From Haloarcula sp. H-GB4 (lineage in GTDB: Archaea > Halobacteriota > Halobacteria > Halobacteriales > Haloarculaceae): 64,000 nt of DNA. Made by a program: the position numbers and the translations under genes. Under the pieces are notes generated by a model, which saw only the letters and a list, made by a program, of their open reading frames with translations, was not told where the DNA came from and did not search any database. The stretch is from NCBI RefSeq assembly GCF_030848575.1, contig NZ_JAVDDX010000005.1:62001-126000 (forward strand), written 5' to 3'. Positions 1 to 64,000 of the stretch are shown piece by piece (position 1 is the first letter of the stretch; the number at the start of each line of letters is the position of its first letter).

Positions 1-95
1 TACATGTTGAGTGGATCGTTGAGGCTCGCCTCGATAACCTGCTTCTGACTGTCGGCTAACTCCGCAACTGGAACGAGGGTCAGTGGGATGTTGCG
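1..95 (-). pseudogene. Coding-like fragment at the window edge
   Basis: Read leftward, one minus-strand frame is open from just after a TGA (forward 96-98) to the window edge and has a protein-like composition (about 31 codons, including VPVAELADSQKQ). No start codon lies between the TGA and the open stretch. It is therefore either the decayed end of a gene or the part of one downstream of a lesion. The product is not recognised. The rest of 96-308 shows nothing I can support. Confidence 0.25.
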
Positions 96-308
96 TCAGG
101 AAGTATCCGCTCGCCATGCCATCGAGCGTGACCCTCAATACTGACCCCGATTCCAGTATCGTGGATTCGAACACTGAGTGAGCAGCCTGATATCGAAGCC
201 TATGAGATCGGTAATCAGACCTAATGCTGGGATGTACAACGCTCAAACGTACTTTTGAGCGTTCGTAGCTACAGGTGAACCACTCACCGCGGGTTACATA
301 GACCCGAC

Positions 309-608
309 TCAAAATAGGTCGATAACAGCACTAAGAGCAAAACCGACCCCCAGTGCAAGCGTTGAGTAAAGGGCATATCTGCTGGTAGCGCGAAAAACAC
401 CGGAAAGCATTATGCCGATTGAACAACCGAAGAGGAGACCATGAATTACCGTCTCCTCACTGCCGACCGGCGCTGATGATGCGACGACGTCAACGAGGAT
501 TATGCCAGCGAAGCCGAGCAAAAAGAGGGTCCCATCTCGCCGTATGTTCCGTTCTTGCCGCTGAATCATACAGTACTGTTGAAATGATACTTGAATAGGC
601 TTTGTCAC
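309..608 (-). CDS. Small membrane protein, unknown function
   Basis: A 99-residue protein. After a basic, polar N-terminus of about 25 residues come three hydrophobic stretches (roughly residues 27-46, 54-72 and 80-97), so it is probably an integral membrane protein with three helices. No family is recognised. It stands alone on the minus strand beside short fragments. The hydrophobicity profile and absence of a competing frame support it as a real gene. Function unknown. Confidence 0.5.
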   Translation of the reverse strand: MTKPIQVSFQQYCMIQRQERNIRRDGTLFLLGFAGIILVDVVASSAPVGSEETVIHGLLFGCSIGIMLSGVFRATSRYALYSTLALGVGFALSAVIDLF

Positions 609-682
609 TCTTTTTGCTAAGCTCGCTCGCTTACTGAGCAGTTGTTTCAGGGAAGTACCCGAGCAATAACCTCTGTGGCTTC

Positions 683-790
683 ATGGATGCACTCGGCTAC
701 GGGGTAGGGATCGCTGGGATCACCCTGTTACTGCGCGGCGTGTATCGCTTGGTGACTGGGGAAGCCGACGCACGAGTTGATGAGCGGTAA
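683..790 (+). CDS. Very short single-helix ORF or gene remnant
   Basis: Thirty-five codons from ATG to TAA encode one hydrophobic helix (GYGVGIAGITLLLRGVYRLV) and an acidic tail ending ARVDER, typical of haloarchaeal proteins. The frame stays open upstream of the ATG for about 15 codons to a TGA, so it could equally be the C-terminal remnant of a longer membrane protein. No function can be assigned. Confidence 0.3.
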   Translation: MDALGYGVGIAGITLLLRGVYRLVTGEADARVDER

Positions 791-999
791 AGTGTCCGTT
801 TGCGGCTATAGCTTCGACCCGGCTGCAGGTTCGGCCACGACCAATTCTGGCCAACATGATGATTTGCGGCCTGTGAGCTACCGAGGAAACAGATAGCAAG
901 CCGATTTGAGTCATTCTGGTTGATCACAAGAGTTCCGAATTTTCGGTCGTTTCTGGGACACCGAGAAGATATTTATTCAAATGAGCAGTCATTTCCCAT

Positions 1000-1668
1000 A
1001 TGAATCGTCGAGCGCTCCTTGCGGGACTGGGCTCAGTAGTTTCTCTTTCATGTGCTGGCTGCAGTGCACCTTCATCTGATTCACAGACAACTTCTCACCA
1101 TAGGGATACACCTACCCCTGAGACAGAAACGACGGGCTCTGAGTTCGATCCCGCGGTTGAGCCAACGCTCCGACTTGGGGCTGCATCCGGGCTTACATTC
1201 GAGGTATCGCCAAGTCGAGAGTACGAATATCTCGAAGAGAACAACAGTGTCCGGATTACATGGGACGCAGGAGACAGCAGTACAATGCCATTTGCACGGT
1301 GGGGAACGCATCGAGCTGTTGACCATGCATCAGACCGACTACAGACTCTCCTAGACGAGAAGTCGCTTACCGGAACGGGCATTAGTGTTGGCCAGGGGCG
1401 CTTCGAGTTATCGGACATCGACGTGCCCGCTGATGAGGAGCCACCAACAGACGCAGAATTCAAACGTGCCGTGCCACTTGGCCCCATGGTCTTTCATCAA
1501 CATCACTATTCACGTGATGGGCTACTCTTATCAGAACCCGATATCAATTTTCAAAAGATCGTTGCGAATACGCCTCGGGTTATGGAGATCACCGTGCTGT
1601 TCCCCGAGCAAGAATACACTGCCATCTTGCCTGTCGTATGCGATAGAGGATGGATACGGGATGAATGA
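1000..1668 (+). CDS. Tat-type lipoprotein, unknown function
   Basis: A 222-residue protein starting MNRRALLAGLG. It has a twin-arginine motif, a hydrophobic core and a lipobox-like CAGC near residue 21, followed by a Ser/Thr/Glu-rich linker. This is the usual layout of haloarchaeal lipoproteins exported by Tat and lipid-anchored on the outside of the membrane. The mature part (about residues 45-222) is acidic and matches no domain I recognise. It belongs to a local group of four lipoproteins (with 1868-2704, 2820-3215 and 3430-3924) that do not resemble each other beyond the signal. AT-rich sequence just upstream of the ATG is consistent with a nearby promoter and a short leader. Confidence 0.65.
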   Translation: MNRRALLAGLGSVVSLSCAGCSAPSSDSQTTSHHRDTPTPETETTGSEFDPAVEPTLRLGAASGLTFEVSPSREYEYLEENNSVRITWDAGDSSTMPFARWGTHRAVDHASDRLQTLLDEKSLTGTGISVGQGRFELSDIDVPADEEPPTDAEFKRAVPLGPMVFHQHHYSRDGLLLSEPDINFQKIVANTPRVMEITVLFPEQEYTAILPVVCDRGWIRDE

Positions 1669-1753
1669 AGAGGCGTTATTGCGGTACTCGACGGTGTAAC
1701 CCGCAATAAGAGAGTCACTGATACGCAATGCAGCCACAACTTGTTCGGCAGGG

Positions 1754-1795
1754 TTAACCAACACGTCCGGGCGGACATGACCGGTTGTTGGTTAA
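1754..1795. repeat. Palindromic repeat, copy 1 (TTAACCAACA arms)
   Basis: Perfect 10-bp inverted arms, TTAACCAACA at 1754-1763 and TGTTGGTTAA at 1786-1795, separated by 22 bp. The spacer holds a nested inverted repeat (GTCCG-GG-CGGAC). Related copies lie at 5978-6020, 13465-13508 and 16325-16368, with a half copy at about 11762. The right flank reads GCTTTACCACC; copy 2 has the near-match GCTTTATCCACC. Confidence 0.75.
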
Positions 1796-1867
1796 TGCTT
1801 TACCACCGTTCGCTTCGTATCCTCGGTACCTGGGCTGGGCCATCGGAGGAATCGGTGTCTAATCCCG

Positions 1868-2704
1868 TCAACGTACCTTGCTAAACGGCGGCTTGCGAAT
1901 CGTGAGTTTACCTGCTGGGTCGACGATAATCGATGTCTTGTGTCGGCCATAGTCGTCGTCCTTCGTGACTGTCCATTGCGTCGATGCACTGGATCCGTTC
2001 GCAAGCTCAGCAGTAATGCGATACTCACCCCGTCGGTATGTAACACTATCCTGCAAGATACCCGAAGTAGGGCCGAGAGTGTATTCAGTGGAAAATGCCT
2101 CAGCAGGAGTGAACGCGCCGAGAAAATCCACTATCACCGATAGTTCATGGGCGTTTGTATCCAGATTATACACTCGATAGCCTGTCGATGAGCCCTCACC
2201 GGGTTGTTCGACGTTCTCACCCGGTTCCTCGGCCGAAAACACATCTTTGTAATCCCGGTGTCGACTGTCGAGATCCTCAATTCGAACCGTCAGCCTATCG
2301 CCTACGAAGTAGACTGCCGGGCCTTGTCCGTGATCGGCGTGGCCCCCATCAGCGTAATTAGCGTACCCAGTACACGCTGCAAGGGCGTAGTGACCGCCAC
2401 GAGCGCCAGTATCGTACACACCCGTACAATCGACCGAGACGGTCTCTGCATCGGATTCGTGGAGCGAGTTGTACACTCTCGCATATTCGAACTCTCGAAC
2501 GTACGAAGAGATGGTTTCAGGACTCAGGCTGTCGGGGCGGTCAGGATACGACTTCGGACCATCTGGAGTTTCGCCAAAGGTTCCGGAGTCGTCATATGAA
2601 ACGGGCGTCCTAGCATTTTTATCCGTGATTGGGGAGGTACATCCCGCAAGGTACGTGCTGAACGTGACGAGTCCTGTCTGGAGTACCGTTCGCCGGGAGG
2701 GCAC
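1868..2704 (-). CDS. Tat-type lipoprotein, unknown function
   Basis: The frame is open further upstream, but a GTG at 2704 gives a protein of 278 residues starting VPSRRTVLQTG, with a twin-arginine motif, hydrophobic core and lipobox (YLAGC). That is why this start is preferred over the longer one (2842), which would bury the signal. The mature domain is rich in Asp, Tyr and Thr and looks beta-rich; no family is recognised. The C-terminus ends in a basic segment. Probably an extracellular lipid-anchored protein. It is followed on the same strand by nothing closely coupled; 2820-3215 lies upstream on the same strand. Confidence 0.6.
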   Translation of the reverse strand: MPSRRTVLQTGLVTFSTYLAGCTSPITDKNARTPVSYDDSGTFGETPDGPKSYPDRPDSLSPETISSYVREFEYARVYNSLHESDAETVSVDCTGVYDTGARGGHYALAACTGYANYADGGHADHGQGPAVYFVGDRLTVRIEDLDSRHRDYKDVFSAEEPGENVEQPGEGSSTGYRVYNLDTNAHELSVIVDFLGAFTPAEAFSTEYTLGPTSGILQDSVTYRRGEYRITAELANGSSASTQWTVTKDDDYGRHKTSIIVDPAGKLTIRKPPFSKVR

Positions 2705-2819
2705 AGTGGTTCGGTAGAATTCGGTTCCGGTGATAAGTTTTCTGTCGGTGAATACACGCCACCTGTGCTGATTATAGAGGCTTGGTCTATCGCGGTACCA
2801 ATCGCAGGGACTACCCACG

Positions 2820-3215
2820 TTATTGTGTGAAGAACTCCACATCGAAGTCGGGCCCCAAGCTGATTATCAGAGACTTACTTGTCTTGCCAGTCGGATTCCA
2901 TTGAGTGGTGTGTGGATCGCTCTGTTGCTCCGTCTCGGTGGACTCGAACATGACTGTTACCTCATATTCACCGGGAGGAACGACATCGGTGAGCGTCGAA
3001 CGATAGGACGTTGTTGGTGGTTGTCTGGTTCGCGTCTGATAGACGGTTTGCGGGTCCGAAAGTAGTCCTCCCTCGCTCTGAATAGAGATCTCTTTCCACA
3101 CTTCCTGGCCGATCTGATTAGCAATCTGGATGTTGCCACTCTCAGACGAAGAGAACGAACACCCAGAAAGTGGAACAACTCCAGCAGCAGCGACGATAAC
3201 GGACCGCCGTTTCAT
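2820..3215 (-). CDS. Small lipoprotein, unknown function
   Basis: A 131-residue protein starting MKRRSVIVAAAGVVPLSGCS, a short signal peptide ending in a lipobox with Cys at residue 19. The rest is a single small domain, probably beta-sandwich-like judging by alternating polar and hydrophobic residues (for example EYEVTVMFES). No family is recognised. It sits upstream of 1868-2704 on the same strand, with about 115 bp between the two, so co-transcription is possible. Confidence 0.6.
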   Translation of the reverse strand: MKRRSVIVAAAGVVPLSGCSFSSSESGNIQIANQIGQEVWKEISIQSEGGLLSDPQTVYQTRTRQPPTTSYRSTLTDVVPPGEYEVTVMFESTETEQQSDPHTTQWNPTGKTSKSLIISLGPDFDVEFFTQ

Positions 3216-3429
3216 TACGAGCCGTTACTCGGCTGGGGCCTAAGTGAGTAATCGTTCCAACCCGTCTGTGACCGACTCGCACTACTCGCTCACAAGCCAG
3301 TGTAACCTCCGACCGACCACGCCAGACCCGCTACTCAACACAGCACTATCTACAATAATTGTCTCGGGAATATCGGCAAGAACTGTCCCGGTTCCAAGGA
3401 CTATGACGGAACAGCAGCAGGTCGGAGAC

Positions 3430-3924
3430 ATGCGATTCGAAGCCCTCCTGCTGGCGGTCCTCCTGATACTGGCCGGCTGTGGCGGATTCACCGATGGGAC
3501 GACAACTCTGACACCCGACGGGACGGAAGAAAGGCCGGTCCGGTACGGAGTCGCGGTCCAGAGCGACTACGCCGACGAGCGGACGTTCAGTATCCGCATC
3601 CGGGCCGACGAAACGACACTGCTGAACCGCTCCAAGCGGCTCGCAGCCGGCCAGCGGTGGCACGTCGTCAATCTGAGTTCCGAAAACTACGGCAAACGGG
3701 AGTACGAACTCCAGCTCCTCGTCGACGGTGAGGTCCGTTCGAGGTCCACGTTCAGCTTCCAGGAGTCAGGGAACGTTGAGCGACGGAGTGGCGCCACGCT
3801 GCTGGTACAGGGACCGTCGTCCGGTGAGACCCACACCTGCGGTGGAAACGTCACCTGCTATCGGGCTGTGGTCGAGAGGGCGGTCAGTACGAAATCGATG
3901 GGGAGTTCAAAAAAGAGCGAATGA
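3430..3924 (+). CDS. Small lipoprotein, unknown function
   Basis: The start at 3430 gives 164 residues beginning MRFEALLLAVLLILAGCGG, a Sec-type signal peptide with a strong lipobox (LAGC). Earlier in-frame starts at 3403 and 3244 put extra residues before the signal, so 3430 is favoured. The mature domain (about residues 40-130) looks like a beta-sandwich and ends in a Cys-containing segment (HTCGGNVTCYRAV). Unknown haloarchaeal lipoprotein. GC content is visibly higher than in the adjacent minus-strand lipoproteins, suggesting a different origin. Confidence 0.6.
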   Translation: MRFEALLLAVLLILAGCGGFTDGTTTLTPDGTEERPVRYGVAVQSDYADERTFSIRIRADETTLLNRSKRLAAGQRWHVVNLSSENYGKREYELQLLVDGEVRSRSTFSFQESGNVERRSGATLLVQGPSSGETHTCGGNVTCYRAVVERAVSTKSMGSSKKSE

Positions 3925-4047
3925 TGACGTTGTTCGACGATTCGGACGCTGTCGTCCCCTGATCAGAACGAGATGAACTCCTTGAGGCCGTGAAGTGACC
4001 AACGGAACGTAGCTGGCACATATACTAAAACGGTCAGTGCAGGCGGT

Positions 4048-4386
4048 TCATGACTCAGCTATGTCGCCGATAGCTCCAGCCATGCCAAGAAGCATGAGTC
4101 CATACCCAGCAAGTCCAGCGGGGATTGATGCTTGGAGAAGCAAATACCCAGTAAATGCGCCAAGGCCTCCGATAATAGCCCCTCGCTTTCTCGCCGACCG
4201 GGTGGTCTTGCCACGAGACAGAGCGAGCCACTGTTGTTTGTGTGCCAAAAGCATCGACGTTACTGCACCGTAGAGTGGAAGAAGCGAGACCATGATCAGG
4301 TGGTCCGATGTGGCGAACTCTGCTGCAAGAACTGTGATTACTACTCCAACAGTTAGTGAAATGGTGTATCGGAGGGCGGGACGCAT
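4048..4386 (-). CDS. Membrane protein with four predicted helices
   Basis: A 112-residue protein with hydrophobic segments at about residues 8-24, 30-47, 70-84 and 88-105, and a basic loop between the second and third (residues about 57-70). This suggests a compact four-helix membrane protein with the basic loop in the cytoplasm. No family is recognised. It lies just downstream of the truncated regulator fragment on the same strand (3-bp gap), so the regulator's break may have joined two unrelated pieces. Confidence 0.5.
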   Translation of the reverse strand: MRPALRYTISLTVGVVITVLAAEFATSDHLIMVSLLPLYGAVTSMLLAHKQQWLALSRGKTTRSARKRGAIIGGLGAFTGYLLLQASIPAGLAGYGLMLLGMAGAIGDIAES

Positions 4387-4389
4387 AGA

Positions 4390-4590
4390 CTAAATTACAA
4401 CTACCAGAAATAAGTACGGCACGAAATCTGAACACAAAATTCGCACGCTTACCGAGCAGTCGAAGCGGTCAGAGAGTTCCTGTTGGGTGTATTGCCGGCC
4501 GGGGTTGGCGTAGAGCAACTCAGCGGTGCGGAAGAAGGTCTCTGTCTTCGCTTCGAATTCCGCCCCGAACTCCGACGGCACCTGCGCCAT
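4390..4590 (-). pseudogene. Truncated winged-helix regulator, N-terminal part
   Basis: Residues 1-48 look like the start of a haloarchaeal helix-turn-helix protein: an acidic N-terminus, a helix with FFRTAELLYANPG, then QYTQQELSDRFDCS, where a DNA-binding wing would normally follow. After SVSV the frame runs into a short hydrophobic tail and stops at 66 residues. I read it as a gene broken by recombination; the hydrophobic tail is junction sequence. Its expected C-terminal part is not seen nearby. Confidence 0.45.
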
Positions 4591-4712
4591 GCCGCCCCGT
4601 TGGATAATTGGACAAATAAAGGGATAAACTATGGCTTGGCGACGATACTGGGGTCCCTTGATTGCTGTCGACCCCCAGTAGCGGCTCTATATCGCTGAGC
4701 GTTGCTGAATAG

Positions 4713-4862
4713 AGTCGGCGTGTTTTCAACTACTGCTATTACAGCAACTCCAGAGAGGCTATCCACAAGATTATTGCCGAGGAGGTTGGTGTCGCTCCTA
4801 CAACTGCTTGGTCTCATCTCCGGACAATCGAAGCACGAGTGTTTGAAACGCTAGTACGATAA
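4713..4862 (+). pseudogene. C-terminal remnant of a bacterio-opsin-activator-type HTH protein
   Basis: A plus-strand frame open from 4713 to a TAA at 4860-4862 encodes YYSNSREA, then IAEEVGVAPTTAWSHLRTIE. This is the HTH-10 pattern found at the C-terminus of haloarchaeal Bat-like regulators (YY or YF, then PR, then an alternating E-[LIV]-G-V-S/A helix and an H-L-R recognition helix). There is no start and a TAG bounds it upstream, so only the last ~49 codons of a regulator survive. Confidence 0.45.
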
Positions 4863-4876
4863 TTATCCTATTCACC

Positions 4877-5608
4877 TCAGCCAGCCAGTAGTGGCAAGGC
4901 GGTAGTGAGCGAAACGAAAATCCCGTGAACAAGCGCTGGAACGACGATATTCTCTGTTTTGGCATAGATCCAACCAGCAATCATGCCGAAGCCACCTTGG
5001 GCCATATAGAAGAGTAGGTCACCGAGAGCAAGGGCGGCGGGGTCAGCATGAGACATTCCAAAGAGTATACCACCAGCAGCGATAGCTGGCCAGAGACCGA
5101 TAACGTCTTCCAGTGACCGTTGGATGATACCATGGAAAATCACCTCCTCGGCTGGGCCGACAAGCACTAACAACGTCACTACCCGGGCGATTCGGACACG
5201 CTCTGGAAGTGTTAGTAGCATCGTGCGCTCCAGTCCAAGGACATTCTGAATCAGAACGAGAGAACCGACCAGCCAGACGAACGCCAGCACGACGCCCAGA
5301 AGGATATACGCCCACTCCCAATTCCTCGGACGGCGCACACCCATCCATTCGAGTGGGGATGAAATATCGAACACCCGCACGGCTAGCAGTGTGAGTACGA
5401 CAGCGAGGAATCCACGGAGGAGTTGGGCGCTCACGTCACGGACGACTGGGAACTCGCCAAGCAGGAGCGGTCCTGCCCTCGGGGAGTGACCGAGTAAGAT
5501 GGCAACGAACTCCAGATATATCCACACGGCAACGGTTATAATTACGGCCACGCCAAGACGAGAGCTGACAGTGCCACGGTTTTTTCGAGTGGACTGTGTG
5601 GTACTCAT
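4877..5608 (-). CDS. CPBP family intramembrane metalloprotease
   Basis: The start at 5608 gives 243 residues; the frame is open 27 codons further but those do not look like part of the protein. The CPBP (Abi, type II CAAX-protease-like) signature is clear: GPAEEVIFHG with the paired glutamates, a second motif with FGMSHADP, and a last helix with VPALVHGIFV supplying further conserved histidines. About seven hydrophobic segments. Family members cut or process prenylated or other membrane peptides. In archaea and bacteria they are often linked to peptide or bacteriocin immunity, but the target here cannot be inferred. It stands alone. A second CPBP gene lies at 12316-13293. Confidence 0.8.
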   Translation of the reverse strand: MSTTQSTRKNRGTVSSRLGVAVIITVAVWIYLEFVAILLGHSPRAGPLLLGEFPVVRDVSAQLLRGFLAVVLTLLAVRVFDISSPLEWMGVRRPRNWEWAYILLGVVLAFVWLVGSLVLIQNVLGLERTMLLTLPERVRIARVVTLLVLVGPAEEVIFHGIIQRSLEDVIGLWPAIAAGGILFGMSHADPAALALGDLLFYMAQGGFGMIAGWIYAKTENIVVPALVHGIFVSLTTALPLLAG

Positions 5609-5977
5609 TTCGTCGATTACTATCCACACAACTGACAAAACAGGAGCCGCAGCACTTCTGGGGGAGAAGCCAGACCGAATATTTAACAAGCACTATTGTG
5701 GGGACAGTAATACCGAGTACCGGGCAGGCGGGATGAATCGACTCAAACCGTGCACAGAGTCTCTATTCTTGAAATGTTGCGTGGGTGTTTATTGAATACG
5801 TGTCTGGAGTAAGACACAATGCACCTCAAACTGTCACAGGATAAATCTCAATGGTGTGTATAATAATGCAGTTGTACGATGCGGTAAAACACCTCCTCTT
5901 TCTGCTCCCATTTCACCCGTAAGTTCACACACCTACCGAGCAATAAATGACGGTCAGAAAACGGAGTGGGAGAAGTG
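5609..5977. other. Gene-free stretch upstream of the CPBP gene
   Basis: AT-richer sequence between the CPBP start and the palindromic repeat. No coding frame looks protein-like on either strand. It presumably holds the CPBP promoter, but I cannot point to a convincing TATA box at a fixed position. Confidence 0.4.
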
Positions 5978-6020
5978 GCTAACCAGCACTCATGGCATTA
6001 CCCACCATTTGTTGGTTAGC
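5978..6020. repeat. Palindromic repeat, copy 2
   Basis: Inverted arms GCTAACCAGCA (5978-5988) and TGTTGGTTAGC (6010-6020), 11 bp with one mismatch and 21 bp between them. The right flank GCTTTATCCACC resembles that of copy 1. The repeat sits at the truncated end of the gene fragment 6021-6196, as if it marks the breakpoint. Confidence 0.7.
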
Positions 6021-6196
6021 GCTTTATCCACCAATACCGTCGCTACCACGTGCTGGTACTCTGCTTGCGACGGCGTCGGGTGCAACGTCAACCCAGCAAG
6101 TGCCAACTCGCTAAGAACCTCCAGCGGCACACCCTCTGAACCACATAACACCGCGTCGAGCGTCCAAGCGTCGTACTGAGTTCGATACGGAAGCAT
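6021..6196 (-). pseudogene. Fragment of a relative of the 16724-16987 gene
   Basis: The minus-strand frame contains YDAWTLDAVLCGSEGVPLEV and LTLHPTPSQAEYQHVVAT. These match, with changes, the C-terminal half of the protein at 16724-16987 (HDAWTLDAVLRDTEGVPPEV and LTLQPMPSQAEHQHVVAT). The N-terminal half is missing, and at the other end the frame runs into the palindromic repeat. It is a truncated relative left by recombination. It overlaps the first codons of the following plus-strand gene. Confidence 0.6.
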
Positions 6197-6507
6197 TGGC
6201 TGTTGAGGCTGCAGTAATTGCTGTTCTTGGGACTCAAATCATTTCATTCGAAACAGCGTGGAGTATGGATTGGATATTTGAGCTGGCCTTTGTTGTAACA
6301 ATAATATTTTACGCGATTCGAACAGCCTCTCTGATGGCTGATGACCCCAAGCAGAGTGCTCTTAGACTTACTATCCTCTGGAGTCCAATCAGCATGCAGT
6401 TCTGTGTAATTGGTGTGATTGCTGGTCTTGCAGTCGATATTACCCAAGATCACCCATTGTTAAAGGTGCAGGCAGAAAAGAAATTTAGACATCAAATTAA
6501 AACATGA
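6196..6507 (+). CDS. Small membrane protein upstream of the FRG gene
   Basis: A 103-residue protein from a TTG at 6196, with a leading hydrophobic stretch and two clear helices (about residues 27-43 and 60-82), then a basic C-terminal tail. The true start is uncertain: the N-terminus lies against the gene fragment 6021-6196, and a later ATG in the frame is possible. Its stop overlaps the next start (ATG at 6504). The region is clearly AT-richer than its surroundings, a sign of transfer. No family is recognised. Confidence 0.45.
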   Translation: MAVEAAVIAVLGTQIISFETAWSMDWIFELAFVVTIIFYAIRTASLMADDPKQSALRLTILWSPISMQFCVIGVIAGLAVDITQDHPLLKVQAEKKFRHQIKT

Positions 6508-6788
6508 CCAAGAAAAAGCCAGAAGAAAAAATAGAAGAGGAGTTTACGAAGTTTTTCTTTGGAGTGTTTATTCCTGCAATTATTTGTTACACCATCTTGC
6601 AGATTCTATTTATGACGCGTCTGGATCAGCCATTGCAACAAGCTGGCTTTCCACCGATGGTGCTACAAGATGGACCCGGTGCAAGATCGTCCGGTCATGG
6701 CCGATTCTTCCTTCTCATTATTCTCTCATCCTCGGTCACACTCCCGTTTTACCTTCTGTATCACCGGTTTTTCTACTCAGAGACATAG
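6504..6788 (+). CDS. Small membrane protein, coupled to 6196-6507
   Basis: A 94-residue protein beginning MTKKKPEEKIEEEF, a charged cytoplasmic-type N-terminus. A hydrophobic helix (about residues 19-37) and a second one near the C-terminus (about 68-86) follow. The start overlaps the end of the upstream gene by four bases, suggesting translational coupling. Function unknown. With the FRG gene 100 bp downstream it may form a three-gene AT-rich cassette, perhaps a membrane effector pair with a cytoplasmic partner; this is inference from position only. Confidence 0.5.
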   Translation: MTKKKPEEKIEEEFTKFFFGVFIPAIICYTILQILFMTRLDQPLQQAGFPPMVLQDGPGARSSGHGRFFLLIILSSSVTLPFYLLYHRFFYSET

Positions 6789-6887
6789 ATATTGATACAC
6801 TCGGTCGGTACAGCGTGTTCCTGCCACTAATATGAGTAGTGATAGAATCACACTGAATTTAAGATTGGAACATCGCTATCCAACCTA

Positions 6888-7739
6888 ATGGGAGATTTCC
6901 AAGAACAGACCGTGGAGATATACTCTTGGGAAGACGCTCAAGATAAACTATTCAAAGGGGCATGGCAGTCTAACCTGAACCGCTATCGGCCATCTCACGC
7001 CTTTCGTGGCCTCTCAGAAGAATATGATACTCTTCCGACATCTTTGATTCGTTTAGGTCAGCAAAACTCGGATGGTATATTTGATGCCAGTCATGGAGCA
7101 GATGTAGAGTCGGATATACTCCGAAACTTCATCAAATATGCGGAAGACCGGTCACTCTCTGACAAATCTATCTGGCATCAACTTTCCGTCGCACAACATT
7201 ATGGCCTACCCACAAGGATTCTTGACTGGACGTACTCGCCACTAGTCGCATTACATTTTGCCACAGAAAACATGAGTAAATTGGATGAAGATGGCTTGAT
7301 TTGGCGTGTTGATATCGACGAAGCACATGCGTTACTCAATGACACCTGGACTAAGGAGAAATCTGGACATGTATTCACCATTGATGAACTGACTGAGGTT
7401 GCCAGTAATTTCGATGACCCCAACGCCATATTTGAGCAAAACGAGACAGATGGTCCGCTGTTCTTTGAGCCACCGTCTCTTGACGGACGAATCGTAAATC
7501 AATTTGCTCTGTTTTCTGTGCTGCCAGACCCCACACAACGATTTGACCAATGGCTTGCAGATCACAGGAATATTTTCAAACGCTATCGAATTCCGGCATC
7601 CGTAAAAATGGAGATCCGAGATAAATTAGATGCCTCCAACATTACTGAACGGGTCCTCTTTCCAGGATTAGACGGATTAGCAGAGTGGCTCCAACGTTAC
7701 TACACGCCGATCCGAGAGACAGAGACACAACCACCCTAA
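6888..7739 (+). CDS. FRG-domain protein
   Basis: A 283-residue protein. Near residues 32-45 it has SHAFRGLSEEYDTL, the Phe-Arg-Gly hallmark of the FRG domain. Around residues 95-125 follow WHQLSVAQHYGLPTRILDWT and SPLVALHFAT, the other conserved blocks of that domain (H-x-G-xPT-RLLDWT then P-AL-FA). FRG domains occur in predicted phage-defence and toxin-like proteins of bacteria and archaea; their chemistry is not settled to my knowledge. The full domain appears intact. The gene lies in an AT-rich islet with two small membrane proteins upstream, and an AT-rich stretch before its ATG may be its own promoter. Confidence 0.85.
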   Translation: MGDFQEQTVEIYSWEDAQDKLFKGAWQSNLNRYRPSHAFRGLSEEYDTLPTSLIRLGQQNSDGIFDASHGADVESDILRNFIKYAEDRSLSDKSIWHQLSVAQHYGLPTRILDWTYSPLVALHFATENMSKLDEDGLIWRVDIDEAHALLNDTWTKEKSGHVFTIDELTEVASNFDDPNAIFEQNETDGPLFFEPPSLDGRIVNQFALFSVLPDPTQRFDQWLADHRNIFKRYRIPASVKMEIRDKLDASNITERVLFPGLDGLAEWLQRYYTPIRETETQPP

Positions 7740-7802
7740 ATTACAGTTACGACACTGGAGCGAACACGGTACCTACATATCGGTCCCTTCGGACCAGCGG
7801 GT

Positions 7803-8463
7803 ATGAGCGAGTGGGTCGTCGACGCCCGTGGGGGCGTCTGCCACCAGTGCGACAGCGAGTATCAGCGCCTTGCACAGCACTGGTCGCGGAGCAAGCGCTG
7901 TTCGTATCGTGATGTGAGTGATGCCCAGCACGAGGCGATTCGGGGCTGTCTGGTAGGTGACGGGAATCTCAGCAACCCGAACGATGGGCCGCCAGCGCTA
8001 CGGATATCCTCAATGCGGCGGCCCCATCTCACATGGGTTCGTGACCAGCTCGGCTGGATTGTCCGCGGGATTACTCGCGACGATACTGGTGCCTACCGGC
8101 TCCGGACACTCTCACATCCAGCTCTTGGGCGCTACTGGACATGGATGGACAGCCCACCGTCGGACTGGACGCTAACGAAACCGATTGCACGTATCTGGTA
8201 TGCCTGTGACGGTGGGTTAGAGTGGCCCGGAAGTTCAACGCAGCCACGGGCCACCTGGACGATCACCGACGACGGGAAGCGACAGGCGTGCGAGCAGGCG
8301 CTTGCCGAGCAGGGCTACGAGGTCATGGTGTGGGATCGGCGCTGGCATTGCCATTCGCGGAGAACGAGCGGTTTCTGCAGTGGCTTGGAGACCCGACGCC
8401 GGGCAGTGCATACGAGTGGGCGTTGGAACGCGAAGAGTACGAGCGGCGGCGTGAGGAAGTGTA
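7803..8463 (+). pseudogene. LAGLIDADG-like homing-endonuclease-type gene with a frameshift
   Basis: The first frame starts at 7803: an N-terminal zinc-finger-like CHQC with H and C further on, then AIRGCLVGDGNL and later ARIWYACDGGLEW. These resemble the two G-D-G-type blocks of LAGLIDADG endonucleases. After VMVWDRR (about 8340) this frame loses protein character. The plus frame reading ALPFAENERFLQWLGDPTPG continues it to a TAG at 8461-8463, so one base was gained or lost near 8335-8350. The first frame alone would run to 8483. Probably a mobile nuclease gene now inactive, or a sequencing error. The family assignment rests on short motifs only. Confidence 0.45.
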
Positions 8464-8741
8464 GGCCGGGAATGGTGGCGTAAATTATATCACTGGATAG
8501 GCAGTGCGTACGACGGTTCCAAGCATCTGCGGGGAGGTGACTTTCACTTCCCTGTGTACCAGATTTCTGAGCTACAGCGTTGTCGCTGATAACGCTTTAC
8601 GCCGGGCTGTGTTTCAATAAACTGTCTCGTTATATCACCAAACTACAAGATTATTGGAACGCTCTTCGTGGGCTGTGGCGACAGTCCTGACAGCATGGGA
8701 CTCCTATCGGCATATAATCTGACCCTCACTCAGTTTAATTT

Positions 8742-9665
8742 TCAACCCAACTGGACGAGGATGTTGGCGCAGATACCGATACTATAGACGAACATGGTGA
8801 AGAGGATGACTGTGGACCAACTGAGGAAGTTGCCTTCACGAACGTTCTCGATATGGGTTCGGACCTGTGCTTCGATGAGGAAGAGGAGATTACGAGTGCC
8901 AATTGCCATTACGGCCGCTGGAAGAACGAAGAATAAGACGAAAAGAACGATTTCGGGCTGGCCTGCGTTCGGAGCAACTGTCTCAAGAGCACTGTTAAAG
9001 TCCAGAACTCCAATTCCTACATCAATACTGTTCCCGATAATGGTCAGGAATGAGGACGAGAGCAATTTATTCAGTGTTTCCGTAGCGACACTCTCAAACA
9101 ATAGTAGAAGTCCCACTATTGAGATGAAGAGGATAGACCCATTTCCCAAGTAGTCTCTGGCGTGATTCCACGCTTCCTGTCGCTGCTGATCGCTTGGCGG
9201 CCTTACCCGAGATTCCTCTTCTGAATCGTGTGTTGTAAACGGCGGTGTATCTCGGTTCCAAATATCAACGTAGGTGTCCCGACTCCAGAATACGAGACGG
9301 ACGGCGGAAACGAGCAGAAGGGAAAAGAGGACTACGCCATAGGTTAGAACAACGAGGAGGCCGACTATCCAGATGTGGCCGAGAAGCCATGGGAGTGAAT
9401 TGGAGAGTATAGGGAACGTGCTCCCCATCTTAGCAGCGTAGACAAGACACATTCCAAGTGTACCAATAGTGAAAGTTATAATGATGAGGGTAATCCAGAA
9501 CCCGAGCCACTTCTCCAAGAATAGGATGAATGCAGAGGGGATAAAATCGGCTCCTTTCCGTTTGGCTCCCTGAATGTCGTATCTGAAGTCCTGAATAATA
9601 CGCTGAATTGCTTGTCGGGAGATGGATGAAACGTCTCCTCGCCCTTCTTCATCAGCCTCTGTCAT
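8742..9665 (-). CDS. Membrane protein with five predicted helices
   Basis: A 307-residue protein. An acidic N-terminus of about 15 residues and a basic amphipathic stretch precede helices at about residues 55-78, 93-122, 172-190, 238-262 and 283-305. A polar, acidic loop separates the second and third helices (about residues 128-168). No family is recognised. It is the last gene of a minus-strand series (10795-11421, 9792-10559, this gene), with a 127-bp gap to its neighbour. Position suggests a membrane partner of the two upstream proteins, but nothing in the sequence proves it. Confidence 0.65.
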   Translation of the reverse strand: MTEADEEGRGDVSSISRQAIQRIIQDFRYDIQGAKRKGADFIPSAFILFLEKWLGFWITLIIITFTIGTLGMCLVYAAKMGSTFPILSNSLPWLLGHIWIVGLLVVLTYGVVLFSLLLVSAVRLVFWSRDTYVDIWNRDTPPFTTHDSEEESRVRPPSDQQRQEAWNHARDYLGNGSILFISIVGLLLLFESVATETLNKLLSSSFLTIIGNSIDVGIGVLDFNSALETVAPNAGQPEIVLFVLFFVLPAAVMAIGTRNLLFLIEAQVRTHIENVREGNFLSWSTVILFTMFVYSIGICANILVQLG

Positions 9666-9791
9666 AACCGTTGTATCTCCCTATATTGGTAAGTAACTTG
9701 GGCAGTCAGGTCAGTCTAAATGACACGACGACGTTTGAAGACCTCGATCAGAAGAAAACCTATCAACTCGGAGTTTGAGTTCACCGTATTC

Positions 9792-10559
9792 TCAGTCGTC
9801 TGTGGTTGCTTTTTCCTCAATAGCCATCTCGTACTGTTTGCTGAGGGTTTCTGCTTCCTCTGGGTTTATCATTACTTCATATCCTGAATCTTCTAATGTC
9901 ACGATTACCTGCTTTGCACTGGTCTTTGAGAGATTAATTTCTGTACCATCTGGTAGCTGAATTTCTGCTTTATTTGATTCTTCCTTTGTATCACTATCTC
10001 CTTCAAAGACCTTCCTCTGATACTTATTGTACGCGTGAATCATAATTAGCGCCTGAGCAATTCCGTCTATATTTTCCAGTACAATTTCAAATAGAGCAAC
10101 ACCAACCTGCGACTTTTGTATCCTAAAGCGGTAACTCACTTCTCTATCTTTGATTAGATTATCAACAAAACCTGCCTGTGAACCCTCTACTGACAAGGTA
10201 ATCAAATCGTCCGTTGACTCAAATTCATCCTCCGTGACATTCTCGTATTTAACTCCTTCAATACTCAGACCCCCGAACTCGCCATCATTAATTCGCTCTA
10301 CTGCGTCTTGATGCCCTTCATAGATGCCAGCAAGAGCAGATAAGAAGGCAGAATTTCCATGACTAATGACGCGGGCGTCTACCCATTCTCCCACTGGTTC
10401 TGAAGAATGGTGGAACGTCAGTGGGATAACGTTGCTCTCGTCCCTAATCTGCCCTGCCCACTTCTCAAGAGCTTCTTTTGGCACTTCATGCCCATGTCGA
10501 TCTTCCGTTGTAGATGAAATAATACCGGGAACGAACTCAATAAACTCTTTATTAGCCAT
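9792..10559 (-). CDS. Possible stand-alone prohead-protease-like protein
   Basis: The start at 10559 gives 255 residues beginning MANKEFIEFVPGIIS. The first ~100 residues follow the pattern of phage prohead proteases (S78/U35-like fold): G-I-I at the start, D-x-x-G-x-x-V-P, a buried TFHHSSEPVGEW block where the catalytic His would lie, and GGLSIEG, matching the G-x-S block. The second half has a helix and a short beta segment (EINLSKTSAKQVIVTLEDSG) of unknown kind. No capsid or portal gene is nearby, so it may be a domesticated or defence-related use of the fold. This is a motif-level guess. The gene is AT-richer than its surroundings. Confidence 0.45.
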   Translation of the reverse strand: MANKEFIEFVPGIISSTTEDRHGHEVPKEALEKWAGQIRDESNVIPLTFHHSSEPVGEWVDARVISHGNSAFLSALAGIYEGHQDAVERINDGEFGGLSIEGVKYENVTEDEFESTDDLITLSVEGSQAGFVDNLIKDREVSYRFRIQKSQVGVALFEIVLENIDGIAQALIMIHAYNKYQRKVFEGDSDTKEESNKAEIQLPDGTEINLSKTSAKQVIVTLEDSGYEVMINPEEAETLSKQYEMAIEEKATTDD

Positions 10560-10794
10560 GTTTGGCCCTATGTGTTCGAAATCACAAATAGGTGTTTGAG
10601 ATGTTAGCATCTATTAGTGGATGCTGACTTCTCGGGTTCTTCATTCTACTTTTCCCGACTGGACTATGCTGACTTCACTCTCTCTAATCATCACTCTGAA
10701 CTCTCTAGTGTCAGACTTCAAGGAGCTGTTTCACTGGGAGTCAATGAGCCATTCTCTACTTGTATTGAGACCGCCCATTCTCCATAGTAGCACA

Positions 10795-11421
10795 TCAGGG
10801 AATTAGGTCATAACCAGCTTGCAGTCCGGCCATAGTTAGTTTCACTCCAACCTGTGTACCGATACCAGCACCATACTGTTTTGCTCGCCCAACGAGATCG
10901 CGGAGTCGGGATTCATCCGTGTTTGCGTCTTCTATTTCATTCTGGAATTCACGAATGAGTTCTTTCAATTCCTCTGCTTCCTCATTATCAAGCATCGCCT
11001 GATCAACTTGGTCGATGATTTGAGTGTACTCTATTGACTGAGAGACCTCTGTTTCCTGATTTACATCCGTATTCTGTTGAATAACGATAGGACGCATCTC
11101 TGTGGCTTCATCGACCTGCTCAAAATCAGCAACATCTATATCGAATAGATCCGCAATTTGTTCCGTTCGAAGCTTGATTTCACGTAGATCCTCATTAGCG
11201 GTCTCGACACTGTGCATACGCGTAATTGATGCCGTTGTCCCTTCTACGCCCTCAATTTTGTGCAGACGTTCGTTCTCTGGATACTCTTCTTGGAATTCTT
11301 CAAGAATTTGGTTAAACCGATCAGCTATCGTTTCTGAGGAAGTTGGTTCTTTCATCTTCAGCGTCTCAGCAGCCTGGTCATGAACACGCTTCAGGGAACG
11401 TACCAGGTATGAATCGATCAT
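10795..11421 (-). CDS. Coiled-coil protein, unknown function
   Basis: A 208-residue, strongly acidic and mostly helical protein. The N-terminal ~60 residues and the stretch around residues 140-180 (AEELKELIREFQNEIED) look like coiled coils. Between them is a polar segment with RPIVIQQNTDVNQETEVSQS, and a less charged C-terminus (GVKLTMAGLQAGYDLIP) ends the protein. The layout resembles adaptor or effector-associated helical modules seen beside defence genes, but I recognise no family. It is first in the minus-strand series that continues with 9792-10559 and 8742-9665. Confidence 0.55.
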   Translation of the reverse strand: MIDSYLVRSLKRVHDQAAETLKMKEPTSSETIADRFNQILEEFQEEYPENERLHKIEGVEGTTASITRMHSVETANEDLREIKLRTEQIADLFDIDVADFEQVDEATEMRPIVIQQNTDVNQETEVSQSIEYTQIIDQVDQAMLDNEEAEELKELIREFQNEIEDANTDESRLRDLVGRAKQYGAGIGTQVGVKLTMAGLQAGYDLIP

Positions 11422-11467
11422 AACTCAGCATACCAGCCCTTGTGAATAAATCCCCGTACAGTATTGA

Positions 11468-11719
11468 TCAACTGGCGTCTGACGAGTTGCGTTCAAATAC
11501 CTGCTTGGTCTCTGACGGTTCGGTCGGAAGTCGAAGGTCGTGCGGGTCGTCCTCGATGGCCTGCATCATCTCACCATCGGTCAGTTGCTTCCCCTCAATC
11601 AGTTCCTCGCCCATCTCCCTTGCCCGAATGGTGTCCGCCAAGATGTTAAAGAGTGAGCCGCGAAGTTGACGTAGAACGTCCGCCTCGCCGATTCGGGCGA
11701 GCCTGACTTTGGCAAGAAA
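11468..11719 (-). pseudogene. C-terminal remnant of an unknown gene
   Basis: This minus-strand frame is open for 84 codons from just after a TGA (forward 11720-11722) to a TGA at 11468-11470. It reads like real protein (RIGEADVLRQLRGSLFNIL, GEELIEGKQLTDGEMMQAIE). The first ATG comes only about 35 codons in, so the N-terminal part is missing. The family is not recognised. A half copy of the palindromic repeat lies about 40 bp beyond its broken end. Confidence 0.45.
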
Positions 11720-11761
11720 TCATGCTTTATTTTCCGAGTATACCCCCACTCTCACCACTGC

Positions 11762-11800
11762 ACGTTGGTTAGCTAGTCCCCACTCCGGAAGTACAAGCTC
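11762..11800. repeat. Half copy of the palindromic repeat
   Basis: Only the right arm (GTTGGTTAGCTAG) is present, followed by CCCCACTCCGGAAGTACAAG. The same CCGGAAGT(A/C/T)-AAG block follows the palindromes at 13465-13508 and 16325-16368, so this is a truncated member of that family. Confidence 0.6.
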
Positions 11801-11828
11801 ATTTTAATAGCCAGTCTCCCGTATTCGG

Positions 11829-12086
11829 TTGTATATAGCCGCAACAGAGGCCCAGACGGTCGAATTGCATGATGGGACTGAACTCGCCGTCCAGTACCTT
11901 GGTGCAACCGGCGACGACACTGCGGAGTTCGAAGTCGAACCCAAGGCCGAGGACGATACGCGCCGCTGGCGGCTAGAAATCCAACGCACAGGCGGCTACG
12001 AGATCGTCGAGGCGTGGGAGCACGGCGTTGCAGCTGACCTCGACGCCCCTGACTGGGTGCACGAACTCGTCGACCGGGCGGTCTGA
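11829..12086 (+). CDS. Small acidic protein, unknown function
   Basis: An 85-residue, very acidic protein (TAEFEVEPKAEDDTRRWRLE) with a beta-like first half and a helical tail ending APDWVHELVDRAV. The composition is typically haloarchaeal and unlike random frame. The listed start is an ATA/ATG-poor region; the sequence before residue 5 is open, so the N-terminus could differ by a few residues. No family is recognised. It lies next to repeat debris, so it may itself be a remnant. Confidence 0.4.
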   Translation: MYIAATEAQTVELHDGTELAVQYLGATGDDTAEFEVEPKAEDDTRRWRLEIQRTGGYEIVEAWEHGVAADLDAPDWVHELVDRAV

Positions 12087-12315
12087 GGTGGCTGTTCGAA
12101 ATTGCTTATCACGCTCTGGCCAGTCGTTGCCAATCTGGGTTCTTTGGGCAGTCGTAGTGATGAAACGCCTGTTCAGTGCATTTGCGAGTTGAGTATGTTG
12201 TGTGGGTAGTGGCAGAAAGGTTGGTGCACACTCACCGTTGGGACTAGACGAACGCCGTGTCGAATTGTAACAATGAGTCAAAATCATTAATGCATAGACA
12301 TGAAATTGGGTGAAT

Positions 12316-13293
12316 ATGTCAGAAAATATTTCTGTGAGTTCAGGGATAACAGACCTCATCCATCGACTTCTGTATGGCTCAGAGGATACGCGGCTACGGG
12401 CCACTTGGCGGGTCGTTATTCCGGTATTCGCCGCTCTTGTAACCTATCTGGGCGGCCGGATCGTAATGAGGATAGCATTCCAATCAGTTATTGGGAACGT
12501 TTCTAGAACGAGTGTCGTCCTTCAGACGCTGACTCCGCTCATCCTAACAGCTACACTCATGATTGCAAGCGGACTCGTTGCACTCGCCGTCGCCTCACGG
12601 CTTGATAACCGTCCACTCACCAGTTATGGATTCGCTTGGTCTACACAGTGGGTAGTGGACTTCCTCGTCGGAACAATAATTGGCGTAAGCGCTTTGATCT
12701 GTACAGTTCTCTATCAGGTAGCGAGAGGATATGCAACTCTTCGCACAGACCTGACTGGCGTTGGAGTTGATTCGATACCCCTCGGAGTTCTTGTCGTCGT
12801 TGCGCTGCTGGTGTTCTCTCTCTCAAATAACGTATTCGAAGAGATTGTATTTAGGACAATATTCATTCAGAATGCCGCAGAGGGTCTCGTAAAACGGTCT
12901 GTAGGGAAAAGAACAGCAGTCATGCTTGCACTCGTTGCAAGCACTCCGATATTCGGGATTTGGCATTTATTAGGTGGTGGATTGTCTGCCGTGCTCACTA
13001 GCCTTGTCGGAGGTTTTCTATTCGGAACAGCCTACATATTGAGCGGACAACTGTCGTTGCCAATTGGCGTCCACTTCGGAGGGGTGGCACTCTTAATACT
13101 GACTCAACAGCCCTTCTCGCAGAATCCAGAGTTGACGCTCCCCTCGCTTTTCGTTGTAGAAATTGCAAATATATCGCTTGCGCAATCCATCGAGATATGG
13201 GTTGTGCGGGCAGCAGTCGGTATCGTCCTTATTTGTGCGTGGGTGTATTATTCCGCTGGTGAAATTGCGATTGCTGAGGAGGTACGTCCGTAG
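12316..13293 (+). CDS. CPBP family intramembrane metalloprotease
   Basis: A 325-residue protein from the ATG at 12316 (a GTG at 12310 is the alternative). Eight or so hydrophobic segments are visible. The CPBP motifs are SNNVFEEIVFRTIF (paired glutamates and Arg), IFGIWHLLGGG and LPIGVHFGGV, supplying the conserved histidines. It is longer than the CPBP protein at 4877-5608 and only distantly similar to it. Family members are membrane proteases of unknown substrate in most archaea. It is a single gene; an AT-rich stretch at about 12275-12300 upstream could serve as promoter. Confidence 0.8.
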   Translation: MSENISVSSGITDLIHRLLYGSEDTRLRATWRVVIPVFAALVTYLGGRIVMRIAFQSVIGNVSRTSVVLQTLTPLILTATLMIASGLVALAVASRLDNRPLTSYGFAWSTQWVVDFLVGTIIGVSALICTVLYQVARGYATLRTDLTGVGVDSIPLGVLVVVALLVFSLSNNVFEEIVFRTIFIQNAAEGLVKRSVGKRTAVMLALVASTPIFGIWHLLGGGLSAVLTSLVGGFLFGTAYILSGQLSLPIGVHFGGVALLILTQQPFSQNPELTLPSLFVVEIANISLAQSIEIWVVRAAVGIVLICAWVYYSAGEIAIAEEVRP

Positions 13294-13464
13294 TCGGTCA
13301 CACGACAAACGTCTATGTTAGTGCACAGTTGCTGTGCCTGTTCTCTGTCTTGACAATCGCTGTTACAGCAGTTTTCAATATATCTCTCCAGCGCTCTGAC
13401 CGGTTGCTTTAGCGGAAATAAATCGCAGAGTAGACACCCTGTACTGATCGAATAACCGGTTCTG

Positions 13465-13508
13465 ACTAACCAACAGTTGGCCGGTGCTGCCACCGCGTGT
13501 TAGTTAGC
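13465..13508. repeat. Palindromic repeat, copy 3
   Basis: Arms ACTAACCAACA (13465-13475) and TGTTAGTTAGC (13498-13508) with one or two mismatches. It is followed directly by a block with CCCCCGGAAGTCTAAGG and GGGTTTACATACCAGTC (about 13517-13550), which recurs at 16541-16564. The rest of the gap 13294-13717 holds only the hairpin at 13587-13607. Confidence 0.75.
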
Positions 13509-13586
13509 GATCTCTCCCCCGGAAGTCTAAGGGGGGTTTACATACCAGTCGCTCGTCAGCTACAAACACATACTCGCGCCATCATG

Positions 13587-13607
13587 GGGCCTGTTTGGGG
13601 CAGGCCC
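13587..13607. repeat. Stem-loop in the repeat-associated block, copy A
   Basis: GGGCCTG at 13587-13593 pairs with CAGGCCC at 13601-13607 around a seven-base loop. It lies about 40 bp after the GGAAGTCTAAGG block. The equivalent hairpin at 16600-16622 has the same stem length with a paired base change. Confidence 0.6.
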
Positions 13608-13717
13608 AGTCATGACTCTGCGGTCAGTACACACTATTCAGCGACCGACTGTTTCAAACAGTGCTGAATTTGAAGATACGGAGTTCCACAGAGCCAGAAA
13701 AGAGTGGTTTGTGGGTC

Positions 13718-14860
13718 TCAACACTCCACAGAAGAGTCGACGTACTCTGCCATCTGTCTGATAGCCATGATAACAGCGATGTCCGGGGCTCCGCCTGCTT
13801 CTTCATATATTTGATTTGTCAACTCCCGTGCCTTCTCAGCGTCCGTCGTCGGTCTTTGACCACGACGTGCTACAGACCCCATCTCTCCCCTTGGGAGATC
13901 GGGAGACTTCGCCGGCACCTGGAAATCTGGAATTCCATCGATATTTCTTATTTCGCCGTCAACCTCCATCTCATGAATAATCTTGTCCCGGCGGCGGAAT
14001 TCACTCATCCGACTGGCTAACCGGTCAAGATACTCCTCGCTGCAGGAATTGTGAAGCACAACATTGTCTGCATTATGAAACTGCAGAAGATTCACTTCAT
14101 CCACAGTTTTCTGAGACTTCAACAATACCTGCCTACGAGAGTTGGACTCGATATCGTAAACTGTCGGGTCGTAGAGCAGAAGAACTCGTTTCGGATCTAT
14201 CGGGCAGTATAGTTGAAGCCCATGTTCAGCAAACCCAGAGACAACTCTATCCGATTTGAATTGTGGATTGTCTGTGATAATTGGTGTATCCGAGATAACG
14301 AATTCTTTATCGGCGACGTTTCGAAGCATAACCGGCTCTAAATCCTCAAGTATTTGGTATCCGAAAATTCCTAAAACAATCATTTCGAGATGGATACCCA
14401 GCGTCGTCGCATCAACCAGAGTATCCTCCTTCTCCTCCGGCGTCAATTCGGAGGTCCATTCAATGTGATCATCGTATCTGTCGCTGACTAGGTCGTCTCT
14501 AACCCCTTCTCGCAGTAGTTTGTCTCCTTCGTTAATGCTTTTTCGCGTGGACTTCGAGCGGGTTCTCTGAGTAGTGATGAACGACAACAGAAGCAGACGT
14601 TCTTGGGGAGTTAAATCTGGAAGATAACCACCGTTTCGAAGCGTCTCTAACGGATCTTTATGCAGGCCTTCTAGTTTGTGGAGTTCTCTTTCGACGTGAG
14701 TAGGATTGCCGTACAGGTAGTCCTCGGAACACACCTTGCTGATGGAGGTTTTGACCTGAATTGCTCCCTCCTCGATGTGGTAGACGCTGACTTTCTCGTT
14801 TTCGGCCCATCCACGGAGGAAATGCTGTGGAACGTAGTGTTGGTTCTTGTACTCTGGCAT
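13718..14860 (-). CDS. DUF4238 domain protein
   Basis: A 380-residue protein opening MPEYKNQHYVPQHFLRGW, the N-terminal hallmark of DUF4238 (K-x-QHYVP-x-x-x-LR-x-F/W). Later it contains LLLSFITTQRTRSK and EFVISDTPIITDNP, which match the helical and D-x-P-blocks of the family. The function of DUF4238 proteins is unknown to me; they are often found as lone genes in accessory regions of bacteria and archaea. The start is set by the conserved N-terminus. The gene lies between two sets of repeat blocks (13465-13607 and 16325-16622), suggesting that the segment was moved as a unit. Confidence 0.8.
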   Translation of the reverse strand: MPEYKNQHYVPQHFLRGWAENEKVSVYHIEEGAIQVKTSISKVCSEDYLYGNPTHVERELHKLEGLHKDPLETLRNGGYLPDLTPQERLLLLSFITTQRTRSKSTRKSINEGDKLLREGVRDDLVSDRYDDHIEWTSELTPEEKEDTLVDATTLGIHLEMIVLGIFGYQILEDLEPVMLRNVADKEFVISDTPIITDNPQFKSDRVVSGFAEHGLQLYCPIDPKRVLLLYDPTVYDIESNSRRQVLLKSQKTVDEVNLLQFHNADNVVLHNSCSEEYLDRLASRMSEFRRRDKIIHEMEVDGEIRNIDGIPDFQVPAKSPDLPRGEMGSVARRGQRPTTDAEKARELTNQIYEEAGGAPDIAVIMAIRQMAEYVDSSVEC

Positions 14861-15352
14861 TTAATTGGCCGTTGTATTTTCGGTAGTGACTCCAGCGTCC
14901 TCTCTGCCTAGGTTACGTGGCCCTTCAATATGGTCTTGGCCATAATCTGTTTTAACGGTTCGTTCAGAAACAAGGATAGAAGCGCTTTGTTGAAATCCTA
15001 CGTTCCGTGTGCAGACACACTAAACAGCGTTTCTAAGCTAAGAGCGGGGGAAGAATGTGACTTGTGGCGGTGTGCTTCAGGCTTCCGAAGTCATTGAGCT
15101 GTTCGGAGACAGTCATGGACGCATTCGATGTGAGGATTTTGTAGAAAATGAATGGCAGTTGTTCTGGAAATGGTGGCAGAAGGTGATGAAAGAGTTGCTA
15201 TCGAACACGAGGGTGAACTCGCACACATCGGAGGGTACGTTACTATTTGAATAATCCACACTCGCCCGCCTAAACATCTAATTTCAGAACCTCTCTGAAT
15301 AGAGAACCCATATTACAAAATACTGTTAAGTCCACTTCTGCAAGTCGCTATT
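14861..15352. other. Gene-free stretch
   Basis: No convincing gene is seen. A 65-codon plus-strand frame at 15057-15254 exists but lacks haloarchaeal composition (few acidic residues, many Cys and Trp), so I do not call it. The promoters of the flanking, diverging genes must lie here. Confidence 0.4.
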
Positions 15353-16096
15353 GTGCCAACTCTCCGCGAATACAAGGACGACCCGGGATACTACATTTAC
15401 GCTCGCCCACCGGAAGTAGGTAATATCACCTACGGGATCGACCCGGCTGCATATCCCATTTTCAGCGAGCTTGAGTACGAACACGGCAGCCAAGTTTCGT
15501 GGCGGGTAATCGGCGCTTTGAAAGCCTCAGAGTTGATCGAAACCGGCGACAGTGGCAGCACAGGTGATACACTGAACGCCAGCCAAGTCGAGGGAAAGCC
15601 TTTAGAAGAGGATTTCGGCCAGTTTTACGAGCTCCTACTGGACCGATTCACATTTTCTGTTGACGAGCAAGATTCAATCGCATCGAAACTCGGTATCGAC
15701 CCAACCGATGCGGAATCTCACTTCACTGACCGATTAAAGAGAGTCCTACCAGAACTCAAGACAACACATATCCTCAATGCAGAGCATCCCGATGAAACAG
15801 CCATAGCCGGGTTTATACCGGAATTTTTCGAGCCTCATACTGATGCTGAGTACGATCTGGCAATCGTAGTTGAGGACCACCGCAGGAAGGTCCCAGACCC
15901 CACCGGGATTGAACACATCGTGTATCAGCAGTCTACTGGGTATCATGTCGAAGTCGGGACTTCATCTGAAATAACAACTGAGATTCGTTCTGAGGGTATC
16001 CAGCATGTCTCCAAGTTTGACCCACTTATTCAAGATGAACTCGGGTTCGACGACCCAGCCCCAGTCGAGACGAGCATCACCTTCTCTCAGGGGTAA
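15353..16096 (+). CDS. Unknown protein, two-part, acidic
   Basis: A 247-residue acidic protein from a GTG at 15353 (VPTLREYKDDPGYYIYARPP). No membrane segment, no nucleotide-binding or metal motif. A Gly/Ser/Asp-rich linker at about residues 60-78 separates an N-terminal beta-type part from a mostly helical middle and a C-terminal alpha/beta part (YDLAIVVEDHRRKVPDP). Family not recognised. It is a single gene on the plus strand within the repeat-bounded segment that also holds the DUF4238 gene. Confidence 0.55.
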   Translation: MPTLREYKDDPGYYIYARPPEVGNITYGIDPAAYPIFSELEYEHGSQVSWRVIGALKASELIETGDSGSTGDTLNASQVEGKPLEEDFGQFYELLLDRFTFSVDEQDSIASKLGIDPTDAESHFTDRLKRVLPELKTTHILNAEHPDETAIAGFIPEFFEPHTDAEYDLAIVVEDHRRKVPDPTGIEHIVYQQSTGYHVEVGTSSEITTEIRSEGIQHVSKFDPLIQDELGFDDPAPVETSITFSQG

Positions 16097-16324
16097 GCGG
16101 TAAGCACTCTCCCGGTGCTGAACGAGTCCGTCCATTGGTATCTATCTTGTAGCGAGCAACCATGAGCAAAATTCTGGCTCCAGCTGGTATATAGAAGTTA
16201 GTGCTACTCGGGACTCGCACGCACCGTGGTTTGATATATCAGTCGGCAGGCCTACTGACCAGCCAATTCACCGCAATAGTTCTGAAATCAGCCGTCCTGG
16301 GGACTGTTCTACGACACCCTCATG

Positions 16325-16368
16325 ACTAACCAACACTGGACCACTTCTGCCACCGAGTGTTGGTTAGT
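16325..16368. repeat. Palindromic repeat, copy 4 (best copy)
   Basis: Perfect 13-bp arms ACTAACCAACACT (16325-16337) and AGTGTTGGTTAGT (16356-16368) with an 18-bp spacer. It is followed by CCACCCCGGAAGTACAAG, the block shared with copy 3 and the half copy at 11762. Confidence 0.8.
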
Positions 16369-16540
16369 GAATCACCACCCCGGAAGTACAAGCGATGTTT
16401 CTCACCTATTCTGACACCACCTGAATATGGCATCAAAAGCGACTCACATAGCCGGCCTGCACATCGGGGCCATCTCAATATTCAAGATCAAGACGTGTCA
16501 AATACACTTATTCCTGTCATACTCGCTCCCTTCCGGAAGT

Positions 16541-16622
16541 CCAAGGGGGGTTTACATACCAGTCACTCATCAGCTATGAATACACACTAGCGCCGTCGTG
16601 GGACCTGCCACTAACAGGTCCC
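16541..16622. repeat. Repeat-associated block with stem-loop, copy B
   Basis: Begins GGAAGTCCAAGG then GGGTTTACATACCAGTC, matching about 13521-13550, and ends in a hairpin: GGGACCTG (16600-16607) with CAGGTCCC (16615-16622). It lacks a palindrome of its own; the nearest is at 16325-16368. The remainder of the gap 16097-16723 shows nothing I can support. Confidence 0.65.
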
Positions 16623-16723
16623 GGCGCGGGGTCGCGGTCAGTCAGTTTGAACGTAGGAACCACCGCAACCCATGCAAAGAACGCACGCAACTCAGCAAAA
16701 AAGTAGAGGTATCGCTACCCAGC

Positions 16724-16987
16724 TCAGGCCGTCGCAACGACGTGTTGATGTTCGGCCTGCGAGGGCATCGGCTGGAGCGTCAGGTCCGCAAGCGCCAGCT
16801 CCCGAAGCACTTCCGGCGGGACGCCCTCGGTGTCTCGAAGCACGGCATCAAGCGTCCACGCGTCGTGTTCCGAGCACACCGGCGGCATCGTTTCGACCAG
16901 CACGATCGGGACGGTCTCGCGGAGCGCACGGGCGGCGCGTTTCACGCGCTTGCGGTTCTCAACCGTACAGCGGACGGTCTCGCTCAT
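16724..16987 (-). CDS. Small haloarchaeal protein, unknown function
   Basis: An 87-residue protein beginning MSETVRCTVENRKRVKRAAR, a basic helical N-terminus. A domain with CSEHDAWTLDAVLRDTEGVP and a helical C-terminus (LRELALADLTLQP) follow. The start overlaps the stop of the upstream gene 16984-17313 (ATGA), so the two are translationally coupled. A truncated relative exists at 6021-6196, which shows that the pair has moved within this replicon. I recognise no family; this kind of pair is typical of haloarchaeal plasmid regions. Confidence 0.55.
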   Translation of the reverse strand: MSETVRCTVENRKRVKRAARALRETVPIVLVETMPPVCSEHDAWTLDAVLRDTEGVPPEVLRELALADLTLQPMPSQAEHQHVVATA

Positions 16988-17313
16988 GCCTCAACACCTC
17001 GAACGAGATCGTCGACGAGCGAGCCGCCGACGTGTGGGCCGACGGACCAGCCGCGTTCGTCCTTCGTGTATTCACACCACTGTGCGAGTGTTTCAAACGG
17101 CGTCTCGGACAGTTCGACCTTCTCGGCGTTGTCGTCGGTTGCGACAACGGCCACGGCGAACTCGTAGCTGTCCCAGTAGTGGGCTGCGCCTTCACCGTCG
17201 ACGCCCAAGAAGAGCGGGCGACCCTGGGTGAGCAGTTCGCGGGCGGTGCGTTCCTCTGGATGCGCGTCAGTCGTGCCGACAGATTTACTAGTCGGCGATG
17301 CAGACTTACTCAT
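16984..17313 (-). CDS. Small haloarchaeal protein coupled to 16724-16987
   Basis: From the ATG at 17313 the protein has 109 residues (MSKSASPTSKSVG...). The frame is open to 17382, but the first 23 codons look non-coding. The core contains LLTQGRPLFLGVDGEGAAHY, a tight beta-hairpin-like region, then VAVVATDDNAEKVELSETPF and a helical tail with LAQWCEYTKDERGW. No family recognised. Its last four bases overlap the start of the next gene. Confidence 0.55.
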   Translation of the reverse strand: MSKSASPTSKSVGTTDAHPEERTARELLTQGRPLFLGVDGEGAAHYWDSYEFAVAVVATDDNAEKVELSETPFETLAQWCEYTKDERGWSVGPHVGGSLVDDLVRGVEA

Positions 17314-17476
17314 GGTTCTCGACGGAACCGACGCGCCTACGCTGCTGATGACAGCGTGGGCAACTCGCGTTCTCGAAGACACGAAATCGCCCAGCGGCGC
17401 GTCTGTTCCTATCTAAACGGTTGCGCCTCCGCAACAATAAAACTATTGTCTAGGCGCAATGATTGGGTAACAGAAG

Positions 17477-17719
17477 ATGAGTACCAAAGGCCCCGATCCC
17501 AAGGTCAGCGACTCCGAATTACTTCAGGCCGTTATGGATACTAACGAACCGTTTGCCACTGCCAAGCAGATTGCAGAACAGGTTGGACTCTCGTCTTGGA
17601 GGGTTCGGCAGCGGATGAGTAAGTTAGCAGAATCTGGCGATATTCAGAAGTCTCAGCTCGGAGATGGCCCATATATTTACTGGCGCGACGGGTCGTTCAA
17701 TTCCGAATCGGAGACCTGA
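17477..17719 (+). CDS. Winged-helix transcription regulator
   Basis: An 80-residue protein made of little more than one winged helix: SDSELLQAVMD, then TAKQIAEQVGLSSWRVRQRM as helix-turn-helix and IYWRDGSF as wing. Small haloarchaeal regulators of this type bind DNA as dimers. Its 3' end overlaps by 43 bases the convergent gene 17677-17952, which encodes a similar domain; the two may be antagonistic or simply a decayed duplication turned around. AT-rich sequence with AAAACTATTG about 30 bp upstream may be its promoter. Confidence 0.65.
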   Translation: MSTKGPDPKVSDSELLQAVMDTNEPFATAKQIAEQVGLSSWRVRQRMSKLAESGDIQKSQLGDGPYIYWRDGSFNSESET

Positions 17720-17952
17720 CGTCGGCCATCATCAGTCAACCACCACGCTCTGGTCGATCCAAACTTTCCAGATTCAACGAGCCGTATCTCTTCGAGTTGC
17801 TTCATCCGTTGATCAATCGCCTGTCTGCTGAGATCAACGCAGTCTGCGATTTCAGTGGTTCCGAGCGCCGGTTTGTAGGCCAAAGCAAGCACGCGAAGGA
17901 GTTCTTCGTCACTGACCTCTTGCTCAGGGCCTGGCTTGTCGCCAGCCATCAA
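17677..17952 (-). CDS. Winged-helix transcription regulator
   Basis: A 91-residue protein with the same plan as its convergent neighbour: VSDEELLRVLALAY, then TTEIADCVDLSRQAIDQRMK as helix-turn-helix and RAWWLTDDGRRQV as wing. A second Met at 17949 is an equally good start. The two ORFs overlap tail to tail by 43 bases, so transcription of one may affect the other. The target is unknown. Confidence 0.65.
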   Translation of the reverse strand: MMAGDKPGPEQEVSDEELLRVLALAYKPALGTTEIADCVDLSRQAIDQRMKQLEEIRLVESGKFGSTRAWWLTDDGRRQVSDSELNDPSRQ

Positions 17953-18132
17953 TATGTTTCATATCTGAGGGTGCATACTTATAGAAATTGTCTACTAATA
18001 GTTGCATCTACGCAAGTATTATGTCCAACGGGAGTCACGTATCCAGATATGCGCGACTCACCGGGCCAGGTTGATTCATTGAAAATGGACCACCGGAGCC
18101 ATGACTCCGTTGGCCCGGTCGCGCACGGCATC

Positions 18133-18411
18133 ATGACCGAGACAATCAGACTACAAAACGATACCGCACAGGACCAACAGGAGCGTCGCCTCCAAGCCGC
18201 GAAACGCCTTGTAACGAACGCTGACACCGACGCCGCTGTCATCGAGTACTGCCGGGCTGTCCTCGATCCGCCAAGCTACGAGCGCAGTCACACCCAGGCG
18301 AAATTAGACGCCTGCGCAGCCCGACTTGCACTAGCTCAGACTGAGCACACAGCCAGACGCACCCGCGAAGCCAGACAGTTGCTAACTGCCGTCAGCGGGA
18401 GCCCACCATGA
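18133..18411 (+). CDS. Small helical protein, unknown function
   Basis: From the ATG at 18133 the gene encodes 92 residues (MTETIRLQNDTAQDQQERR...), nearly all helix and rich in Ala, Arg, Gln and Thr. Earlier in-frame ATGs exist (for example at 18051), but the protein-like composition begins here. The stop overlaps the start of the tiny gene at 18408, giving a possible operon 18133-19603. Such small helical proteins are common in haloarchaeal plasmid regions; no function is known to me. Confidence 0.45.
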   Translation: MTETIRLQNDTAQDQQERRLQAAKRLVTNADTDAAVIEYCRAVLDPPSYERSHTQAKLDACAARLALAQTEHTARRTREARQLLTAVSGSPP

Positions 18412-18521
18412 GCACGCACTACCCGGGCCACCCGCATCTGGTCACCCAACCACTCGAAAACTCCACGGTGTCGATCACGACTGGAGCCCTTCCACCAGCG
18501 GGAGTGTCCCACTACTGGTGA
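18408..18521 (+). CDS. Very small ORF coupled to 18133-18411
   Basis: Thirty-seven codons beginning ATGAGC, with the ATG overlapping the upstream stop (ATGA). The product is Pro/His/Thr-rich and ends SHYW. The coupling is the main reason to call it. No function is known, and it may be untranslated in practice. Confidence 0.35.
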   Translation: MSTHYPGHPHLVTQPLENSTVSITTGALPPAGVSHYW

Positions 18522-18724
18522 ACCCACTACCACGCTGGCCGAGGCGACAGTGCATCCAGACAGCTAGTCACCGCCGGCGCGGTGCCACGACACAAATTCA
18601 CTAGACGGGGCAGGGTTGCCACGAGCCAACTGCCACGTCCAGCAAGCGCCAGCTACGTCAGCAAGAGCCCGTGCTGTGGTCAGCCCCGCTCGGTTCGATT
18701 CCGGGGACGGGTCCTGTGGTCACG

Positions 18725-19603
18725 ATGCCACGAAAACCAACCTCCGACGAAGCCACCGAGAGTACAGCAACCGACCAAGCGCTTGCCGATGCCCTCGACA
18801 TGGACCTCGGACAAGATGACACGGATATCGATGAACTACAGTCCCTCGTCACCCAACTCGACGACGAAGTGTCACCCCCTGTTTCGAGTGTTCTTGAATT
18901 GCTGATCGGGACTATCGATGACCTCCAAGAGCGTGTTACAGAACTAGAGAAAGACCTCGAACAGACCCATGACGTTGCCACCACTGCGGTCGGCGACGCC
19001 GCCACGAACGAACAGCGTCTCGAAGACCTCGAAGCCCAACAGGAGGCCACCCACGATGTCGCCAAGAGTGCTATCGCCAAAGCACAGCAACTCGAAGCCG
19101 ACCCCGACCACCAGGAAGACGCCGAAGGACTGCCCGAGGGAATCGAACCTAGTAGTTCGCCGCTGGATTTCTTCGCGAACTGCCGGCAGTCGAAGGTCAA
19201 GACAATGTTCGTCGAGCGGTCGAACCGCCAGAACACCTACCGCGCCATCACTGTCGCCAAGCGCTGGCCGGAATTTGCCACGAAGCGAACCGACGGCAGC
19301 GGCGTGTTCATGACCAAAGCCGACCTGCAAACAGCCCTGACCGCCGAACTCGGAAAGGAACCACACCGCCAGACAATCAAGCGGGTCTGGGAGACGCTGG
19401 TCGAGATCGGCGGCGACGATATCGTCGAGAAGACTAGACAGGTTGGACGGGACCAGACACAGACGGAGATCCTCGCGATAGATATGGAGACCGCTGAAGG
19501 GTTGCTTGAGAAACGCTATATCGGCCTCGATCTGCTGGAGCACAGCGACCACAAAGCCACGACGGGTGGCGTCACACCCGTTGTGGTGGAGTCGCCGCCC
19601 TAA
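18725..19603 (+). CDS. Coiled-coil plasmid-type protein
   Basis: The ATG at 18725 gives 292 residues (MPRKPTSDEATES...); an upstream in-frame start at 18671 adds only unlikely sequence. Residues about 40-130 form a long acidic coiled coil with two heptad-like repeats ending in THDVA. The C-terminal half has a basic, folded domain with SPLDFFANCRQSKVKTMFVE and TKADLQTALTAELGK, resembling a winged-helix DNA-binding region. A Rep-associated or partition role is possible, but I do not recognise the family. The last codons (about 19570-19585) contain a 16-bp sequence repeated in inverted orientation downstream. Confidence 0.6.
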   Translation: MPRKPTSDEATESTATDQALADALDMDLGQDDTDIDELQSLVTQLDDEVSPPVSSVLELLIGTIDDLQERVTELEKDLEQTHDVATTAVGDAATNEQRLEDLEAQQEATHDVAKSAIAKAQQLEADPDHQEDAEGLPEGIEPSSSPLDFFANCRQSKVKTMFVERSNRQNTYRAITVAKRWPEFATKRTDGSGVFMTKADLQTALTAELGKEPHRQTIKRVWETLVEIGGDDIVEKTRQVGRDQTQTEILAIDMETAEGLLEKRYIGLDLLEHSDHKATTGGVTPVVVESPP

Positions 19604-19653
19604 CCCTGTGACACACGCCGACTGAGGCGAGCATCGGCACTGAACAACGCTGA

Positions 19654-19807
19654 TGGACGCGGTGGCACGTGCCCTGCCGCTGCCGACGCCGCTGTCTGCT
19701 AGCTGCAGGAACCGGGAGGCCCCATCTTTGCAGGCGTGTAGTGAGTAATCGTAACACGAATGCAGCGGCCAGCGCTATTCGAACCCTCACAACGGGTGTG
19801 ACGGCAA
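19654..19807. repeat. Direct repeat flanking the hydrolase gene, left copy
   Basis: About 150 bp starting TGGACGCGGTGGCAC and ending CACAACGGGTGTGACGGCAA. It is matched with scattered changes by 22076-22225, including the shared blocks TAGCTGCAGGAACCGGGAG and GGCGTGTAGTGAGT. The last 16 bases before GGCAA (19788-19803) are the exact reverse complement of 19570-19585 inside the preceding gene. The rest of the gap 19604-20026 shows only an AT-rich region before the hydrolase ATG that probably holds its promoter. Confidence 0.75.
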
Positions 19808-20026
19808 CATCTCATCACACTCCATCTTGACAATGCCATGTAACCGTTCTCATCTTCGCCATCTCGAACATAGAGCCACTCCGTGACCTACTGTAACTGT
19901 GACTCATTATGACTTCCAAGAGTGTGCGGTACCATCAATAATATCTTGATACTAATTCAGGCGTCATAACGGCTGGAATAACCATCGTTAGTTATAATTC
20001 CAAAGCTGGTAACGTAGCGGTTGTAA

Positions 20027-21844
20027 ATGAAGCATGATGATCAAAGTCGCACGACCCGTCGAAATATCTTGAGAGCCACCGGCGGGTCTATTCTTGGGAC
20101 TGCAACAATAGACAATATTGGTCGCGTCAGTGCTCAAAGCGCTAATGCGTCCGTTACGCTAAATTCGCAGGATTCCAGCGGCGATACCATCGTTCTCGAA
20201 TCATTGAATACCGATATTGATGCGCGATTATACATCACACCAGTCAGTGGTGAAGATGATAATCTCATTCACAAGTCACTTTACCTCAGTTCGGGTACAT
20301 CGTTCACTAACCGCACCATACAACTTGATCGGCCGATAGAAGATTCTACGGAGGTTTCTGCGGTAATTCAGGCTGGGGAGGACTACAGTGAGGTGATTGC
20401 TGATGACACCGCACTCATTGCAATTGGTGAGTCGCTCGAGGCGGCACGTGCCAGCATGATTCGGGGTGGCGAGATGGAGATGATCGATGCTGACCCTGAC
20501 GCTGGGTTCCACTATCCCTATGTACTGTTTAAACCCGACACGGAGCAGGATACAAGCCGGCCGTTATTCGTTGAACCACATAACAGTAGGCCGATCGCAT
20601 CTCGTGAGGAACTCACTGAGCAACTCTCTCAGCGAGCTGAGTCGTATCTACGGCCAGCAATCACTCTCTCGCTCCCAGGACTCGTCCCAGGCTTCCCACG
20701 GACGCCCGAAGACGGCGGTGATTACGTTCAATCGCTAGCACTCGAGATGCTTGACAGTGAGGAGAAACGCGCAGAGATTGCCACTGATGCGTTCCCACCC
20801 GAGACATTGCACCGTGTCGATCAGCAGTTACTGAATATGATCAAAGATGCACGGGAGCGGCTCGGAAGCGAACCATATCCGATCGATGAAGGAATCCATA
20901 TGAACGGGTTCTCCGCATCTGGATCGTTTAGTACTCGATTTGCATTGCTCTATCCGGAGCGCGTCGGATCAATGTCACTCGGTGGTGGCGGCGCACGGCC
21001 ACTTCCACTTGACTCTAAAGATGGTACCACACTTCCATACCCGCTTGGAACCGCAGATTATGCAGATTGGGTTAACGGCTCATTCGACCGTGAGGCGTGG
21101 ACAGCAATTGACCAGTATATATACCTCGGTAAAGAGGATCAGCCGCTCCCTGAAACAGATCCACGGAGCTATTATCCAATCTCTGTTCGCTATCAGGATC
21201 GGGCTGAAGCTGTATATGGGCGAAATCGCGTGACTGAGCGGCTCCCGGTTACCCGTACAGTGTACAATGAGACTGGGGCAAACACGACGTTCAGGGTCTA
21301 TGAGGGTGTTGGACACACAATCACGGGCGAGATTCTGCGTGACATAACACAGTTCCACCGACGAACATCAAACGCTCAGCACGCTCTCTTCGAACTGACA
21401 CTGCAGCGGTCTGCTAATGAAGTCACGGTTGGCACACCTGTCACTGTCATCGTCCAACTTAAGAACCGGCTGTCGGCGAACGCCACGGCTGCAACAACGT
21501 TCTCTGTCGATGGGACTGAAATCGACACACGAGAACGTGATGTTGGGCCGAACAACACAGCGGAACTCACATTCGACCACACGTTTGACAACCCAGGCTC
21601 ATACACGCTTACGATCAATGGCCGTGAGGTCGGTTCCGGACCAGTGTCAGTCATCAAGTCCACGCCGACTGAGGCATCCACCGACGCGAGCCGTGAGACC
21701 GGTTCTGTACCAGTGTCTGCCACTGAGTCCACGCCAACCGAGGCATCCACCGACGCGAGTGGCCCCGGCTTTGGCGTTGGAACGGCATTAGCTGGCGTTA
21801 CCGGCCTGAGCTACTTCCTTCTGAATGAAAAAACGACTAATTGA
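20027..21844 (+). CDS. Tat-exported, surface-anchored alpha/beta hydrolase
   Basis: A 605-residue protein. It starts with a Tat signal (TTRRNILRATGGS...), then a beta-rich part (about residues 40-150). A hydrolase domain with the nucleophile elbow GFSASGSF at about residue 294 follows, typical of PHB-depolymerase-like and other esterases; the likely catalytic His is in YEGVGHTIT. A CARDB-like beta-sandwich (about 450-545), a duplicated Thr/Ser-rich linker (STPTEASTDAS twice) and a C-terminus beginning PGFGVGTALAGVTG resembling PGF-CTERM complete it. PGF-CTERM tails are processed by archaeosortase A. The enzyme thus probably acts outside the cell on an ester. Substrate not predictable. Confidence 0.75.
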   Translation: MKHDDQSRTTRRNILRATGGSILGTATIDNIGRVSAQSANASVTLNSQDSSGDTIVLESLNTDIDARLYITPVSGEDDNLIHKSLYLSSGTSFTNRTIQLDRPIEDSTEVSAVIQAGEDYSEVIADDTALIAIGESLEAARASMIRGGEMEMIDADPDAGFHYPYVLFKPDTEQDTSRPLFVEPHNSRPIASREELTEQLSQRAESYLRPAITLSLPGLVPGFPRTPEDGGDYVQSLALEMLDSEEKRAEIATDAFPPETLHRVDQQLLNMIKDARERLGSEPYPIDEGIHMNGFSASGSFSTRFALLYPERVGSMSLGGGGARPLPLDSKDGTTLPYPLGTADYADWVNGSFDREAWTAIDQYIYLGKEDQPLPETDPRSYYPISVRYQDRAEAVYGRNRVTERLPVTRTVYNETGANTTFRVYEGVGHTITGEILRDITQFHRRTSNAQHALFELTLQRSANEVTVGTPVTVIVQLKNRLSANATAATTFSVDGTEIDTRERDVGPNNTAELTFDHTFDNPGSYTLTINGREVGSGPVSVIKSTPTEASTDASRETGSVPVSATESTPTEASTDASGPGFGVGTALAGVTGLSYFLLNEKTTN

Positions 21845-22075
21845 ATTGTCAGGCTCGATATCGTCGACTGCGTAACGGTGCGAGCGGGGGTGAAGAGGAA
21901 TTGTGCATCGCGTACGCACTCCATCGGCGCGACTGAGACGGTTGGAGTGGTTTACCATCCCGAGATCGACGCGCCTGGAGACTGATGCGGAGGATGAAAA
22001 TACACTTTTGCGGGTGATTAGCTGCACTGTGGAACCAGAACCGGACAAAAACCTACTACCGGCTCGGAATTGCGT

Positions 22076-22225
22076 TGGACGCGGTGGCACATGCCCTGCC
22101 GACGCCGCTGTCTGTTAGCTGCAGGAACCGGGAGCGACCCCCTGTTGTCGGGCGTGTAGTGAGTGGTTGTAACACGAACGGAGCGACCACAGCGATTCCA
22201 GCCCTCACAACGGGTGTGACGGCAA
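22076..22225. repeat. Direct repeat flanking the hydrolase gene, right copy
   Basis: Matches 19654-19807 over its whole length with scattered changes and a few gaps. It ends with the same 16-bp block (22206-22221) as the left copy. With the left copy it brackets the hydrolase gene. The rest of 21845-22254 shows nothing else I can support. Confidence 0.75.
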
Positions 22226-22254
22226 AAGTCCAGCAAGCTCTGGCGATTGCTTCA

Positions 22255-22680
22255 TTAGAATGGATTGTTCGGCGTCTCTAGCCGCGTTATATCATTGACC
22301 GCGTCAAAGTCATCATCGAACGAATACAGATATTCAATCCCTTCTCGCTGCATGTACGCGACAATAGTTGCGTCACCGAGGGAGAGTCGATCGTACGTTT
22401 CAAACAGACCGAGGGCGTTGGTAAAATCCTTCTGTGCTGCGTGGAGGATCTCAAACCCCGCAGACCGATTGAGCCGCTCGTACGTCTCGACAGCCGTCTG
22501 CTGGTGCTTTCGATTGTGTATCCAATTGAGTGTTTCAAGAGCGACGTAGTTTGTTACATGTCCTGTCGGTAGTTCACCGTGATCCATCCCACGAACGACC
22601 TCCATGGCGGTACCGTGGTGCTGATCATCGGCATCTGCCATCCCTATGAGGACACCTGTATCCACAGCTGCAACTGCCAT
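22255..22680 (-). CDS. PIN-domain toxin (VapC-type)
   Basis: A 141-residue protein with the PIN-domain acidic residues in order: VAAVDTGVLIGMAD at residues 3-16, an acidic residue in NYVALETLNW, and the C-terminal SLGDATIVAYMQ and YSFDDDFDAV. These acidic residues bind the metal ions used for RNA cleavage. It overlaps by one base the end of the AbrB-type gene upstream, a typical toxin-antitoxin arrangement in which the antitoxin comes first and represses the pair. The RNA target is unknown. Confidence 0.85.
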   Translation of the reverse strand: MAVAAVDTGVLIGMADADDQHHGTAMEVVRGMDHGELPTGHVTNYVALETLNWIHNRKHQQTAVETYERLNRSAGFEILHAAQKDFTNALGLFETYDRLSLGDATIVAYMQREGIEYLYSFDDDFDAVNDITRLETPNNPF

Positions 22681-22955
22681 CAGTTATCTCCCGTAAAGCC
22701 AGACTTGTCCTCATGACCAGCGATGTCATGCGTTTCTTTGCCGTCGCCACCCATCGAGACGGGCTCAAAATCATCGAAGGCACCGTAGTGTTGCTTGACA
22801 ACCTCGACGACGAGCGTCCCATCATCGTCAGTGTCCCAGCGGAGCTTATCACCCGGCTCTATATCGAGCCGACGGCGTAGCGATGCTGGAATGGTAACCA
22901 TTCCTCGGTCACTAACTTTGGTCTCTTCAGGAGCATCGTCTGTTGCCATACTCAA
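22680..22955 (-). CDS. AbrB/SpoVT-type antitoxin (VapB-type)
   Basis: A 91-residue protein with the swapped-hairpin AbrB motif KVSDRGMVTIPASLRRRLDI followed by EPGDKLRW and a beta strand ending LVVEVV. The C-terminal tail (about 57-91) is acidic with Asp, Gly and His and would wrap around the toxin. MATDD at 22949 is a possible alternative start. It precedes and touches the PIN toxin gene. Such antitoxins bind their own promoter; the operator should lie within about 60 bp upstream, but I see no clear palindrome there. Confidence 0.85.
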   Translation of the reverse strand: MSMATDDAPEETKVSDRGMVTIPASLRRRLDIEPGDKLRWDTDDDGTLVVEVVKQHYGAFDDFEPVSMGGDGKETHDIAGHEDKSGFTGDN

Positions 22956-23206
22956 TTATACCGCCGCGTAGGCCATACATGTTGCGCCACATGTGCCTCT
23001 GAATGAGTCACGAAAACTAGCCAATCAGTCACGCCAGAAAATGCTCATCACCTGCAGTGGCGGTCGAAAAAGTGTGCCGGTGACATTGCTTGCCGATTGC
23101 CGCCGTATTATATGTTCGTCGACGGACTGCTGTTCTGTACTCATGTTCGGAAACCCCTCACCCAATTGGGGCTCACAAAACGAGGGGCGAGTCTCCCCCC
23201 ATCAGA

Positions 23207-23449
23207 CTAGGATTGCTCTAGCGGCTCGACCCATTCGGGAGCAGCGTCGTGGGTGCCACCGTAGATCGAGTTCTCGGGATACTGGTCATCGTCAACCTCG
23301 ACAGCAACGATCACGTTGCCGCCGGAGCGCGAGATACCAGAGACGATTCCAATGACCTCGTCGAGTGGGCTGTTGCCGTCTGTCCAGTCAACCCGGACGC
23401 GGTCACCACGGTCGAAGTCGTACTCCTCGAAGGAAGGTGTAGTACTCAT
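23207..23449 (-). CDS. Small SH3-like beta protein, unknown function
   Basis: An 80-residue, very acidic protein. DRGDRVRVDW then GIVSGISRSGGNVIVAVEVD suggests a small beta-barrel (SH3- or KOW-like) of about 55 residues. No membrane or catalytic motif. Proteins of this size and fold are often nucleic-acid- or protein-binding accessories. The neighbours do not indicate a function. Composition and the clear ATG support it as real. Confidence 0.55.
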   Translation of the reverse strand: MSTTPSFEEYDFDRGDRVRVDWTDGNSPLDEVIGIVSGISRSGGNVIVAVEVDDDQYPENSIYGGTHDAAPEWVEPLEQS

Positions 23450-23528
23450 GATCTCCTCCGGCTACAAGGAGACACAAAACCGCTGGCCAGCCAGAGTGCT
23501 GGTGCTTTTCGCCGACATAAAAGGAGGA

Positions 23529-23785
23529 CCGGGTTCCGGGTCCGGAAACCCGATGGCTGGACAACAGTCTCTTTTCTTGACGCAGTCGACTCAATCTCGG
23601 TCGTTGGCGGCAAAGTCGATGGTCAGCTGTGCCTGACCCTCAGCGGCGAGTGGGAAGACGGCCCCCGCATCATCGAAACCGGTGTCCTCGACATCGATGA
23701 AAGCGATGAACACCTGTTGGAGAATACAGTGCCCCGGATAGAGGACGGGACGAGTGTCGTTTTGGATCGGCTACTGCCGAGTTAG
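23529..23785 (+). pseudogene. Coding-like fragment without a start
   Basis: The plus frame reads VRKPDGWTTVSFLDAVDSIS, LCLTLSGEWEDGPRIIE and LDIDESDEHLLENT before a TAG-terminated end (VLDRLLPS). It has haloarchaeal composition, but no ATG or GTG precedes it in the protein-like part. It is probably the C-terminal remnant of a gene. Unknown family. Confidence 0.3.
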
Positions 23786-23976
23786 CCATAGTACATATGG
23801 TTTATTCACTCATTTTAGGATGTGAAAACATATCGATAAGTCTGCGTTCTGAGCACCAGTGACTGATCCTCGTCCAAATTCGGTCATCCAATCGATACGG
23901 ACTTATCTCGAATACATTGCTTGTCTTGATAGAGAGCTATCACAAGCATCTTTACTGGTAGCTAATTTGTGCTGAT

Positions 23977-24705
23977 ATGATCAACCACCCTCAAGATTTC
24001 CTCCCTGCGGTAACACTGGTCGTTGTCATCCTCTTGGCCGGTTGTGCTGGGGTGCCTACCACAGACCAACAGGCCCCGACTCCCGAATCGACGGTGGAGA
24101 ACTTTTCCTATCCACGGGGGTGGTCTCAGGAGGGGATTACTGCCTCAAACGTCTCTACTGCACTGCAAACGCACTCTGCGACAGTGAAGAATACCTCTCG
24201 GAAAAGCCGGTTGGTTACTATCAGCGGAGGCACGAACCGCACGATAGTGCGAACGCTCGATGCCGATGCTGGCACCGCCGAAATACGGTTTGTCGATACG
24301 AGGTTCGATACGGACTCACACACATATTACAACGCTAATGGTGTGTACAAGTATGATCGGATAACAGGTGAACTGGACCAGCGTCCCGGCGAGGATTGGG
24401 AACGAGACCGTGTCGCCTCGCACGAGGGACTTCGACGGCCCTTGCTGAGTCTCGAAGTAAACGCGACAGAGACTGTCAGCGTTGAGGGGACGACAGCTGT
24501 CAGGTACACTGTGACTGGTCTCAGAGACCCTGACTCAGTCCCATCCAATACCGCAACCGGGCACATCATCGTTGCCGAGGAAGGATACATCGCAGAATTC
24601 AACATCACGAGAGGAAACGATGAGTTCACTCGGCAGACGATATACGACGTTTCTGGGTTCGGAAACACGACGGTAACCCGGCCAGCGTGGATGCCCGAGG
24701 AGTAG
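23977..24705 (+). CDS. Lipoprotein of the haloarchaeal DUF7537-like type
   Basis: A 242-residue protein with a Sec-type signal and a lipobox (VILLAGCAGV) around residue 22, then a Thr/Pro/Glu linker. The mature part has YPRGWSQEGITASNVSTALQ and evenly spaced beta strands typical of a family of haloarchaeal surface lipoproteins (DUF7537 as I recall). No catalytic motif. A promoter-like AT-rich stretch lies about 30 bp before the ATG. Role unknown; probably binds or stabilises something at the cell surface. Confidence 0.65.
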   Translation: MINHPQDFLPAVTLVVVILLAGCAGVPTTDQQAPTPESTVENFSYPRGWSQEGITASNVSTALQTHSATVKNTSRKSRLVTISGGTNRTIVRTLDADAGTAEIRFVDTRFDTDSHTYYNANGVYKYDRITGELDQRPGEDWERDRVASHEGLRRPLLSLEVNATETVSVEGTTAVRYTVTGLRDPDSVPSNTATGHIIVAEEGYIAEFNITRGNDEFTRQTIYDVSGFGNTTVTRPAWMPEE

Positions 24706-24891
24706 CTTCAGTGCCACTGTTGAACCTGTTGGTCAGACGCTGTTCTCGGTGAAATAGCCGTTCAGTGAGTCTGCGAACCTACCTTTTCCTGCCTCGGGCG
24801 TGGTTCGCTTGTGTCCGGATGCTCACTGTACCACCTGTATTGACTGAGTCTAAGACCTGAGATCGGTCGGGCCTGAGTAGCAGGGCGTGTC

Positions 24892-26100
24892 TCAGAGATT
24901 GTCCAGCGTCATTTGTTTCATTGGGCCGCCAATATCGGTGTGCCCATCATTGAACTGCTCAAGATTGAGCGAGCCGGATCGCAGAGTATTTATTCTCTCT
25001 CTGTCATTTGAATCCAACTCAAAGCCGTAGACAGCTTCTTTAAGATAATACCCGAGTGACTCGCTCAAGTATGGGGGAACCGCGTTGCCTATCTGTTGTC
25101 GTACAGAGACCAGACCACCGTCGAAGCGGTACCAGTCGGGGAACGTTTGGAGTCGAGCCCCTTCGCGTGGTGTGAGCCCACGATCTTGGAACGGATGGAT
25201 ACAGCGAGCGCTCGAGGGCTTCGACATATTTGAGGTGATGGCAACTGCGGGCTCCCGAGAGTCCAGCCTGGAGTAGGAGTTATGATATCCTGAGGAAGGA
25301 GCCAACTCGTCTGGAATCTCACTCCGGTTACCGCCATCGGAGATGTGCGAAATCATCTCAACCATATCATCGGTGTGGTTGGCTGCCTGATGGAGTGTCA
25401 ACTCTTCATTCCCGTTCCGAAGGTCTTGCTGGAGAACCGTTTCCGGATCTGAATCGTACGCTGTCGCTTCTTTTCCAGCGCCTACGTGCGGAAGATCGCC
25501 GATCCCGTCCATCACCCCGGGAGTCTCAACGGGATCAATCTCGAACCCATCGATTGAGTGAGCTGGAGCGCTACCCTTGAATGCGAGTACGATTAGACGT
25601 CGGCGGTGCTGCGGGACCCCGAAGTCCGATGCAGTCACGACGTGTGGTGTCACCTCGTAACCGATGTTGTTGAACGATTCCTTAACAGCGTCTAGGAATC
25701 GACCGTCGTCGGTGTTCTCCATTCCACGGACGTTCTCGAAAAGCGCTGCCTCGGGTTGAAGTTCGTTTACCCACTGGATGAAATAAGTGAAGAGATGGTT
25801 CCGATCATCGGAGCCATCGGGACTAACGACTTCTGAGAATCCCTGGCATGGCGGCCCACCGGCAACCAAGTCAACCGTGTCATGTCCCACGAGGTCTGTA
25901 ATCTCAGAAGTATCAACATCGCGGATATCCATCGTCATCTCTTCGGCCTTGACTTCGTCGCGGTTGCGTGCGAACGTTGACCGCGCATCGTCGTCGACTT
26001 CGACAGCGTGCACGAGGTCGAATCCGGCTTTCTCAAGGCCCAGCGACAGCCCACCAGCACCGGCAAACAAATCGACGTAACTCAGTCCCTGAGAGCTCAT
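24892..26100 (-). CDS. DNA (cytosine-5) methyltransferase
   Basis: A 402-residue protein with the m5C methyltransferase motifs in order: YVDLFAGAGGLSLGLEKAGF (SAM binding, residue 8 on), DLVAGGPPCQGFSEV (catalytic Cys, about residue 87), FENVRGMEN, and QIGNAVPPYL near the C-terminus. The target-recognition region lies between about residues 190 and 310. It transfers a methyl group from SAM to C5 of cytosine in a specific site. It starts 173 bp from the divergent gene 26274-27428, a predicted restriction enzyme, so the pair looks like a type II restriction-modification system. Confidence 0.9.
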   Translation of the reverse strand: MSSQGLSYVDLFAGAGGLSLGLEKAGFDLVHAVEVDDDARSTFARNRDEVKAEEMTMDIRDVDTSEITDLVGHDTVDLVAGGPPCQGFSEVVSPDGSDDRNHLFTYFIQWVNELQPEAALFENVRGMENTDDGRFLDAVKESFNNIGYEVTPHVVTASDFGVPQHRRRLIVLAFKGSAPAHSIDGFEIDPVETPGVMDGIGDLPHVGAGKEATAYDSDPETVLQQDLRNGNEELTLHQAANHTDDMVEMISHISDGGNRSEIPDELAPSSGYHNSYSRLDSREPAVAITSNMSKPSSARCIHPFQDRGLTPREGARLQTFPDWYRFDGGLVSVRQQIGNAVPPYLSESLGYYLKEAVYGFELDSNDRERINTLRSGSLNLEQFNDGHTDIGGPMKQMTLDNL

Positions 26101-26273
26101 CTACTACGGCATTGTGCCAGATTGTATTTAATCGTTCGTAGTCGCCAGATAGATGACTCTGCTATTCGTAGATAGATACCATTTCGTAATCTTAAACCGA
26201 ATAGTGAGCCTCACCGATACTATCGCTACATGGCCATGACGGACGACAATCACTCGACGACTCTGCTGTCAAT

Positions 26274-27428
26274 ATGAACTACGAACGCTCGGACGAGGAG
26301 CAGGCGGCAATCGAAGCGTTCCTTTCCGACTACTTCCCGGAGCTGTACGACGACGAGGTCCAGACAACACTGACTGAGAGTGCATCGGAACCAAGGGAGA
26401 TATCCGATGCCGAAGACGCGGAAATTAGGACCCTCCTCAAATCAGTAGATGAGGAATTCGGCACCTCGAAGGGAACGCTGGGCTTGGCAATCGACTTTCT
26501 GATGATTGCCGAGCAGCTCTCACGCGAAGACGACCGGCTGTCTGGGTTCCAACCCGATATTGACCGCGAGACTATCCTAAACTGGTACGAAAACACCGCG
26601 AAGACGACACTCACACCGAAGTACGACGGAACTCGCTACGGGATTCGACCAGTTCACAATGACGTAATCGAACTGTTCCGATCGGATTTACTCCGAACGA
26701 ACTTCCCTAGCTCACCCGGACACCATACCGGCGAGTGGGAGCGGTACGATCACATGCTGGAGTCGAGTTTCCGACTCTCCAGTGAAGGCCGTCACGAGGC
26801 TGTCCAGCAAGTCTTCGATCTCGGCCTGGACCGGCTGGCCGCGCGGGACTTCGACAAGCGTGACCCACCCTTCCCGAACCCGTTTGTCGAGGTTTTGAAC
26901 CACTACCAGCGGTCGCACCCAGACGAAGAGGGAGGACTCACCTACCAAGCGATGGCGTACGGCTACGTCCGTACCAACTGGTCGCACCTCTCGTTCCGGG
27001 CCAGCAAGGTCCGAACTGGGTCAGCTCGACAGCACCGTCAAGGCGACATCGACGGCTACTACGGACCCGACCTGATGCTGTCCGTGGAGGTGAAAGACCG
27101 CCATATTGACGATTCGACCGTCTACAAGGAGTTCGAGGCGATGATGGATCTCGCGGAACGGACCAACGTCGTAGTTGTTGGCATCTGCACCTCCGTGACT
27201 GAGAACGCAGCGGCCACGCTTGAAGAAGCCGGCGTCGAAATCGTCACCGACCAAGACCTCGAGGACGAACTGCAGGTCTGGGACTATCACAAACAGAACC
27301 GGGCAATCCAGGGGATGGTCCATTTCCTAAGCAGCATCGAAGAGGATCCTGCAGCTGTACAGCGGCTACTTCGGTTCATCCAGAGTGTTGATCCAGAGAA
27401 TCCGGCGCTAGCGCATCTTTCGGATTGA
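26274..27428 (+). CDS. Putative type II restriction endonuclease (SacI-like)
   Basis: A 384-residue protein. Around residues 230-275 it has AYGYVRTNWSHLSFRASKVR and a core GPDLMLSVEVKDRHID, a PD-(D/E)xK-type active site (Asp, then Glu-x-Lys). The overall pattern reminds me of the SacI family (recognition GAGCTC), but I cannot verify that. It stands divergent to the m5C methyltransferase at 24892-26100; divergent R and M genes share a promoter region and need methylation first. The Glu and Lys of the core are present, so the enzyme looks intact. Confidence 0.6.
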   Translation: MNYERSDEEQAAIEAFLSDYFPELYDDEVQTTLTESASEPREISDAEDAEIRTLLKSVDEEFGTSKGTLGLAIDFLMIAEQLSREDDRLSGFQPDIDRETILNWYENTAKTTLTPKYDGTRYGIRPVHNDVIELFRSDLLRTNFPSSPGHHTGEWERYDHMLESSFRLSSEGRHEAVQQVFDLGLDRLAARDFDKRDPPFPNPFVEVLNHYQRSHPDEEGGLTYQAMAYGYVRTNWSHLSFRASKVRTGSARQHRQGDIDGYYGPDLMLSVEVKDRHIDDSTVYKEFEAMMDLAERTNVVVVGICTSVTENAAATLEEAGVEIVTDQDLEDELQVWDYHKQNRAIQGMVHFLSSIEEDPAAVQRLLRFIQSVDPENPALAHLSD

Positions 27429-27535
27429 TTTATACCAAAGGCAGTAAACCTGAGTGAGATTCGAAATTGAATCAGGGACTGATTTAGTAGCCAGTAAATT
27501 CAAAAATCAAGCACGGGCTGTTCAACAGTCCATTA

Positions 27536-28237
27536 TTAGGAATTTCCATTTATCTCTTTGGCAAGAAGGGAGACATACGTTTCACCAGCAATGTTAAAAT
27601 ACTGTAACATTGAGAAAGAGATAATGAATATCGCGAATGACGCAGTTGTGGTAATGAACATTTGCTCCGATTGCTCAATGCTGAACTGAATTCCAGATGA
27701 CAGAATTAGAATTACTATACCAAAATTTGATATTCTTAAGTTTTGCATAAACTCATGAACTGTCTTTTGCCACGCCGTTCTTCGGCTAAGATCTAAGTCC
27801 AACAGTATAAGATCATAAAGATGGTCGGCATTGCTCGGCTTTATTTCGATGGGGTAAGACGAGAGTTCCTGTTCAAAGTCAACATTAAGTTCTGATTCTA
27901 CTCCATTCTCAATTTCCCATTCATGGCCAAGTTTGGATTGAAGTCGCCTGTTCACCTTACTCCAAAGTGGTAAATATGCCTCCTCTCGATAAACGCGATA
28001 TAATAGTCGATTGAAATCGGCTGGGGTCTTGAAATACGTAGCTCGAATCTGATCAATGAATATTCCGGCAACAAAAAATACCAATATTCCTATTACGATA
28101 TTGACGTTGTCGGTAGCTGGTGCTATATTTGCACCCAGATACAAGGAGAGAATTATGGGGCTCAGAAGGAATCCGCCAGGGATTGCATATACAAGGATTT
28201 GGCCAATATCGAACCCGAATGGACTACTTTCACTCAT
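27536..28237 (-). CDS. Membrane protein with four predicted helices
   Basis: From the ATG at 28237 the protein has 233 residues (MSESSPFGFDIGQ...). Two helices lie at about residues 16-36 and 43-64 and two near the C-terminus (about 165-185 and 195-215), separated by a 90-residue cytoplasmic-type middle. The gene is clearly AT-richer than its surroundings. Family not recognised. An upstream in-frame ATG at 28264 would add nine residues. It is a lone gene on the minus strand. Confidence 0.6.
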   Translation of the reverse strand: MSESSPFGFDIGQILVYAIPGGFLLSPIILSLYLGANIAPATDNVNIVIGILVFFVAGIFIDQIRATYFKTPADFNRLLYRVYREEAYLPLWSKVNRRLQSKLGHEWEIENGVESELNVDFEQELSSYPIEIKPSNADHLYDLILLDLDLSRRTAWQKTVHEFMQNLRISNFGIVILILSSGIQFSIEQSEQMFITTTASFAIFIISFSMLQYFNIAGETYVSLLAKEINGNS

Positions 28238-28604
28238 TTTTGACCTAGTTAGTATGTTTCTCACTATCCAAGACGAGATTTATAGTAGGCTGTGGTAAGT
28301 GTCTCACGTTCAACTGTTCACTCGGCTCTCGCTGGTTTCGGTCTGCGGTTTCGTGTACGGCCCCGTGGATTTTAGTGACGAGTCTGCCGTGACGAGATAT
28401 CAACAGACCTCTTGACGTAATCAACGACTTCTTGTACGCTTTCGATATTCAAAGACGGCGATGAAAAGTTTCTCTGGGTAGGTCTTTAGGTATCTGTCCA
28501 CTTTCTCTATTTGACGTTATATTTGGTAGAGAATTACCCCTCCTTACTGGGTTCTTGCCCTTTAGGAAGTTATTGAAAACATCCGTTTTGGAAATCGCGT
28601 CAAG
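28238..28604. other. Gene-free stretch with a possible coding scrap
   Basis: On the minus strand, about 28380-28500 shows short coding-like stretches in two frames (DRYLKTYPEKLFIAVFE in one, SLNIESVQEVVDYVKRSVD in the next), which could be a frameshifted gene end. Too short to call as a gene. Confidence 0.25.
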
Positions 28605-28850
28605 CTAATCGTCATATGTATTTATTTCGCCATTCAAATACTTTTCTCCACGTTCTGTAATATCGTAGACCCCATTTCCAATCGGTCGCAATAGAGCGTA
28701 GTCAGCCAATTTTCGACATCGACGCGAGACCGTTGCATTCGAAACCTTAACTGATTCAGTGATGTCTCCGACAGAGGCTGCACCATTCTCGCTCAAGAAT
28801 TCCATAATGCGGTCGTCCCAGATTGTCATCCACGCCCCAGATTTTCGCAT
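28605..28850 (-). CDS. Winged-helix regulator (phiH1-repressor-like)
   Basis: An 81-residue protein starting MRKSGAWMTIWDDRIMEFL. This N-terminus, followed by GDITESVKVSNATVSRRCRK and LLRPIGNGVYDITERGEKYL, matches the small haloarchaeal winged-helix regulators related to the phage phiH1 repressor. It is a complete domain: helix-turn-helix then a wing with G-N-G-V-Y. Usually an autorepressor or prophage-type regulator; here it stands alone in an AT-rich area with the membrane gene 27536-28237 downstream on the same strand. Confidence 0.8.
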   Translation of the reverse strand: MRKSGAWMTIWDDRIMEFLSENGAASVGDITESVKVSNATVSRRCRKLADYALLRPIGNGVYDITERGEKYLNGEINTYDD

Positions 28851-29164
28851 TGATTTCTACTCTGACGCCATCTTTCGTATTTGTCTTGCTATTTACTCTG
28901 AAGCAATACTATTCCAGATATGGCTAAGCGTTACATTCTTGTAATTCTGACTTGGATATGTTATTGGGAGCCACTTGCTGTTCACGAGCTAGATGCTCTA
29001 CACCATAGAAAACGAGCCTGTGCTGGAACAAAGACCCTGACAACGTGGTTCCTGAGGACCCGAATGACAGAAACCACTCACGCGGGCCGTTTGGCCCGTA
29101 CTGGCGAATTCGCATGGTACAGTGTAAAAAACATGATTTCATGTCATAAGACGGGGGTCAGGCC
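28851..29164. other. Gene-free stretch
   Basis: AT-rich at its left end and GC-richer at its right. It probably contains the promoter of the regulator at 28605-28850. Both strands show only broken frames. Confidence 0.4.
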
Positions 29165-29479
29165 ATGAACGGCCTCAGCGACGAGGCGCGAGCGTTTGCA
29201 GCCGATTTGCTACCGCTGCTCAGCCGGGCTGACGCGCCGTTACCGGAGTTATTCCATGCAGTACTGCTTGAAGCCGAGCAAGACCCAGAGTATGACTACG
29301 ACGGGACAACAGAGTATACTCCGGAAGGCGTTAGGCAAACCGCCGATGGGCCAGATCTTTTCACAATTGCCGTTGATGACGACCTCTCACAGGAACTGAC
29401 CAGCGACCCTGATGCTGTTGATAAGTCTCGGGCAGCGCTCAGGTTGCGGTTCGACGGTGTGGAGATGCGGTCCGACTGA
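29165..29479 (+). CDS. Small acidic protein, unknown function
   Basis: A 104-residue acidic protein (MNGLSDEARAFAADLLPLLS...). The N-terminal 40 residues are helical (PELFHAVLLEAEQDPEYD). A more polar middle and a beta-type end with DKSRAALRLRFDGVEMRSD follow. The ATG at 29165 is right at the start of the protein-like part. No family recognised; composition is typical of haloarchaea. Confidence 0.5.
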   Translation: MNGLSDEARAFAADLLPLLSRADAPLPELFHAVLLEAEQDPEYDYDGTTEYTPEGVRQTADGPDLFTIAVDDDLSQELTSDPDAVDKSRAALRLRFDGVEMRSD

Positions 29480-29624
29480 GAGGAGAATACGACAATGTGC
29501 CATATGTGATATTATCGGGCTATTACGAGACATTCGGGGGTGGTCTAGCTAATATACCTGTTCTGCCCTCCGGTGTTATACAGTCTTGCGACTATTTCTG
29601 TTCCGGCACCAGCGAAACCTATAC

Positions 29625-29912
29625 CTAACTGAATGTCTCCTCATATAAGAAGTCGATAAGCGCCGATGCAAGAGTGAAGACATTCGCAGTCACAAAAATA
29701 GTCTGCGTTCTCTAGCCCCAGAATCTGTAGAAATTAAACTGCGTCATTTTTCGCCGCCGTCTCTTCGTTGTACTCCGGTTCATAGACTTTAGAGCGAAGA
29801 TCGCCTTGAAAATAATCCGTTGTATTCTCAGTAAGCGTCTCATTTGAATAGCTGACATATCTGTCCAAGGCCCTACTGAAACTTGTGCCTCAACTTCTCC
29901 GTTCTCCAACAA
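29625..29912 (-). pseudogene. Possible small gene interrupted by a stop
   Basis: A minus frame from the ATG at 29912 reads MLENGEVEAQVSVGPW and then a basic part, reaching TAG at 29712-29714. The same frame continues without a start as RTQTIFVTANVFTLASALID and ends ...LYEETFS at 29625. This is consistent with one short gene, ending in a hydrophobic segment, broken by a single stop. The other parts of the gap 29480-30013 show nothing. Confidence 0.25.
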
Positions 29913-30013
29913 TCACCTATGCTGACCGTCCATCAAGAATCAAATAGTGGCTGTGAACAGTTCTGTGACACGCTGTGTTTTCACAGTAACCGTACGCTCT
30001 GCCGATACGACAG

Positions 30014-31012
30014 CTACCGTTCCCACGGGAAGGAGCCATGACGCTCGCGATAGGCTTCGATCTGGTCCAGAAACTCCTGCTCCTGGAAGTCAGGCTCGTC
30101 GCCGTGGATATCCTCCGGTGAGACACCGTCGGGAAGATGCTCATAGCCTGTGGCCTCCTCCGTGTCATCCTCCTGTTCGGGCTCGTGTCGGTGCTGTCCA
30201 CACTCCCTGCAAATCCAGATCAGCCGGTCAAGATGTGAATGGCACTCGAACCCGTCGAGCCCGTGTGACTCGTGTCCCGTTATGGCGCCACACTGCCGAC
30301 AGTGGAACTCGACCCCAACTGTCCCCAACTCTGATCTCGCCTGATGGCGCTGCACGATGCCGGGAACAAGCCAGTACGTGCCGTTGTCCTGCTGGAACTC
30401 GTCTCTGAGCCGCTGGAACTCCGAGCGGTCGGTGACCGACGACCCGTCCTCAAGATAGACTCGTGGCTGGACATCGGACTCGTCCCAATCGGTCTGCTCG
30501 TCGGCTGTCTCTAAGAGCATCTGTCCGCGGTCCTCATCAATCATGGTTTCGGTCGGAAGCTCAGGCCACCCTTTGGTGAGATTGGTGGCTGGCTCACTGC
30601 CGAACGCTGCACGGCACTTCACCGTTCCGTGAGAGGTGTCCTCGCCGCTCGCGATACTATCAGAGATGGAGAAGGCCGCAGCGCCGAGGGCTCGTGCGTG
30701 GAAGGTAGTGTTCGCCTCGACGAGCGCGAGCACGACTCGGCCGAATGTCCACTCTTCGAGTGGGCTGTCATCTTGGTCGTCGGTAGGCGTCTCTGAGACG
30801 CTTGTGTGAGCGCAGAACGGACACTGGCGTTCATCCCGAGGGATATCTTTCCCACAGGTCGCACAGGTTCGAGAAGCATCTTCCGTCCCGCTTGGGTACC
30901 TACGGGATTCGAGGACACGTTCCCGCCCGTTCCCCCTCGATTTAGGGTCCGAACTTGCTGCACCACGGATGTCTGCGGGGTCAAACTCGGGGTTCCGATC
31001 CGTCACACACAT
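30014..31012 (-). CDS. Zinc-finger protein, unknown function
   Basis: The ATG at 31012 gives 332 residues (MCVTDRNPEFDPAD...). Two upstream Met codons exist, but the TATA-like TTTAAA at 31032-31037 lies too close to them, so 31012 suits a leaderless transcript. Two zinc-binding regions are visible: CATCGKDIPRDERQCPFC (about residues 54-71), a treble-clef-type ribbon, and CRQCG...CRECGQH near 240-275. The middle is acidic and not recognised. The protein probably binds nucleic acid or a protein partner. Not clearly related to any neighbour. Confidence 0.6.
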   Translation of the reverse strand: MCVTDRNPEFDPADIRGAASSDPKSRGNGRERVLESRRYPSGTEDASRTCATCGKDIPRDERQCPFCAHTSVSETPTDDQDDSPLEEWTFGRVVLALVEANTTFHARALGAAAFSISDSIASGEDTSHGTVKCRAAFGSEPATNLTKGWPELPTETMIDEDRGQMLLETADEQTDWDESDVQPRVYLEDGSSVTDRSEFQRLRDEFQQDNGTYWLVPGIVQRHQARSELGTVGVEFHCRQCGAITGHESHGLDGFECHSHLDRLIWICRECGQHRHEPEQEDDTEEATGYEHLPDGVSPEDIHGDEPDFQEQEFLDQIEAYRERHGSFPWER

Positions 31013-31031
31013 AGTTGCGTTCATCATCGTA

Positions 31032-31037
31032 TTTAAA
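31032..31037 (-). promoter_or_regulatory. TATA-like element before the zinc-finger gene
   Basis: TTTAAA (palindromic) about 20-25 bp upstream of the ATG at 31012. That is the spacing expected for a haloarchaeal leaderless transcript. The B-recognition element is not clear. Confidence 0.4.
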
Positions 31038-31117
31038 CCTCCAGCTTAGAGGTGGCGCAAAATAGACCGAGGCCGTCTAGGACGTAACTGCCGTACGGCC
31101 GTGTCCTGTTGAGGAAC

Positions 31118-32452
31118 TCATTGACCCGCTTCTGATGGGACGCCGTCCTGATTCAGAAGCGCCTGTGGGGACGCTGCATGGGCAAGACCGATTAGTAGTG
31201 GTTCAACTGCTGCGAGCGTGAGTGGATGGCCATACGGACTGGTATCAGCTCCGGAATGCCAAGCATGGACCCATAGATACGTCGGCTGGGACAGTTGGCG
31301 AGATTCGGATTCGAACAGCGCATCTGCCCAGTGCTGTTTTCGCTCATCATCGCCCAGCAGCGACATCGAGAGTTCACCAATGTGCCAGTAATCACCATCA
31401 CCCCAGCGGGCGAAGCTCCGTGTCGCAGGTCGATCCTGTGCGATTTCAGTAAAATTCGAACTCAGCTCTCGCTTCTTGCCGTAGGCTTCTGCCTTCCCGA
31501 TGTATTGAGGACTGATATCAGCCGGCGTCGCTTCGTCTACTGGGGCCGTGAGCTGGTACATGATGTACAACAGCCCATCATACCCGTCGTCTCGAATACC
31601 AGTCTCATCAACGCACTTGCGGCCTTCACGACGAATCCGATCATCAATTGTATCTGATCGTGCGAGGCGTCCAGTATCGGTCAATCGAACCCGACCGGAC
31701 TCATCCGCATCGAACAGGTGAATTGGGTCGTTCATCTCAGGGTCACGGAGATCAGAAAGCAGGTAGTTCTCTAACCAGTTGTTCCACAGTTCCAGTTTTG
31801 AGGCTGATGGCTCCTGTTCTCTCTGATCGGGTGACCTTACCCGCTCTAAGGTGGGATCCTCCTCTGTAATCCAGTCGGGACCGGCCTTCCCGATTTCGTA
31901 GAGGGTCCGATTGGGAACGAACTCCCGGTTCGCGAAGACACGATCATACTGCTCCATCGATTCGACAAGACCAACGAGCTTTGCTTCCAGTTCCTGTCGA
32001 TAGGTCGGATGTCCGTACGGGCCGCGTGTGTTCTCATCGAGTTCGTATATCCACGCATAGAGCGAGCCTGATGCCTGTTCGTAGACAGTTGCCATATGGT
32101 CGTACTTCGAGAAGCTTCCCCAAGAGCCGTCGTCAGCCCACGCTTCCAGTGGTAGTGACTCCCGAATCTTCCGGGAGTGCTGCCCGAGTCGCGAACTGAT
32201 ATCGGTCGACTCACCGATGTATACGGGAATGACATCGCCGGGATCCGTTCCGTCACCATCGAGCAAATAGAGCAGATACAGATATTCGCCATCATTCTTG
32301 CCCCATTTGTAGCTCCCGAGCTCATCGCTCGTAGTAAGACCGTCGTCCGTTTCTGCAAGAAGCGGAACTGGGTCTGGCGTCTCTGACTCAGCAATGTCTA
32401 TGATGAGCGTGTCAGCAAGCCACTGCTCCCATCTGGCGACGTGTGCGACCAT
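31118..32452 (-). CDS. Protein with two GIY-YIG-like halves
   Basis: A 444-residue protein. The first half has YLYLLYLLDGDGTDPGDV then PVYIGESTDISSRLGQHSRK: a Y-x-LY, YIG and downstream Arg as in GIY-YIG nucleases. A later Glu in YRQELEAKLVG is in the place of the catalytic Glu. The second half repeats the plan weakly: GLLYIMYQLTAP, then SPQYIGKAEAYGKKRE and LAAVEPLLIGLAHA. Each half also has a conserved tail with G-P/SPYGHP. The second copy lacks some typical residues and may be structural. It could be a DNA-cutting enzyme or a GIY-YIG-derived binding protein. Confidence 0.7.
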   Translation of the reverse strand: MVAHVARWEQWLADTLIIDIAESETPDPVPLLAETDDGLTTSDELGSYKWGKNDGEYLYLLYLLDGDGTDPGDVIPVYIGESTDISSRLGQHSRKIRESLPLEAWADDGSWGSFSKYDHMATVYEQASGSLYAWIYELDENTRGPYGHPTYRQELEAKLVGLVESMEQYDRVFANREFVPNRTLYEIGKAGPDWITEEDPTLERVRSPDQREQEPSASKLELWNNWLENYLLSDLRDPEMNDPIHLFDADESGRVRLTDTGRLARSDTIDDRIRREGRKCVDETGIRDDGYDGLLYIMYQLTAPVDEATPADISPQYIGKAEAYGKKRELSSNFTEIAQDRPATRSFARWGDGDYWHIGELSMSLLGDDERKQHWADALFESESRQLSQPTYLWVHAWHSGADTSPYGHPLTLAAVEPLLIGLAHAASPQALLNQDGVPSEAGQ

Positions 32453-32595
32453 CTATCTTGGCCAGAACAGGCCGTCAGAAAAACGTGTTTCGTCAGTCTG
32501 ACGACTAACTTGCCGCCGCGACCGTAGAACGCATCCACGGCGCTATATCCTCGGAACAGGCCGATGAGGACCACCACTCACGGTATCCGAAACCG

Positions 32596-32946
32596 CTAGT
32601 AGTCTTTCGGCTCGTCTGTCTCGAGTGACTGGAGTAGGTCTTGGGTTGTATCGATGAGTGTCGACAGTCGGTCTTGATCGAACGACGTGATCTGTCCTGT
32701 CTCGGTATCGTAGGTGATCACGCCTGTCTTTTCGAGGACTGGCAAATGCAAGTGGTGCAACGCTTGCTCCGGGCTACTGGCGGACTGTGTCGAGATACTC
32801 GGTTCCTCTGGGAGTTCATCAGCAAGTGCCGCACGGTCCATTGGGATATCGCTCGGTGACAATTCCTCAATGATCTGGATTCGAGTCTCGTGTCGAAACA
32901 TCTCGAACCCATAGATAGCATCCTGCGTAGACGTATTGGCTGTCAT
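32596..32946 (-). CDS. ArsR-like winged-helix regulator (DUF7344-like)
   Basis: A 116-residue protein. It contains FEMFRHETRIQIIEEL (first helix of the winged helix), an inserted acidic and Ser-rich loop and HHLHLPVLEKTGVITYD (recognition helix and wing), then a tail with LIDTTQDLLQSLE. The family is common in haloarchaea and acts as DNA-binding regulators. It lies at the left border of the defence island, but on the opposite strand to the CARF gene; the 317-bp gap between them (32947-33263) may hold promoters for both. Confidence 0.7.
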   Translation of the reverse strand: MTANTSTQDAIYGFEMFRHETRIQIIEELSPSDIPMDRAALADELPEEPSISTQSASSPEQALHHLHLPVLEKTGVITYDTETGQITSFDQDRLSTLIDTTQDLLQSLETDEPKDY

Positions 32947-33263
32947 TTGACCCCCACCTTCGTGAGCGTTGCTGCCCGACTGTTTTGACTGGGAGCGACC
33001 AGCCCAAGACAGGGTAACTGGCTAGGGTGGTCGGCCCGCTGGTCGTCCTTCGCCCTATGAATAATATGGCTGTTCGACTGCATCTCGTCGCGTATCGACT
33101 GTGTCTGTGACTGCACAGGTACTTGGAGCGGGTGTCAATGAATGAGTGTTAGTACGGCAGTATCGTTACAATCATTACTATTTGAATGGTCGGCCAGTAT
33201 GCCGTATAATTCAGGCCGCGTCTGCGATGGCCACTGCACCTACAAGCCGAACACTGGCCCACC

Positions 33264-34028
33264 ATGGACTTTCCAGAGAATATTCACATCATGCCGTTTG
33301 GGTTTGAGAAGGACCGAATCGTCGAGACAGCGCTCGATTCGAACGCCGATAAGGTCGTCTTGTTAGACTGGCTCGATGGAATTGAACGCCCACCATATCA
33401 TGCGGATGTCCGCACGGCTCTCGCCGAGAGTCCTATCGAAACAACGGAAATCGAGTGCAATATTTTCGACCTGTACGAGACAATCTCCGTCATCGCCGAT
33501 CTGATCGTCAGTGAACACGCAGCCGGCAACAGGGTCTACGTCAACCTAGCTACGGGAAGCAAGATCACCGCAATCGGTGGAATGATCGCCTGTATGGTGA
33601 CCGGCAAGGCTGCACCGTACTACGTTCGCGCCGAGGAGTATGCGGCCGGTGACGAACCCGTCGGCCATGGCGTCGAGACGAAAATGGATCTCCCACAGTA
33701 CCCCATCGCAAAGCCAGACCCACAGCGGATTACAGTCCTTGGATATCTGGTTGCGGAACAGGACAATCTACGCGAAGGGCTCAGTTACTCCGTTCGCAAG
33801 AAGGATCTCATCGAGTTTGGTGAACAGGAGGAACTGCCGTTTGCAGTCCATTACGATGGCGATTCCTACAATGGCTACTATCGTCGGCTGGAAAATCACA
33901 TTCTCGACCCGCTATTGGAGAAGGAGTATATTGAGATTGAGGAGCGAGGCCGCCAGAAGATTGTCAAGCCAACCGAACTCGGTCGGAAATCGTACGTGGC
34001 GTTTCAGTATGTAGATGGTGGGGACTGA
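33264..34028 (+). CDS. CARF-type sensor / winged-helix regulator (HFX_2341 family)
   Basis: A 254-residue protein. The N-terminal ~140 residues form a CARF-like Rossmann fold: IHIMPFGFEKDRIVETAL opening the first strand and helix, NRVYVNLATGSKITAIGGMI as the nucleotide-binding loop and APYYVRAEEY after it. The C-terminal 100 residues hold a winged helix (ITVLGYLVAEQ, LIEFGEQEEL, GYYRRLENHIL, IVKPTELGR). I recognise it as the haloarchaeal HFX_2341 family. CARF domains bind cyclic oligonucleotides and related signals, so it may sense an alarm nucleotide and regulate genes. No CRISPR array is present here. Confidence 0.8.
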   Translation: MDFPENIHIMPFGFEKDRIVETALDSNADKVVLLDWLDGIERPPYHADVRTALAESPIETTEIECNIFDLYETISVIADLIVSEHAAGNRVYVNLATGSKITAIGGMIACMVTGKAAPYYVRAEEYAAGDEPVGHGVETKMDLPQYPIAKPDPQRITVLGYLVAEQDNLREGLSYSVRKKDLIEFGEQEELPFAVHYDGDSYNGYYRRLENHILDPLLEKEYIEIEERGRQKIVKPTELGRKSYVAFQYVDGGD

Positions 34029-34045
34029 TTTCGGTGACTGCGTAA

Positions 34046-34777
34046 TTAGAGCTCTTGATAGAGGTAGTATGGGCCAAAAGCCAGTGGAAAGATAACTATT
34101 GAAGCAAGCTCACCATTGGAGAGAGATGCCTCGGGTACTGCCTTTGTATACACATACGCTGCGATGGGAATGAGCACCCAACCAACCCACATAATCGTGC
34201 TTGAAAACGCATACTCGGTAAATATCCCAGTGTAGAGTAGAAGCGTACCGAGCCCTATGCCTGCCAAGTACGAAGCTCCCCTCGTCAACCGTACCCGAGT
34301 AATGACATCGTCGCAGAATTCGGCTGGGGAGAGAACTTCTCCTTGGCTTTGTGTTGCATGCGTTTGTACGGAATCAGCCGCTTGGTTGTTTTGAACCATT
34401 TCGACAAGATCCTCTCCATCAACCAATTCCACGTCAAGCTCTTCACCTCGATCTCTTGCCGGGTCTGTGAACGATCCGGTCGTTACAATCGCGACGATAT
34501 CGGCATTTTCCTGCTTTTTCAGCGCATAATATTGTTGCACATCAGCCGTTCCAACCCGGTTATGAGAACTGTATCTCTTCGCCTGTATGACCATCTTCTG
34601 TGAGACGGGATCATCTCTTTCAGCGATGACATCGACCCCACGATCATTGCTTTGCTGGGTAACAGTTGTTTCCCACCCATCCTTTTCCCAGAGATCTGCT
34701 ACAAAATATTCAAACTTTTTTGGATCCATCGCCAGCAAGTTCTCTTGTATAACTGGTTCAGAAACACCCATTATCAT
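34046..34777 (-). CDS. Mrr-type restriction endonuclease with membrane anchor
   Basis: A 243-residue protein (MIMGVSEPVI...; a second Met follows two codons later). The Mrr catalytic domain (about residues 10-125) has FEYFVADLWEKDGWE, then DRGVDVIAERDDP and VIQAKRYSS: acidic residues and the Q-A-K of a PD-(D/E)xK site. After a polar linker (about residues 125-150) two hydrophobic helices (about 170-190 and 195-215, with a third short one near 225-240) suggest membrane anchoring. Mrr domains cut methylated DNA. It stands convergent to the CARF gene with 17 bp between stops and is AT-richer than its surroundings. Confidence 0.8.
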   Translation of the reverse strand: MIMGVSEPVIQENLLAMDPKKFEYFVADLWEKDGWETTVTQQSNDRGVDVIAERDDPVSQKMVIQAKRYSSHNRVGTADVQQYYALKKQENADIVAIVTTGSFTDPARDRGEELDVELVDGEDLVEMVQNNQAADSVQTHATQSQGEVLSPAEFCDDVITRVRLTRGASYLAGIGLGTLLLYTGIFTEYAFSSTIMWVGWVLIPIAAYVYTKAVPEASLSNGELASIVIFPLAFGPYYLYQEL

Positions 34778-34845
34778 ACATGGTTCTTTGGAGGTACTTC
34801 TAATATTTTATCGTCAGTACCTGATATGTAATATGCCACAGATTC

Positions 34846-35070
34846 TTGCGTAGGTTCGTCTCCTGTGTCTCTGTAATCGAGACCATCTTAGCTGCTGATT
34901 ATGTCATAGTCGTTATCTCACACGAGTCTGGAGAAAAGCTTAGAGAACGGGGTCGCGTCGGCGAATATAACGACCGAAACGGTCTAATCTACCTATATCC
35001 CGAGGTTATAGATATTGATAACCGAGACAAAATTATACGGTACCATGATATGTATGTCTATATTGAATGA
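34846..35070 (+). CDS. Doubtful short ORF overlapping the drmD-type gene
   Basis: Seventy-four codons from a TTG; no ATG or GTG occurs until near the end. The protein is mixed in composition (ADYVIVVISHESGEKLRE, LIYLYPEVIDIDNRD) and its stop overlaps the ATG at 35067 by four bases. The overlap supports translation; the poor start argues against it. A remnant of a gene end is equally likely. Confidence 0.3.
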   Translation: MRRFVSCVSVIETILAADYVIVVISHESGEKLRERGRVGEYNDRNGLIYLYPEVIDIDNRDKIIRYHDMYVYIE

Positions 35071-38000
35071 CTGAGGAATATGTTATCGGCGATCAGGTCT
35101 CATTCTATGGCGGTCGTGGGACGATCGTTGAGGTGGTTAATCGTTCGCCAGAACCCTCATTTCAGGTCCTGACCGATGAAGGGACCACCCGCGAAATATC
35201 GCCAGACCTCCCGATGTTTCGAAAGGTAAGTGAGACAGAGGCAGGCGAAATGGTAGATTTTCTCGGTGGAGAAGCGACTGTTATTGGGCGAGAGGAACGG
35301 TCTACAGATGTCGATCTGCTATACCTACGGACAGCTAATGGCGAATTTAAGAAAGTACCAGCGGATTCAAAAGGATTGCATCCTGGTCGATCAATCTCTG
35401 ATAGACTGGCTGGTGGCGAATTCAATGATCCAGCCCGTTTCAGTCTCCGTGAACGTGCCGCTCGGTTAAGTCTCGCCTATGGATCGGATCGATTCCTGTC
35501 ACTCTCTGGGAGCCGGATTAGAATTGAACCGTATCAGGTGGACGCAGCACACGAAGTCCTGACTGCTTATGAACCCCGGTATCTGATCGCTGATGAAGTC
35601 GGACTCGGCAAGACAATTGAGGCAGGCATCATCATTGAAGAGTTGTTGGCCCGAGGGCGAGCAGAGCGCGTACTGATCGTGACCCCGGCATCGCTACGTG
35701 ATCAGTGGCAAGCAGAGATGCAGGACAAGTTCGGCCGGGAATATGTGGCATATGACAGAGGTATTGTCGACTCACTCAGGCAGGCACGACCCATGCAGAA
35801 CGTATGGGAGACGGAAGACCGTATTGTGACCTCAATCGATTTCGCTAAGCAGGACGACATGCTTGCGGCACTTGAGCAACTTGATACTCCTTGGGATGTA
35901 GTTGTATTCGATGAGGCACATCACCTGACCGCACGCGAGGGGAGTGACGGGATTAGCCGGGCCGATCGGTATCGTGTTGGTGAGGCAGTTGGTGATAATA
36001 CCGATGCGCTCTTGCTCCTGACCGGGACGCCGCACAAGGGAAAACCCGATCAGTTCTATCACCTGCTTCGATTACTTGACCCATACCGATTTAACGGTCC
36101 ACAGGATGTCAAACCAGAGAAAATTGAGGACCTGATGATACGCCGGACAAAGAGCGACGATAGCATGATTGATGCTGACGGGGAACCGATGTTTCCTCCA
36201 CGCGAAATTCAGACATTGGGTGTAGACCTCACCCCGGCAGAGCGAAGATTGTACGACGACCTCACAGAATACATTTCCGCAATATACACTGCGAGCGCCG
36301 ATTCCGACCAACACGCAGCCGGGTTTACGATGGTGATCTATCAGAAGCGACTCGTCTCGAGTATTCAGTCGATACGGGAATCGCTTCGCAACCGTCTCGA
36401 CGATCTTGATTCAAAGAGCACTGCCGACGAGATTGTAACAGAAGAACTGAATTGTGTTGACGACACTGCAGAAACAGAGGCGGAGGTTCTCGAGCAACTG
36501 ATTGCAGCAACTGAAGCCATCGGCTTGGACTCGAAAGGGAAACGTCTCCGAGAATTTATGGATGGTGTTTTTACAGAAAACCCAGATGAGAAGATCCTCG
36601 TTTTCACCGAGTACACTGATACACTCGACTATCTGCGTGATACCGTACTTGAGGATCTTGATGTTGCAGAAGTTCATGGAGGAATGGATCAGGACTCTCG
36701 TCGGACCGAAATGGAACGGTTCGAGGACGACTGTCAGGTTCTGTTGGCAACCGACGCTGCGCGAGAAGGACTGAATCTCCAGTTCGCACACATCATGGTC
36801 AACTACGACCTGCCCTGGAACCCAATCAGAATCGACCAGCGAATGGGTCGGCTTCACCGCTATGGACAAGACGAGACTGTACACATCTACAATCTGTTCA
36901 TCCGCAATACGCGAGAGAGTGATATACTTGATCTGCTCGTTTCGAAACTCCAGCAAATCGAGTCTGACACCGGGATGCACTCTGATGTTCTCGGGACTGT
37001 CCTTGATGACTACGACGTAGAGGGAGCGATTATGGATGCTGTAACGGGGGCACGTAGCTCAGATGATGTGAAAGCTGATCTGGAAAACGCGATTGATGAA
37101 CGTAAGGAAGCAGTCGAACGGATCGAAAACGAATTTCTCATTCGGGACAAGTTCGATCAGACTGCACTGGACCATATTCAGGATCTCATCGATCTGAGCG
37201 AGACACGGCCGATCGGAGAGGATGACATTGAACGGCTTGTTCACCAGTTTGTTGCCGAGTTTGGTGGCGAGATTCGCAATGCAACAGCTGGGCCTGCCCC
37301 AAACAGTCATCCGCTATACTCGATTGACGTTCCAGAGATTCTAGCACTGGACGATAGTGTGAAAGCACGATATTCCAAGGTGACGTTTGCTCGAGAGACC
37401 GCTCTCGAGCGTCCGGAAGCCGAGCTTGTCTCGCTGAATCATGCTCTGGTGCAGCAGATCGTCGACTACTGTCTTGATGGAGACTGGATCGATGGACAGG
37501 TTGCAGCACTTGTCACGGGTGAAACAGAGGCTGCACCGGGGATTCTTGCAACGTATCAACTTGGCTACGTGAGCGGTGACGGCGAGCTACCAACTGAAGA
37601 TTACGCGCGGATATATATTACTGAGGAGGGAGAAATAAGCCAAGAACCTCCTCGACTGGCAGGAGCGTTACCGCCTGCAGTTGCGACTGCACATCCTCAG
37701 TCATACACGCTGGCAGAAGAGGCCGAATCACTGCTCGAAACGACTGAGTCAGTGGCTCGTGAGCGAGTAGAAGAGCTTGCTTCTGATGTTAAACAGGAAA
37801 GGCAAAAAGACGTAGATATCAAGGAAAAGCACGCTCGTCGCTATTTTGAGGAAAAAATTCGGGAGCAGGAGGACCGTCTCAGAAAATACGAAATGAAGCA
37901 GACGGACACGGACAAAGACATGACTATTGCGATCCGGGGGGCTAGGAGCAAACTAGAGGAACTCGAGACAGAATGGGAGTCTGAACAGGATCGACTCGAA

Positions 38001-38597
38001 CGAGAACGGATGGTGATTCCTGATGAACCTGAGCTAATCAACACCGCCGTCGTAACTAGTCAGATTCCGGCTATTACTGAGACAATTCTGACAGCGTCAG
38101 ACCAGAATGACTTTTCTGCACTTGCCAGTTCACTGGCTATCGATACGCCCGAAGAAGCCGAGGCTCGATTGACATTTATCGATGGGTACGACCAGATAGA
38201 GCACAGCACAGACTTGGGGTCCGCAGCGCGTCTCTTCCGTACTGGCGTACCACAGGAGTCTACAGCATTCAGCACTCGGGAAATTGCAGGCGAAGAGATT
38301 GCAGTAGCAGGCGAGTGTCACAGTTCCGAGCTAGAGATCACCGAGGCACTGGCGGAGTTGAGTGGGTTGCTGACAGCGTTCGACACAGCGTTGACTGTGC
38401 AACCCTGCCTTACGAATGAACCCGCTGATGCGTTCTATACAGACGACAAACTGTTCGTCAACTTGGCAGTGTGGCACCAGCATCCGCGACGGTATTGGAT
38501 TACTGTACTTGCTCGTGAACTTACGATGTACGACTCTGGTACTGTTCCAGAACAGATCTACGAGCAGATACGGGAGCGGCTGCGGAATGCGGCTTAA
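35067..38597 (+). CDS. drmD: drmD-type SNF2-family helicase, copy 1 (long form)
   Basis: A 1176-residue SF2/SNF2-type ATPase. Two tandem SH3-like modules at the N-terminus (YVIGDQVSFYGGRGTIVEV and GEMVDFLGGEATVIGREE) are followed by IADEVGLGKTIEA (Walker A), VVFDEAHHL, LLLTGTPHKGK, FTEYTDTLDYL and TDAAREGLNLQFA with MGRLHRYGQ in motif VI. After the helicase core comes a coiled-coil stretch and then about 190 residues absent from the shorter paralogues. Class-1 DISARM uses such a helicase (DrmD). Here it stands apart from the other drm genes and next to cytosine methyltransferases. Its stop shares TTA(A) with the convergent methyltransferase. Confidence 0.8.
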   Translation: MTEEYVIGDQVSFYGGRGTIVEVVNRSPEPSFQVLTDEGTTREISPDLPMFRKVSETEAGEMVDFLGGEATVIGREERSTDVDLLYLRTANGEFKKVPADSKGLHPGRSISDRLAGGEFNDPARFSLRERAARLSLAYGSDRFLSLSGSRIRIEPYQVDAAHEVLTAYEPRYLIADEVGLGKTIEAGIIIEELLARGRAERVLIVTPASLRDQWQAEMQDKFGREYVAYDRGIVDSLRQARPMQNVWETEDRIVTSIDFAKQDDMLAALEQLDTPWDVVVFDEAHHLTAREGSDGISRADRYRVGEAVGDNTDALLLLTGTPHKGKPDQFYHLLRLLDPYRFNGPQDVKPEKIEDLMIRRTKSDDSMIDADGEPMFPPREIQTLGVDLTPAERRLYDDLTEYISAIYTASADSDQHAAGFTMVIYQKRLVSSIQSIRESLRNRLDDLDSKSTADEIVTEELNCVDDTAETEAEVLEQLIAATEAIGLDSKGKRLREFMDGVFTENPDEKILVFTEYTDTLDYLRDTVLEDLDVAEVHGGMDQDSRRTEMERFEDDCQVLLATDAAREGLNLQFAHIMVNYDLPWNPIRIDQRMGRLHRYGQDETVHIYNLFIRNTRESDILDLLVSKLQQIESDTGMHSDVLGTVLDDYDVEGAIMDAVTGARSSDDVKADLENAIDERKEAVERIENEFLIRDKFDQTALDHIQDLIDLSETRPIGEDDIERLVHQFVAEFGGEIRNATAGPAPNSHPLYSIDVPEILALDDSVKARYSKVTFARETALERPEAELVSLNHALVQQIVDYCLDGDWIDGQVAALVTGETEAAPGILATYQLGYVSGDGELPTEDYARIYITEEGEISQEPPRLAGALPPAVATAHPQSYTLAEEAESLLETTESVARERVEELASDVKQERQKDVDIKEKHARRYFEEKIREQEDRLRKYEMKQTDTDKDMTIAIRGARSKLEELETEWESEQDRLERERMVIPDEPELINTAVVTSQIPAITETILTASDQNDFSALASSLAIDTPEEAEARLTFIDGYDQIEHSTDLGSAARLFRTGVPQESTAFSTREIAGEEIAVAGECHSSELEITEALAELSGLLTAFDTALTVQPCLTNEPADAFYTDDKLFVNLAVWHQHPRRYWITVLARELTMYDSGTVPEQIYEQIRERLRNAA

Positions 38598-39892
38598 CCT
38601 TGCTCGATAACAGTCCGGATCGCTCTGCCAGCGCTCTCGGCCAGTAACGGTGGCACAGCGTTTCCAACCTGTCTGTATGCAGCTGTACGGGACCCGGGGA
38701 ACACGAATCGGTCAGGGAACGACTGAATTCGAGCCGCTTCACGGACGGTAAATGAGCGGGCCTGACGTGGATGAATATGCATATGTCCGTCCTTATGAAT
38801 ATGTGCCGTCACCGTTGAAGACGGTCGATCACCCTGCTGTTTCGTGTAATTATCGGAAAACACATCCTCACGGTAGGGCTGGAGCTTATCGGGAAGGTCT
38901 CCAATTCGCCAGCCAGTCCCTGCACCGAGCAATGAGTAGAGCGACAGATCTGCGAGGTTATGATAGCGTGCCTCGTGGTTATGCAGTTTCTCATGCTTGC
39001 CATTCTCCGTAGAAACCGTCGGTGCATCTTCTCGGGCCCATTTCTGATACTGGGTCACTGGTGGCAGTTCATATCTGTCGGCTGCGGCTGGTGGATGTAG
39101 GTCTGATGCTCTGTCACCTCCTGGTGAGAGGGGTGGAAGATCGGAGATCGCCTCTGCAACAGTTACCCAAGGAACGCGCGATTGTGGCTTTGCCGGACTG
39201 GCTGCATCTGTATTGGCCTCAAGATATTCATCGAGTGTTTCCTGTGTCTGCTCGCGTTCTGGCTGTGATACAAACCGGGCGGTGCGCTCTCTGTCGGATT
39301 TGGGCTCCCGATGTGTGCGCCACTCTTCAAGTCTCGGGGGGCGTGTATCTTTTTTTGTCCCGATAATTAGGAGTCGCTTCCGTCGCTGTGGGACGCCGAA
39401 ATCAGCGGCATCCACGACCCAGTGGTCGACACTGTATCCGAGATTGCGAAATTCCCCACAGATATGCTGGAGGACAGATTCTCCAGCGTCGTTTTCCGCT
39501 GATGCCATACCCTGCACGTTCTCCATAACGAATGCGTCTGGGTCGTATTTTGCAACAGCGTCGCGGAGTCGCTTCCAGAGCTGTGTTCGACTGTCTGTCG
39601 TTGCATCGCGGCCATCGAGGGAATCCAGCTTTGTTCGACCGACAATTGAAAACGGTGGGCAGGGAGGTCCACCAGCGACAAGATCAATTGATTGGTCTAA
39701 CGCGGGTAATTCAGACGTGGTGATATCCGCTGTCGTGCAGTCCACCGAAGGGTGGTTTTTACGGTAGGTCTCGGTGGCAGCGTCATCGACATCATTGGCC
39801 CAGCTAATGTCGTATCCTGCCCACTGAAGTCCGGTTGAAATCCCTCCAGCACCACAGAAGAGATCGATTGCAGTTAGAGACTCAGATGGCAT
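38594..39892 (-). CDS. DNA (cytosine-5) methyltransferase, copy 1
   Basis: From the ATG at 39892 the protein has 432 residues (MPSESLTAIDLFCGAGG...); the frame is open 55 codons further but those lack conserved sequence. Motifs: AIDLFCGAGGISTGLQW, DLVAGGPPCPPFSIVG (catalytic Cys, about residue 85), VMENVQGMAS and QVGNAVPPLL near the C-terminus. The recognition region lies about residues 180-330. It ends convergent with the drmD-type helicase at 38597, sharing the TTAA overlap. It follows the larger methyltransferase 39939-42185 by 46 bp, so the two are probably co-transcribed. It may protect host sites from the DISARM-like system. Confidence 0.9.
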   Translation of the reverse strand: MPSESLTAIDLFCGAGGISTGLQWAGYDISWANDVDDAATETYRKNHPSVDCTTADITTSELPALDQSIDLVAGGPPCPPFSIVGRTKLDSLDGRDATTDSRTQLWKRLRDAVAKYDPDAFVMENVQGMASAENDAGESVLQHICGEFRNLGYSVDHWVVDAADFGVPQRRKRLLIIGTKKDTRPPRLEEWRTHREPKSDRERTARFVSQPEREQTQETLDEYLEANTDAASPAKPQSRVPWVTVAEAISDLPPLSPGGDRASDLHPPAAADRYELPPVTQYQKWAREDAPTVSTENGKHEKLHNHEARYHNLADLSLYSLLGAGTGWRIGDLPDKLQPYREDVFSDNYTKQQGDRPSSTVTAHIHKDGHMHIHPRQARSFTVREAARIQSFPDRFVFPGSRTAAYRQVGNAVPPLLAESAGRAIRTVIEQG

Positions 39893-39938
39893 ATCTCCTA
39901 TTGACACGCGACCAGCAAAGAAGGTTGAGAAGCTGGAT

Positions 39939-42185
39939 CTAGTCGTCCGATTTTGCTGCAAGGGAGTCTGACGCACTGGCTGCCGCAGGACTTCCATTGC
40001 TGATGAACTTGCCGAGTACCGAAGCAATCCGATCTCCCAAGACTGGGGGAACGGCATTGCCGATCTGCCGGAACTGGCTAGTGAACGGGCCTAGGAATAC
40101 ATACGAATCAGGGAACGACTGGAGTCGTGCCGCCTCCCGAGGCGTGATACCTCGACTCCGAGTACTATCCTGTTTTGTTACGTCAGGGCGAGCATATTCG
40201 TAGTAGTCGGGAAGAATGAAGCTATTTGCGTCTTTTTCGAGATGCGCAACGATAGTCGGCGAGGGTTCGTCCCAGTGTAACATCCGGTACTTGTCCTTGA
40301 ACTTGGGGTTCTCCTCTGTCCCAACATCATATTCGATAAGATGTCCGTACTCGGTCCCGTATTTTACATCCCAGCCAGTGTCACCAGGTTCCATCACATC
40401 GCTGAACAGTTTCCGATCTTTTTCCATTGGATGTTCACGAGCCTGATGATTGTACGTTAGTTGCGTACCATTGTGGAGTTCGTTGTCGCGAACGTACTCA
40501 CTGGCTCGACCCCGGTGTCGCCCTGCAACCACGTCTCCACCCTCACCACGTCGAAGCCGTGGCAGATTCGAGAGGGCCTGATGTATCGTTGTCTCTGTGT
40601 CAGTGTCTGGAATAAGTGCTCCAAAGAATTCTCCAACCAGTTCGTCCGGCTCCGGGACAGTTTTGCCACGCACACCGAACAGTATGACGCGGTCACGTTC
40701 CTGTGGAATCCCGAACCTCGAACAGTCAATGAGCCGGTGATCAGTAGTATATCCCAGTTCTGACAGCGCAGCCTCAACATCATCTATAACGCGCCTGTCA
40801 CTGTCACCAACCGGGCTCCGGATTCCCTCGACGTTCTCCATGATGATGTACTGTGGCTCGAGTGTCTCAAGTAGCGAAACGTAGTGCTGATACAGCTCCG
40901 TCCGTGGATCATCGATCACGCTATAGGAGTCATCGTCAGCTCGCCGAGACCGGTAACCCGCTACCGAGAGTGCTTGACAGGGGGGGCCACCAACGACAAG
41001 ATCGACATCTGGAGCGAGCTCTTCAAGCTCATCTGCATTCTCTGCAAGATTCCCGATATCGTCACACTGGATCTTCTGATGTGGGATCTCGGGATGATTG
41101 AGCCGATATGTGTCCGTTGCTGCTTCATCTTCATCGACCGCCAGTGCCACGTCGAATTGCGGACCGGTAACCCCCCGTGTAAATCCATGCGAAAGGCCAC
41201 CAGCGCCACAGAATAGATCCACGACTGTTGGCCTCTCTGTCCCCTCGGCCGATACCTGCCTGTCAATTCGATGTGACAGCGTGAACTGCTGCAGTTCGCA
41301 GTTCGAGGTTGTGTGGTCCTCATCACAGTAGCTCACATGCCCTGCGAGTGCTCTGTGCAGTGCCGGGATGTGACGGTCACTCAGTTCGGACTCCAGTATT
41401 CTGTGTCGACCGTTCTCCGGTGTATTCTCCGGACCAAGCAGGCCGAGTTCTACAAGCAGTGCGTCTACCTGTTTATCTGCAGGCCAAACTGGCTTATCGA
41501 GAGCAGTGAGCAATAACCACCAAGCACTGGTATCGTCAATGCCTGGGAGTAATACCATCATTTCCTGCAGGAGATCATAGGCGACTGTCGGAAGGCTGGT
41601 AAGCGTATAGCCCTCTGTGTATCGGTGGTCCTTGATTATCGAAAGTGCTTCCTTGAGTTCTGAAATTGCCGTGGCATCTAGGACACGTCGTCCCGGGGCA
41701 GTACGCGAAACCCGCTCGATGGTTTCGGTTTCTGCAGCCACAATATCCTCCCAGTCACCAATCTGGTCCCGGAGAGCGGCGACAATTGCCCGCTCGGCAT
41801 TGGTGTAATAGTGGTCAACAATCGACTCTGCATTCGAGAGTACTGCAGCTGCGACCGCATCGAGCGGATCATCGCTACCGCAGAGTGGATCACCACAGAC
41901 GCATGTATCTCGCTGGCTATCGCTGGATGGTGACCAAACCCTGCCGTAGCAACACTGATAAGAATCGTCAGTAGAACTCCGTTTTCGCGCGAGAGAGTTC
42001 GGTGTTGCCTGTGGACATCCACTGGGAATATTCCACTGTCGATGCCGCTGCTCTGCTGCGAGCGTTTCGGTCAGAAACCCAATGTGCCTGAAAAGGAATG
42101 CACGGTGCTCTGTCTGTTCATTTTCGAAACCGTCGACTGTCCGCCGCAGACAATCAGATATTTCAGTGGATCGATAGTCACTCAT
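39939..42185 (-). CDS. DNA (cytosine-5) methyltransferase with long N-terminal extension
   Basis: A 748-residue protein. The C-terminal half is a full m5C methyltransferase: VVDLFCGAGGLSHGFTRG (about residue 322), DLVVGGPPCQALSVAG, IIMENVEGIRS and QIGNAVPPVLG. The first ~310 residues are unlike the smaller enzymes: a helical part, then Cys-rich QCCYGRVW...TCVCGDPLCG, a zinc-ribbon-like pattern, and another helical domain (LKEALSIIKDH). The extension may add target recognition or a partner-binding surface. Class-2 DISARM carries an m5C methylase (DrmMII), but this one is larger; I do not claim orthology. Upstream of the smaller methyltransferase in the same operon. Confidence 0.88.
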   Translation of the reverse strand: MSDYRSTEISDCLRRTVDGFENEQTEHRAFLFRHIGFLTETLAAEQRHRQWNIPSGCPQATPNSLARKRSSTDDSYQCCYGRVWSPSSDSQRDTCVCGDPLCGSDDPLDAVAAAVLSNAESIVDHYYTNAERAIVAALRDQIGDWEDIVAAETETIERVSRTAPGRRVLDATAISELKEALSIIKDHRYTEGYTLTSLPTVAYDLLQEMMVLLPGIDDTSAWWLLLTALDKPVWPADKQVDALLVELGLLGPENTPENGRHRILESELSDRHIPALHRALAGHVSYCDEDHTTSNCELQQFTLSHRIDRQVSAEGTERPTVVDLFCGAGGLSHGFTRGVTGPQFDVALAVDEDEAATDTYRLNHPEIPHQKIQCDDIGNLAENADELEELAPDVDLVVGGPPCQALSVAGYRSRRADDDSYSVIDDPRTELYQHYVSLLETLEPQYIIMENVEGIRSPVGDSDRRVIDDVEAALSELGYTTDHRLIDCSRFGIPQERDRVILFGVRGKTVPEPDELVGEFFGALIPDTDTETTIHQALSNLPRLRRGEGGDVVAGRHRGRASEYVRDNELHNGTQLTYNHQAREHPMEKDRKLFSDVMEPGDTGWDVKYGTEYGHLIEYDVGTEENPKFKDKYRMLHWDEPSPTIVAHLEKDANSFILPDYYEYARPDVTKQDSTRSRGITPREAARLQSFPDSYVFLGPFTSQFRQIGNAVPPVLGDRIASVLGKFISNGSPAAASASDSLAAKSDD

Positions 42186-42419
42186 GGCTCCACTTCTCCA
42201 AGGGCCGCATAAACTTCACGCGCGAAGGCAGGACTCGCGAGCGACGTTATCATCGCAACCATCTATACACCGTTGCTAATTGGCTACAATAAAGAGCTTG
42301 TGTCATATCACGGTACAGCGATGGGAATACTGATGATATTCTGTAATAGCGACTAGATTATGTTGGTGTGAAATCCGATAGACGACGGTTCAGGTAACGC
42401 TGATTCCTTGGTCGGAAAG

Positions 42420-42560
42420 ATGACCACTACAGCCATGGAAGTAGATCGGTACGTCGACCAGAATATCACCTCTCAGCAAATTCGACGGAATGAGATCCGG
42501 TCTCTTGAGCGTCAAACTCATAGGTTTATCAATCAGGTCCCATCGCTCTGTAGTGGCTAG
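42420..42560 (+). CDS. Very short ORF in the gap, doubtful
   Basis: Forty-six codons from ATG to TAG encode a polar, acidic-basic helical piece (MEVDRYVDQNITSQQIRRNE). It lies in the 575-bp gap between the large methyltransferase and the drmD-type gene. It may be a real small gene or the remnant of one; nothing else is seen in the gap. Confidence 0.25.
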   Translation: MTTTAMEVDRYVDQNITSQQIRRNEIRSLERQTHRFINQVPSLCSG

Positions 42561-42760
42561 AAACATACGGTTCATCCCGCCATAGTAACAGACTACCGCT
42601 CTTTGGAACGCATGTTTGTCTGAAGTCCTGTTTCAGCGGACCGGGCAGTGCCGTCGATGAAATTTACGACCAGCTCTCCGCTTGCTGTCCAGATGCGAAA
42701 CTCCTGTAAGAAACTCCAAGTGATGAGATTCAGACTATGATTATCACTCTCAGGGAGTGG

Positions 42761-45700
42761 TCAGTGGCCAATCACGACCGCAACGTTGACCAGCTCGGGT
42801 TCATCCGGGACGACAATCTCTTCCTCGTCCAGTCGCGAGAGTTCTTTTTTTCGCTCCTTGCGCAGGTCCTGAAGCGCTCGATTCGTCTGGTTGATGAGCA
42901 CCTGCATATCTTCGTCCGGCTCGCTGGCACGCTGCTCATAGCGTTCAAGCCGCTCCTGCTGTTCGTCGATTTTGCTTTCGAAGTACCGCTTTGCGTGATC
43001 CCGTTTGATCTCGATCTCCCGTGAGCGCTCGGCCTGTGCCTCCTCGGCAAGCTGGTTGACACGGTCCCAAGCCTCGCCTTCAGCGACTTCGAGCAGGTCA
43101 TCTGCAACCTGCGTGATTGTCGTTACGTCATCGAATGACTCGGTCTGCTCCGGTGGAATCCCACCGACGAGTTCGACAGATTCCTCGTCCAGTACGGTTC
43201 CATCGGGACGAACGTATAGCTGGATGAGCCGCTCGGTAACGGTATCGCCTCGACCCGACTGGTATCCGATGCGGTAGTTACAGAGCAGTCCGGGCGTGGG
43301 TGTATCGTCTGATCCGACCCTGACAGCAGTCTGGCCACCCACAATATCGGACTGCAACGAGAATTCGATGATGTTCTTCACCAGTGGATGGTCGAGTGCA
43401 AGGAACGTGATCGCCTCTTTTTCCCGTGCAATCTCCCGAGAGAAGGTCGCCTGGTCGTACCGCTTCTGGACCTCACCGCCTGCGATCACATCTGGAACCG
43501 TGAGCTGGAACACATCCCCTTCCGTGCGGGCCGGGCCCGGATGGGTCCCACTGATATCGCCATCGTACAGCTCGAAGAATGTCCTGACAAGCGATTCGAT
43601 ATCCGTCTCACTGACCTGCTCGTCTTTCGACTCCTCTATCACATCAAGGATTTTCCGGTCTTCCTCACTGAGATCGAACCGGTCACGAATCAGGAAATCC
43701 GTCTCGAGACGCTGGATCGCCTCGGCATGTTCCTCGACAGTCTGGTCAATAACCTCAGCGAACTGTTCGGTTGACTGGTCTTTCGAGATTGCAGTCATAA
43801 TCTGTTCTTCGAGATCAAACTCATCCAGAACCATCCCGAGTACATCAGAACTCATACCCAGCGTGGATTCGATCTCATCGACTTTGTCCATGAGCAATTC
43901 GAGGATATCGCTCTCTCGGGTATCGGTAACGAACAGATTGCGAATCTCGACAGTGTGCTCTTGCCCGTAACGATGGAGTCGCCCGATCCGCTGGTCGATC
44001 CTGATCGGGTTCCATGGGAGGTCGTAATTGACCATGATATGGGCGAACTGCATGTTCAGCCCCTCCCGTGCGGCATCGGTAGCAAGCATGACGTTCGCCT
44101 CCTCGCGGAACTTTTCGATCTCCTGCCGGCGCTGGGACTGGTTCAGATCGCCGTAGATCTGTGCGATGTCATGATTGCTGAACACCCGATCACGGAGGTA
44201 TTCGAGCGTATCTGTATACTCCGTGAAGACAAGGATCTTCTCGTCTGGATCCTCCTCGAGGATGCGGTCCACAAAATTACGGAGTTCCCTGGCCTTGGAG
44301 TCAGTCTGGATCGCTTTTGCCTGGTTGTAGAGGTCCTGAACAATAGCCAGTTCCTCCTCGATAGCCTCGCTGTCCCGCCCCAGCGTGACGTCTTCGAGCT
44401 CCTCCTCCACTCGATCTCGCTGTTCATCTGTCAGCATGTCCGGGTCAGCGCGGTACTGGTCCACCATACTCCGGACGACCGACGAGAGTTCGCCTGGGTC
44501 TTTCCCACCAGTCTTGAGCGTTTCCAACCGCTTTTTTAGCGACTGTCTGATGGCATAGATACTGGAGACGAGGCGTTTCTGGTAGATGGACATCGCGAAG
44601 CCGACGACGTTACTGTCCTCTTGGTCGGCAAGGTTGTAGCTCTCGCTGATATACTCCGTGACGTTATCGTAGAGCTCGCGTTCCTCGTCAGTGAAGGTAA
44701 CCGGGAGTGTCTCGATGTTCTTGTCGGGGAACATTGGCGAGCCATCCTGCTCGTACATGTTCTCTTTCAGCCGCCGGATCATCAGGTCCTGCAGCTCCTC
44801 TTTCGTGATGTCGTATTCGTCCCGGAAGCGGTAGGGAGCAAGCAGGTCGATCATGAAGTAGAACTGATCCGGTTTCCCCTTGTGCGGGGTCCCTGTCAGA
44901 AACAGCAGTCCCTCTGAATTACGAGCGACTGCCTCTCCAACACGATACCGGTCGGTCTTCTCGACTGTATCGTCGCTTTTGCGTCGAGCAGTCAGGTGAT
45001 GGGACTCGTCGAACACTGCGATATCCCACGATTCCTCGAGGTTCTCGAGGGCGGCCCGCATGTCGTCCTGCTTGGCGAAATCGATCGAGGTGATGATCCG
45101 GTCGTCGTGTGTCCAGACGTTCTTGTTCGGGTGTGCCTGTTTTTTCGCCTCGACGTACTCCCGGTCATACACCTGATAGGTGCGGTCGAATTTGTCGCGC
45201 ATCTCTGCCTGCCACTGTTCGGCCAGCGGTGCTGGCGTCACAATCAGTACCCGGTCAGCCCGACCCCGAGCGATGAGTTCCTCGATAACGATCGCTGCTT
45301 CAATGGTCTTCCCGAGGCCGACCTCATCCCCGATGAGATAACGGTGGTCCACTGAACTGAGGATATCGTAGGCGGCTTTGACTTGGTAAGGTTCGATATC
45401 AATGCGGCTCCCGGTGAGTGCGACAAATCGGTCCTGTCGATGGGCAAGCCCGAGCTCGGCGGCCTTCAATCGCAGGTCAAATCGTTCAGGCGAATCGAAC
45501 TCGCCCTTGCTAACGAGATCAGAACCGGTATCCGTTTTTTCGATTGGCAGGGCAGTCGGCCGTTTGGTGAGACCACCGTCGGTATGAATGTAGAGAAGAC
45601 AGGGGCCACCATCCCGGTGGTCGATCTTGGTAATTTCTCCCTGATTGCCGGGGAAACTGACCTGCTCGCCAACCTCGAAATCGCAGTCGCAATCGGTCAC
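42761..45700 (-). CDS. drmD: drmD-type SNF2-family helicase, copy 2 (short form)
   Basis: A 979-residue SF2/SNF2-type ATPase. One SH3-like module at the N-terminus (FEVGEQVSFPGNQGEITKI) is followed by IGDEVGLGKTIEA (about residue 120-132), VFDESHHLTAR, FLTGTPHKGK, FTEYTDTLEYL and TDAAREGLNMQFA with IGRLHRYGQ. The helicase core is complete and undamaged. It differs from copy 1 in having one N-terminal module and in lacking the long C-terminal extension. It lies downstream of the TBP gene on the same strand (181-bp gap), and may replace the broken copy 3. Works presumably with DrmA/B/C. Confidence 0.85.
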   Translation of the reverse strand: MTDCDCDFEVGEQVSFPGNQGEITKIDHRDGGPCLLYIHTDGGLTKRPTALPIEKTDTGSDLVSKGEFDSPERFDLRLKAAELGLAHRQDRFVALTGSRIDIEPYQVKAAYDILSSVDHRYLIGDEVGLGKTIEAAIVIEELIARGRADRVLIVTPAPLAEQWQAEMRDKFDRTYQVYDREYVEAKKQAHPNKNVWTHDDRIITSIDFAKQDDMRAALENLEESWDIAVFDESHHLTARRKSDDTVEKTDRYRVGEAVARNSEGLLFLTGTPHKGKPDQFYFMIDLLAPYRFRDEYDITKEELQDLMIRRLKENMYEQDGSPMFPDKNIETLPVTFTDEERELYDNVTEYISESYNLADQEDSNVVGFAMSIYQKRLVSSIYAIRQSLKKRLETLKTGGKDPGELSSVVRSMVDQYRADPDMLTDEQRDRVEEELEDVTLGRDSEAIEEELAIVQDLYNQAKAIQTDSKARELRNFVDRILEEDPDEKILVFTEYTDTLEYLRDRVFSNHDIAQIYGDLNQSQRRQEIEKFREEANVMLATDAAREGLNMQFAHIMVNYDLPWNPIRIDQRIGRLHRYGQEHTVEIRNLFVTDTRESDILELLMDKVDEIESTLGMSSDVLGMVLDEFDLEEQIMTAISKDQSTEQFAEVIDQTVEEHAEAIQRLETDFLIRDRFDLSEEDRKILDVIEESKDEQVSETDIESLVRTFFELYDGDISGTHPGPARTEGDVFQLTVPDVIAGGEVQKRYDQATFSREIAREKEAITFLALDHPLVKNIIEFSLQSDIVGGQTAVRVGSDDTPTPGLLCNYRIGYQSGRGDTVTERLIQLYVRPDGTVLDEESVELVGGIPPEQTESFDDVTTITQVADDLLEVAEGEAWDRVNQLAEEAQAERSREIEIKRDHAKRYFESKIDEQQERLERYEQRASEPDEDMQVLINQTNRALQDLRKERKKELSRLDEEEIVVPDEPELVNVAVVIGH

Positions 45701-45881
45701 TGGTTTCTGTAGTTATAGCAGCCGGTCTTATGTCTGTCGGACAGACTATGACGCTACAGACATACCTGCCAAAATAACGGAGCTATCAACAGCTATTTTC
45801 TCCTATCGGGTGTGACCGGTGCTCATCTTGATTGATTTCACTCTGGCGCTTGCGAGCCTCTTCAAATGAATGCGTGAAAAA

Positions 45882-46430
45882 TTACTGTTTGAGGCAGGTA
45901 GTTACCTGTTCTTGGAGATGGGCGAACACACATTCAGCGACGTCAACGTCGGGGGATCCTGTGACGACTACCTTTCCGTTGGCAAACACCAAGAGAACGG
46001 CCGGGTAATCAGCAGGTCGATAGATGAGACCGGGAAACTGTTCTGGCTCATATTCGACTGATTCTAAACCTAGCGCGACAGAGAGCGTATTCAGATCTAC
46101 TGGGTCATCTAGCTGTGCCGTACAGACAACATTCTGTACCGTAAATCCGGCTTCGGTATCTGCGTCTATGATGTCCAGCTCGGATAGTGTCGTGAGGAAC
46201 CCGTCATTTGTTTCGTACAGCTGTTCGAACGCAGAGCACCCACTGATGATGTACTTCCCACTCCGATAGACCGTGACGAGCGGACCATCCTCAATAAGCC
46301 GAAGGTATAGACCGTGGTAGTTCGAAGGATCGTATTCGGTGTACGGTAGATCTAGATCGGACTCGACCTTGGCCACATCGAGTTCCACACCCAGATCTCC
46401 CGACCCGACAGCGTTCACGATAGAAATCAT
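45882..46430 (-). CDS. TATA-binding protein (TBP) encoded inside the defence island
   Basis: A 182-residue protein, the length of the TBP core. It has two related halves of about 90 residues: the first with VELDVAKVESDLDLPYTEYD and VYRSGKYIISGCS, the second with GFTVQNVVCTAQLDDPVDLN, VEYEPEQFPGLIYRP and VFANGKVVVTGSPDV. The second half is close to the usual archaeal sequence; the first is more diverged. TBP with TFB recruits RNA polymerase; haloarchaea often have several TBPs with different promoter choice. The start overlaps the stop of the broken drmD copy by four bases, in the drmMI operon, so it is produced with the methylase transcript. Confidence 0.9.
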   Translation of the reverse strand: MISIVNAVGSGDLGVELDVAKVESDLDLPYTEYDPSNYHGLYLRLIEDGPLVTVYRSGKYIISGCSAFEQLYETNDGFLTTLSELDIIDADTEAGFTVQNVVCTAQLDDPVDLNTLSVALGLESVEYEPEQFPGLIYRPADYPAVLLVFANGKVVVTGSPDVDVAECVFAHLQEQVTTCLKQ

Positions 46431-49395
46431 TCGTCTTGTGCCTCTGTAGGAGAAATGACGTACGTCGCTATTACTAATTCCGGTTCCTGAGGAGTGACGT
46501 GTTTCTCTTCCTCAAGCCGGGACAGCTCTTCTTCACGTTCGCGTCGCAGACTCTCGAGCTTCTGTTTCGCGTTCCCAATCGGTGCGGACATATCTGCACC
46601 CTGCTCAGCCCGCTGCTGGTACTGCTCTAACCGCTCTTCCCATTCTTCGATTTGCTCTTCGAAGTATCGCTCAGTGTGCTCTCGTTTGATCTCGATCTCC
46701 CGTTCTCGTTCGGTTCTGGCTTCCTCGGCGAATGACTCGACGTGGGTCCACGCCTCCATCTCTGCAGCCTCGTAGAGGTCCTCGGCCATACTCGAGAGCC
46801 GATCAACCTCCTGTGACGATGGGATATCGCTGGGAGCTGTCGTCTTGGAAAACTCGGGGACCTCAGTCGTTACACTACCATCCGGACGAACATACAATTG
46901 AACGAGCTTCTCGGTCACCACATCGCCGGCACCGGAGACGTAGCCAAGACGGTAATTGAACAAAAGCCCAAGGGTTCGAGACGCCGTTGCAGCGACTTTC
47001 GTCGCGATTTCGCCCTAGATATGGGTACTGTCCAAGCAAAATCCGATGAGCGACTCGACGAGAGGATGGTCAAGTGAGATGAACTCGACATCGTCCTCCT
47101 CCATCGCGATATCCTTGGTGAAGGTGGCCCGTTGGTATTGCCGTGCCACTTGATTCCCACTGAGGACATCGGGGACTTCGAGCTGGAACACGTCCCCTTC
47201 CATCCGGGCGGGCCCTAGTCGAACGCCCTTGATAGAGCCGCCGAATTCGTCGAAGAACACTCGCACGAGGGTCTCGATGTCGTCCTCAGACACCTCGCCG
47301 TGTTGACTGCGTTCGATCACATCGAGAATCTCGTCATCCTCGCCGGAAAGGTCGAAGCAATCGCGAATCAGGAACTCGTTTTCGACGGTCTGGATCGCTT
47401 CGTGTTTCTCCTCGATGGTCGCCTCGATATCCGCGACGACACGTTCTGTCGGTTCCCCCTCAGCGATGGCCGCCATAATCGTCTCGTCGAGGTCGACGTC
47501 CTCGAGGACGCGACCGAGGACATCCGAGCGCATCCCAAGGTCCGACTCAATCTGGTTCGTCTTCTCGATGAGCAGGTTGAGAATCTCGCTCTCGCGAGTG
47601 TCGGCGAAGAAGAGATTGCGAATCTCGACCGTGTGCTCTTGGCCGTAGCGGTGGAGTCGCCCCATCCGCTGGTCGATGCGGATTGGATTTCACGGGAGGT
47701 CGTAGTTCACCATGATGTGGGCGAACTGGAGGTTGAGCCCCTCCTGAGCGGCGTCGGTCGCGAGCATCAGATTGGCCTCCTCCTCGAATTTGCTCATTTC
47801 TTCCCGTCGACGGGATTGCTCAAGGTCGCCGTACACCTGCGCGACGTCGTGGTCAGCGAATACCTCGTCGCGTAGATACTCCAGCGTGTCCGTGTATTCG
47901 GTGAAAATCAGGATCTTCTCGTCGGGGTCCTCTGAGAGAATGCGGTCAACGAACTGCCGGAGCAATCGTGCCTTCGAGTCCGTCTCGATGTTCTTGGCCT
48001 GCTGCCAGAGCTGTTTCACGCGGTCCAACTCTTGCTGGACCTGCGACTGGTTGAGCGTAATCGTGACCGTCTCAAGTGCCTCCTCGACACGAGCACGTTC
48101 TGCGTCAGTCAGGGTCTCGGGTTGGGTACTGTACCGCGGAATGAGGTCCTGTACGTCGTCAGGGAGGTCCTCAGCGACGGCGTCGTTCTGGATCGCCCGC
48201 ATCCGATTTTCGAGGGACTTGCGGATCGCGTAGATACTCGACACCAGCCGCTTCTGGTAGATGACCATCGTGAACCCTGCCGCCTGATTCTCCTCCTGCT
48301 GGGCGAGGTTGTAGTACTCGCGGATGTACTCCGTAACGTCATCGTATAGCTTCCGCTCCTCGCGAGTCATCTCGACCGGGAGTGCTTCGATGTTCTTCTC
48401 GGGGAACATTCGGGTCCCGTCGGCTTCGTACACATCATCCTTCAGCCGCCGGATCATCAGGTTCTTAAGCGCGTCGGGGCTGATCTGTGATTCGTGGCTG
48501 AAGCGGTACGGATCGAGCAGACTCACGAGGAAGTAGAACTGGTCTGATTTCCCCTTGTGCGGAGTCCCCGTGAGCAACATGAGCGCATCGGAGTTGTCGG
48601 CGGCGGCCTCCCCGGCCTGGTATCGCTGTGTTCGTTCGATGGAATCGTCACTCGACCGTCTGGCCGTAAGGTGATGAGCCTCGTCGAATACCGCGACGTC
48701 CCACTCCTCGTCGAGATTCTGAAGGGCATCGAGGACGGAGACACGGTCCGACTCGGGGTCGTCCGTCGTCTGCTTCGCGAAGTCGATGGAAGTGATGATG
48801 AGGTCTTCCTGTTTCCAGACGTTCTGGTTGGGGTGGGATTTCCGGTGAGTCCGGACCGTTTCGCGGTCGTAGATGACGAAGTTACGGTCGAACTTCCCGC
48901 GCATCTCCTCCTGCCACTGGACAGTCAGCGGCGCCGGCACAACGATGAGCACCCGGTCGGCCCGGTCGCGTGCGATGAGCTCCTCGATGACGATGCCGGC
49001 TTCGATGGTCTTCCCGAGGCCGACCTCGTCGCCAATGAGGTAGCGGTGGTCGTAGGAGTTGAGGATCTCGTAGGCGGCTTGGACCTGATATGGTTCGATC
49101 TCGATGCGGTTGCTGGTCAGGGAGAGGAACCGGTCGTACTTGTAGGCAAGATCGAGTCGGGTCGCCCGCTCACGGAGGTCGTAGTGAAGCGGTGCGTCGG
49201 ATTGGCCCGCTGCGAGGCGGTCGACGAGCGAATCGAGTTTCTCGATATGGGGGAGGCCGCTGGGGAGTTTTCGGAGCTGTCCCTCCGAAGTGTATACATG
49301 GAGGAGGTGGCCACGTTGGGGCGTTCCTCGATTTTCGTAATCTCTCCACGCCCGCCGGCGAACTTAATGTGGTCGCCGACCTCGAAGTTAGTCAT
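46427..49395 (-). pseudogene. drmD: drmD-type helicase, copy 3, broken by three lesions
   Basis: Reading from the ATG at 49395 the protein starts MTNFEVGDHIKFAGGRGEI, like copy 2, but the frame is lost within the first ~35 codons: a one-base shift near 49310 moves it to another frame, which then runs to 46427. In that frame an in-frame TGA at 47690-47692 replaces the Trp of DLPWNPIRIDQ. A TAG at 47015-47017 interrupts the C-terminal part just after FCLDSTHI. The helicase motifs themselves (GLGKTIEAG, FDEAHHL, TGTPHKG, FTEYTDTLEYL) remain. The 5' ATG overlaps the drmMI stop (49388) and the 3' end overlaps the TBP start. Three separate lesions make a sequencing error unlikely. Confidence 0.85.
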
Positions 49396-52300
49396 CGTTC
49401 ACTGCTGACTCGATAATATCGATTTCCTCGTCAGTTAGTCCGTAGAGATCGTAGACAATTTCGTCGATGAGTTGGTCGGTTTTCTCGATTTCCTCTTCCA
49501 GCTGGTCAGCACGCTCTCGCACTTCGATGTACTGTTGTAATCCAGTTTGAACCTCGTCGATAACAGGGAGCGTTAGATCCTTCAGTCGGTCTAGCGGCGA
49601 GTTCGTCTTGGTCGCGTCCTGTCGGAACCCAGCAAAGCCCTCAGCCTTCTCAACGGCGACAGGGACGAACTCACGCAACAGGGTCTCTGCGGCCTCGGAG
49701 AGTCCAACAAAGGCCATCGCCCCGTAGGTCTCGAACTCCGATTCATCAAGTCTGTTCCAGCGGTCGGTCTCGCGGGGGTCGTCTTCGTCCACTTTATAAC
49801 TGATATCCACAGACAGCACCAGTCGATCGGGGTCATCTTTGAAGATGACATCCTCAATACGAAGGCCCTCATACTCGTCAGTAGTCTCGGCCAGTGGCGT
49901 GTCTGCGACGCCTGCGACCGGCATCTGTAGGTCCTCCAGAGTGTCGCCCCTCTCCGATTCAGGAAGTTCATCGCTAGGAATACCGAGGTAATCAAGCAGG
50001 TTGAGATTGAGTGCATCTCTTTGACTCTGAAAGTCTACCATCTTATCGGCTAGACTGCTGAGGAAGTCATGTGTCACTCTGTTCTCGCCACCCAATTTAT
50101 TACGAGATTTGACAAATTGAACTGGTTCGAATTCAGCGACCGAATCAAGTTCTTCATTATATTCCGTAAGGAGGCCAGAGTCCACAGATTCACGATCATC
50201 GGAACGTTCAAGCATAGACGGAATTGGTAATTGTCCAACGTACTGAGTCTGGAATCGGTAGTAACCTCCAGACAGCTTCGGACTTAAGGCTGTGAACATG
50301 AACCGGAGAGGAGAGGAATTGAACAAAGCACAGACATATTGGACATCTTCCTGAACTTCAGATTTTAAAACTGCCCCATATGCAGTATTGAGTATCAGCG
50401 TCTCTCCCGTTGAGTCAAAGGTACAACGAGGTTCCGTGGAGATATCTGGGAACAGAATTTTTGGGCCGAGAAGATTCTCGCTGGTATAGGGGAACTCAAA
50501 CCACTCTTTGCCCATCTCTTCTATCGTTTTTTCGTAGAACAGACGCTCACTTAGCTCTTCCTCAAACTCTAAGAAGTGTTGTTGAGTTTTCGGGTACTCA
50601 GAGAGATTGATCGGATTTAGCTCCGAACCCGACTTCTCGTATGGATATATAATATATTTGTCATCGCGCGGTCCAGAATAGCGGCGGATGTCTGCCCCGT
50701 CAAGAACAGGCCTGAGGAGATCCTGCTCAACAGGGATATTATCCGTATCTTCTTCAAACACATAGGCCTCTTTCAAATTCGTCTTAATTCCTGTCGAAAT
50801 ATCCTCAGAGATATCTTCTAATGTAGGATGGTGATTATTCCGGAGAGTGTCAACAACCTCTGCCTCACCCTTGGTGGGGAAAATCCATGGCCTATTCGAT
50901 GTCAGTTTTTGGGTCTCAATTCGGTTTGTTGTCGGCTCCCTCAGGAACTCTTCAACATCTTCACTTGTAGCATCTTCCAAGTGAGCATACTCAAATTCCT
51001 CCGGCATCTGGCTCGATAAGAGTAGAATTAGTGGGTATGTTGTTGTGCCTGAGAATACATTTGCATCTTCAAAGTCTAGAATAGTCCTGACACCTACATT
51101 ATCTATCAAGAACTCTTTAAGACCCTCCCCATAACTACTGGACAAGAATTTATTTTGAATAATATAGCCGAAGAAGCCGCCTTCTTGTTTTAATAAGCCA
51201 GCTGCTTGTTCGACGAAAGCAACGTACAAGTCGTACTTTTCAATAGCAGAATCGAATTTCTCCCGCTGATACTCCCTCTCATCATCACCAATCCGTTGGA
51301 AATCCATCCATGGCGGATTTCCTATGACAGCGTCAAAACCGGGATCTCGAATCTCACCGCCGTTTTTATCATAGAATACCTCTGGATATTCCAGTCTCCA
51401 GTGGAAATATTCATGCTTAGTGGACCACGTCTGAGCATCTTGGAACCAATCCGTTTCAGCTAGTAGCTGCCATCCCTCATCATCTTCCAGCTTAGCGGCC
51501 ATTTGTTCATAGGCATCATCTGGAACATTGTCTAGCCCGAAATTCTCAGCCGTGCGTACATTTGCCATTGACTCAAGCCGCTGCCGAAGCTTGTTACGCT
51601 CAAACTCGTCATACTTGTCTTCCATCTGCTTGATGTCATCGAGATCTTGATTCTCAATCGCGATGAAATCTTGATAGATCCGCATCAATTGTTCAATCGT
51701 CCCTTTCCTAGCTATACCGAAATCGGCGAGCGAAGCATTTTGATCGTCCCCACCGCTCTCGGATTCTAGCTCATCGATTTCCTCGATGTCACTGCCGACC
51801 AGCGAGTTCCCCGTTTTTAAGTGGTGATCCAAGAATGCGAGCGGCTGTTCAGCCGCGAGAGTCCGGAGCCACAGCGAGACCTTGGCGAGCTCAACAGCGA
51901 GTGGGTTCAAGTCGACTCCGTAGATACAGCGCTGGGCGACCTGCCGTCGGGCCCAATTAATGTCGTGTTCCTCATCGACGGTCTCGATACCTTGTTGTGC
52001 GGCCTGACGCTCCTGTGCGTCGATGATCTCACGCGCTAAGTAGTCGATGGCGCTCGTCAGGAAGTGACCACTCCCCATCGCGGGGTCCAAGATCTTGAGA
52101 TCGAAGATACGCTCAGCGAATTCCGCCGCGAAGCCGCCTTCATCCCGAGCACTCTGAGCCATAAGGTCCTCTGAGATGTCCGTGACGAGGGGTTCCAGCG
52201 TCTCTTCGACTATGTACTCGACGACATACTCCGGCGTGTAGTAGGACCCCGTCGCCTTCCGTTCACCAGAGCCAGTCGTGAGGTGGACTTCTCCCTCCTC

Positions 52301-53695
52301 AACGATCACTTCGTCACCCTCGCCGGCGGTGACGTACTCACTGTCCTCCAACGCGAGCGGCTCATCGGCGACATCGAGCTGATACTCGAGAAGTCCCTCG
52401 TAAATGCTCCCGAGATGTCGGACGTCCAGCGACGAGTAGTCGACGAAGATCTTCCCACCGCCGTTGCCGTTCTGACTCCGCGTGAGGAGTTCGATGACCT
52501 TAGCTAGGTAGGCGTCGCCCACTTGGTGATTCGCGAGGAACCGGGCTTCGACACTGTCGTCTTCGTCAGGGTTGGTTCTGAACAGCCCACCGTTGTACGC
52601 CGGGATGTAGAGATCCTCCTCCGGAATACCGCGGGACTTACTTCCTTGGTCGATGAGTTTGAACAGCTCCTCCAGTCGGTCCCAAAGGTTGTCTTGCCAG
52701 TCACGATACTTCGGATTGGGACTGTCCAGTTCCTCGGCGACGTCCTGCTTGAGTGTATTCAGACTGTACGACTCCTCGTAGATCTCGTTGTTCGTATCAA
52801 GCAGGTCACGGCCCTCACTCTCTGCGTAGAGGACGAAGATGAGCCGATAGAGGTAGATGAGCGAGCTGTCGTGAATGAGGTCGAGATCCTCTTCGGAGAG
52901 GTCGTTGTCCGGGTACTGCATGAACCCCTCCGAGAGGACCTTGATGGCCTCATAGATGTTGTCCTGCAGGTCCTCTCCCAACTCTTGGGCGAAGACATTG
53001 GACTCGTCGTAGACGTCGTCTAGGAAGCACTCGCCGCTGGAATCCTCGAGGAATGCGCTGTGCCTGAAGAAGAGGTAGAAGTATTTGAAGTCCTTAAGAT
53101 CCCCCTTTTCGAGGACGGTTGGCAGGTCGATCTCGTAGTAGGAGTCGAGCCGGTGGCTCGTCGGGCCGTAGTAGAGCCGCCATTTCTTCCCGTCGGTGAG
53201 GACGGCCCACCGCGCCGGCGTCTCCTGCAGATAGACGTGAATCTGGTAGCTCGGGTTCTCGAAGTCACGCTCGTGTTCCCCGCTCCCACGGGTGTCGAGC
53301 GGTCGGCCCCAGCGCTTGGCGTCCGCGACGGCCACAGCGTTCCTGTAGAAGTCGCCACCTTCCTCACGACGCTCGAAGGCACCACGAGCAGCGTCGTCGG
53401 ATTCGAAGAAGCCGTAGTCGGGCCGGCGCTGTGTCCGGCTGGTACTCTCCTCGACCTCGAAGGGGATGCCCAGCTTCCGGAACATCGGTCGGATGAATTT
53501 CTCCTCGAGCTGGGGCTCATTGCGTTTGGGAGCGGTCTCTTTCTCGCGCTCCCAGAGGTCCATGATCTCCTCGCGGGCCTCTCTGAGGTCTGCATCACTG
53601 ACTGCATCCCACTCTTCAGTATCAGGAAGGTGCTCGTCGAGATAGTGGTTGGAAAACAGATCGCGGTTCGTCCGGTATGTTAGTGCGGTTTGCAT
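49388..53695 (-). CDS. drmMI: drmMI-like adenine-type DNA methyltransferase
   Basis: From the ATG at 53695 the protein has 1435 residues (MQTALTYRTNRDLFSN...); the open frame reaches 53866, but the first 57 codons look non-coding. The N-terminal ~200 residues have RRPDYGFFES and AVADAKRWGR, a PD-(D/E)xK-like pattern. The methylase core has LDPAMGSGHFL (SAM, about residue 535) and IGNPPWMDFQ (catalytic, about 790), typical of N6-adenine enzymes of the Eco57I/PglX group. A C-terminal recognition part follows. In class-1 DISARM the methylase DrmMI modifies host sites. It diverges from the GHKL gene across a shared 253-bp promoter region and is first in the operon with drmD copy 3 and TBP. Confidence 0.85.
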   Translation of the reverse strand: MQTALTYRTNRDLFSNHYLDEHLPDTEEWDAVSDADLREAREEIMDLWEREKETAPKRNEPQLEEKFIRPMFRKLGIPFEVEESTSRTQRRPDYGFFESDDAARGAFERREEGGDFYRNAVAVADAKRWGRPLDTRGSGEHERDFENPSYQIHVYLQETPARWAVLTDGKKWRLYYGPTSHRLDSYYEIDLPTVLEKGDLKDFKYFYLFFRHSAFLEDSSGECFLDDVYDESNVFAQELGEDLQDNIYEAIKVLSEGFMQYPDNDLSEEDLDLIHDSSLIYLYRLIFVLYAESEGRDLLDTNNEIYEESYSLNTLKQDVAEELDSPNPKYRDWQDNLWDRLEELFKLIDQGSKSRGIPEEDLYIPAYNGGLFRTNPDEDDSVEARFLANHQVGDAYLAKVIELLTRSQNGNGGGKIFVDYSSLDVRHLGSIYEGLLEYQLDVADEPLALEDSEYVTAGEGDEVIVEEGEVHLTTGSGERKATGSYYTPEYVVEYIVEETLEPLVTDISEDLMAQSARDEGGFAAEFAERIFDLKILDPAMGSGHFLTSAIDYLAREIIDAQERQAAQQGIETVDEEHDINWARRQVAQRCIYGVDLNPLAVELAKVSLWLRTLAAEQPLAFLDHHLKTGNSLVGSDIEEIDELESESGGDDQNASLADFGIARKGTIEQLMRIYQDFIAIENQDLDDIKQMEDKYDEFERNKLRQRLESMANVRTAENFGLDNVPDDAYEQMAAKLEDDEGWQLLAETDWFQDAQTWSTKHEYFHWRLEYPEVFYDKNGGEIRDPGFDAVIGNPPWMDFQRIGDDEREYQREKFDSAIEKYDLYVAFVEQAAGLLKQEGGFFGYIIQNKFLSSSYGEGLKEFLIDNVGVRTILDFEDANVFSGTTTYPLILLLSSQMPEEFEYAHLEDATSEDVEEFLREPTTNRIETQKLTSNRPWIFPTKGEAEVVDTLRNNHHPTLEDISEDISTGIKTNLKEAYVFEEDTDNIPVEQDLLRPVLDGADIRRYSGPRDDKYIIYPYEKSGSELNPINLSEYPKTQQHFLEFEEELSERLFYEKTIEEMGKEWFEFPYTSENLLGPKILFPDISTEPRCTFDSTGETLILNTAYGAVLKSEVQEDVQYVCALFNSSPLRFMFTALSPKLSGGYYRFQTQYVGQLPIPSMLERSDDRESVDSGLLTEYNEELDSVAEFEPVQFVKSRNKLGGENRVTHDFLSSLADKMVDFQSQRDALNLNLLDYLGIPSDELPESERGDTLEDLQMPVAGVADTPLAETTDEYEGLRIEDVIFKDDPDRLVLSVDISYKVDEDDPRETDRWNRLDESEFETYGAMAFVGLSEAAETLLREFVPVAVEKAEGFAGFRQDATKTNSPLDRLKDLTLPVIDEVQTGLQQYIEVRERADQLEEEIEKTDQLIDEIVYDLYGLTDEEIDIIESAVNDD

Positions 53696-53822
53696 TGTTG
53701 AGAGTGAACAATCAGTCCTGGAGGGACCCTCCACGCTGGTGATTGCTCGTGATACCAGTCCGTTCCCGGACAGCCACATAAGTGTTTTCCAGAGCGGCGT
53801 GCCGATACCACCCCAGGCTACA

Positions 53823-53838
53823 CGCGAGCGCGCTCGCG
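53823..53838. promoter_or_regulatory. GC-rich palindrome in the divergent promoter region
   Basis: CGCGAGCGCGCTCGCG reads the same on both strands. It lies between the two divergent drm operons, about 130 bp from the drmMI start and 110 bp from the GHKL start. Neighbouring GC-rich sequence has further CG alternation. It could be an operator or simply a hairpin. Confidence 0.5.
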
Positions 53839-53895
53839 ATGCGCGTGGGACCGGGCGCGCTTGCATGCGCCCATGAGCGCGTAAAAATTAGAAAC

Positions 53896-53930
53896 GACTC
53901 ACCCCCAAATATATGTGCAGGGGGTGAGTC
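53896..53930. promoter_or_regulatory. 35-bp palindrome just upstream of the GHKL gene
   Basis: GACTCACCCCC (53896-53906) and GGGGGTGAGTC (53920-53930) are perfect 11-bp inverted arms around an AT-rich core with AAATATATG. An AT-rich TATA-like stretch (GTAAAAATTA, 53881-53890) lies just before it, so transcription would begin within it and the palindrome could act as an operator. In RNA it could form a leader hairpin. The ATG of the gene is 18 bp further. Confidence 0.65.
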
Positions 53931-53931
53931 G

Positions 53932-53952
53932 ATGCAAGTGGAGAGTAAATGA
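53932..53952 (+). CDS. Six-codon leader ORF before the GHKL gene
   Basis: ATG CAA GTG GAG AGT AAA TGA: six codons whose TGA overlaps the ATG of the GHKL gene (53949) by four bases. If the transcript starts in the palindrome, ribosomes would meet this ORF first and restart at the gene. This may be chance. Confidence 0.25.
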   Translation: MQVESK

Positions 53953-56681
53953 GCAACTCATCGCTCGCGGGAGCTCCCTCCCGTACGTTCGCCGACCAGC
54001 TCCTTGTTGCAAACAGTCCCGATGCCGTCGCGACTGTCCTCGAGGAACTAGAATCAGACTACAACGTTGTCTGGCAGCCGCTGGGCAACGACGAGAACAA
54101 CTACTCTGACGTATACACGCAGGCGGCCTCCCCGATTCCAGCGTTCTGTGAGCTCCCGCTGAACAGCGAGGACTCCCAGATGCTCCGGTTCTACGACGAG
54201 GCCGACGGCGTCGATCCAGATGAATACACCTCGATGAAGGCGGCTGTCGAGGCTGACTGGGTCGATCTCGATGACGCAGAAATCGAGATTATCGCCGATG
54301 GACTGAAGCCCTCGGATGGAAACCTGCTCAATCTCACGGTCCGTGACAACGGCAAGGGCAAGGGCCGAAGCGAATTCGAGGACTTCATCGGCCTCCATGC
54401 ACCGGGCCTGAAAAAGCAGGATTACGGGTTTCTGCAGGGCCAGTACGGGATGGGGAGCACCGCTGTGATGCAGTTCGCCGGGAACATCCAGCAGGAGTAC
54501 AACGAACGAGCGTACAAGTTCATCGCCAGCGCGTCAACAGACGCTCCGGGTGAGTGGACGTGGACGCTCATTCGAAACAACCCCCATCGGGCACAGGTAG
54601 AATACCTCACTGTCGGCGGCGAGTTCCCAGTGTTCGATGGAACGTTCGGAGAGGCGATGGTGGAGAAGTACCGCGACAGCTATCCGGACAAGTACGACTT
54701 CGAGAAACAGGCCGACGCGTTCGACCCACAGAAACACGGCGCGTTCGTCAAGGTCTACGATTATCAGACCACGGCCTCGCGGGCGCTTATCAGCGGGTAC
54801 GAGGGGTTCCGCAAGAAACTCGAGCGCTGTATCGTTGATTCGCCGTTCCCAATCCGGCTAACCGATATGCGATACGAGAGCAAGCTCACCCAGAGCACGA
54901 CCCGTGGCCTCCTGCCAGCGATCCGAGACGGCAACGAGCACCTGCTCAAGGGCGAGGAACACATCACGACCGAGACTGGCTCCGAGACGCTTGGCGAGCG
55001 GGACATTCATGTCCTGCTGTTCCGTGACGAGGACGAACTGGAAGATATCGAGACGACTACACGCGGCAAAAGTGATTTAGTCGCCGGCACAAGCGCCCAC
55101 AAGAACGCAGCTAGCCGTGCAGGCATCCAGCGTGATCACGCGCTGATGCTGACGATCAACGGACAGACCCACGGGAGCAAGGGCGAGCGGTTCCTCAAGC
55201 GGCTCGGCTACTCGAAGGTGGCCGGAGACACCGTGGTCATCGTCGAGTTCGACGACCTCGCAAACCTCGGGATGGTCAACATGTTCTCGCCCTCGCGGGA
55301 CTCGCTGAAAGATTCCCCACAGGCTAACCGGTTCACCGCAGCGCTCGAGGACGCGCTGGAGGACAGTGATCTCCTTTCGGACGAAGAAGACCGGCGACGA
55401 GCACAGCGCGGGAGCGAGGAAATCGAGGTCGACACGGAAACGTTCTCGGAGTTCGTGGCCGACCACCCGGAGTTCGCGAACTACATTGCGACCGGGACAC
55501 AGGTCTCGGCTCCACGGATCCGGCCATCGGATCTCCCCGACGATGAAGACGAGGTGACCGACCCTGCGGACGACTCGGCCCGGTCAGAAACGGATGCCGA
55601 AGACGGGGAGGAGACCACCGACAGCACCACCGAGCCGCCGAAACTCCCGACATATCTGCGCCCCATCCGAGAGTACGATCCTGCAGGAGACCACGAGTAC
55701 TGGGACGAGCGTGACGGCATCATGCCTGTCGAGATGCCAGTCAACAGTCGTACCGTTATCCGGTTCGAAACAGACGCACAGAGCAACTACCTCGTCCGCG
55801 AGGTACTGGGTGGCTCGCTCACCGTCTCGCCATCGGCCCGCTTCGAGGCCGTCGAACTGCAGGATGGTCTCCTGTCGCTGACGCTCTCGCCTGCCGAGGA
55901 TGCCACAGTCGGTGACGACTTCGGTATGACGATAGAACTGACCCGGCCTGACCCGACCGAGTCCGACCTCTACGAGGAAGCTGCAGAGGCGTTCCCTGCC
56001 GAGCAGTCAGCGGAGGAGTCACTCAGTACTGACGGTGGAGCGGTCAACACCGGTCCGCTTACTTCGATGTTCACAGTTGAGTACACTGAACGCGAAGAGA
56101 CCGACGACCAGACCCCGACACCCGGTAGCGACGACGATGACAGTCCTGATGGCGATCACCCTGACAGCGGTGAAGATTCCGCCAGCGACGAAGCCGCGGA
56201 AGCAGACAAGGGCGACAGCGAGACCACAGAGATGTCCTTGGCCATGCCGGATATCAACATCGTCCACGAGGAGAACTGGCGTGTCGACGACAGTGGTGAT
56301 CCGATGGACCCCGAAGAATTCAAACCCGGGATCGCAGCGGACTTCGACGAGCAACGGCTCCTGCAGGTCGATGAGAGCCGTGATGGGACCATCAGCGGGC
56401 TCACACTGACGATCAACATGGATGCTGCTACGCTACGGTCGTTCATTGTCGAACAAAACGTCAGCGACACGTGGAAGCCATTCGTCGAGAATCAGTACCG
56501 CCTCGCAGTGGTGTTCTACGCTATCTGTGAGTTCCGAAGCTTCGTCGACCAGTACGGGCAGACAGTCGATGGCGGTGAACTAATGACAGCGGAACTCGTT
56601 GACCGCAGTATCAACGCGCTGGGACCCGCACTCATGCCGACGATCATCCCGGAAGACCAGCTCGACCGCATTACTGAATAA
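53949..56681 (+). CDS. GHKL ATPase (MORC/paraMORC-like) of the DISARM-type operon
   Basis: A 910-residue protein with the GHKL nucleotide-binding blocks VRDNGKGKG (about residue 131) and GQYGMGSTAV (about residue 164). A following part with GYSKVAGDTVVIVEFDD and MVNMFSPSRDSLK could be the S5-like partner domain. The usual Asn of the N-box is not obvious to me. Two acidic linkers (about 520-570 and 715-760) separate further beta domains. MORC-like ATPases are known in bacterial and archaeal restriction-type operons with SFII helicases and nucleases. Here it is the first gene of the drmA-drmB-drmC operon (4-bp gap to drmA). It may clamp or load the helicase on DNA. Confidence 0.8.
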   Translation: MSNSSLAGAPSRTFADQLLVANSPDAVATVLEELESDYNVVWQPLGNDENNYSDVYTQAASPIPAFCELPLNSEDSQMLRFYDEADGVDPDEYTSMKAAVEADWVDLDDAEIEIIADGLKPSDGNLLNLTVRDNGKGKGRSEFEDFIGLHAPGLKKQDYGFLQGQYGMGSTAVMQFAGNIQQEYNERAYKFIASASTDAPGEWTWTLIRNNPHRAQVEYLTVGGEFPVFDGTFGEAMVEKYRDSYPDKYDFEKQADAFDPQKHGAFVKVYDYQTTASRALISGYEGFRKKLERCIVDSPFPIRLTDMRYESKLTQSTTRGLLPAIRDGNEHLLKGEEHITTETGSETLGERDIHVLLFRDEDELEDIETTTRGKSDLVAGTSAHKNAASRAGIQRDHALMLTINGQTHGSKGERFLKRLGYSKVAGDTVVIVEFDDLANLGMVNMFSPSRDSLKDSPQANRFTAALEDALEDSDLLSDEEDRRRAQRGSEEIEVDTETFSEFVADHPEFANYIATGTQVSAPRIRPSDLPDDEDEVTDPADDSARSETDAEDGEETTDSTTEPPKLPTYLRPIREYDPAGDHEYWDERDGIMPVEMPVNSRTVIRFETDAQSNYLVREVLGGSLTVSPSARFEAVELQDGLLSLTLSPAEDATVGDDFGMTIELTRPDPTESDLYEEAAEAFPAEQSAEESLSTDGGAVNTGPLTSMFTVEYTEREETDDQTPTPGSDDDDSPDGDHPDSGEDSASDEAAEADKGDSETTEMSLAMPDINIVHEENWRVDDSGDPMDPEEFKPGIAADFDEQRLLQVDESRDGTISGLTLTINMDAATLRSFIVEQNVSDTWKPFVENQYRLAVVFYAICEFRSFVDQYGQTVDGGELMTAELVDRSINALGPALMPTIIPEDQLDRITE

Positions 56682-56685
56682 TATC

Positions 56686-59600
56686 ATGTCACAGCAGAAA
56701 CCAGGCAGCCGACACAACACAGACGGACCGCCATCGGACGACGAACGGATCGCCCGCCATCTCAGGAAGCGGGTCCTCGAACGCGTCCGCGGTGACATAG
56801 ACGAACGAATTCACCGTGACTTCCCCAGTGACCGGTTTTTCGCCGGTGCCCTCGCGCCAGGCAGTGAGGACCAGCTCGATGACCCCGACGATGATCTGCA
56901 GTCGAAGATGGAACCAAGCGGGCTGGGCGCAACTGTCCGTGTGAACAGCGGGGCCGAAGATGACGAACTGGTCCTTGGGGTGACGGCCAGTGTCTGGGTG
57001 CGAGTGAACCCAACATACGAGGAGATGGTCAACCGTGACTCCTTCGTGGCTCTGGGCGACCGGGATGACGACGACGAGGGCGACCAGCTCCTGCCGGTGT
57101 TCGAACGAATCGAGCTGGACGTTCCTGAGATACGGATTCCGGCCAGTGCGATCCAGACACAGACCCGAGAGACGCCAGAAGTTGTTCGCAAACGAGCCAC
57201 AGACGCCTTCGAGGCCGCGTTCGAAGACGCCCGGGAGATTGCCCGGGCGAACTACGACCTGTATGCTGAGACGGAGGATGATGACACCGTCCCTACGGCC
57301 GCACTTGAGGACGAACAGAGTTTCCGGGGCTATCTTGCCGAGCGGGCTGCCGACGGTTCCATCTCGCTGCCGGACTGGCGAGCGGATCTGAATCTGTCAG
57401 TGATGCCCGATCGCGAGAACAGCGATGACAGCATGATCGTGGACCTTGAAATCGCCAATTCGGCGATTCAGTCGCGTGAAGACGCGATCTATACAATTCG
57501 TGACCCAACGCTATTCGAGGTTGGAATGGATCTCACGACGACTGGTGGGCTGCAGTTCGTCCCGTTCACCTTCGACCCGCTGCCGGAAGATTTCCGCTAC
57601 AACCGCGATCTCTGGGGTCACGGACGAAACTGTACCGTGACCGCACCGGACAGGGATGACCAGCATGTTGACGAAAAGGGTCGGCCACCAGGTCGTCGGG
57701 CACCGGCTGCAAACCCGACTGCAACGCACTTAGAAACGCAGTTCATCCCCGAGTACCGCCAGCTGGTCTATGAATCTGCGGACCGGGAGGTGAATGCTCG
57801 CTTCGAGACGCTTGCTGCCTTGCAGGATGGGGGCCTCGACGTTCTCGACGCTGTCGCCACAGAGATGCGTGAGTACCTCACCGAAGAGTACGACGATGCG
57901 CTGGAGCAGTACCGCCAGCGTGACGACTGGGACGATGACCCGGAGGACGGTGACTTGGCTGATTTCAACGACGACCGTGCCGCCTTCGAGCGAGAGATCA
58001 TCCGGTTCGAGCGTGGTGTCCGGTGTCTCCGCCAGCATCCAGAGACCGTGGGGCGTGCGTTCGAGCTGATGAACGAGTCGATGGACCGGATGCACGAGTT
58101 CCCCGGCTGGCGACTGTTCCAACTCGTCTTCATCGTGATGCAGGTCCCGGATATCGCCAGTCGGGAGCATGACGGCTGGGAGGAAGTCGAATGGCGCGAT
58201 GGCGATACCGAGGATCTGGCCGAAGACGCGGATTCCGCGCTAGATATCGTCGACGTACTCTGGTTCCCCACGGGCGGTGGCAAGACAGAGGCGTTCCTTG
58301 GGGTCGCCGTCTGGAGTATGTTCTTCGACCGCATCCGCGGGAAGGACTTCGGCGTTGCAGCCTGGACGCGGTTCCCGTTGCGTCTGCTATCCCTCCAGCA
58401 GCTCCAGCGAATGTCCGAGACGGTGATGTTCGCGGATCTCGTCCGGCGAGAACAGGAGGACATCGGCTCGCGTCCCTCGCGACCGTTCTCTGTCGGATAT
58501 CTAGTCGGGAAAGCGAACACACCAAACGCACTGACTGGCTACGACAACAACAACTACCAGAAGTATCAGGGCCCCAGCGGTGAGGCCCTTCGCGAGGACG
58601 CAAAGGTCGTTCCCAGCTGCCCGGCTTGTGGTGCGAAGGTGAAGATGCGGGTGAGTACTGCTGAAGACGACGGTGACAATCACCGGCTTGCACACTACTG
58701 TACAGGGAACTCATTCGACTGTCCTTGGCAGAAGCGGCCACAGGATATCAACGAACCGTACGCCGAGGATGAGCTTCCCGTCCACGTCGTCGATAACGAA
58801 CTCTACCGTTACGCACCGACGATCCTCGCCGGGACTATCGATAAGATCACCGCTATCGGATATCAGCGAAAGGTAGCCCACCTGATAACGGGCAAGATGG
58901 ACTGCGAGTGTCCGATGCACGGGTTCGCGAGTCTCGGCGAATGTACGGAAAAATATGGCTGTGACATCGACGGGGACGAGTTCAGTAACCTCGCTACCCC
59001 GATCGAACCTTACGACCCGGCCCCGGAAATCATGGTCCCCGACGAACTGCACCTACTCGAGGAGAGTATGGGGAGTTTCGATGGCCACTACGAGACGGGA
59101 ATTGACGCGTTGCAGGACTTCGCTGATGCGGGCCAGACAAAGATTATCGCTCCGACGGCGACAATCACCGGCTTCGAGGATCAGGTGCATAATCTGTTCC
59201 TGCGACCCGCCGAACGTTTCCCGTCACCAGGGCCATATCTGCGGGAGAATTTCTACGCTCAGGAACAGGCCGAAACACAACGATACTATATTGGCCTCGT
59301 CCCCCACGGCAAAACCCATATCAACTCGATAATCGATCTCCTGTTCTACTACCATCAGGAGATACAGGATCTGTTCCGGTCGGCACTGAACGATCCGACA
59401 CAGATACTGACAGGTGCAACACTGGAAGGGACGGAGACGGATGCTCCGCTTGAGGCCGACAGTATCGATGAGGTGCTCTCGTTGCTCACGTACTACAGCA
59501 CGAGCATCACGTATCTGCTCTCGAAGAAAGACGGCGACCGGCTCGACCAGTCGATCGTCTCACAGCTCAATACGTATCTTCGCAAAGACGGCCGCCCACC

Positions 59601-60528
59601 ATTGGCTGCCGAACGGATGACGGGCGGAACCGGGTTCGAGACGATCATGGAGGTCCTAGACACCATCGAGGAGCCATGGGACGAGGAGGCCGACACCAAG
59701 ATCCTTGATGAACTCGTCGACCGCGGCGTCCTTGATGCGGATATCGGTGACGATGTTCTGGAGCTGCGTGAAACGCTAGAGCAGAGCCTCAGTGGGGAGA
59801 ACCCACGGGTCGACAGTACACAGTTCGACGGCGAGCGTGCACGGGCCAGCGAGGACGTTCGAGAGGGACTGGCCTGGCTGCTGGCCAGTCGCCTCAACAC
59901 GATCACGGCCACGAGCATGATCGCCCACGGTGTGGACGTCAGCCGGTTCAACATGATGACGTTCTTCGGAATGCCACGGGGAACGGCCGAATATATCCAA
60001 GCCAGCTCGCGTGCGGGTCGATCGAAACCGGGGCTGGTGTTCAATGTCGCTCATCCGATCCGCGAGCGTGACCTGAGTCACTACCACTTCTTCGAGAAGT
60101 ACCATGCTTTCCTTGACCGACTCGTCGAACCAGTGCCGATCAACCGGTGGGCGAAAAACAGCGTCAAGCAGACGCATCCAGGACTGTTCATGGGACTGCT
60201 ACTCAACCATTACATGTACCAAGATGATGTCGGGATGCTGTACTTCGGCGATAACGCCGAGGAATTCATCGACTCGGTTAACGAGTCGACCCTGACACAG
60301 CAGCTCAGAGAGATGTATGGTGATGTCGACGATCACGAGGAGTTCATGGGCAATGTAGAAGAGCTGACACGCGAGGCGATCTCGCAACTCCGGCTCGACG
60401 ACTCCCAGTGGACAAGCGAGCGAATCAAACGTTCGCCAATGCGGAGTCTGCGCGACGTTGATGACCAGCTGAGTATCCGCTCGGAGTACTCCTTCCGGGA
60501 GATATTCGAGACGCTTGACAACAGGTGA
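56686..60528 (+). CDS. drmA: drmA-type helicase of the DISARM-like system
   Basis: The ATG at 56686 gives 1280 residues (MSQQKPGSRHNTD...). The N-terminal ~500 residues are acidic and unlike other proteins I know. Then WFPTGGGKTEAFLGVA (Walker A, about residue 529), VPDELHLLEESM (DExH, about 785) and QASSRAGRSKPG (motif VI, about 1105) mark an SF2 helicase. Cysteine pairs such as CPACGAKVK (about 645) and CECPMHG suggest zinc binding inserted in the core. DrmA is one of the three shared DISARM components and is thought to engage incoming DNA with DrmB. Its frame follows the GHKL gene after 4 bp and precedes drmB by 6 bp. Confidence 0.9.
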   Translation: MSQQKPGSRHNTDGPPSDDERIARHLRKRVLERVRGDIDERIHRDFPSDRFFAGALAPGSEDQLDDPDDDLQSKMEPSGLGATVRVNSGAEDDELVLGVTASVWVRVNPTYEEMVNRDSFVALGDRDDDDEGDQLLPVFERIELDVPEIRIPASAIQTQTRETPEVVRKRATDAFEAAFEDAREIARANYDLYAETEDDDTVPTAALEDEQSFRGYLAERAADGSISLPDWRADLNLSVMPDRENSDDSMIVDLEIANSAIQSREDAIYTIRDPTLFEVGMDLTTTGGLQFVPFTFDPLPEDFRYNRDLWGHGRNCTVTAPDRDDQHVDEKGRPPGRRAPAANPTATHLETQFIPEYRQLVYESADREVNARFETLAALQDGGLDVLDAVATEMREYLTEEYDDALEQYRQRDDWDDDPEDGDLADFNDDRAAFEREIIRFERGVRCLRQHPETVGRAFELMNESMDRMHEFPGWRLFQLVFIVMQVPDIASREHDGWEEVEWRDGDTEDLAEDADSALDIVDVLWFPTGGGKTEAFLGVAVWSMFFDRIRGKDFGVAAWTRFPLRLLSLQQLQRMSETVMFADLVRREQEDIGSRPSRPFSVGYLVGKANTPNALTGYDNNNYQKYQGPSGEALREDAKVVPSCPACGAKVKMRVSTAEDDGDNHRLAHYCTGNSFDCPWQKRPQDINEPYAEDELPVHVVDNELYRYAPTILAGTIDKITAIGYQRKVAHLITGKMDCECPMHGFASLGECTEKYGCDIDGDEFSNLATPIEPYDPAPEIMVPDELHLLEESMGSFDGHYETGIDALQDFADAGQTKIIAPTATITGFEDQVHNLFLRPAERFPSPGPYLRENFYAQEQAETQRYYIGLVPHGKTHINSIIDLLFYYHQEIQDLFRSALNDPTQILTGATLEGTETDAPLEADSIDEVLSLLTYYSTSITYLLSKKDGDRLDQSIVSQLNTYLRKDGRPPLAAERMTGGTGFETIMEVLDTIEEPWDEEADTKILDELVDRGVLDADIGDDVLELRETLEQSLSGENPRVDSTQFDGERARASEDVREGLAWLLASRLNTITATSMIAHGVDVSRFNMMTFFGMPRGTAEYIQASSRAGRSKPGLVFNVAHPIRERDLSHYHFFEKYHAFLDRLVEPVPINRWAKNSVKQTHPGLFMGLLLNHYMYQDDVGMLYFGDNAEEFIDSVNESTLTQQLREMYGDVDDHEEFMGNVEELTREAISQLRLDDSQWTSERIKRSPMRSLRDVDDQLSIRSEYSFREIFETLDNR

Positions 60529-60534
60529 TTACAC

Positions 60535-62499
60535 ATGAGTATGGAACGTAGCCGTCAGCAGGTCCTGTACCAGTTCCTTCCAGGGAACACCTTCGATTAC
60601 AGCGACAAGCGCGGCATCTGGCAGGTGAATCGACTCGAGACGACTGATGCGAGCGGACAGGTCGACCGACAATACATTGTCGACCGAGTGTTTGCCCGGG
60701 CGAAAAACTGGGATGGTGGCGAACAGGGTTTCAATTCGAGTAACCCCGACCATTACGACTTTGCCGAGCCCGATGAGGTGCGAGCACGTCCCTTCCCGAC
60801 GACGTTCGCCTGTAGCGTCTGTGACAAGGCACATGGCTACTACTCGGCAGACGACCTGAACGGGAAAAACAAGAGCCTGACCTGTACTCGCTCTGGATGT
60901 AACGGCGATCTCGAGCAGTACCAGTTCGTCAGCGTGCACAGCTGTGGTGAGCTGCGACGACTCTATCCACAGAACTGTCCACAGCACGGCGACCAGCACA
61001 TCGTGCTGGATGACCAGAATAGCCAGCGGGCACAGAACTTCCTGTGGCGGTGCAAGGTCGGTAGCTGTGGCTGGAGTACACGGGTCAGTTACTACCAGAA
61101 CTGTGGCTGTGAGTACGTTCCGCCGTCCGTCGAGGACCCCGATGAAGACAGTATGTACACCACAGTCCACCGTGCTGGGTCGGCATACTATCCCCACTAC
61201 CTGACGACGGTGAACCTGCACACAGCAGGGATCGGGCATCTCCGCGGCAGTGAAAGTGGGTCCCAGCGAGCCATTGCAAAACTCCTAGATCTAACTGACC
61301 GACCATTGCAGTCTGTCGATCTCGATGAAGCGCTCGACGGTGCCGAGATCGACGACGACCGGAAGATTGAGGTGTACCAGACCAAGGATGGTGTCGACTC
61401 GCTCGCAGAAGCCGAGACATGGCTGCGAGAAAACGGCGAGATTGATAGCCAGACGGTCGGTGAGCTCCTTGACGAACTGATCGTCTTGGAGACGGGTGAT
61501 GATGCCCAGGAAATGACTGACGCCGGCGATGAACTGCTCCAGTATGTGCTCAGTCTGGAAGACCTGACCACACACTCACTCGATGAGTTGCGCGAAGACG
61601 CGCTGGCCAGTGGATTCCCACGAAAGGCTGACAAGATCGATACCTACTTTGATGTCCTCGACCGGCTCGGGCTGGATGCTGTGCGGGTAATCGAGGATTT
61701 CCCTGTCCAGACATTTGTCTACGGGTACACACGTGGCGGACGTGAGGAGGATGAGGCCCGTCTCAATGCCTTCTCACAGAACGCCAGCAGTGGGGACGGG
61801 ACGCCGATCTTCGTCGATACTTCGGAGACGGAGGCGACGCAGTTCGACCTCGACCCGGCTGCAGTGTTGCTATGGCTGGCGGTCAACATCCCGGCAACAA
61901 GTGATCCCGGAGCAGTGCGGGGGCAGATAACGCTCCCAGAGATTCCGGCTGATCCTGACGATGCAGCCATCGACATGGCCCGCAACGAGATCGACAGTCT
62001 CACACGGGCCGAGCAGTGGTCGTTCCTACTGAACCACCTCGACCCAGTCGATGGATACGGTCGATTCGATACCCATGTCGAGGACGATGTCGAGGGACAG
62101 GTCACAAAGTACGTCTTCGAGCTGATGCACACGCTCTCGCACATCCTGCTCAAGCAGGCCAGTACCATCAGCGGTTTTGACCGGACAAACCTGAGTGAGT
62201 TCCTGTTCCCTCGTGCACTGTCGCTGGTCATATACACGAACAACCGCGAGGAGTTCAACATCGGTGGCATGACAACGATGGTCGAACAGCAGCTCGATAA
62301 CCTGTTAGGCCAAGCACATGCACACGGGAATGACTGTATGATGGATCCGGTCTGCTCACAGCGTGGTGGCGCCTGTCTGTCCTGTCTGCACGTCAGCGAG
62401 ATTAGCTGTTCGTATTTCAACCAAGTGCTGGCCCGGGACTATCTCTACGGGAGTCGACCCAACACTGATCGGGATATTCGCGGGTTCTGGGAGCTATAG
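60535..62499 (+). CDS. drmB: drmB-type DUF1998 protein of the DISARM-like system
   Basis: A 654-residue protein. The N-terminal third has zinc-binding clusters: CSVCDKAHGYY with TCTRSGCNGDL (about 93-125) and HSCGELRRLYPQNCPQHGDQ. The C-terminal part shows MHTLSHILLKQAS and CMMDPVCSQRGGACLSCLHV (from about residue 600), the Cys-rich end typical of DUF1998. DUF1998 proteins accompany SF2 helicases; in DISARM, DrmB forms a complex with DrmA. The start is six bases after the drmA stop and the gene is complete. It is followed by drmC after 56 bp. Confidence 0.92.
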   Translation: MSMERSRQQVLYQFLPGNTFDYSDKRGIWQVNRLETTDASGQVDRQYIVDRVFARAKNWDGGEQGFNSSNPDHYDFAEPDEVRARPFPTTFACSVCDKAHGYYSADDLNGKNKSLTCTRSGCNGDLEQYQFVSVHSCGELRRLYPQNCPQHGDQHIVLDDQNSQRAQNFLWRCKVGSCGWSTRVSYYQNCGCEYVPPSVEDPDEDSMYTTVHRAGSAYYPHYLTTVNLHTAGIGHLRGSESGSQRAIAKLLDLTDRPLQSVDLDEALDGAEIDDDRKIEVYQTKDGVDSLAEAETWLRENGEIDSQTVGELLDELIVLETGDDAQEMTDAGDELLQYVLSLEDLTTHSLDELREDALASGFPRKADKIDTYFDVLDRLGLDAVRVIEDFPVQTFVYGYTRGGREEDEARLNAFSQNASSGDGTPIFVDTSETEATQFDLDPAAVLLWLAVNIPATSDPGAVRGQITLPEIPADPDDAAIDMARNEIDSLTRAEQWSFLLNHLDPVDGYGRFDTHVEDDVEGQVTKYVFELMHTLSHILLKQASTISGFDRTNLSEFLFPRALSLVIYTNNREEFNIGGMTTMVEQQLDNLLGQAHAHGNDCMMDPVCSQRGGACLSCLHVSEISCSYFNQVLARDYLYGSRPNTDRDIRGFWEL

Positions 62500-62555
62500 A
62501 AACTTCCGTGATCACACCAGAGCAGTGAGCAATCAACGTCGGCGCATATAGAACC

Positions 62556-63485
62556 ATGTCTGAGAACACAGCTGGCCCGGATCGTGCGCTCGCAATTGCA
62601 GATATTGCTGAGCACGATCTATCGATACTTGATGAAGTAGAGGGGCATCTACTAGTTGCTGCAGGTCGATCAGAATCCATTTCACCAGCAGCTGTCGGGC
62701 GTGAAACATCACTCTCCCGAAACGCGGCAAGCGATCTGTTTCGACAGCTAAACAGGACGGATGCGATTCATCGTGACTCTCACGCCACACCGGTCGTCGA
62801 GAGTGACTACACGGTTAACCCCACTGCCCTTCGAGAGTCACTTGCCGCTGCACGGACTGCAATACAGGTAGTAGCCTCCTACCGTGACAGACAGCCAGCG
62901 ACAGATGCGAAACCCTTGGTGACGTTCCCAGATGATCCGTCGTTTACTGATATCACGCCTGCAGCATTCGGCATGGACGGTCTCATGTCGACGCTGGCAA
63001 GCGAGGTCAAACAGAGTGAACAGCGGATCTGTCTGCTGTCTCCGTTCTTCGAGCGAGGCGGGTTCGATCGCCTCGCCGATGTTCTCCTCAATGCACTTGA
63101 CCGAGACGTCGAGGTGACAATCGTGACGCGGTATCTCCAAGATACAGATTCACACAACTATGCCGTAATTAGTGATTTCGTTCAGCGGGCTCGTGAGCGG
63201 GGTTTAGCCAGTGATCTCACGACCGTTGATTACACAGTCTGGGATGACGATGTGCCAGCAGCTGATCGTCGACAGGACGGTGAGAATCCGAAATTTACCC
63301 TTCACGCGAAGGTGATGTCATTTGATACCCGTGCAGTGTATGTCGGGAGTGCTAACATGACCGACTATGGATTTGGACGGTATCTTGAACTCGGTGTGCT
63401 TCTCGGGCGGAAAGAAACTAGGCAATTCGTCGATCTCTGTGACTTCTTGCTGGAGTCGGATGCAGCCACTGCTGTCAGATTGTGA
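62556..63485 (+). CDS. drmC: drmC-type phospholipase-D-fold protein of the DISARM-like system
   Basis: A 309-residue protein. The first ~75 residues look like a winged helix (HLLVAAGRSESISPAAVGRE, NAASDLFRQLNRTDAI). The C-terminal ~170 residues are a PLD-like fold with one HxK block: TLHAKVMSFDTRAVYVGSAN then MTDYGFG. Only this one HxK block is plainly visible, so it would act as a dimer or as a non-catalytic subunit. DrmC is the PLD component shared by DISARM systems and is considered dispensable or auxiliary in at least some of them. The gene is last in the operon. Confidence 0.9.
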   Translation: MSENTAGPDRALAIADIAEHDLSILDEVEGHLLVAAGRSESISPAAVGRETSLSRNAASDLFRQLNRTDAIHRDSHATPVVESDYTVNPTALRESLAAARTAIQVVASYRDRQPATDAKPLVTFPDDPSFTDITPAAFGMDGLMSTLASEVKQSEQRICLLSPFFERGGFDRLADVLLNALDRDVEVTIVTRYLQDTDSHNYAVISDFVQRARERGLASDLTTVDYTVWDDDVPAADRRQDGENPKFTLHAKVMSFDTRAVYVGSANMTDYGFGRYLELGVLLGRKETRQFVDLCDFLLESDAATAVRL

Positions 63486-63527
63486 CAGTACTTGCTGGAT
63501 TATCCACAGAAACCAACTAGAACGTGA

Positions 63528-63671
63528 GACACAGTTGCTGGCGCGATCGTGTTCGTTGTTCTTCTCGTTGTACTGGGTGGCATTGTCGGCGCTATTGGCC
63601 TTGTGCCACCACTGGATACCGGCGACATCCTCGAATCTGAAGACACACAGAGAGAGCAATCCGACACCTGA
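63528..63671 (+). pseudogene. Short hydrophobic remnant after drmC
   Basis: The plus frame opens after a TGA and encodes a hydrophobic helix (GAIVFVVLLVVLGGIVGAIG) and an acidic tail, ending at TGA (63669-63671). It has no usable start and is likely the end of a membrane protein gene lost by deletion. The rest of 63486-64000 shows no other supportable gene. Confidence 0.3.
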
Positions 63672-64000
63672 ACCGAGTGACATCGAAACGGACACGACTA
63701 ATGCTGGATCGTCCGGATACAGTGGTGACTACGATTGCAACGATTTCTCGTCACAGTCGGCTGCATAGGATGTGTACGCGGAATCTGGTCTGCCGCTTCA
63801 ATACCTCCCGGACTCCGTGTCAACTTTCAACTAATTTGAACAAAGAAGCGACAACGATTGAAAACGGACTCCAAAAGTCCTGCGTGAGCTATTGGACGAC
63901 CGCGTCTGGTTCCAGTTGCTCAACCTCGAAGGTCAGCAGATGTGACCGAAGACGGGCATAGGCCCCGTCGCCGTCAGTCGTCACACAGTACCGATTCGGC

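Follow-up and report, generated by a model that had tools for sequence, protein, structure and literature searches.

The window that was analyzed, 64,000 nucleotides of contig C5 of Haloarcula sp. H-GB4, contains two look-alike intergenic blocks with two cargo genes between them, a minus-strand gene for a DUF4238 protein (13718–14860; PF14022, E 1.3e-41) and a plus-strand gene for a protein of 247 aa with no Pfam match above cut-off (15353–16096). To the right of the second block are two minus-strand backbone genes that the Pfam scan leaves with unknown function, c2 (87 aa, 16724–16987) and c1 (132 aa, 16984–17382), and a conserved stretch with a minus-strand T-run (16672–16723) is probably the 3' end of the c1-c2 operon. 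Open reading frames were taken from a simple purpose-made caller and their starts are often uncertain.

The resemblance of the blocks is clear, with 83% identity between 13512–13593 and 16526–16607 over 82 nt and no gaps, and with up to 3 mismatches allowed the window has two occurrences of the core GGAAGTNNAAGGGGGGTTTACATACCAG, compared with an expectation of 0.00. The initial annotation had placed the blocks at 13517–13607 and 16541–16622; the left edge of block 2 lies about 15 nt further left. Missed at that stage were a partial copy at 11747–11822 and a similarity upstream of block 1, where 13463–13510 and 16323–16370 are 81% identical and each contain a palindrome. The two hairpins described there are found both in the sequence and by folding, with GGGCCTG at 13587–13593 pairing with CAGGCCC at 13601–13607 in block 1 and GGGACCTG at 16600–16607 pairing with CAGGTCCC at 16615–16622 in block 2. 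By alignment and folding the hairpin of block 2 extends over 16590–16627, with GCGCC and a GTCGT bulge on one side and GGCGC on the other, and a second helix, which in this copy folds better on the minus strand, follows at 16629–16671 (arms 16629–16637 and 16663–16671). The module has two separate hairpins.

Sequence comparison assigns both blocks to a repeated intergenic module found on Haloarcula plasmids. BLAST finds the module in 9 of 98 genomes, all from the genus of the window itself, which named records identify as Haloarcula, and a covariance model finds it in 10 of the 32 genomes of the genus, with up to 7 copies per genome; of the 146 genomes of the family, those from the 21 further genera gave no module, and neither phage records nor an exact-core scan of genome contigs produced relatives. 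Because the copies share descent such counts are not independent. A full copy consists, in order, of a 42-bp palindrome, CCGGAAGTNCAAG, a TATA-like box and the hairpin, and adjoins a plasmid operon at that operon's 3' end; this is usually the conserved c2/c1 operon, on the margin of the plasmid backbone. Copies mostly hold one orientation relative to the gene 3' end. An upstream extension common to other loci (16246–16325, plus strand) forms the left edge of the conserved part. Three alignments were used: A1, from which near-identical copies (L067, L072) and truncated copies were excluded, A2, which omits three A1 copies (block 1, L049 and one of L046), and A3, to which three truncated copies were added.

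Among module copies the genes on the right side are conserved and the cargo on the left side varies; the blocks do mark the limits of swappable accessory DNA. Scans of ten cargo proteins each with Pfam and PADLOC gave a Cas8b, helicases (one with PDC-S28 matches), a histidine kinase, a PQQ protein and a KAP NTPase; as they show no common theme the notion of a defense cassette was dropped. Locus comparison identifies block 1 as a junction that joins the left half of one module to the right half of a different one. In five of the six loci compared, homology stops at 13592–13594, coinciding with the end of the left arm of hairpin 1 (13587–13607, plus strand), and folding together with locus comparison assigns this left arm to the module and the right arm to a separate piece. 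Positions 11745–13592 of the window are 94.7% identical to G003:C12:14444–16295, with divergence beginning where the left arm ends. The right-half piece (13600–13634, plus strand) is 94% identical to G031:C3:2420–2454, where its neighbors are different; the right arm of hairpin 1 is found again in another genome amid other DNA. The order of the module is unchanged in G031 and the cargo is different. Many of the break points in modules fall at the hairpin or inside it, and we suggest that accessory genes may be swapped by recombination between repeated modules.

The two stems differ by a G-C to A-T change that had been read as compensatory, and hence as a sign that selection maintains pairing. 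Over 25 copies this pair is A-T in 11, G-C in 4 and G-T in 2, is unpaired in 6 and gapped in 2, and a Fisher test of A/G against T/C gives p 0.15. The initial structure, with 22 pairs and scored over 25 copies, has a covariation score of 0.061 compared with 0.066 for shuffled alignments, 400 of 500 shuffles being equally high, and copies with a broken stem, the outcome that the initial annotation had named as speaking against its proposal, do occur. On the shuffles and the Fisher test this covariation was rejected as evidence of selection. Because the arms of block 1 seem to have separate histories, the "compensated" stem would be a comparison of unlike things, and since apparent compensation between two copies can stem from a hybrid junction, hairpin claims of this kind call for caution.

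The first part of the module resembles a promoter. In block 1 the common upstream promoter motif CCGGAAGTCTAAG (13519–13531) is followed by a TATA-like TTTACATA (13537–13544), whose geometry was compared with other copies, and in block 2 CCGGAAGTCCAAG (16533–16545) is followed by the same TATA-like TTTACATA (16551–16558); a further CCGGAAGTACAAG (16380–16392) precedes a weak TATA-like stretch, all on the plus strand. The same motif together with TATA-like TTTTAATA is present at 11785–11809 (plus strand), ending about 20 bp upstream of c15, a small gene (85 aa, 11829–12086, plus strand), as measured to its called start. Copies of the c15 type keep the spacing between motif and TATA element, and the start codon is 30–31 nt past the motif in five of six. 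The TATA element of a haloarchaeal promoter lies about 26 nt upstream of the transcription start, a layout with which the TATA-to-start geometry of the c15 copies appears to agree. From this geometry the first part of the module would be a promoter, with a transcript predicted to begin just ahead of the hairpin, near 13567 in block 1 and 16581 in block 2.

The palindrome has the consensus YTAACCAACA-N18-22-TGTTGGTTAR, with arms of 9–10 bp and no fixed G run in either arms or spacer. The copy of block 1 (13466–13507, 42 bp) has one mismatch in the right arm and that of block 2 (16326–16367, 42 bp) is exact, and there are two more in the window, an exact one of the TTAACC type (1754–1795) and one with a single mismatch (5979–6019); three of the four are of the CTAACC form. 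Palindromes were found in 32 of 392 genomes, with 0 for a reversed control, and are almost exclusively haloarchaeal among the matches listed. Their midpoints lie outside called reading frames in 90 of 96 cases, compared with a coding fraction of 69%. Of the 128 palindromes with neighbors on both sides, 26 are in gaps between genes that converge, an unlikely setting for a promoter, and we therefore doubt that the palindrome is a promoter operator alone. Literature searches by topic and with GTTGGTTAG, AACCAACA and TTAACCAAC returned nothing on it among the matches listed, which does not establish its absence from print.

A small uncharacterized protein with a YYYxQWREG motif is associated with the palindrome; one example of the family is WP_011222289.1, encoded on pNG500 of Haloarcula marismortui. 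In 25 of 30 loci chosen by the protein a palindrome is located ahead of its gene (5 have none), and in a set of loci that were partly selected by palindrome it is upstream of 26 of 32 YYYxQWREG reading frames as compared to 21 of 972 others. Palindromes were recounted in 32 genomes, made up of 28 that lack the exact CTAACC form together with G004, G126, G067 and G009, which were picked after the protein search; the mean is 10.6 per genome for the 18 with the protein and 0.8 for the 14 without, the latter still having 0–5 (one has 5), and the maximum is 27 sites per genome. The outer arm base tracks the protein subtype (9/9 and 14/16). The distance from palindrome to start codon is 3 nt in 12 of 16 longer members, whereas all of the short members (9 of 9) have 13–16 nt. 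Flanks of the 30 protein loci include an Orc1 homologue near 12, ParA near 7 and either near 18. The protein has no Pfam family above cut-off and its structure model is of low confidence (pTM 0.38), with no convincing PDB match, nothing from Foldseek at E <= 0.001 and at most Z 5.6 with VIA-align, where the leading rows fall on the helical part; the C-terminal sheet may resemble the arm-binding domains of integrases. We predict from the association that the palindrome is the binding site of the YYYxQWREG family, whose gene has this palindrome at its own start and is often near orc1/cdc6 or parA.

The reading that we favor tentatively, at a little short of an even chance, is that the module combines a promoter, a palindrome bound by the YYYxQWREG protein and repeats that recombine at cargo borders; the palindrome may serve replicon control or maintenance. 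A broader proposal, and a doubtful one, is that palindrome and protein family would form an undescribed replicon-maintenance system, centromere-like or for copy control, spread over plasmids and genomic islands of haloarchaea. Its intergenic sites would be numerous and dispersed, with arms about three helical turns apart; it would have ties to Orc1/Cdc6 and ParA, could act in trans between replicons, and in Haloarcula would also control cargo-border promoters, including both blocks. In some copies of the module no promoter is visible ahead of the hairpin, which counts against the favored reading, and only 15 of 138 palindromes in the genome-collection loci are at a YYYxQWREG gene. Sites and protein co-occur by genome; in the window's genome the single protein match is on contig C9, with the TTAACC form, and none is on C5. 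Both the favored and the broader reading are weakened by this absence of the gene from C5.

Other explanations center on the hairpin. It might be part of a structured RNA, either a plus-strand small RNA with its start near 16581 or, on the minus strand, the 3' untranslated region of the c1-c2 mRNA, for which mean column identities of 0.90–0.92 in the stem arms, as compared to 0.83 in the bulge and 0.68 and 0.77 in the loops, would be in keeping. On the minus strand (28 rows) 92.7% of cells are paired, more than in any of 500 shuffles, of which 1 matches the covariation score, but two of five measures are within the shuffles (49 and 327 of 500) and the strand preference comes largely from one pair, which 22 of 25 copies have as C-A. 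For the copy in block 2 folding is better on the minus strand (z -3.5 versus -2.0); single copies, however, fold unevenly, one with z -0.2, and RNAalifold returns only 7 pairs, recovering neither the hairpin nor the second helix. Pair 53-86 of that helix, which the first reading had missed, is G-C in 12 and A-T in 10 of 25 copies, a double change that could reflect two related groups of copies; plus-strand covariation is above the shuffles with this pair, added after the alignment had been viewed, and within them without it. In three sources no Rfam model was matched at gathering score; lax limits gave one weak match, outside the blocks. On this evidence we consider a structured RNA unlikely. 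The other element suggested by the initial annotation, a recombinase site, we take to be improbable too. On this view circular cassettes of one module each would insert at a resident hairpin and leave left/right-half hybrids on both sides. Integrons and phage integration create comparable hybrid ends. The layout of the window, a left half with a right-half piece, cargo and a complete module, suits a single such insertion, as does the presence of other DNA between the same two halves in G031. Homologous recombination between repeats of 80–280 bp yields the same layouts, however, and PF00589, the only recombinase family scanned, has no match on C5 and 10 on C1–C4, from where a tyrosine recombinase could act in trans. 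Around the hairpin, 60 of 196 positions take in all twelve hand-picked break points, a clustering reached by 1 random set in 20000, but the points were picked post hoc and omit left edges (module positions 56–63), right edges (85–102), those at 225–264 and edges at the CCGGAAGT motif.

A MITE-like remnant of a small non-autonomous transposon would account for dispersed copies whose left edge is at or near ACTCGCGCC in several differing contexts, yet the copies mostly keep a single orientation to the gene 3' end and neither terminal inverted repeats nor target duplications were seen by eye in those aligned, making this origin very unlikely. We give hardly any credence to a rolling-circle origin modeled on SNJ2-like haloviruses, in which the palindrome would be the Rep binding site and the hairpin the nick site. 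Rep-Arvir origins, as reported in PMC13107129, have a palindrome ahead of a conserved hairpin downstream of the rep gene, and the order in the module matches this layout; the module loops vary, however, there are several copies per genome, and the Pfam-scanned window proteins include no Rep family above cut-off, with a sub-cut-off RepL match for the winged-helix gene at 17477. The plasmids pNG100, pHsi540 and pNG500 carry orc1/cdc6. Many large plasmids can coexist in one haloarchaeal cell and, to our knowledge, little has been learned of how they are distinguished, partitioned and regulated. A site-protein pair present in many haloarchaeal genomes would provide a direct handle on this question, and a test would need no more than a single small protein and a DNA of 42 bp.

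It is of interest to compare the module with known systems. The core ends of integron attC sites are RYYYAAC and GTTRRRY, in a single long hairpin. Like attC sites the module has imperfect hairpins at gene 3' ends with exchangeable genes between them, but its arms CTAACCAAC/GTTGGTTAG misfit this core by eye, it has two hairpins rather than one, and, unlike integron cassettes, it includes a promoter-like part on a contig with no PF00589 match. A palindrome followed by a hairpin is shared with the Rep-Arvir origin (PMC13107129), whereas the module has no adjoining Rep match and no conserved loops. Haloarchaeal Orc1/Cdc6 origin recognition boxes, according to the main texts of PMC3528665 and PMC3936714, are likewise inverted repeats near orc1/cdc6 and carry a G-string; AACCAAC and GTTGGTT are absent from these main texts. 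The palindrome has no fixed G run at the box end, and was rejected as such a box.

In having a palindrome close before the YYYxQWREG start codon the system resembles the autoregulated operator of a small archaeal regulator, but most palindromes are away from that gene and the spacer is long and nearly fixed. Compared with parS/ParB centromeres the arms are 9–10 bp with a variable spacer of about 20–22 bp, sites can be as numerous as 27 per genome, the candidate protein belongs to no Pfam family above cut-off and the window's contig has sites and not the gene; what the two have in common are dispersed palindromes enriched in genomes with a candidate small protein, and a gene for that protein which itself carries a site, sometimes near parA.

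Alignment of the two blocks bears out the likeness reported in the initial annotation, with 83% identity over 82 ungapped nucleotides (13512-13593 and 16526-16607) and a common core far above chance expectation. The 48 nucleotides ahead of block 1 (13463-13510) are 81% identical to 16323-16370, and a third, partial copy of the module lies at 11747-11822. Read on the plus strand, a full module carries a 42-bp palindrome followed by CCGGAAGTNCAAG, then a TATA-like box and a conserved leader, after which come hairpin 1 (GCGCC, a bulge and GGGACCTG / CAGGTCCC, GGCGC), a second helix and a minus-strand T-run. Most copies then reach the end of the minus-strand plasmid backbone gene c2 and next c1, and among the plasmids inspected for context (pNG100, pHH126, pHsi540 and pNG500) orc1/cdc6 is found on this side, within about 10 kb, in pNG100, pHsi540 and pNG500. 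The CCGGAAGTNCAAG motif, with a different TATA-like box, also precedes the small gene c15 in six copies; five of these have a start codon 30-31 nt past the motif, a spacing that fits a leaderless transcript. Applied to blocks 1 and 2, this geometry predicts transcription starts near 13567 for the first and 16581 for the second, in each case just ahead of the hairpin.

BLAST places the module in 9 of 98 genomes, the window's included, and a covariance model in 10 of 32 genomes of the genus; in a set of 146 genomes of the family, none of the other 21 genera has it. All twelve matching plasmid records come from Haloarcula, some being two versions of the same plasmid; phage records gave no match. 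A weak hairpin relative (37 bits; G020:C2:857287-857384) lies past the stop of an upstream reading frame and apparently lacks the second helix. At L046:11909, L050:5390 and in loci L065, L068 and L072 the module's 3' element also lies past a gene that we read as PIN-like, which matches no family and has a RelB-like partner scoring below cut-off, and past a small gene with a match to a PHROG named toxin; this border may thus be common to several toxin-antitoxin-like pairs.

A stem pair that is G-C in one block and A-T in the other had been taken as a sign of selection on pairing. This argument does not hold, as the first structure, with 22 pairs, scores lower in covariation than the mean of its shuffles; among 25 copies the pair is A-T in 11, G-C in 4, G-T in 2, unpaired in 6 and gapped in 2. 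An extra pair, entered post hoc once noticed in the alignment, is G-C in 12, A-T in 10, G-T in 2 and other in 1 of the 25, and with it plus-strand covariation and cells paired (88.5%) exceed all shuffles. On the minus strand 92.7% of cells are paired (28 rows), the difference between strands being due largely to one position, C-A in 22/25 copies and G-U if the minus strand is read. Because kinship among copies can yield such values, we treat the signal as weak.

Window positions 11745-13592 match G003:C12:14444-16295 over 1858 bp with 94.7% identity, and in the latter the module continues through an unbroken hairpin region; the window's homology ends at 13592-13594, where the left arm of the block 1 hairpin finishes. 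The same end point is seen against L050, L057, L060 and L061, and homology to L058 ends earlier, at 13564. The right-arm piece (13600-13634) recurs in genome G031 with 94% identity in different surroundings; G031 also preserves the succession of c15 unit, left half, right-half piece and hairpin plus second helix, with different intervening DNA. Judged from these alignments block 1 is a junction, and together with the G031 layout this upholds the earlier proposal that accessory genes are bounded by the blocks. Among module copies, breaks are common in the hairpin region (the clustering test being post hoc); homologous recombination suffices to explain the break points, and a search of the window's contig for PF00589 gave no match. 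The window also holds a stretch with DNA-modification and helicase genes (24892-45700), comprising C-5 methylases at 24892, 38594 and 39939, an Mrr-type nuclease at 34046 and SNF2/ResIII helicases at 35067 and 42761.

The palindrome, CTAACCAAC-N-GTTGGTTAG, extends to 32/392 genomes of the order and 12/95 genera, its reversed control to 0 of the 392, and the window's genome carries ten occurrences (on C4, C5, C6, C7 and C9). With the outer base free it is found in 24 of 32 genomes searched, 28 of these 32 being without the exact form. Among 100 distinct near-exact copies in the loci collected (42 bp in 52, 41 bp in 31) the arms are almost invariant and the spacers variable, and the midpoint falls inside a called ORF in 6 of 96 distinct copies, compared with 69% coding. 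A genome-collection scan gave at least 119 stretches with the palindrome; among the 80 listed, 77 bear haloarchaeal names, one belongs to an uncultured archaeon and two come from bacteria. Viral contigs contributed 61 stretches. Since only 15/138 genome-collection palindromes are at a gene of the YYYxQWREG protein family and 26 of the 128 with neighbours on both sides lie between convergent genes, their placement speaks for dispersed sites over promoters alone. Three loci (G000:C6, 3000-6173, L130; G006:C59, L136; G000:C9, L134) have the order PCNA-like gene (match below cut-off), palindrome, 85-87-aa gene, palindrome, 211-aa gene and ArdC-like protein, with two palindromes spaced by ∼360 bp in both L130 and L136 and one listed in L134.

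Members of the YYYxQWREG family (107-136 aa, alignment A4) end in a C-terminal YYYxQWREG-like sheet and match no Pfam family above cut-off; an AlphaFold model has three helices and a three-stranded sheet (pLDDT 74.6, pTM 0.38), with no convincing relative among the solved structures searched. The palindrome is near the gene start in 25/30 loci picked by protein (≤2 mismatches per arm), 3 nt before the ATG in 12/16 longer members and 13-16 nt before the start in 9/9 short ones, and its outer base tracks protein subtype (T/A in 9/9 short, C/G in 14/16 others). Genomes with the protein (n=18) carry 2-27 palindromes, mean 10.6, versus 0-5, mean 0.8, in those without (n=14; Mann-Whitney p 2e-6). 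Of 173 plasmid records with a match, the ten most frequent names are haloarchaeal. Counted against the pairing is that the window's genome has a single protein match, of the short TTAACC type, on C9 and none on C5, the window's own contig. G067, from another family of the order, has five palindromes with AT-rich spacers, while a search at E 1e-6 gave no member of the protein family; a different partner is possible there. In G031:C3 (L058, 186-1333) a YYYxQWREG gene with an internal stop stands beside an orc1 fragment and a module, and such genes therefore decay on some plasmids.

We take the palindrome to be the site of the YYYxQWREG protein, and the pair, perhaps working in trans, to contribute to maintaining replicons or to controlling that process, the support shown for the pairing being association; in Haloarcula the palindrome would also head promoter modules at cargo borders. 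Orc1 or ParA homologues flank 18/30 protein loci, within available flanks, and in pNG500 parA, a small gene, the palindrome and a YYYxQWREG-family gene stand in a row.
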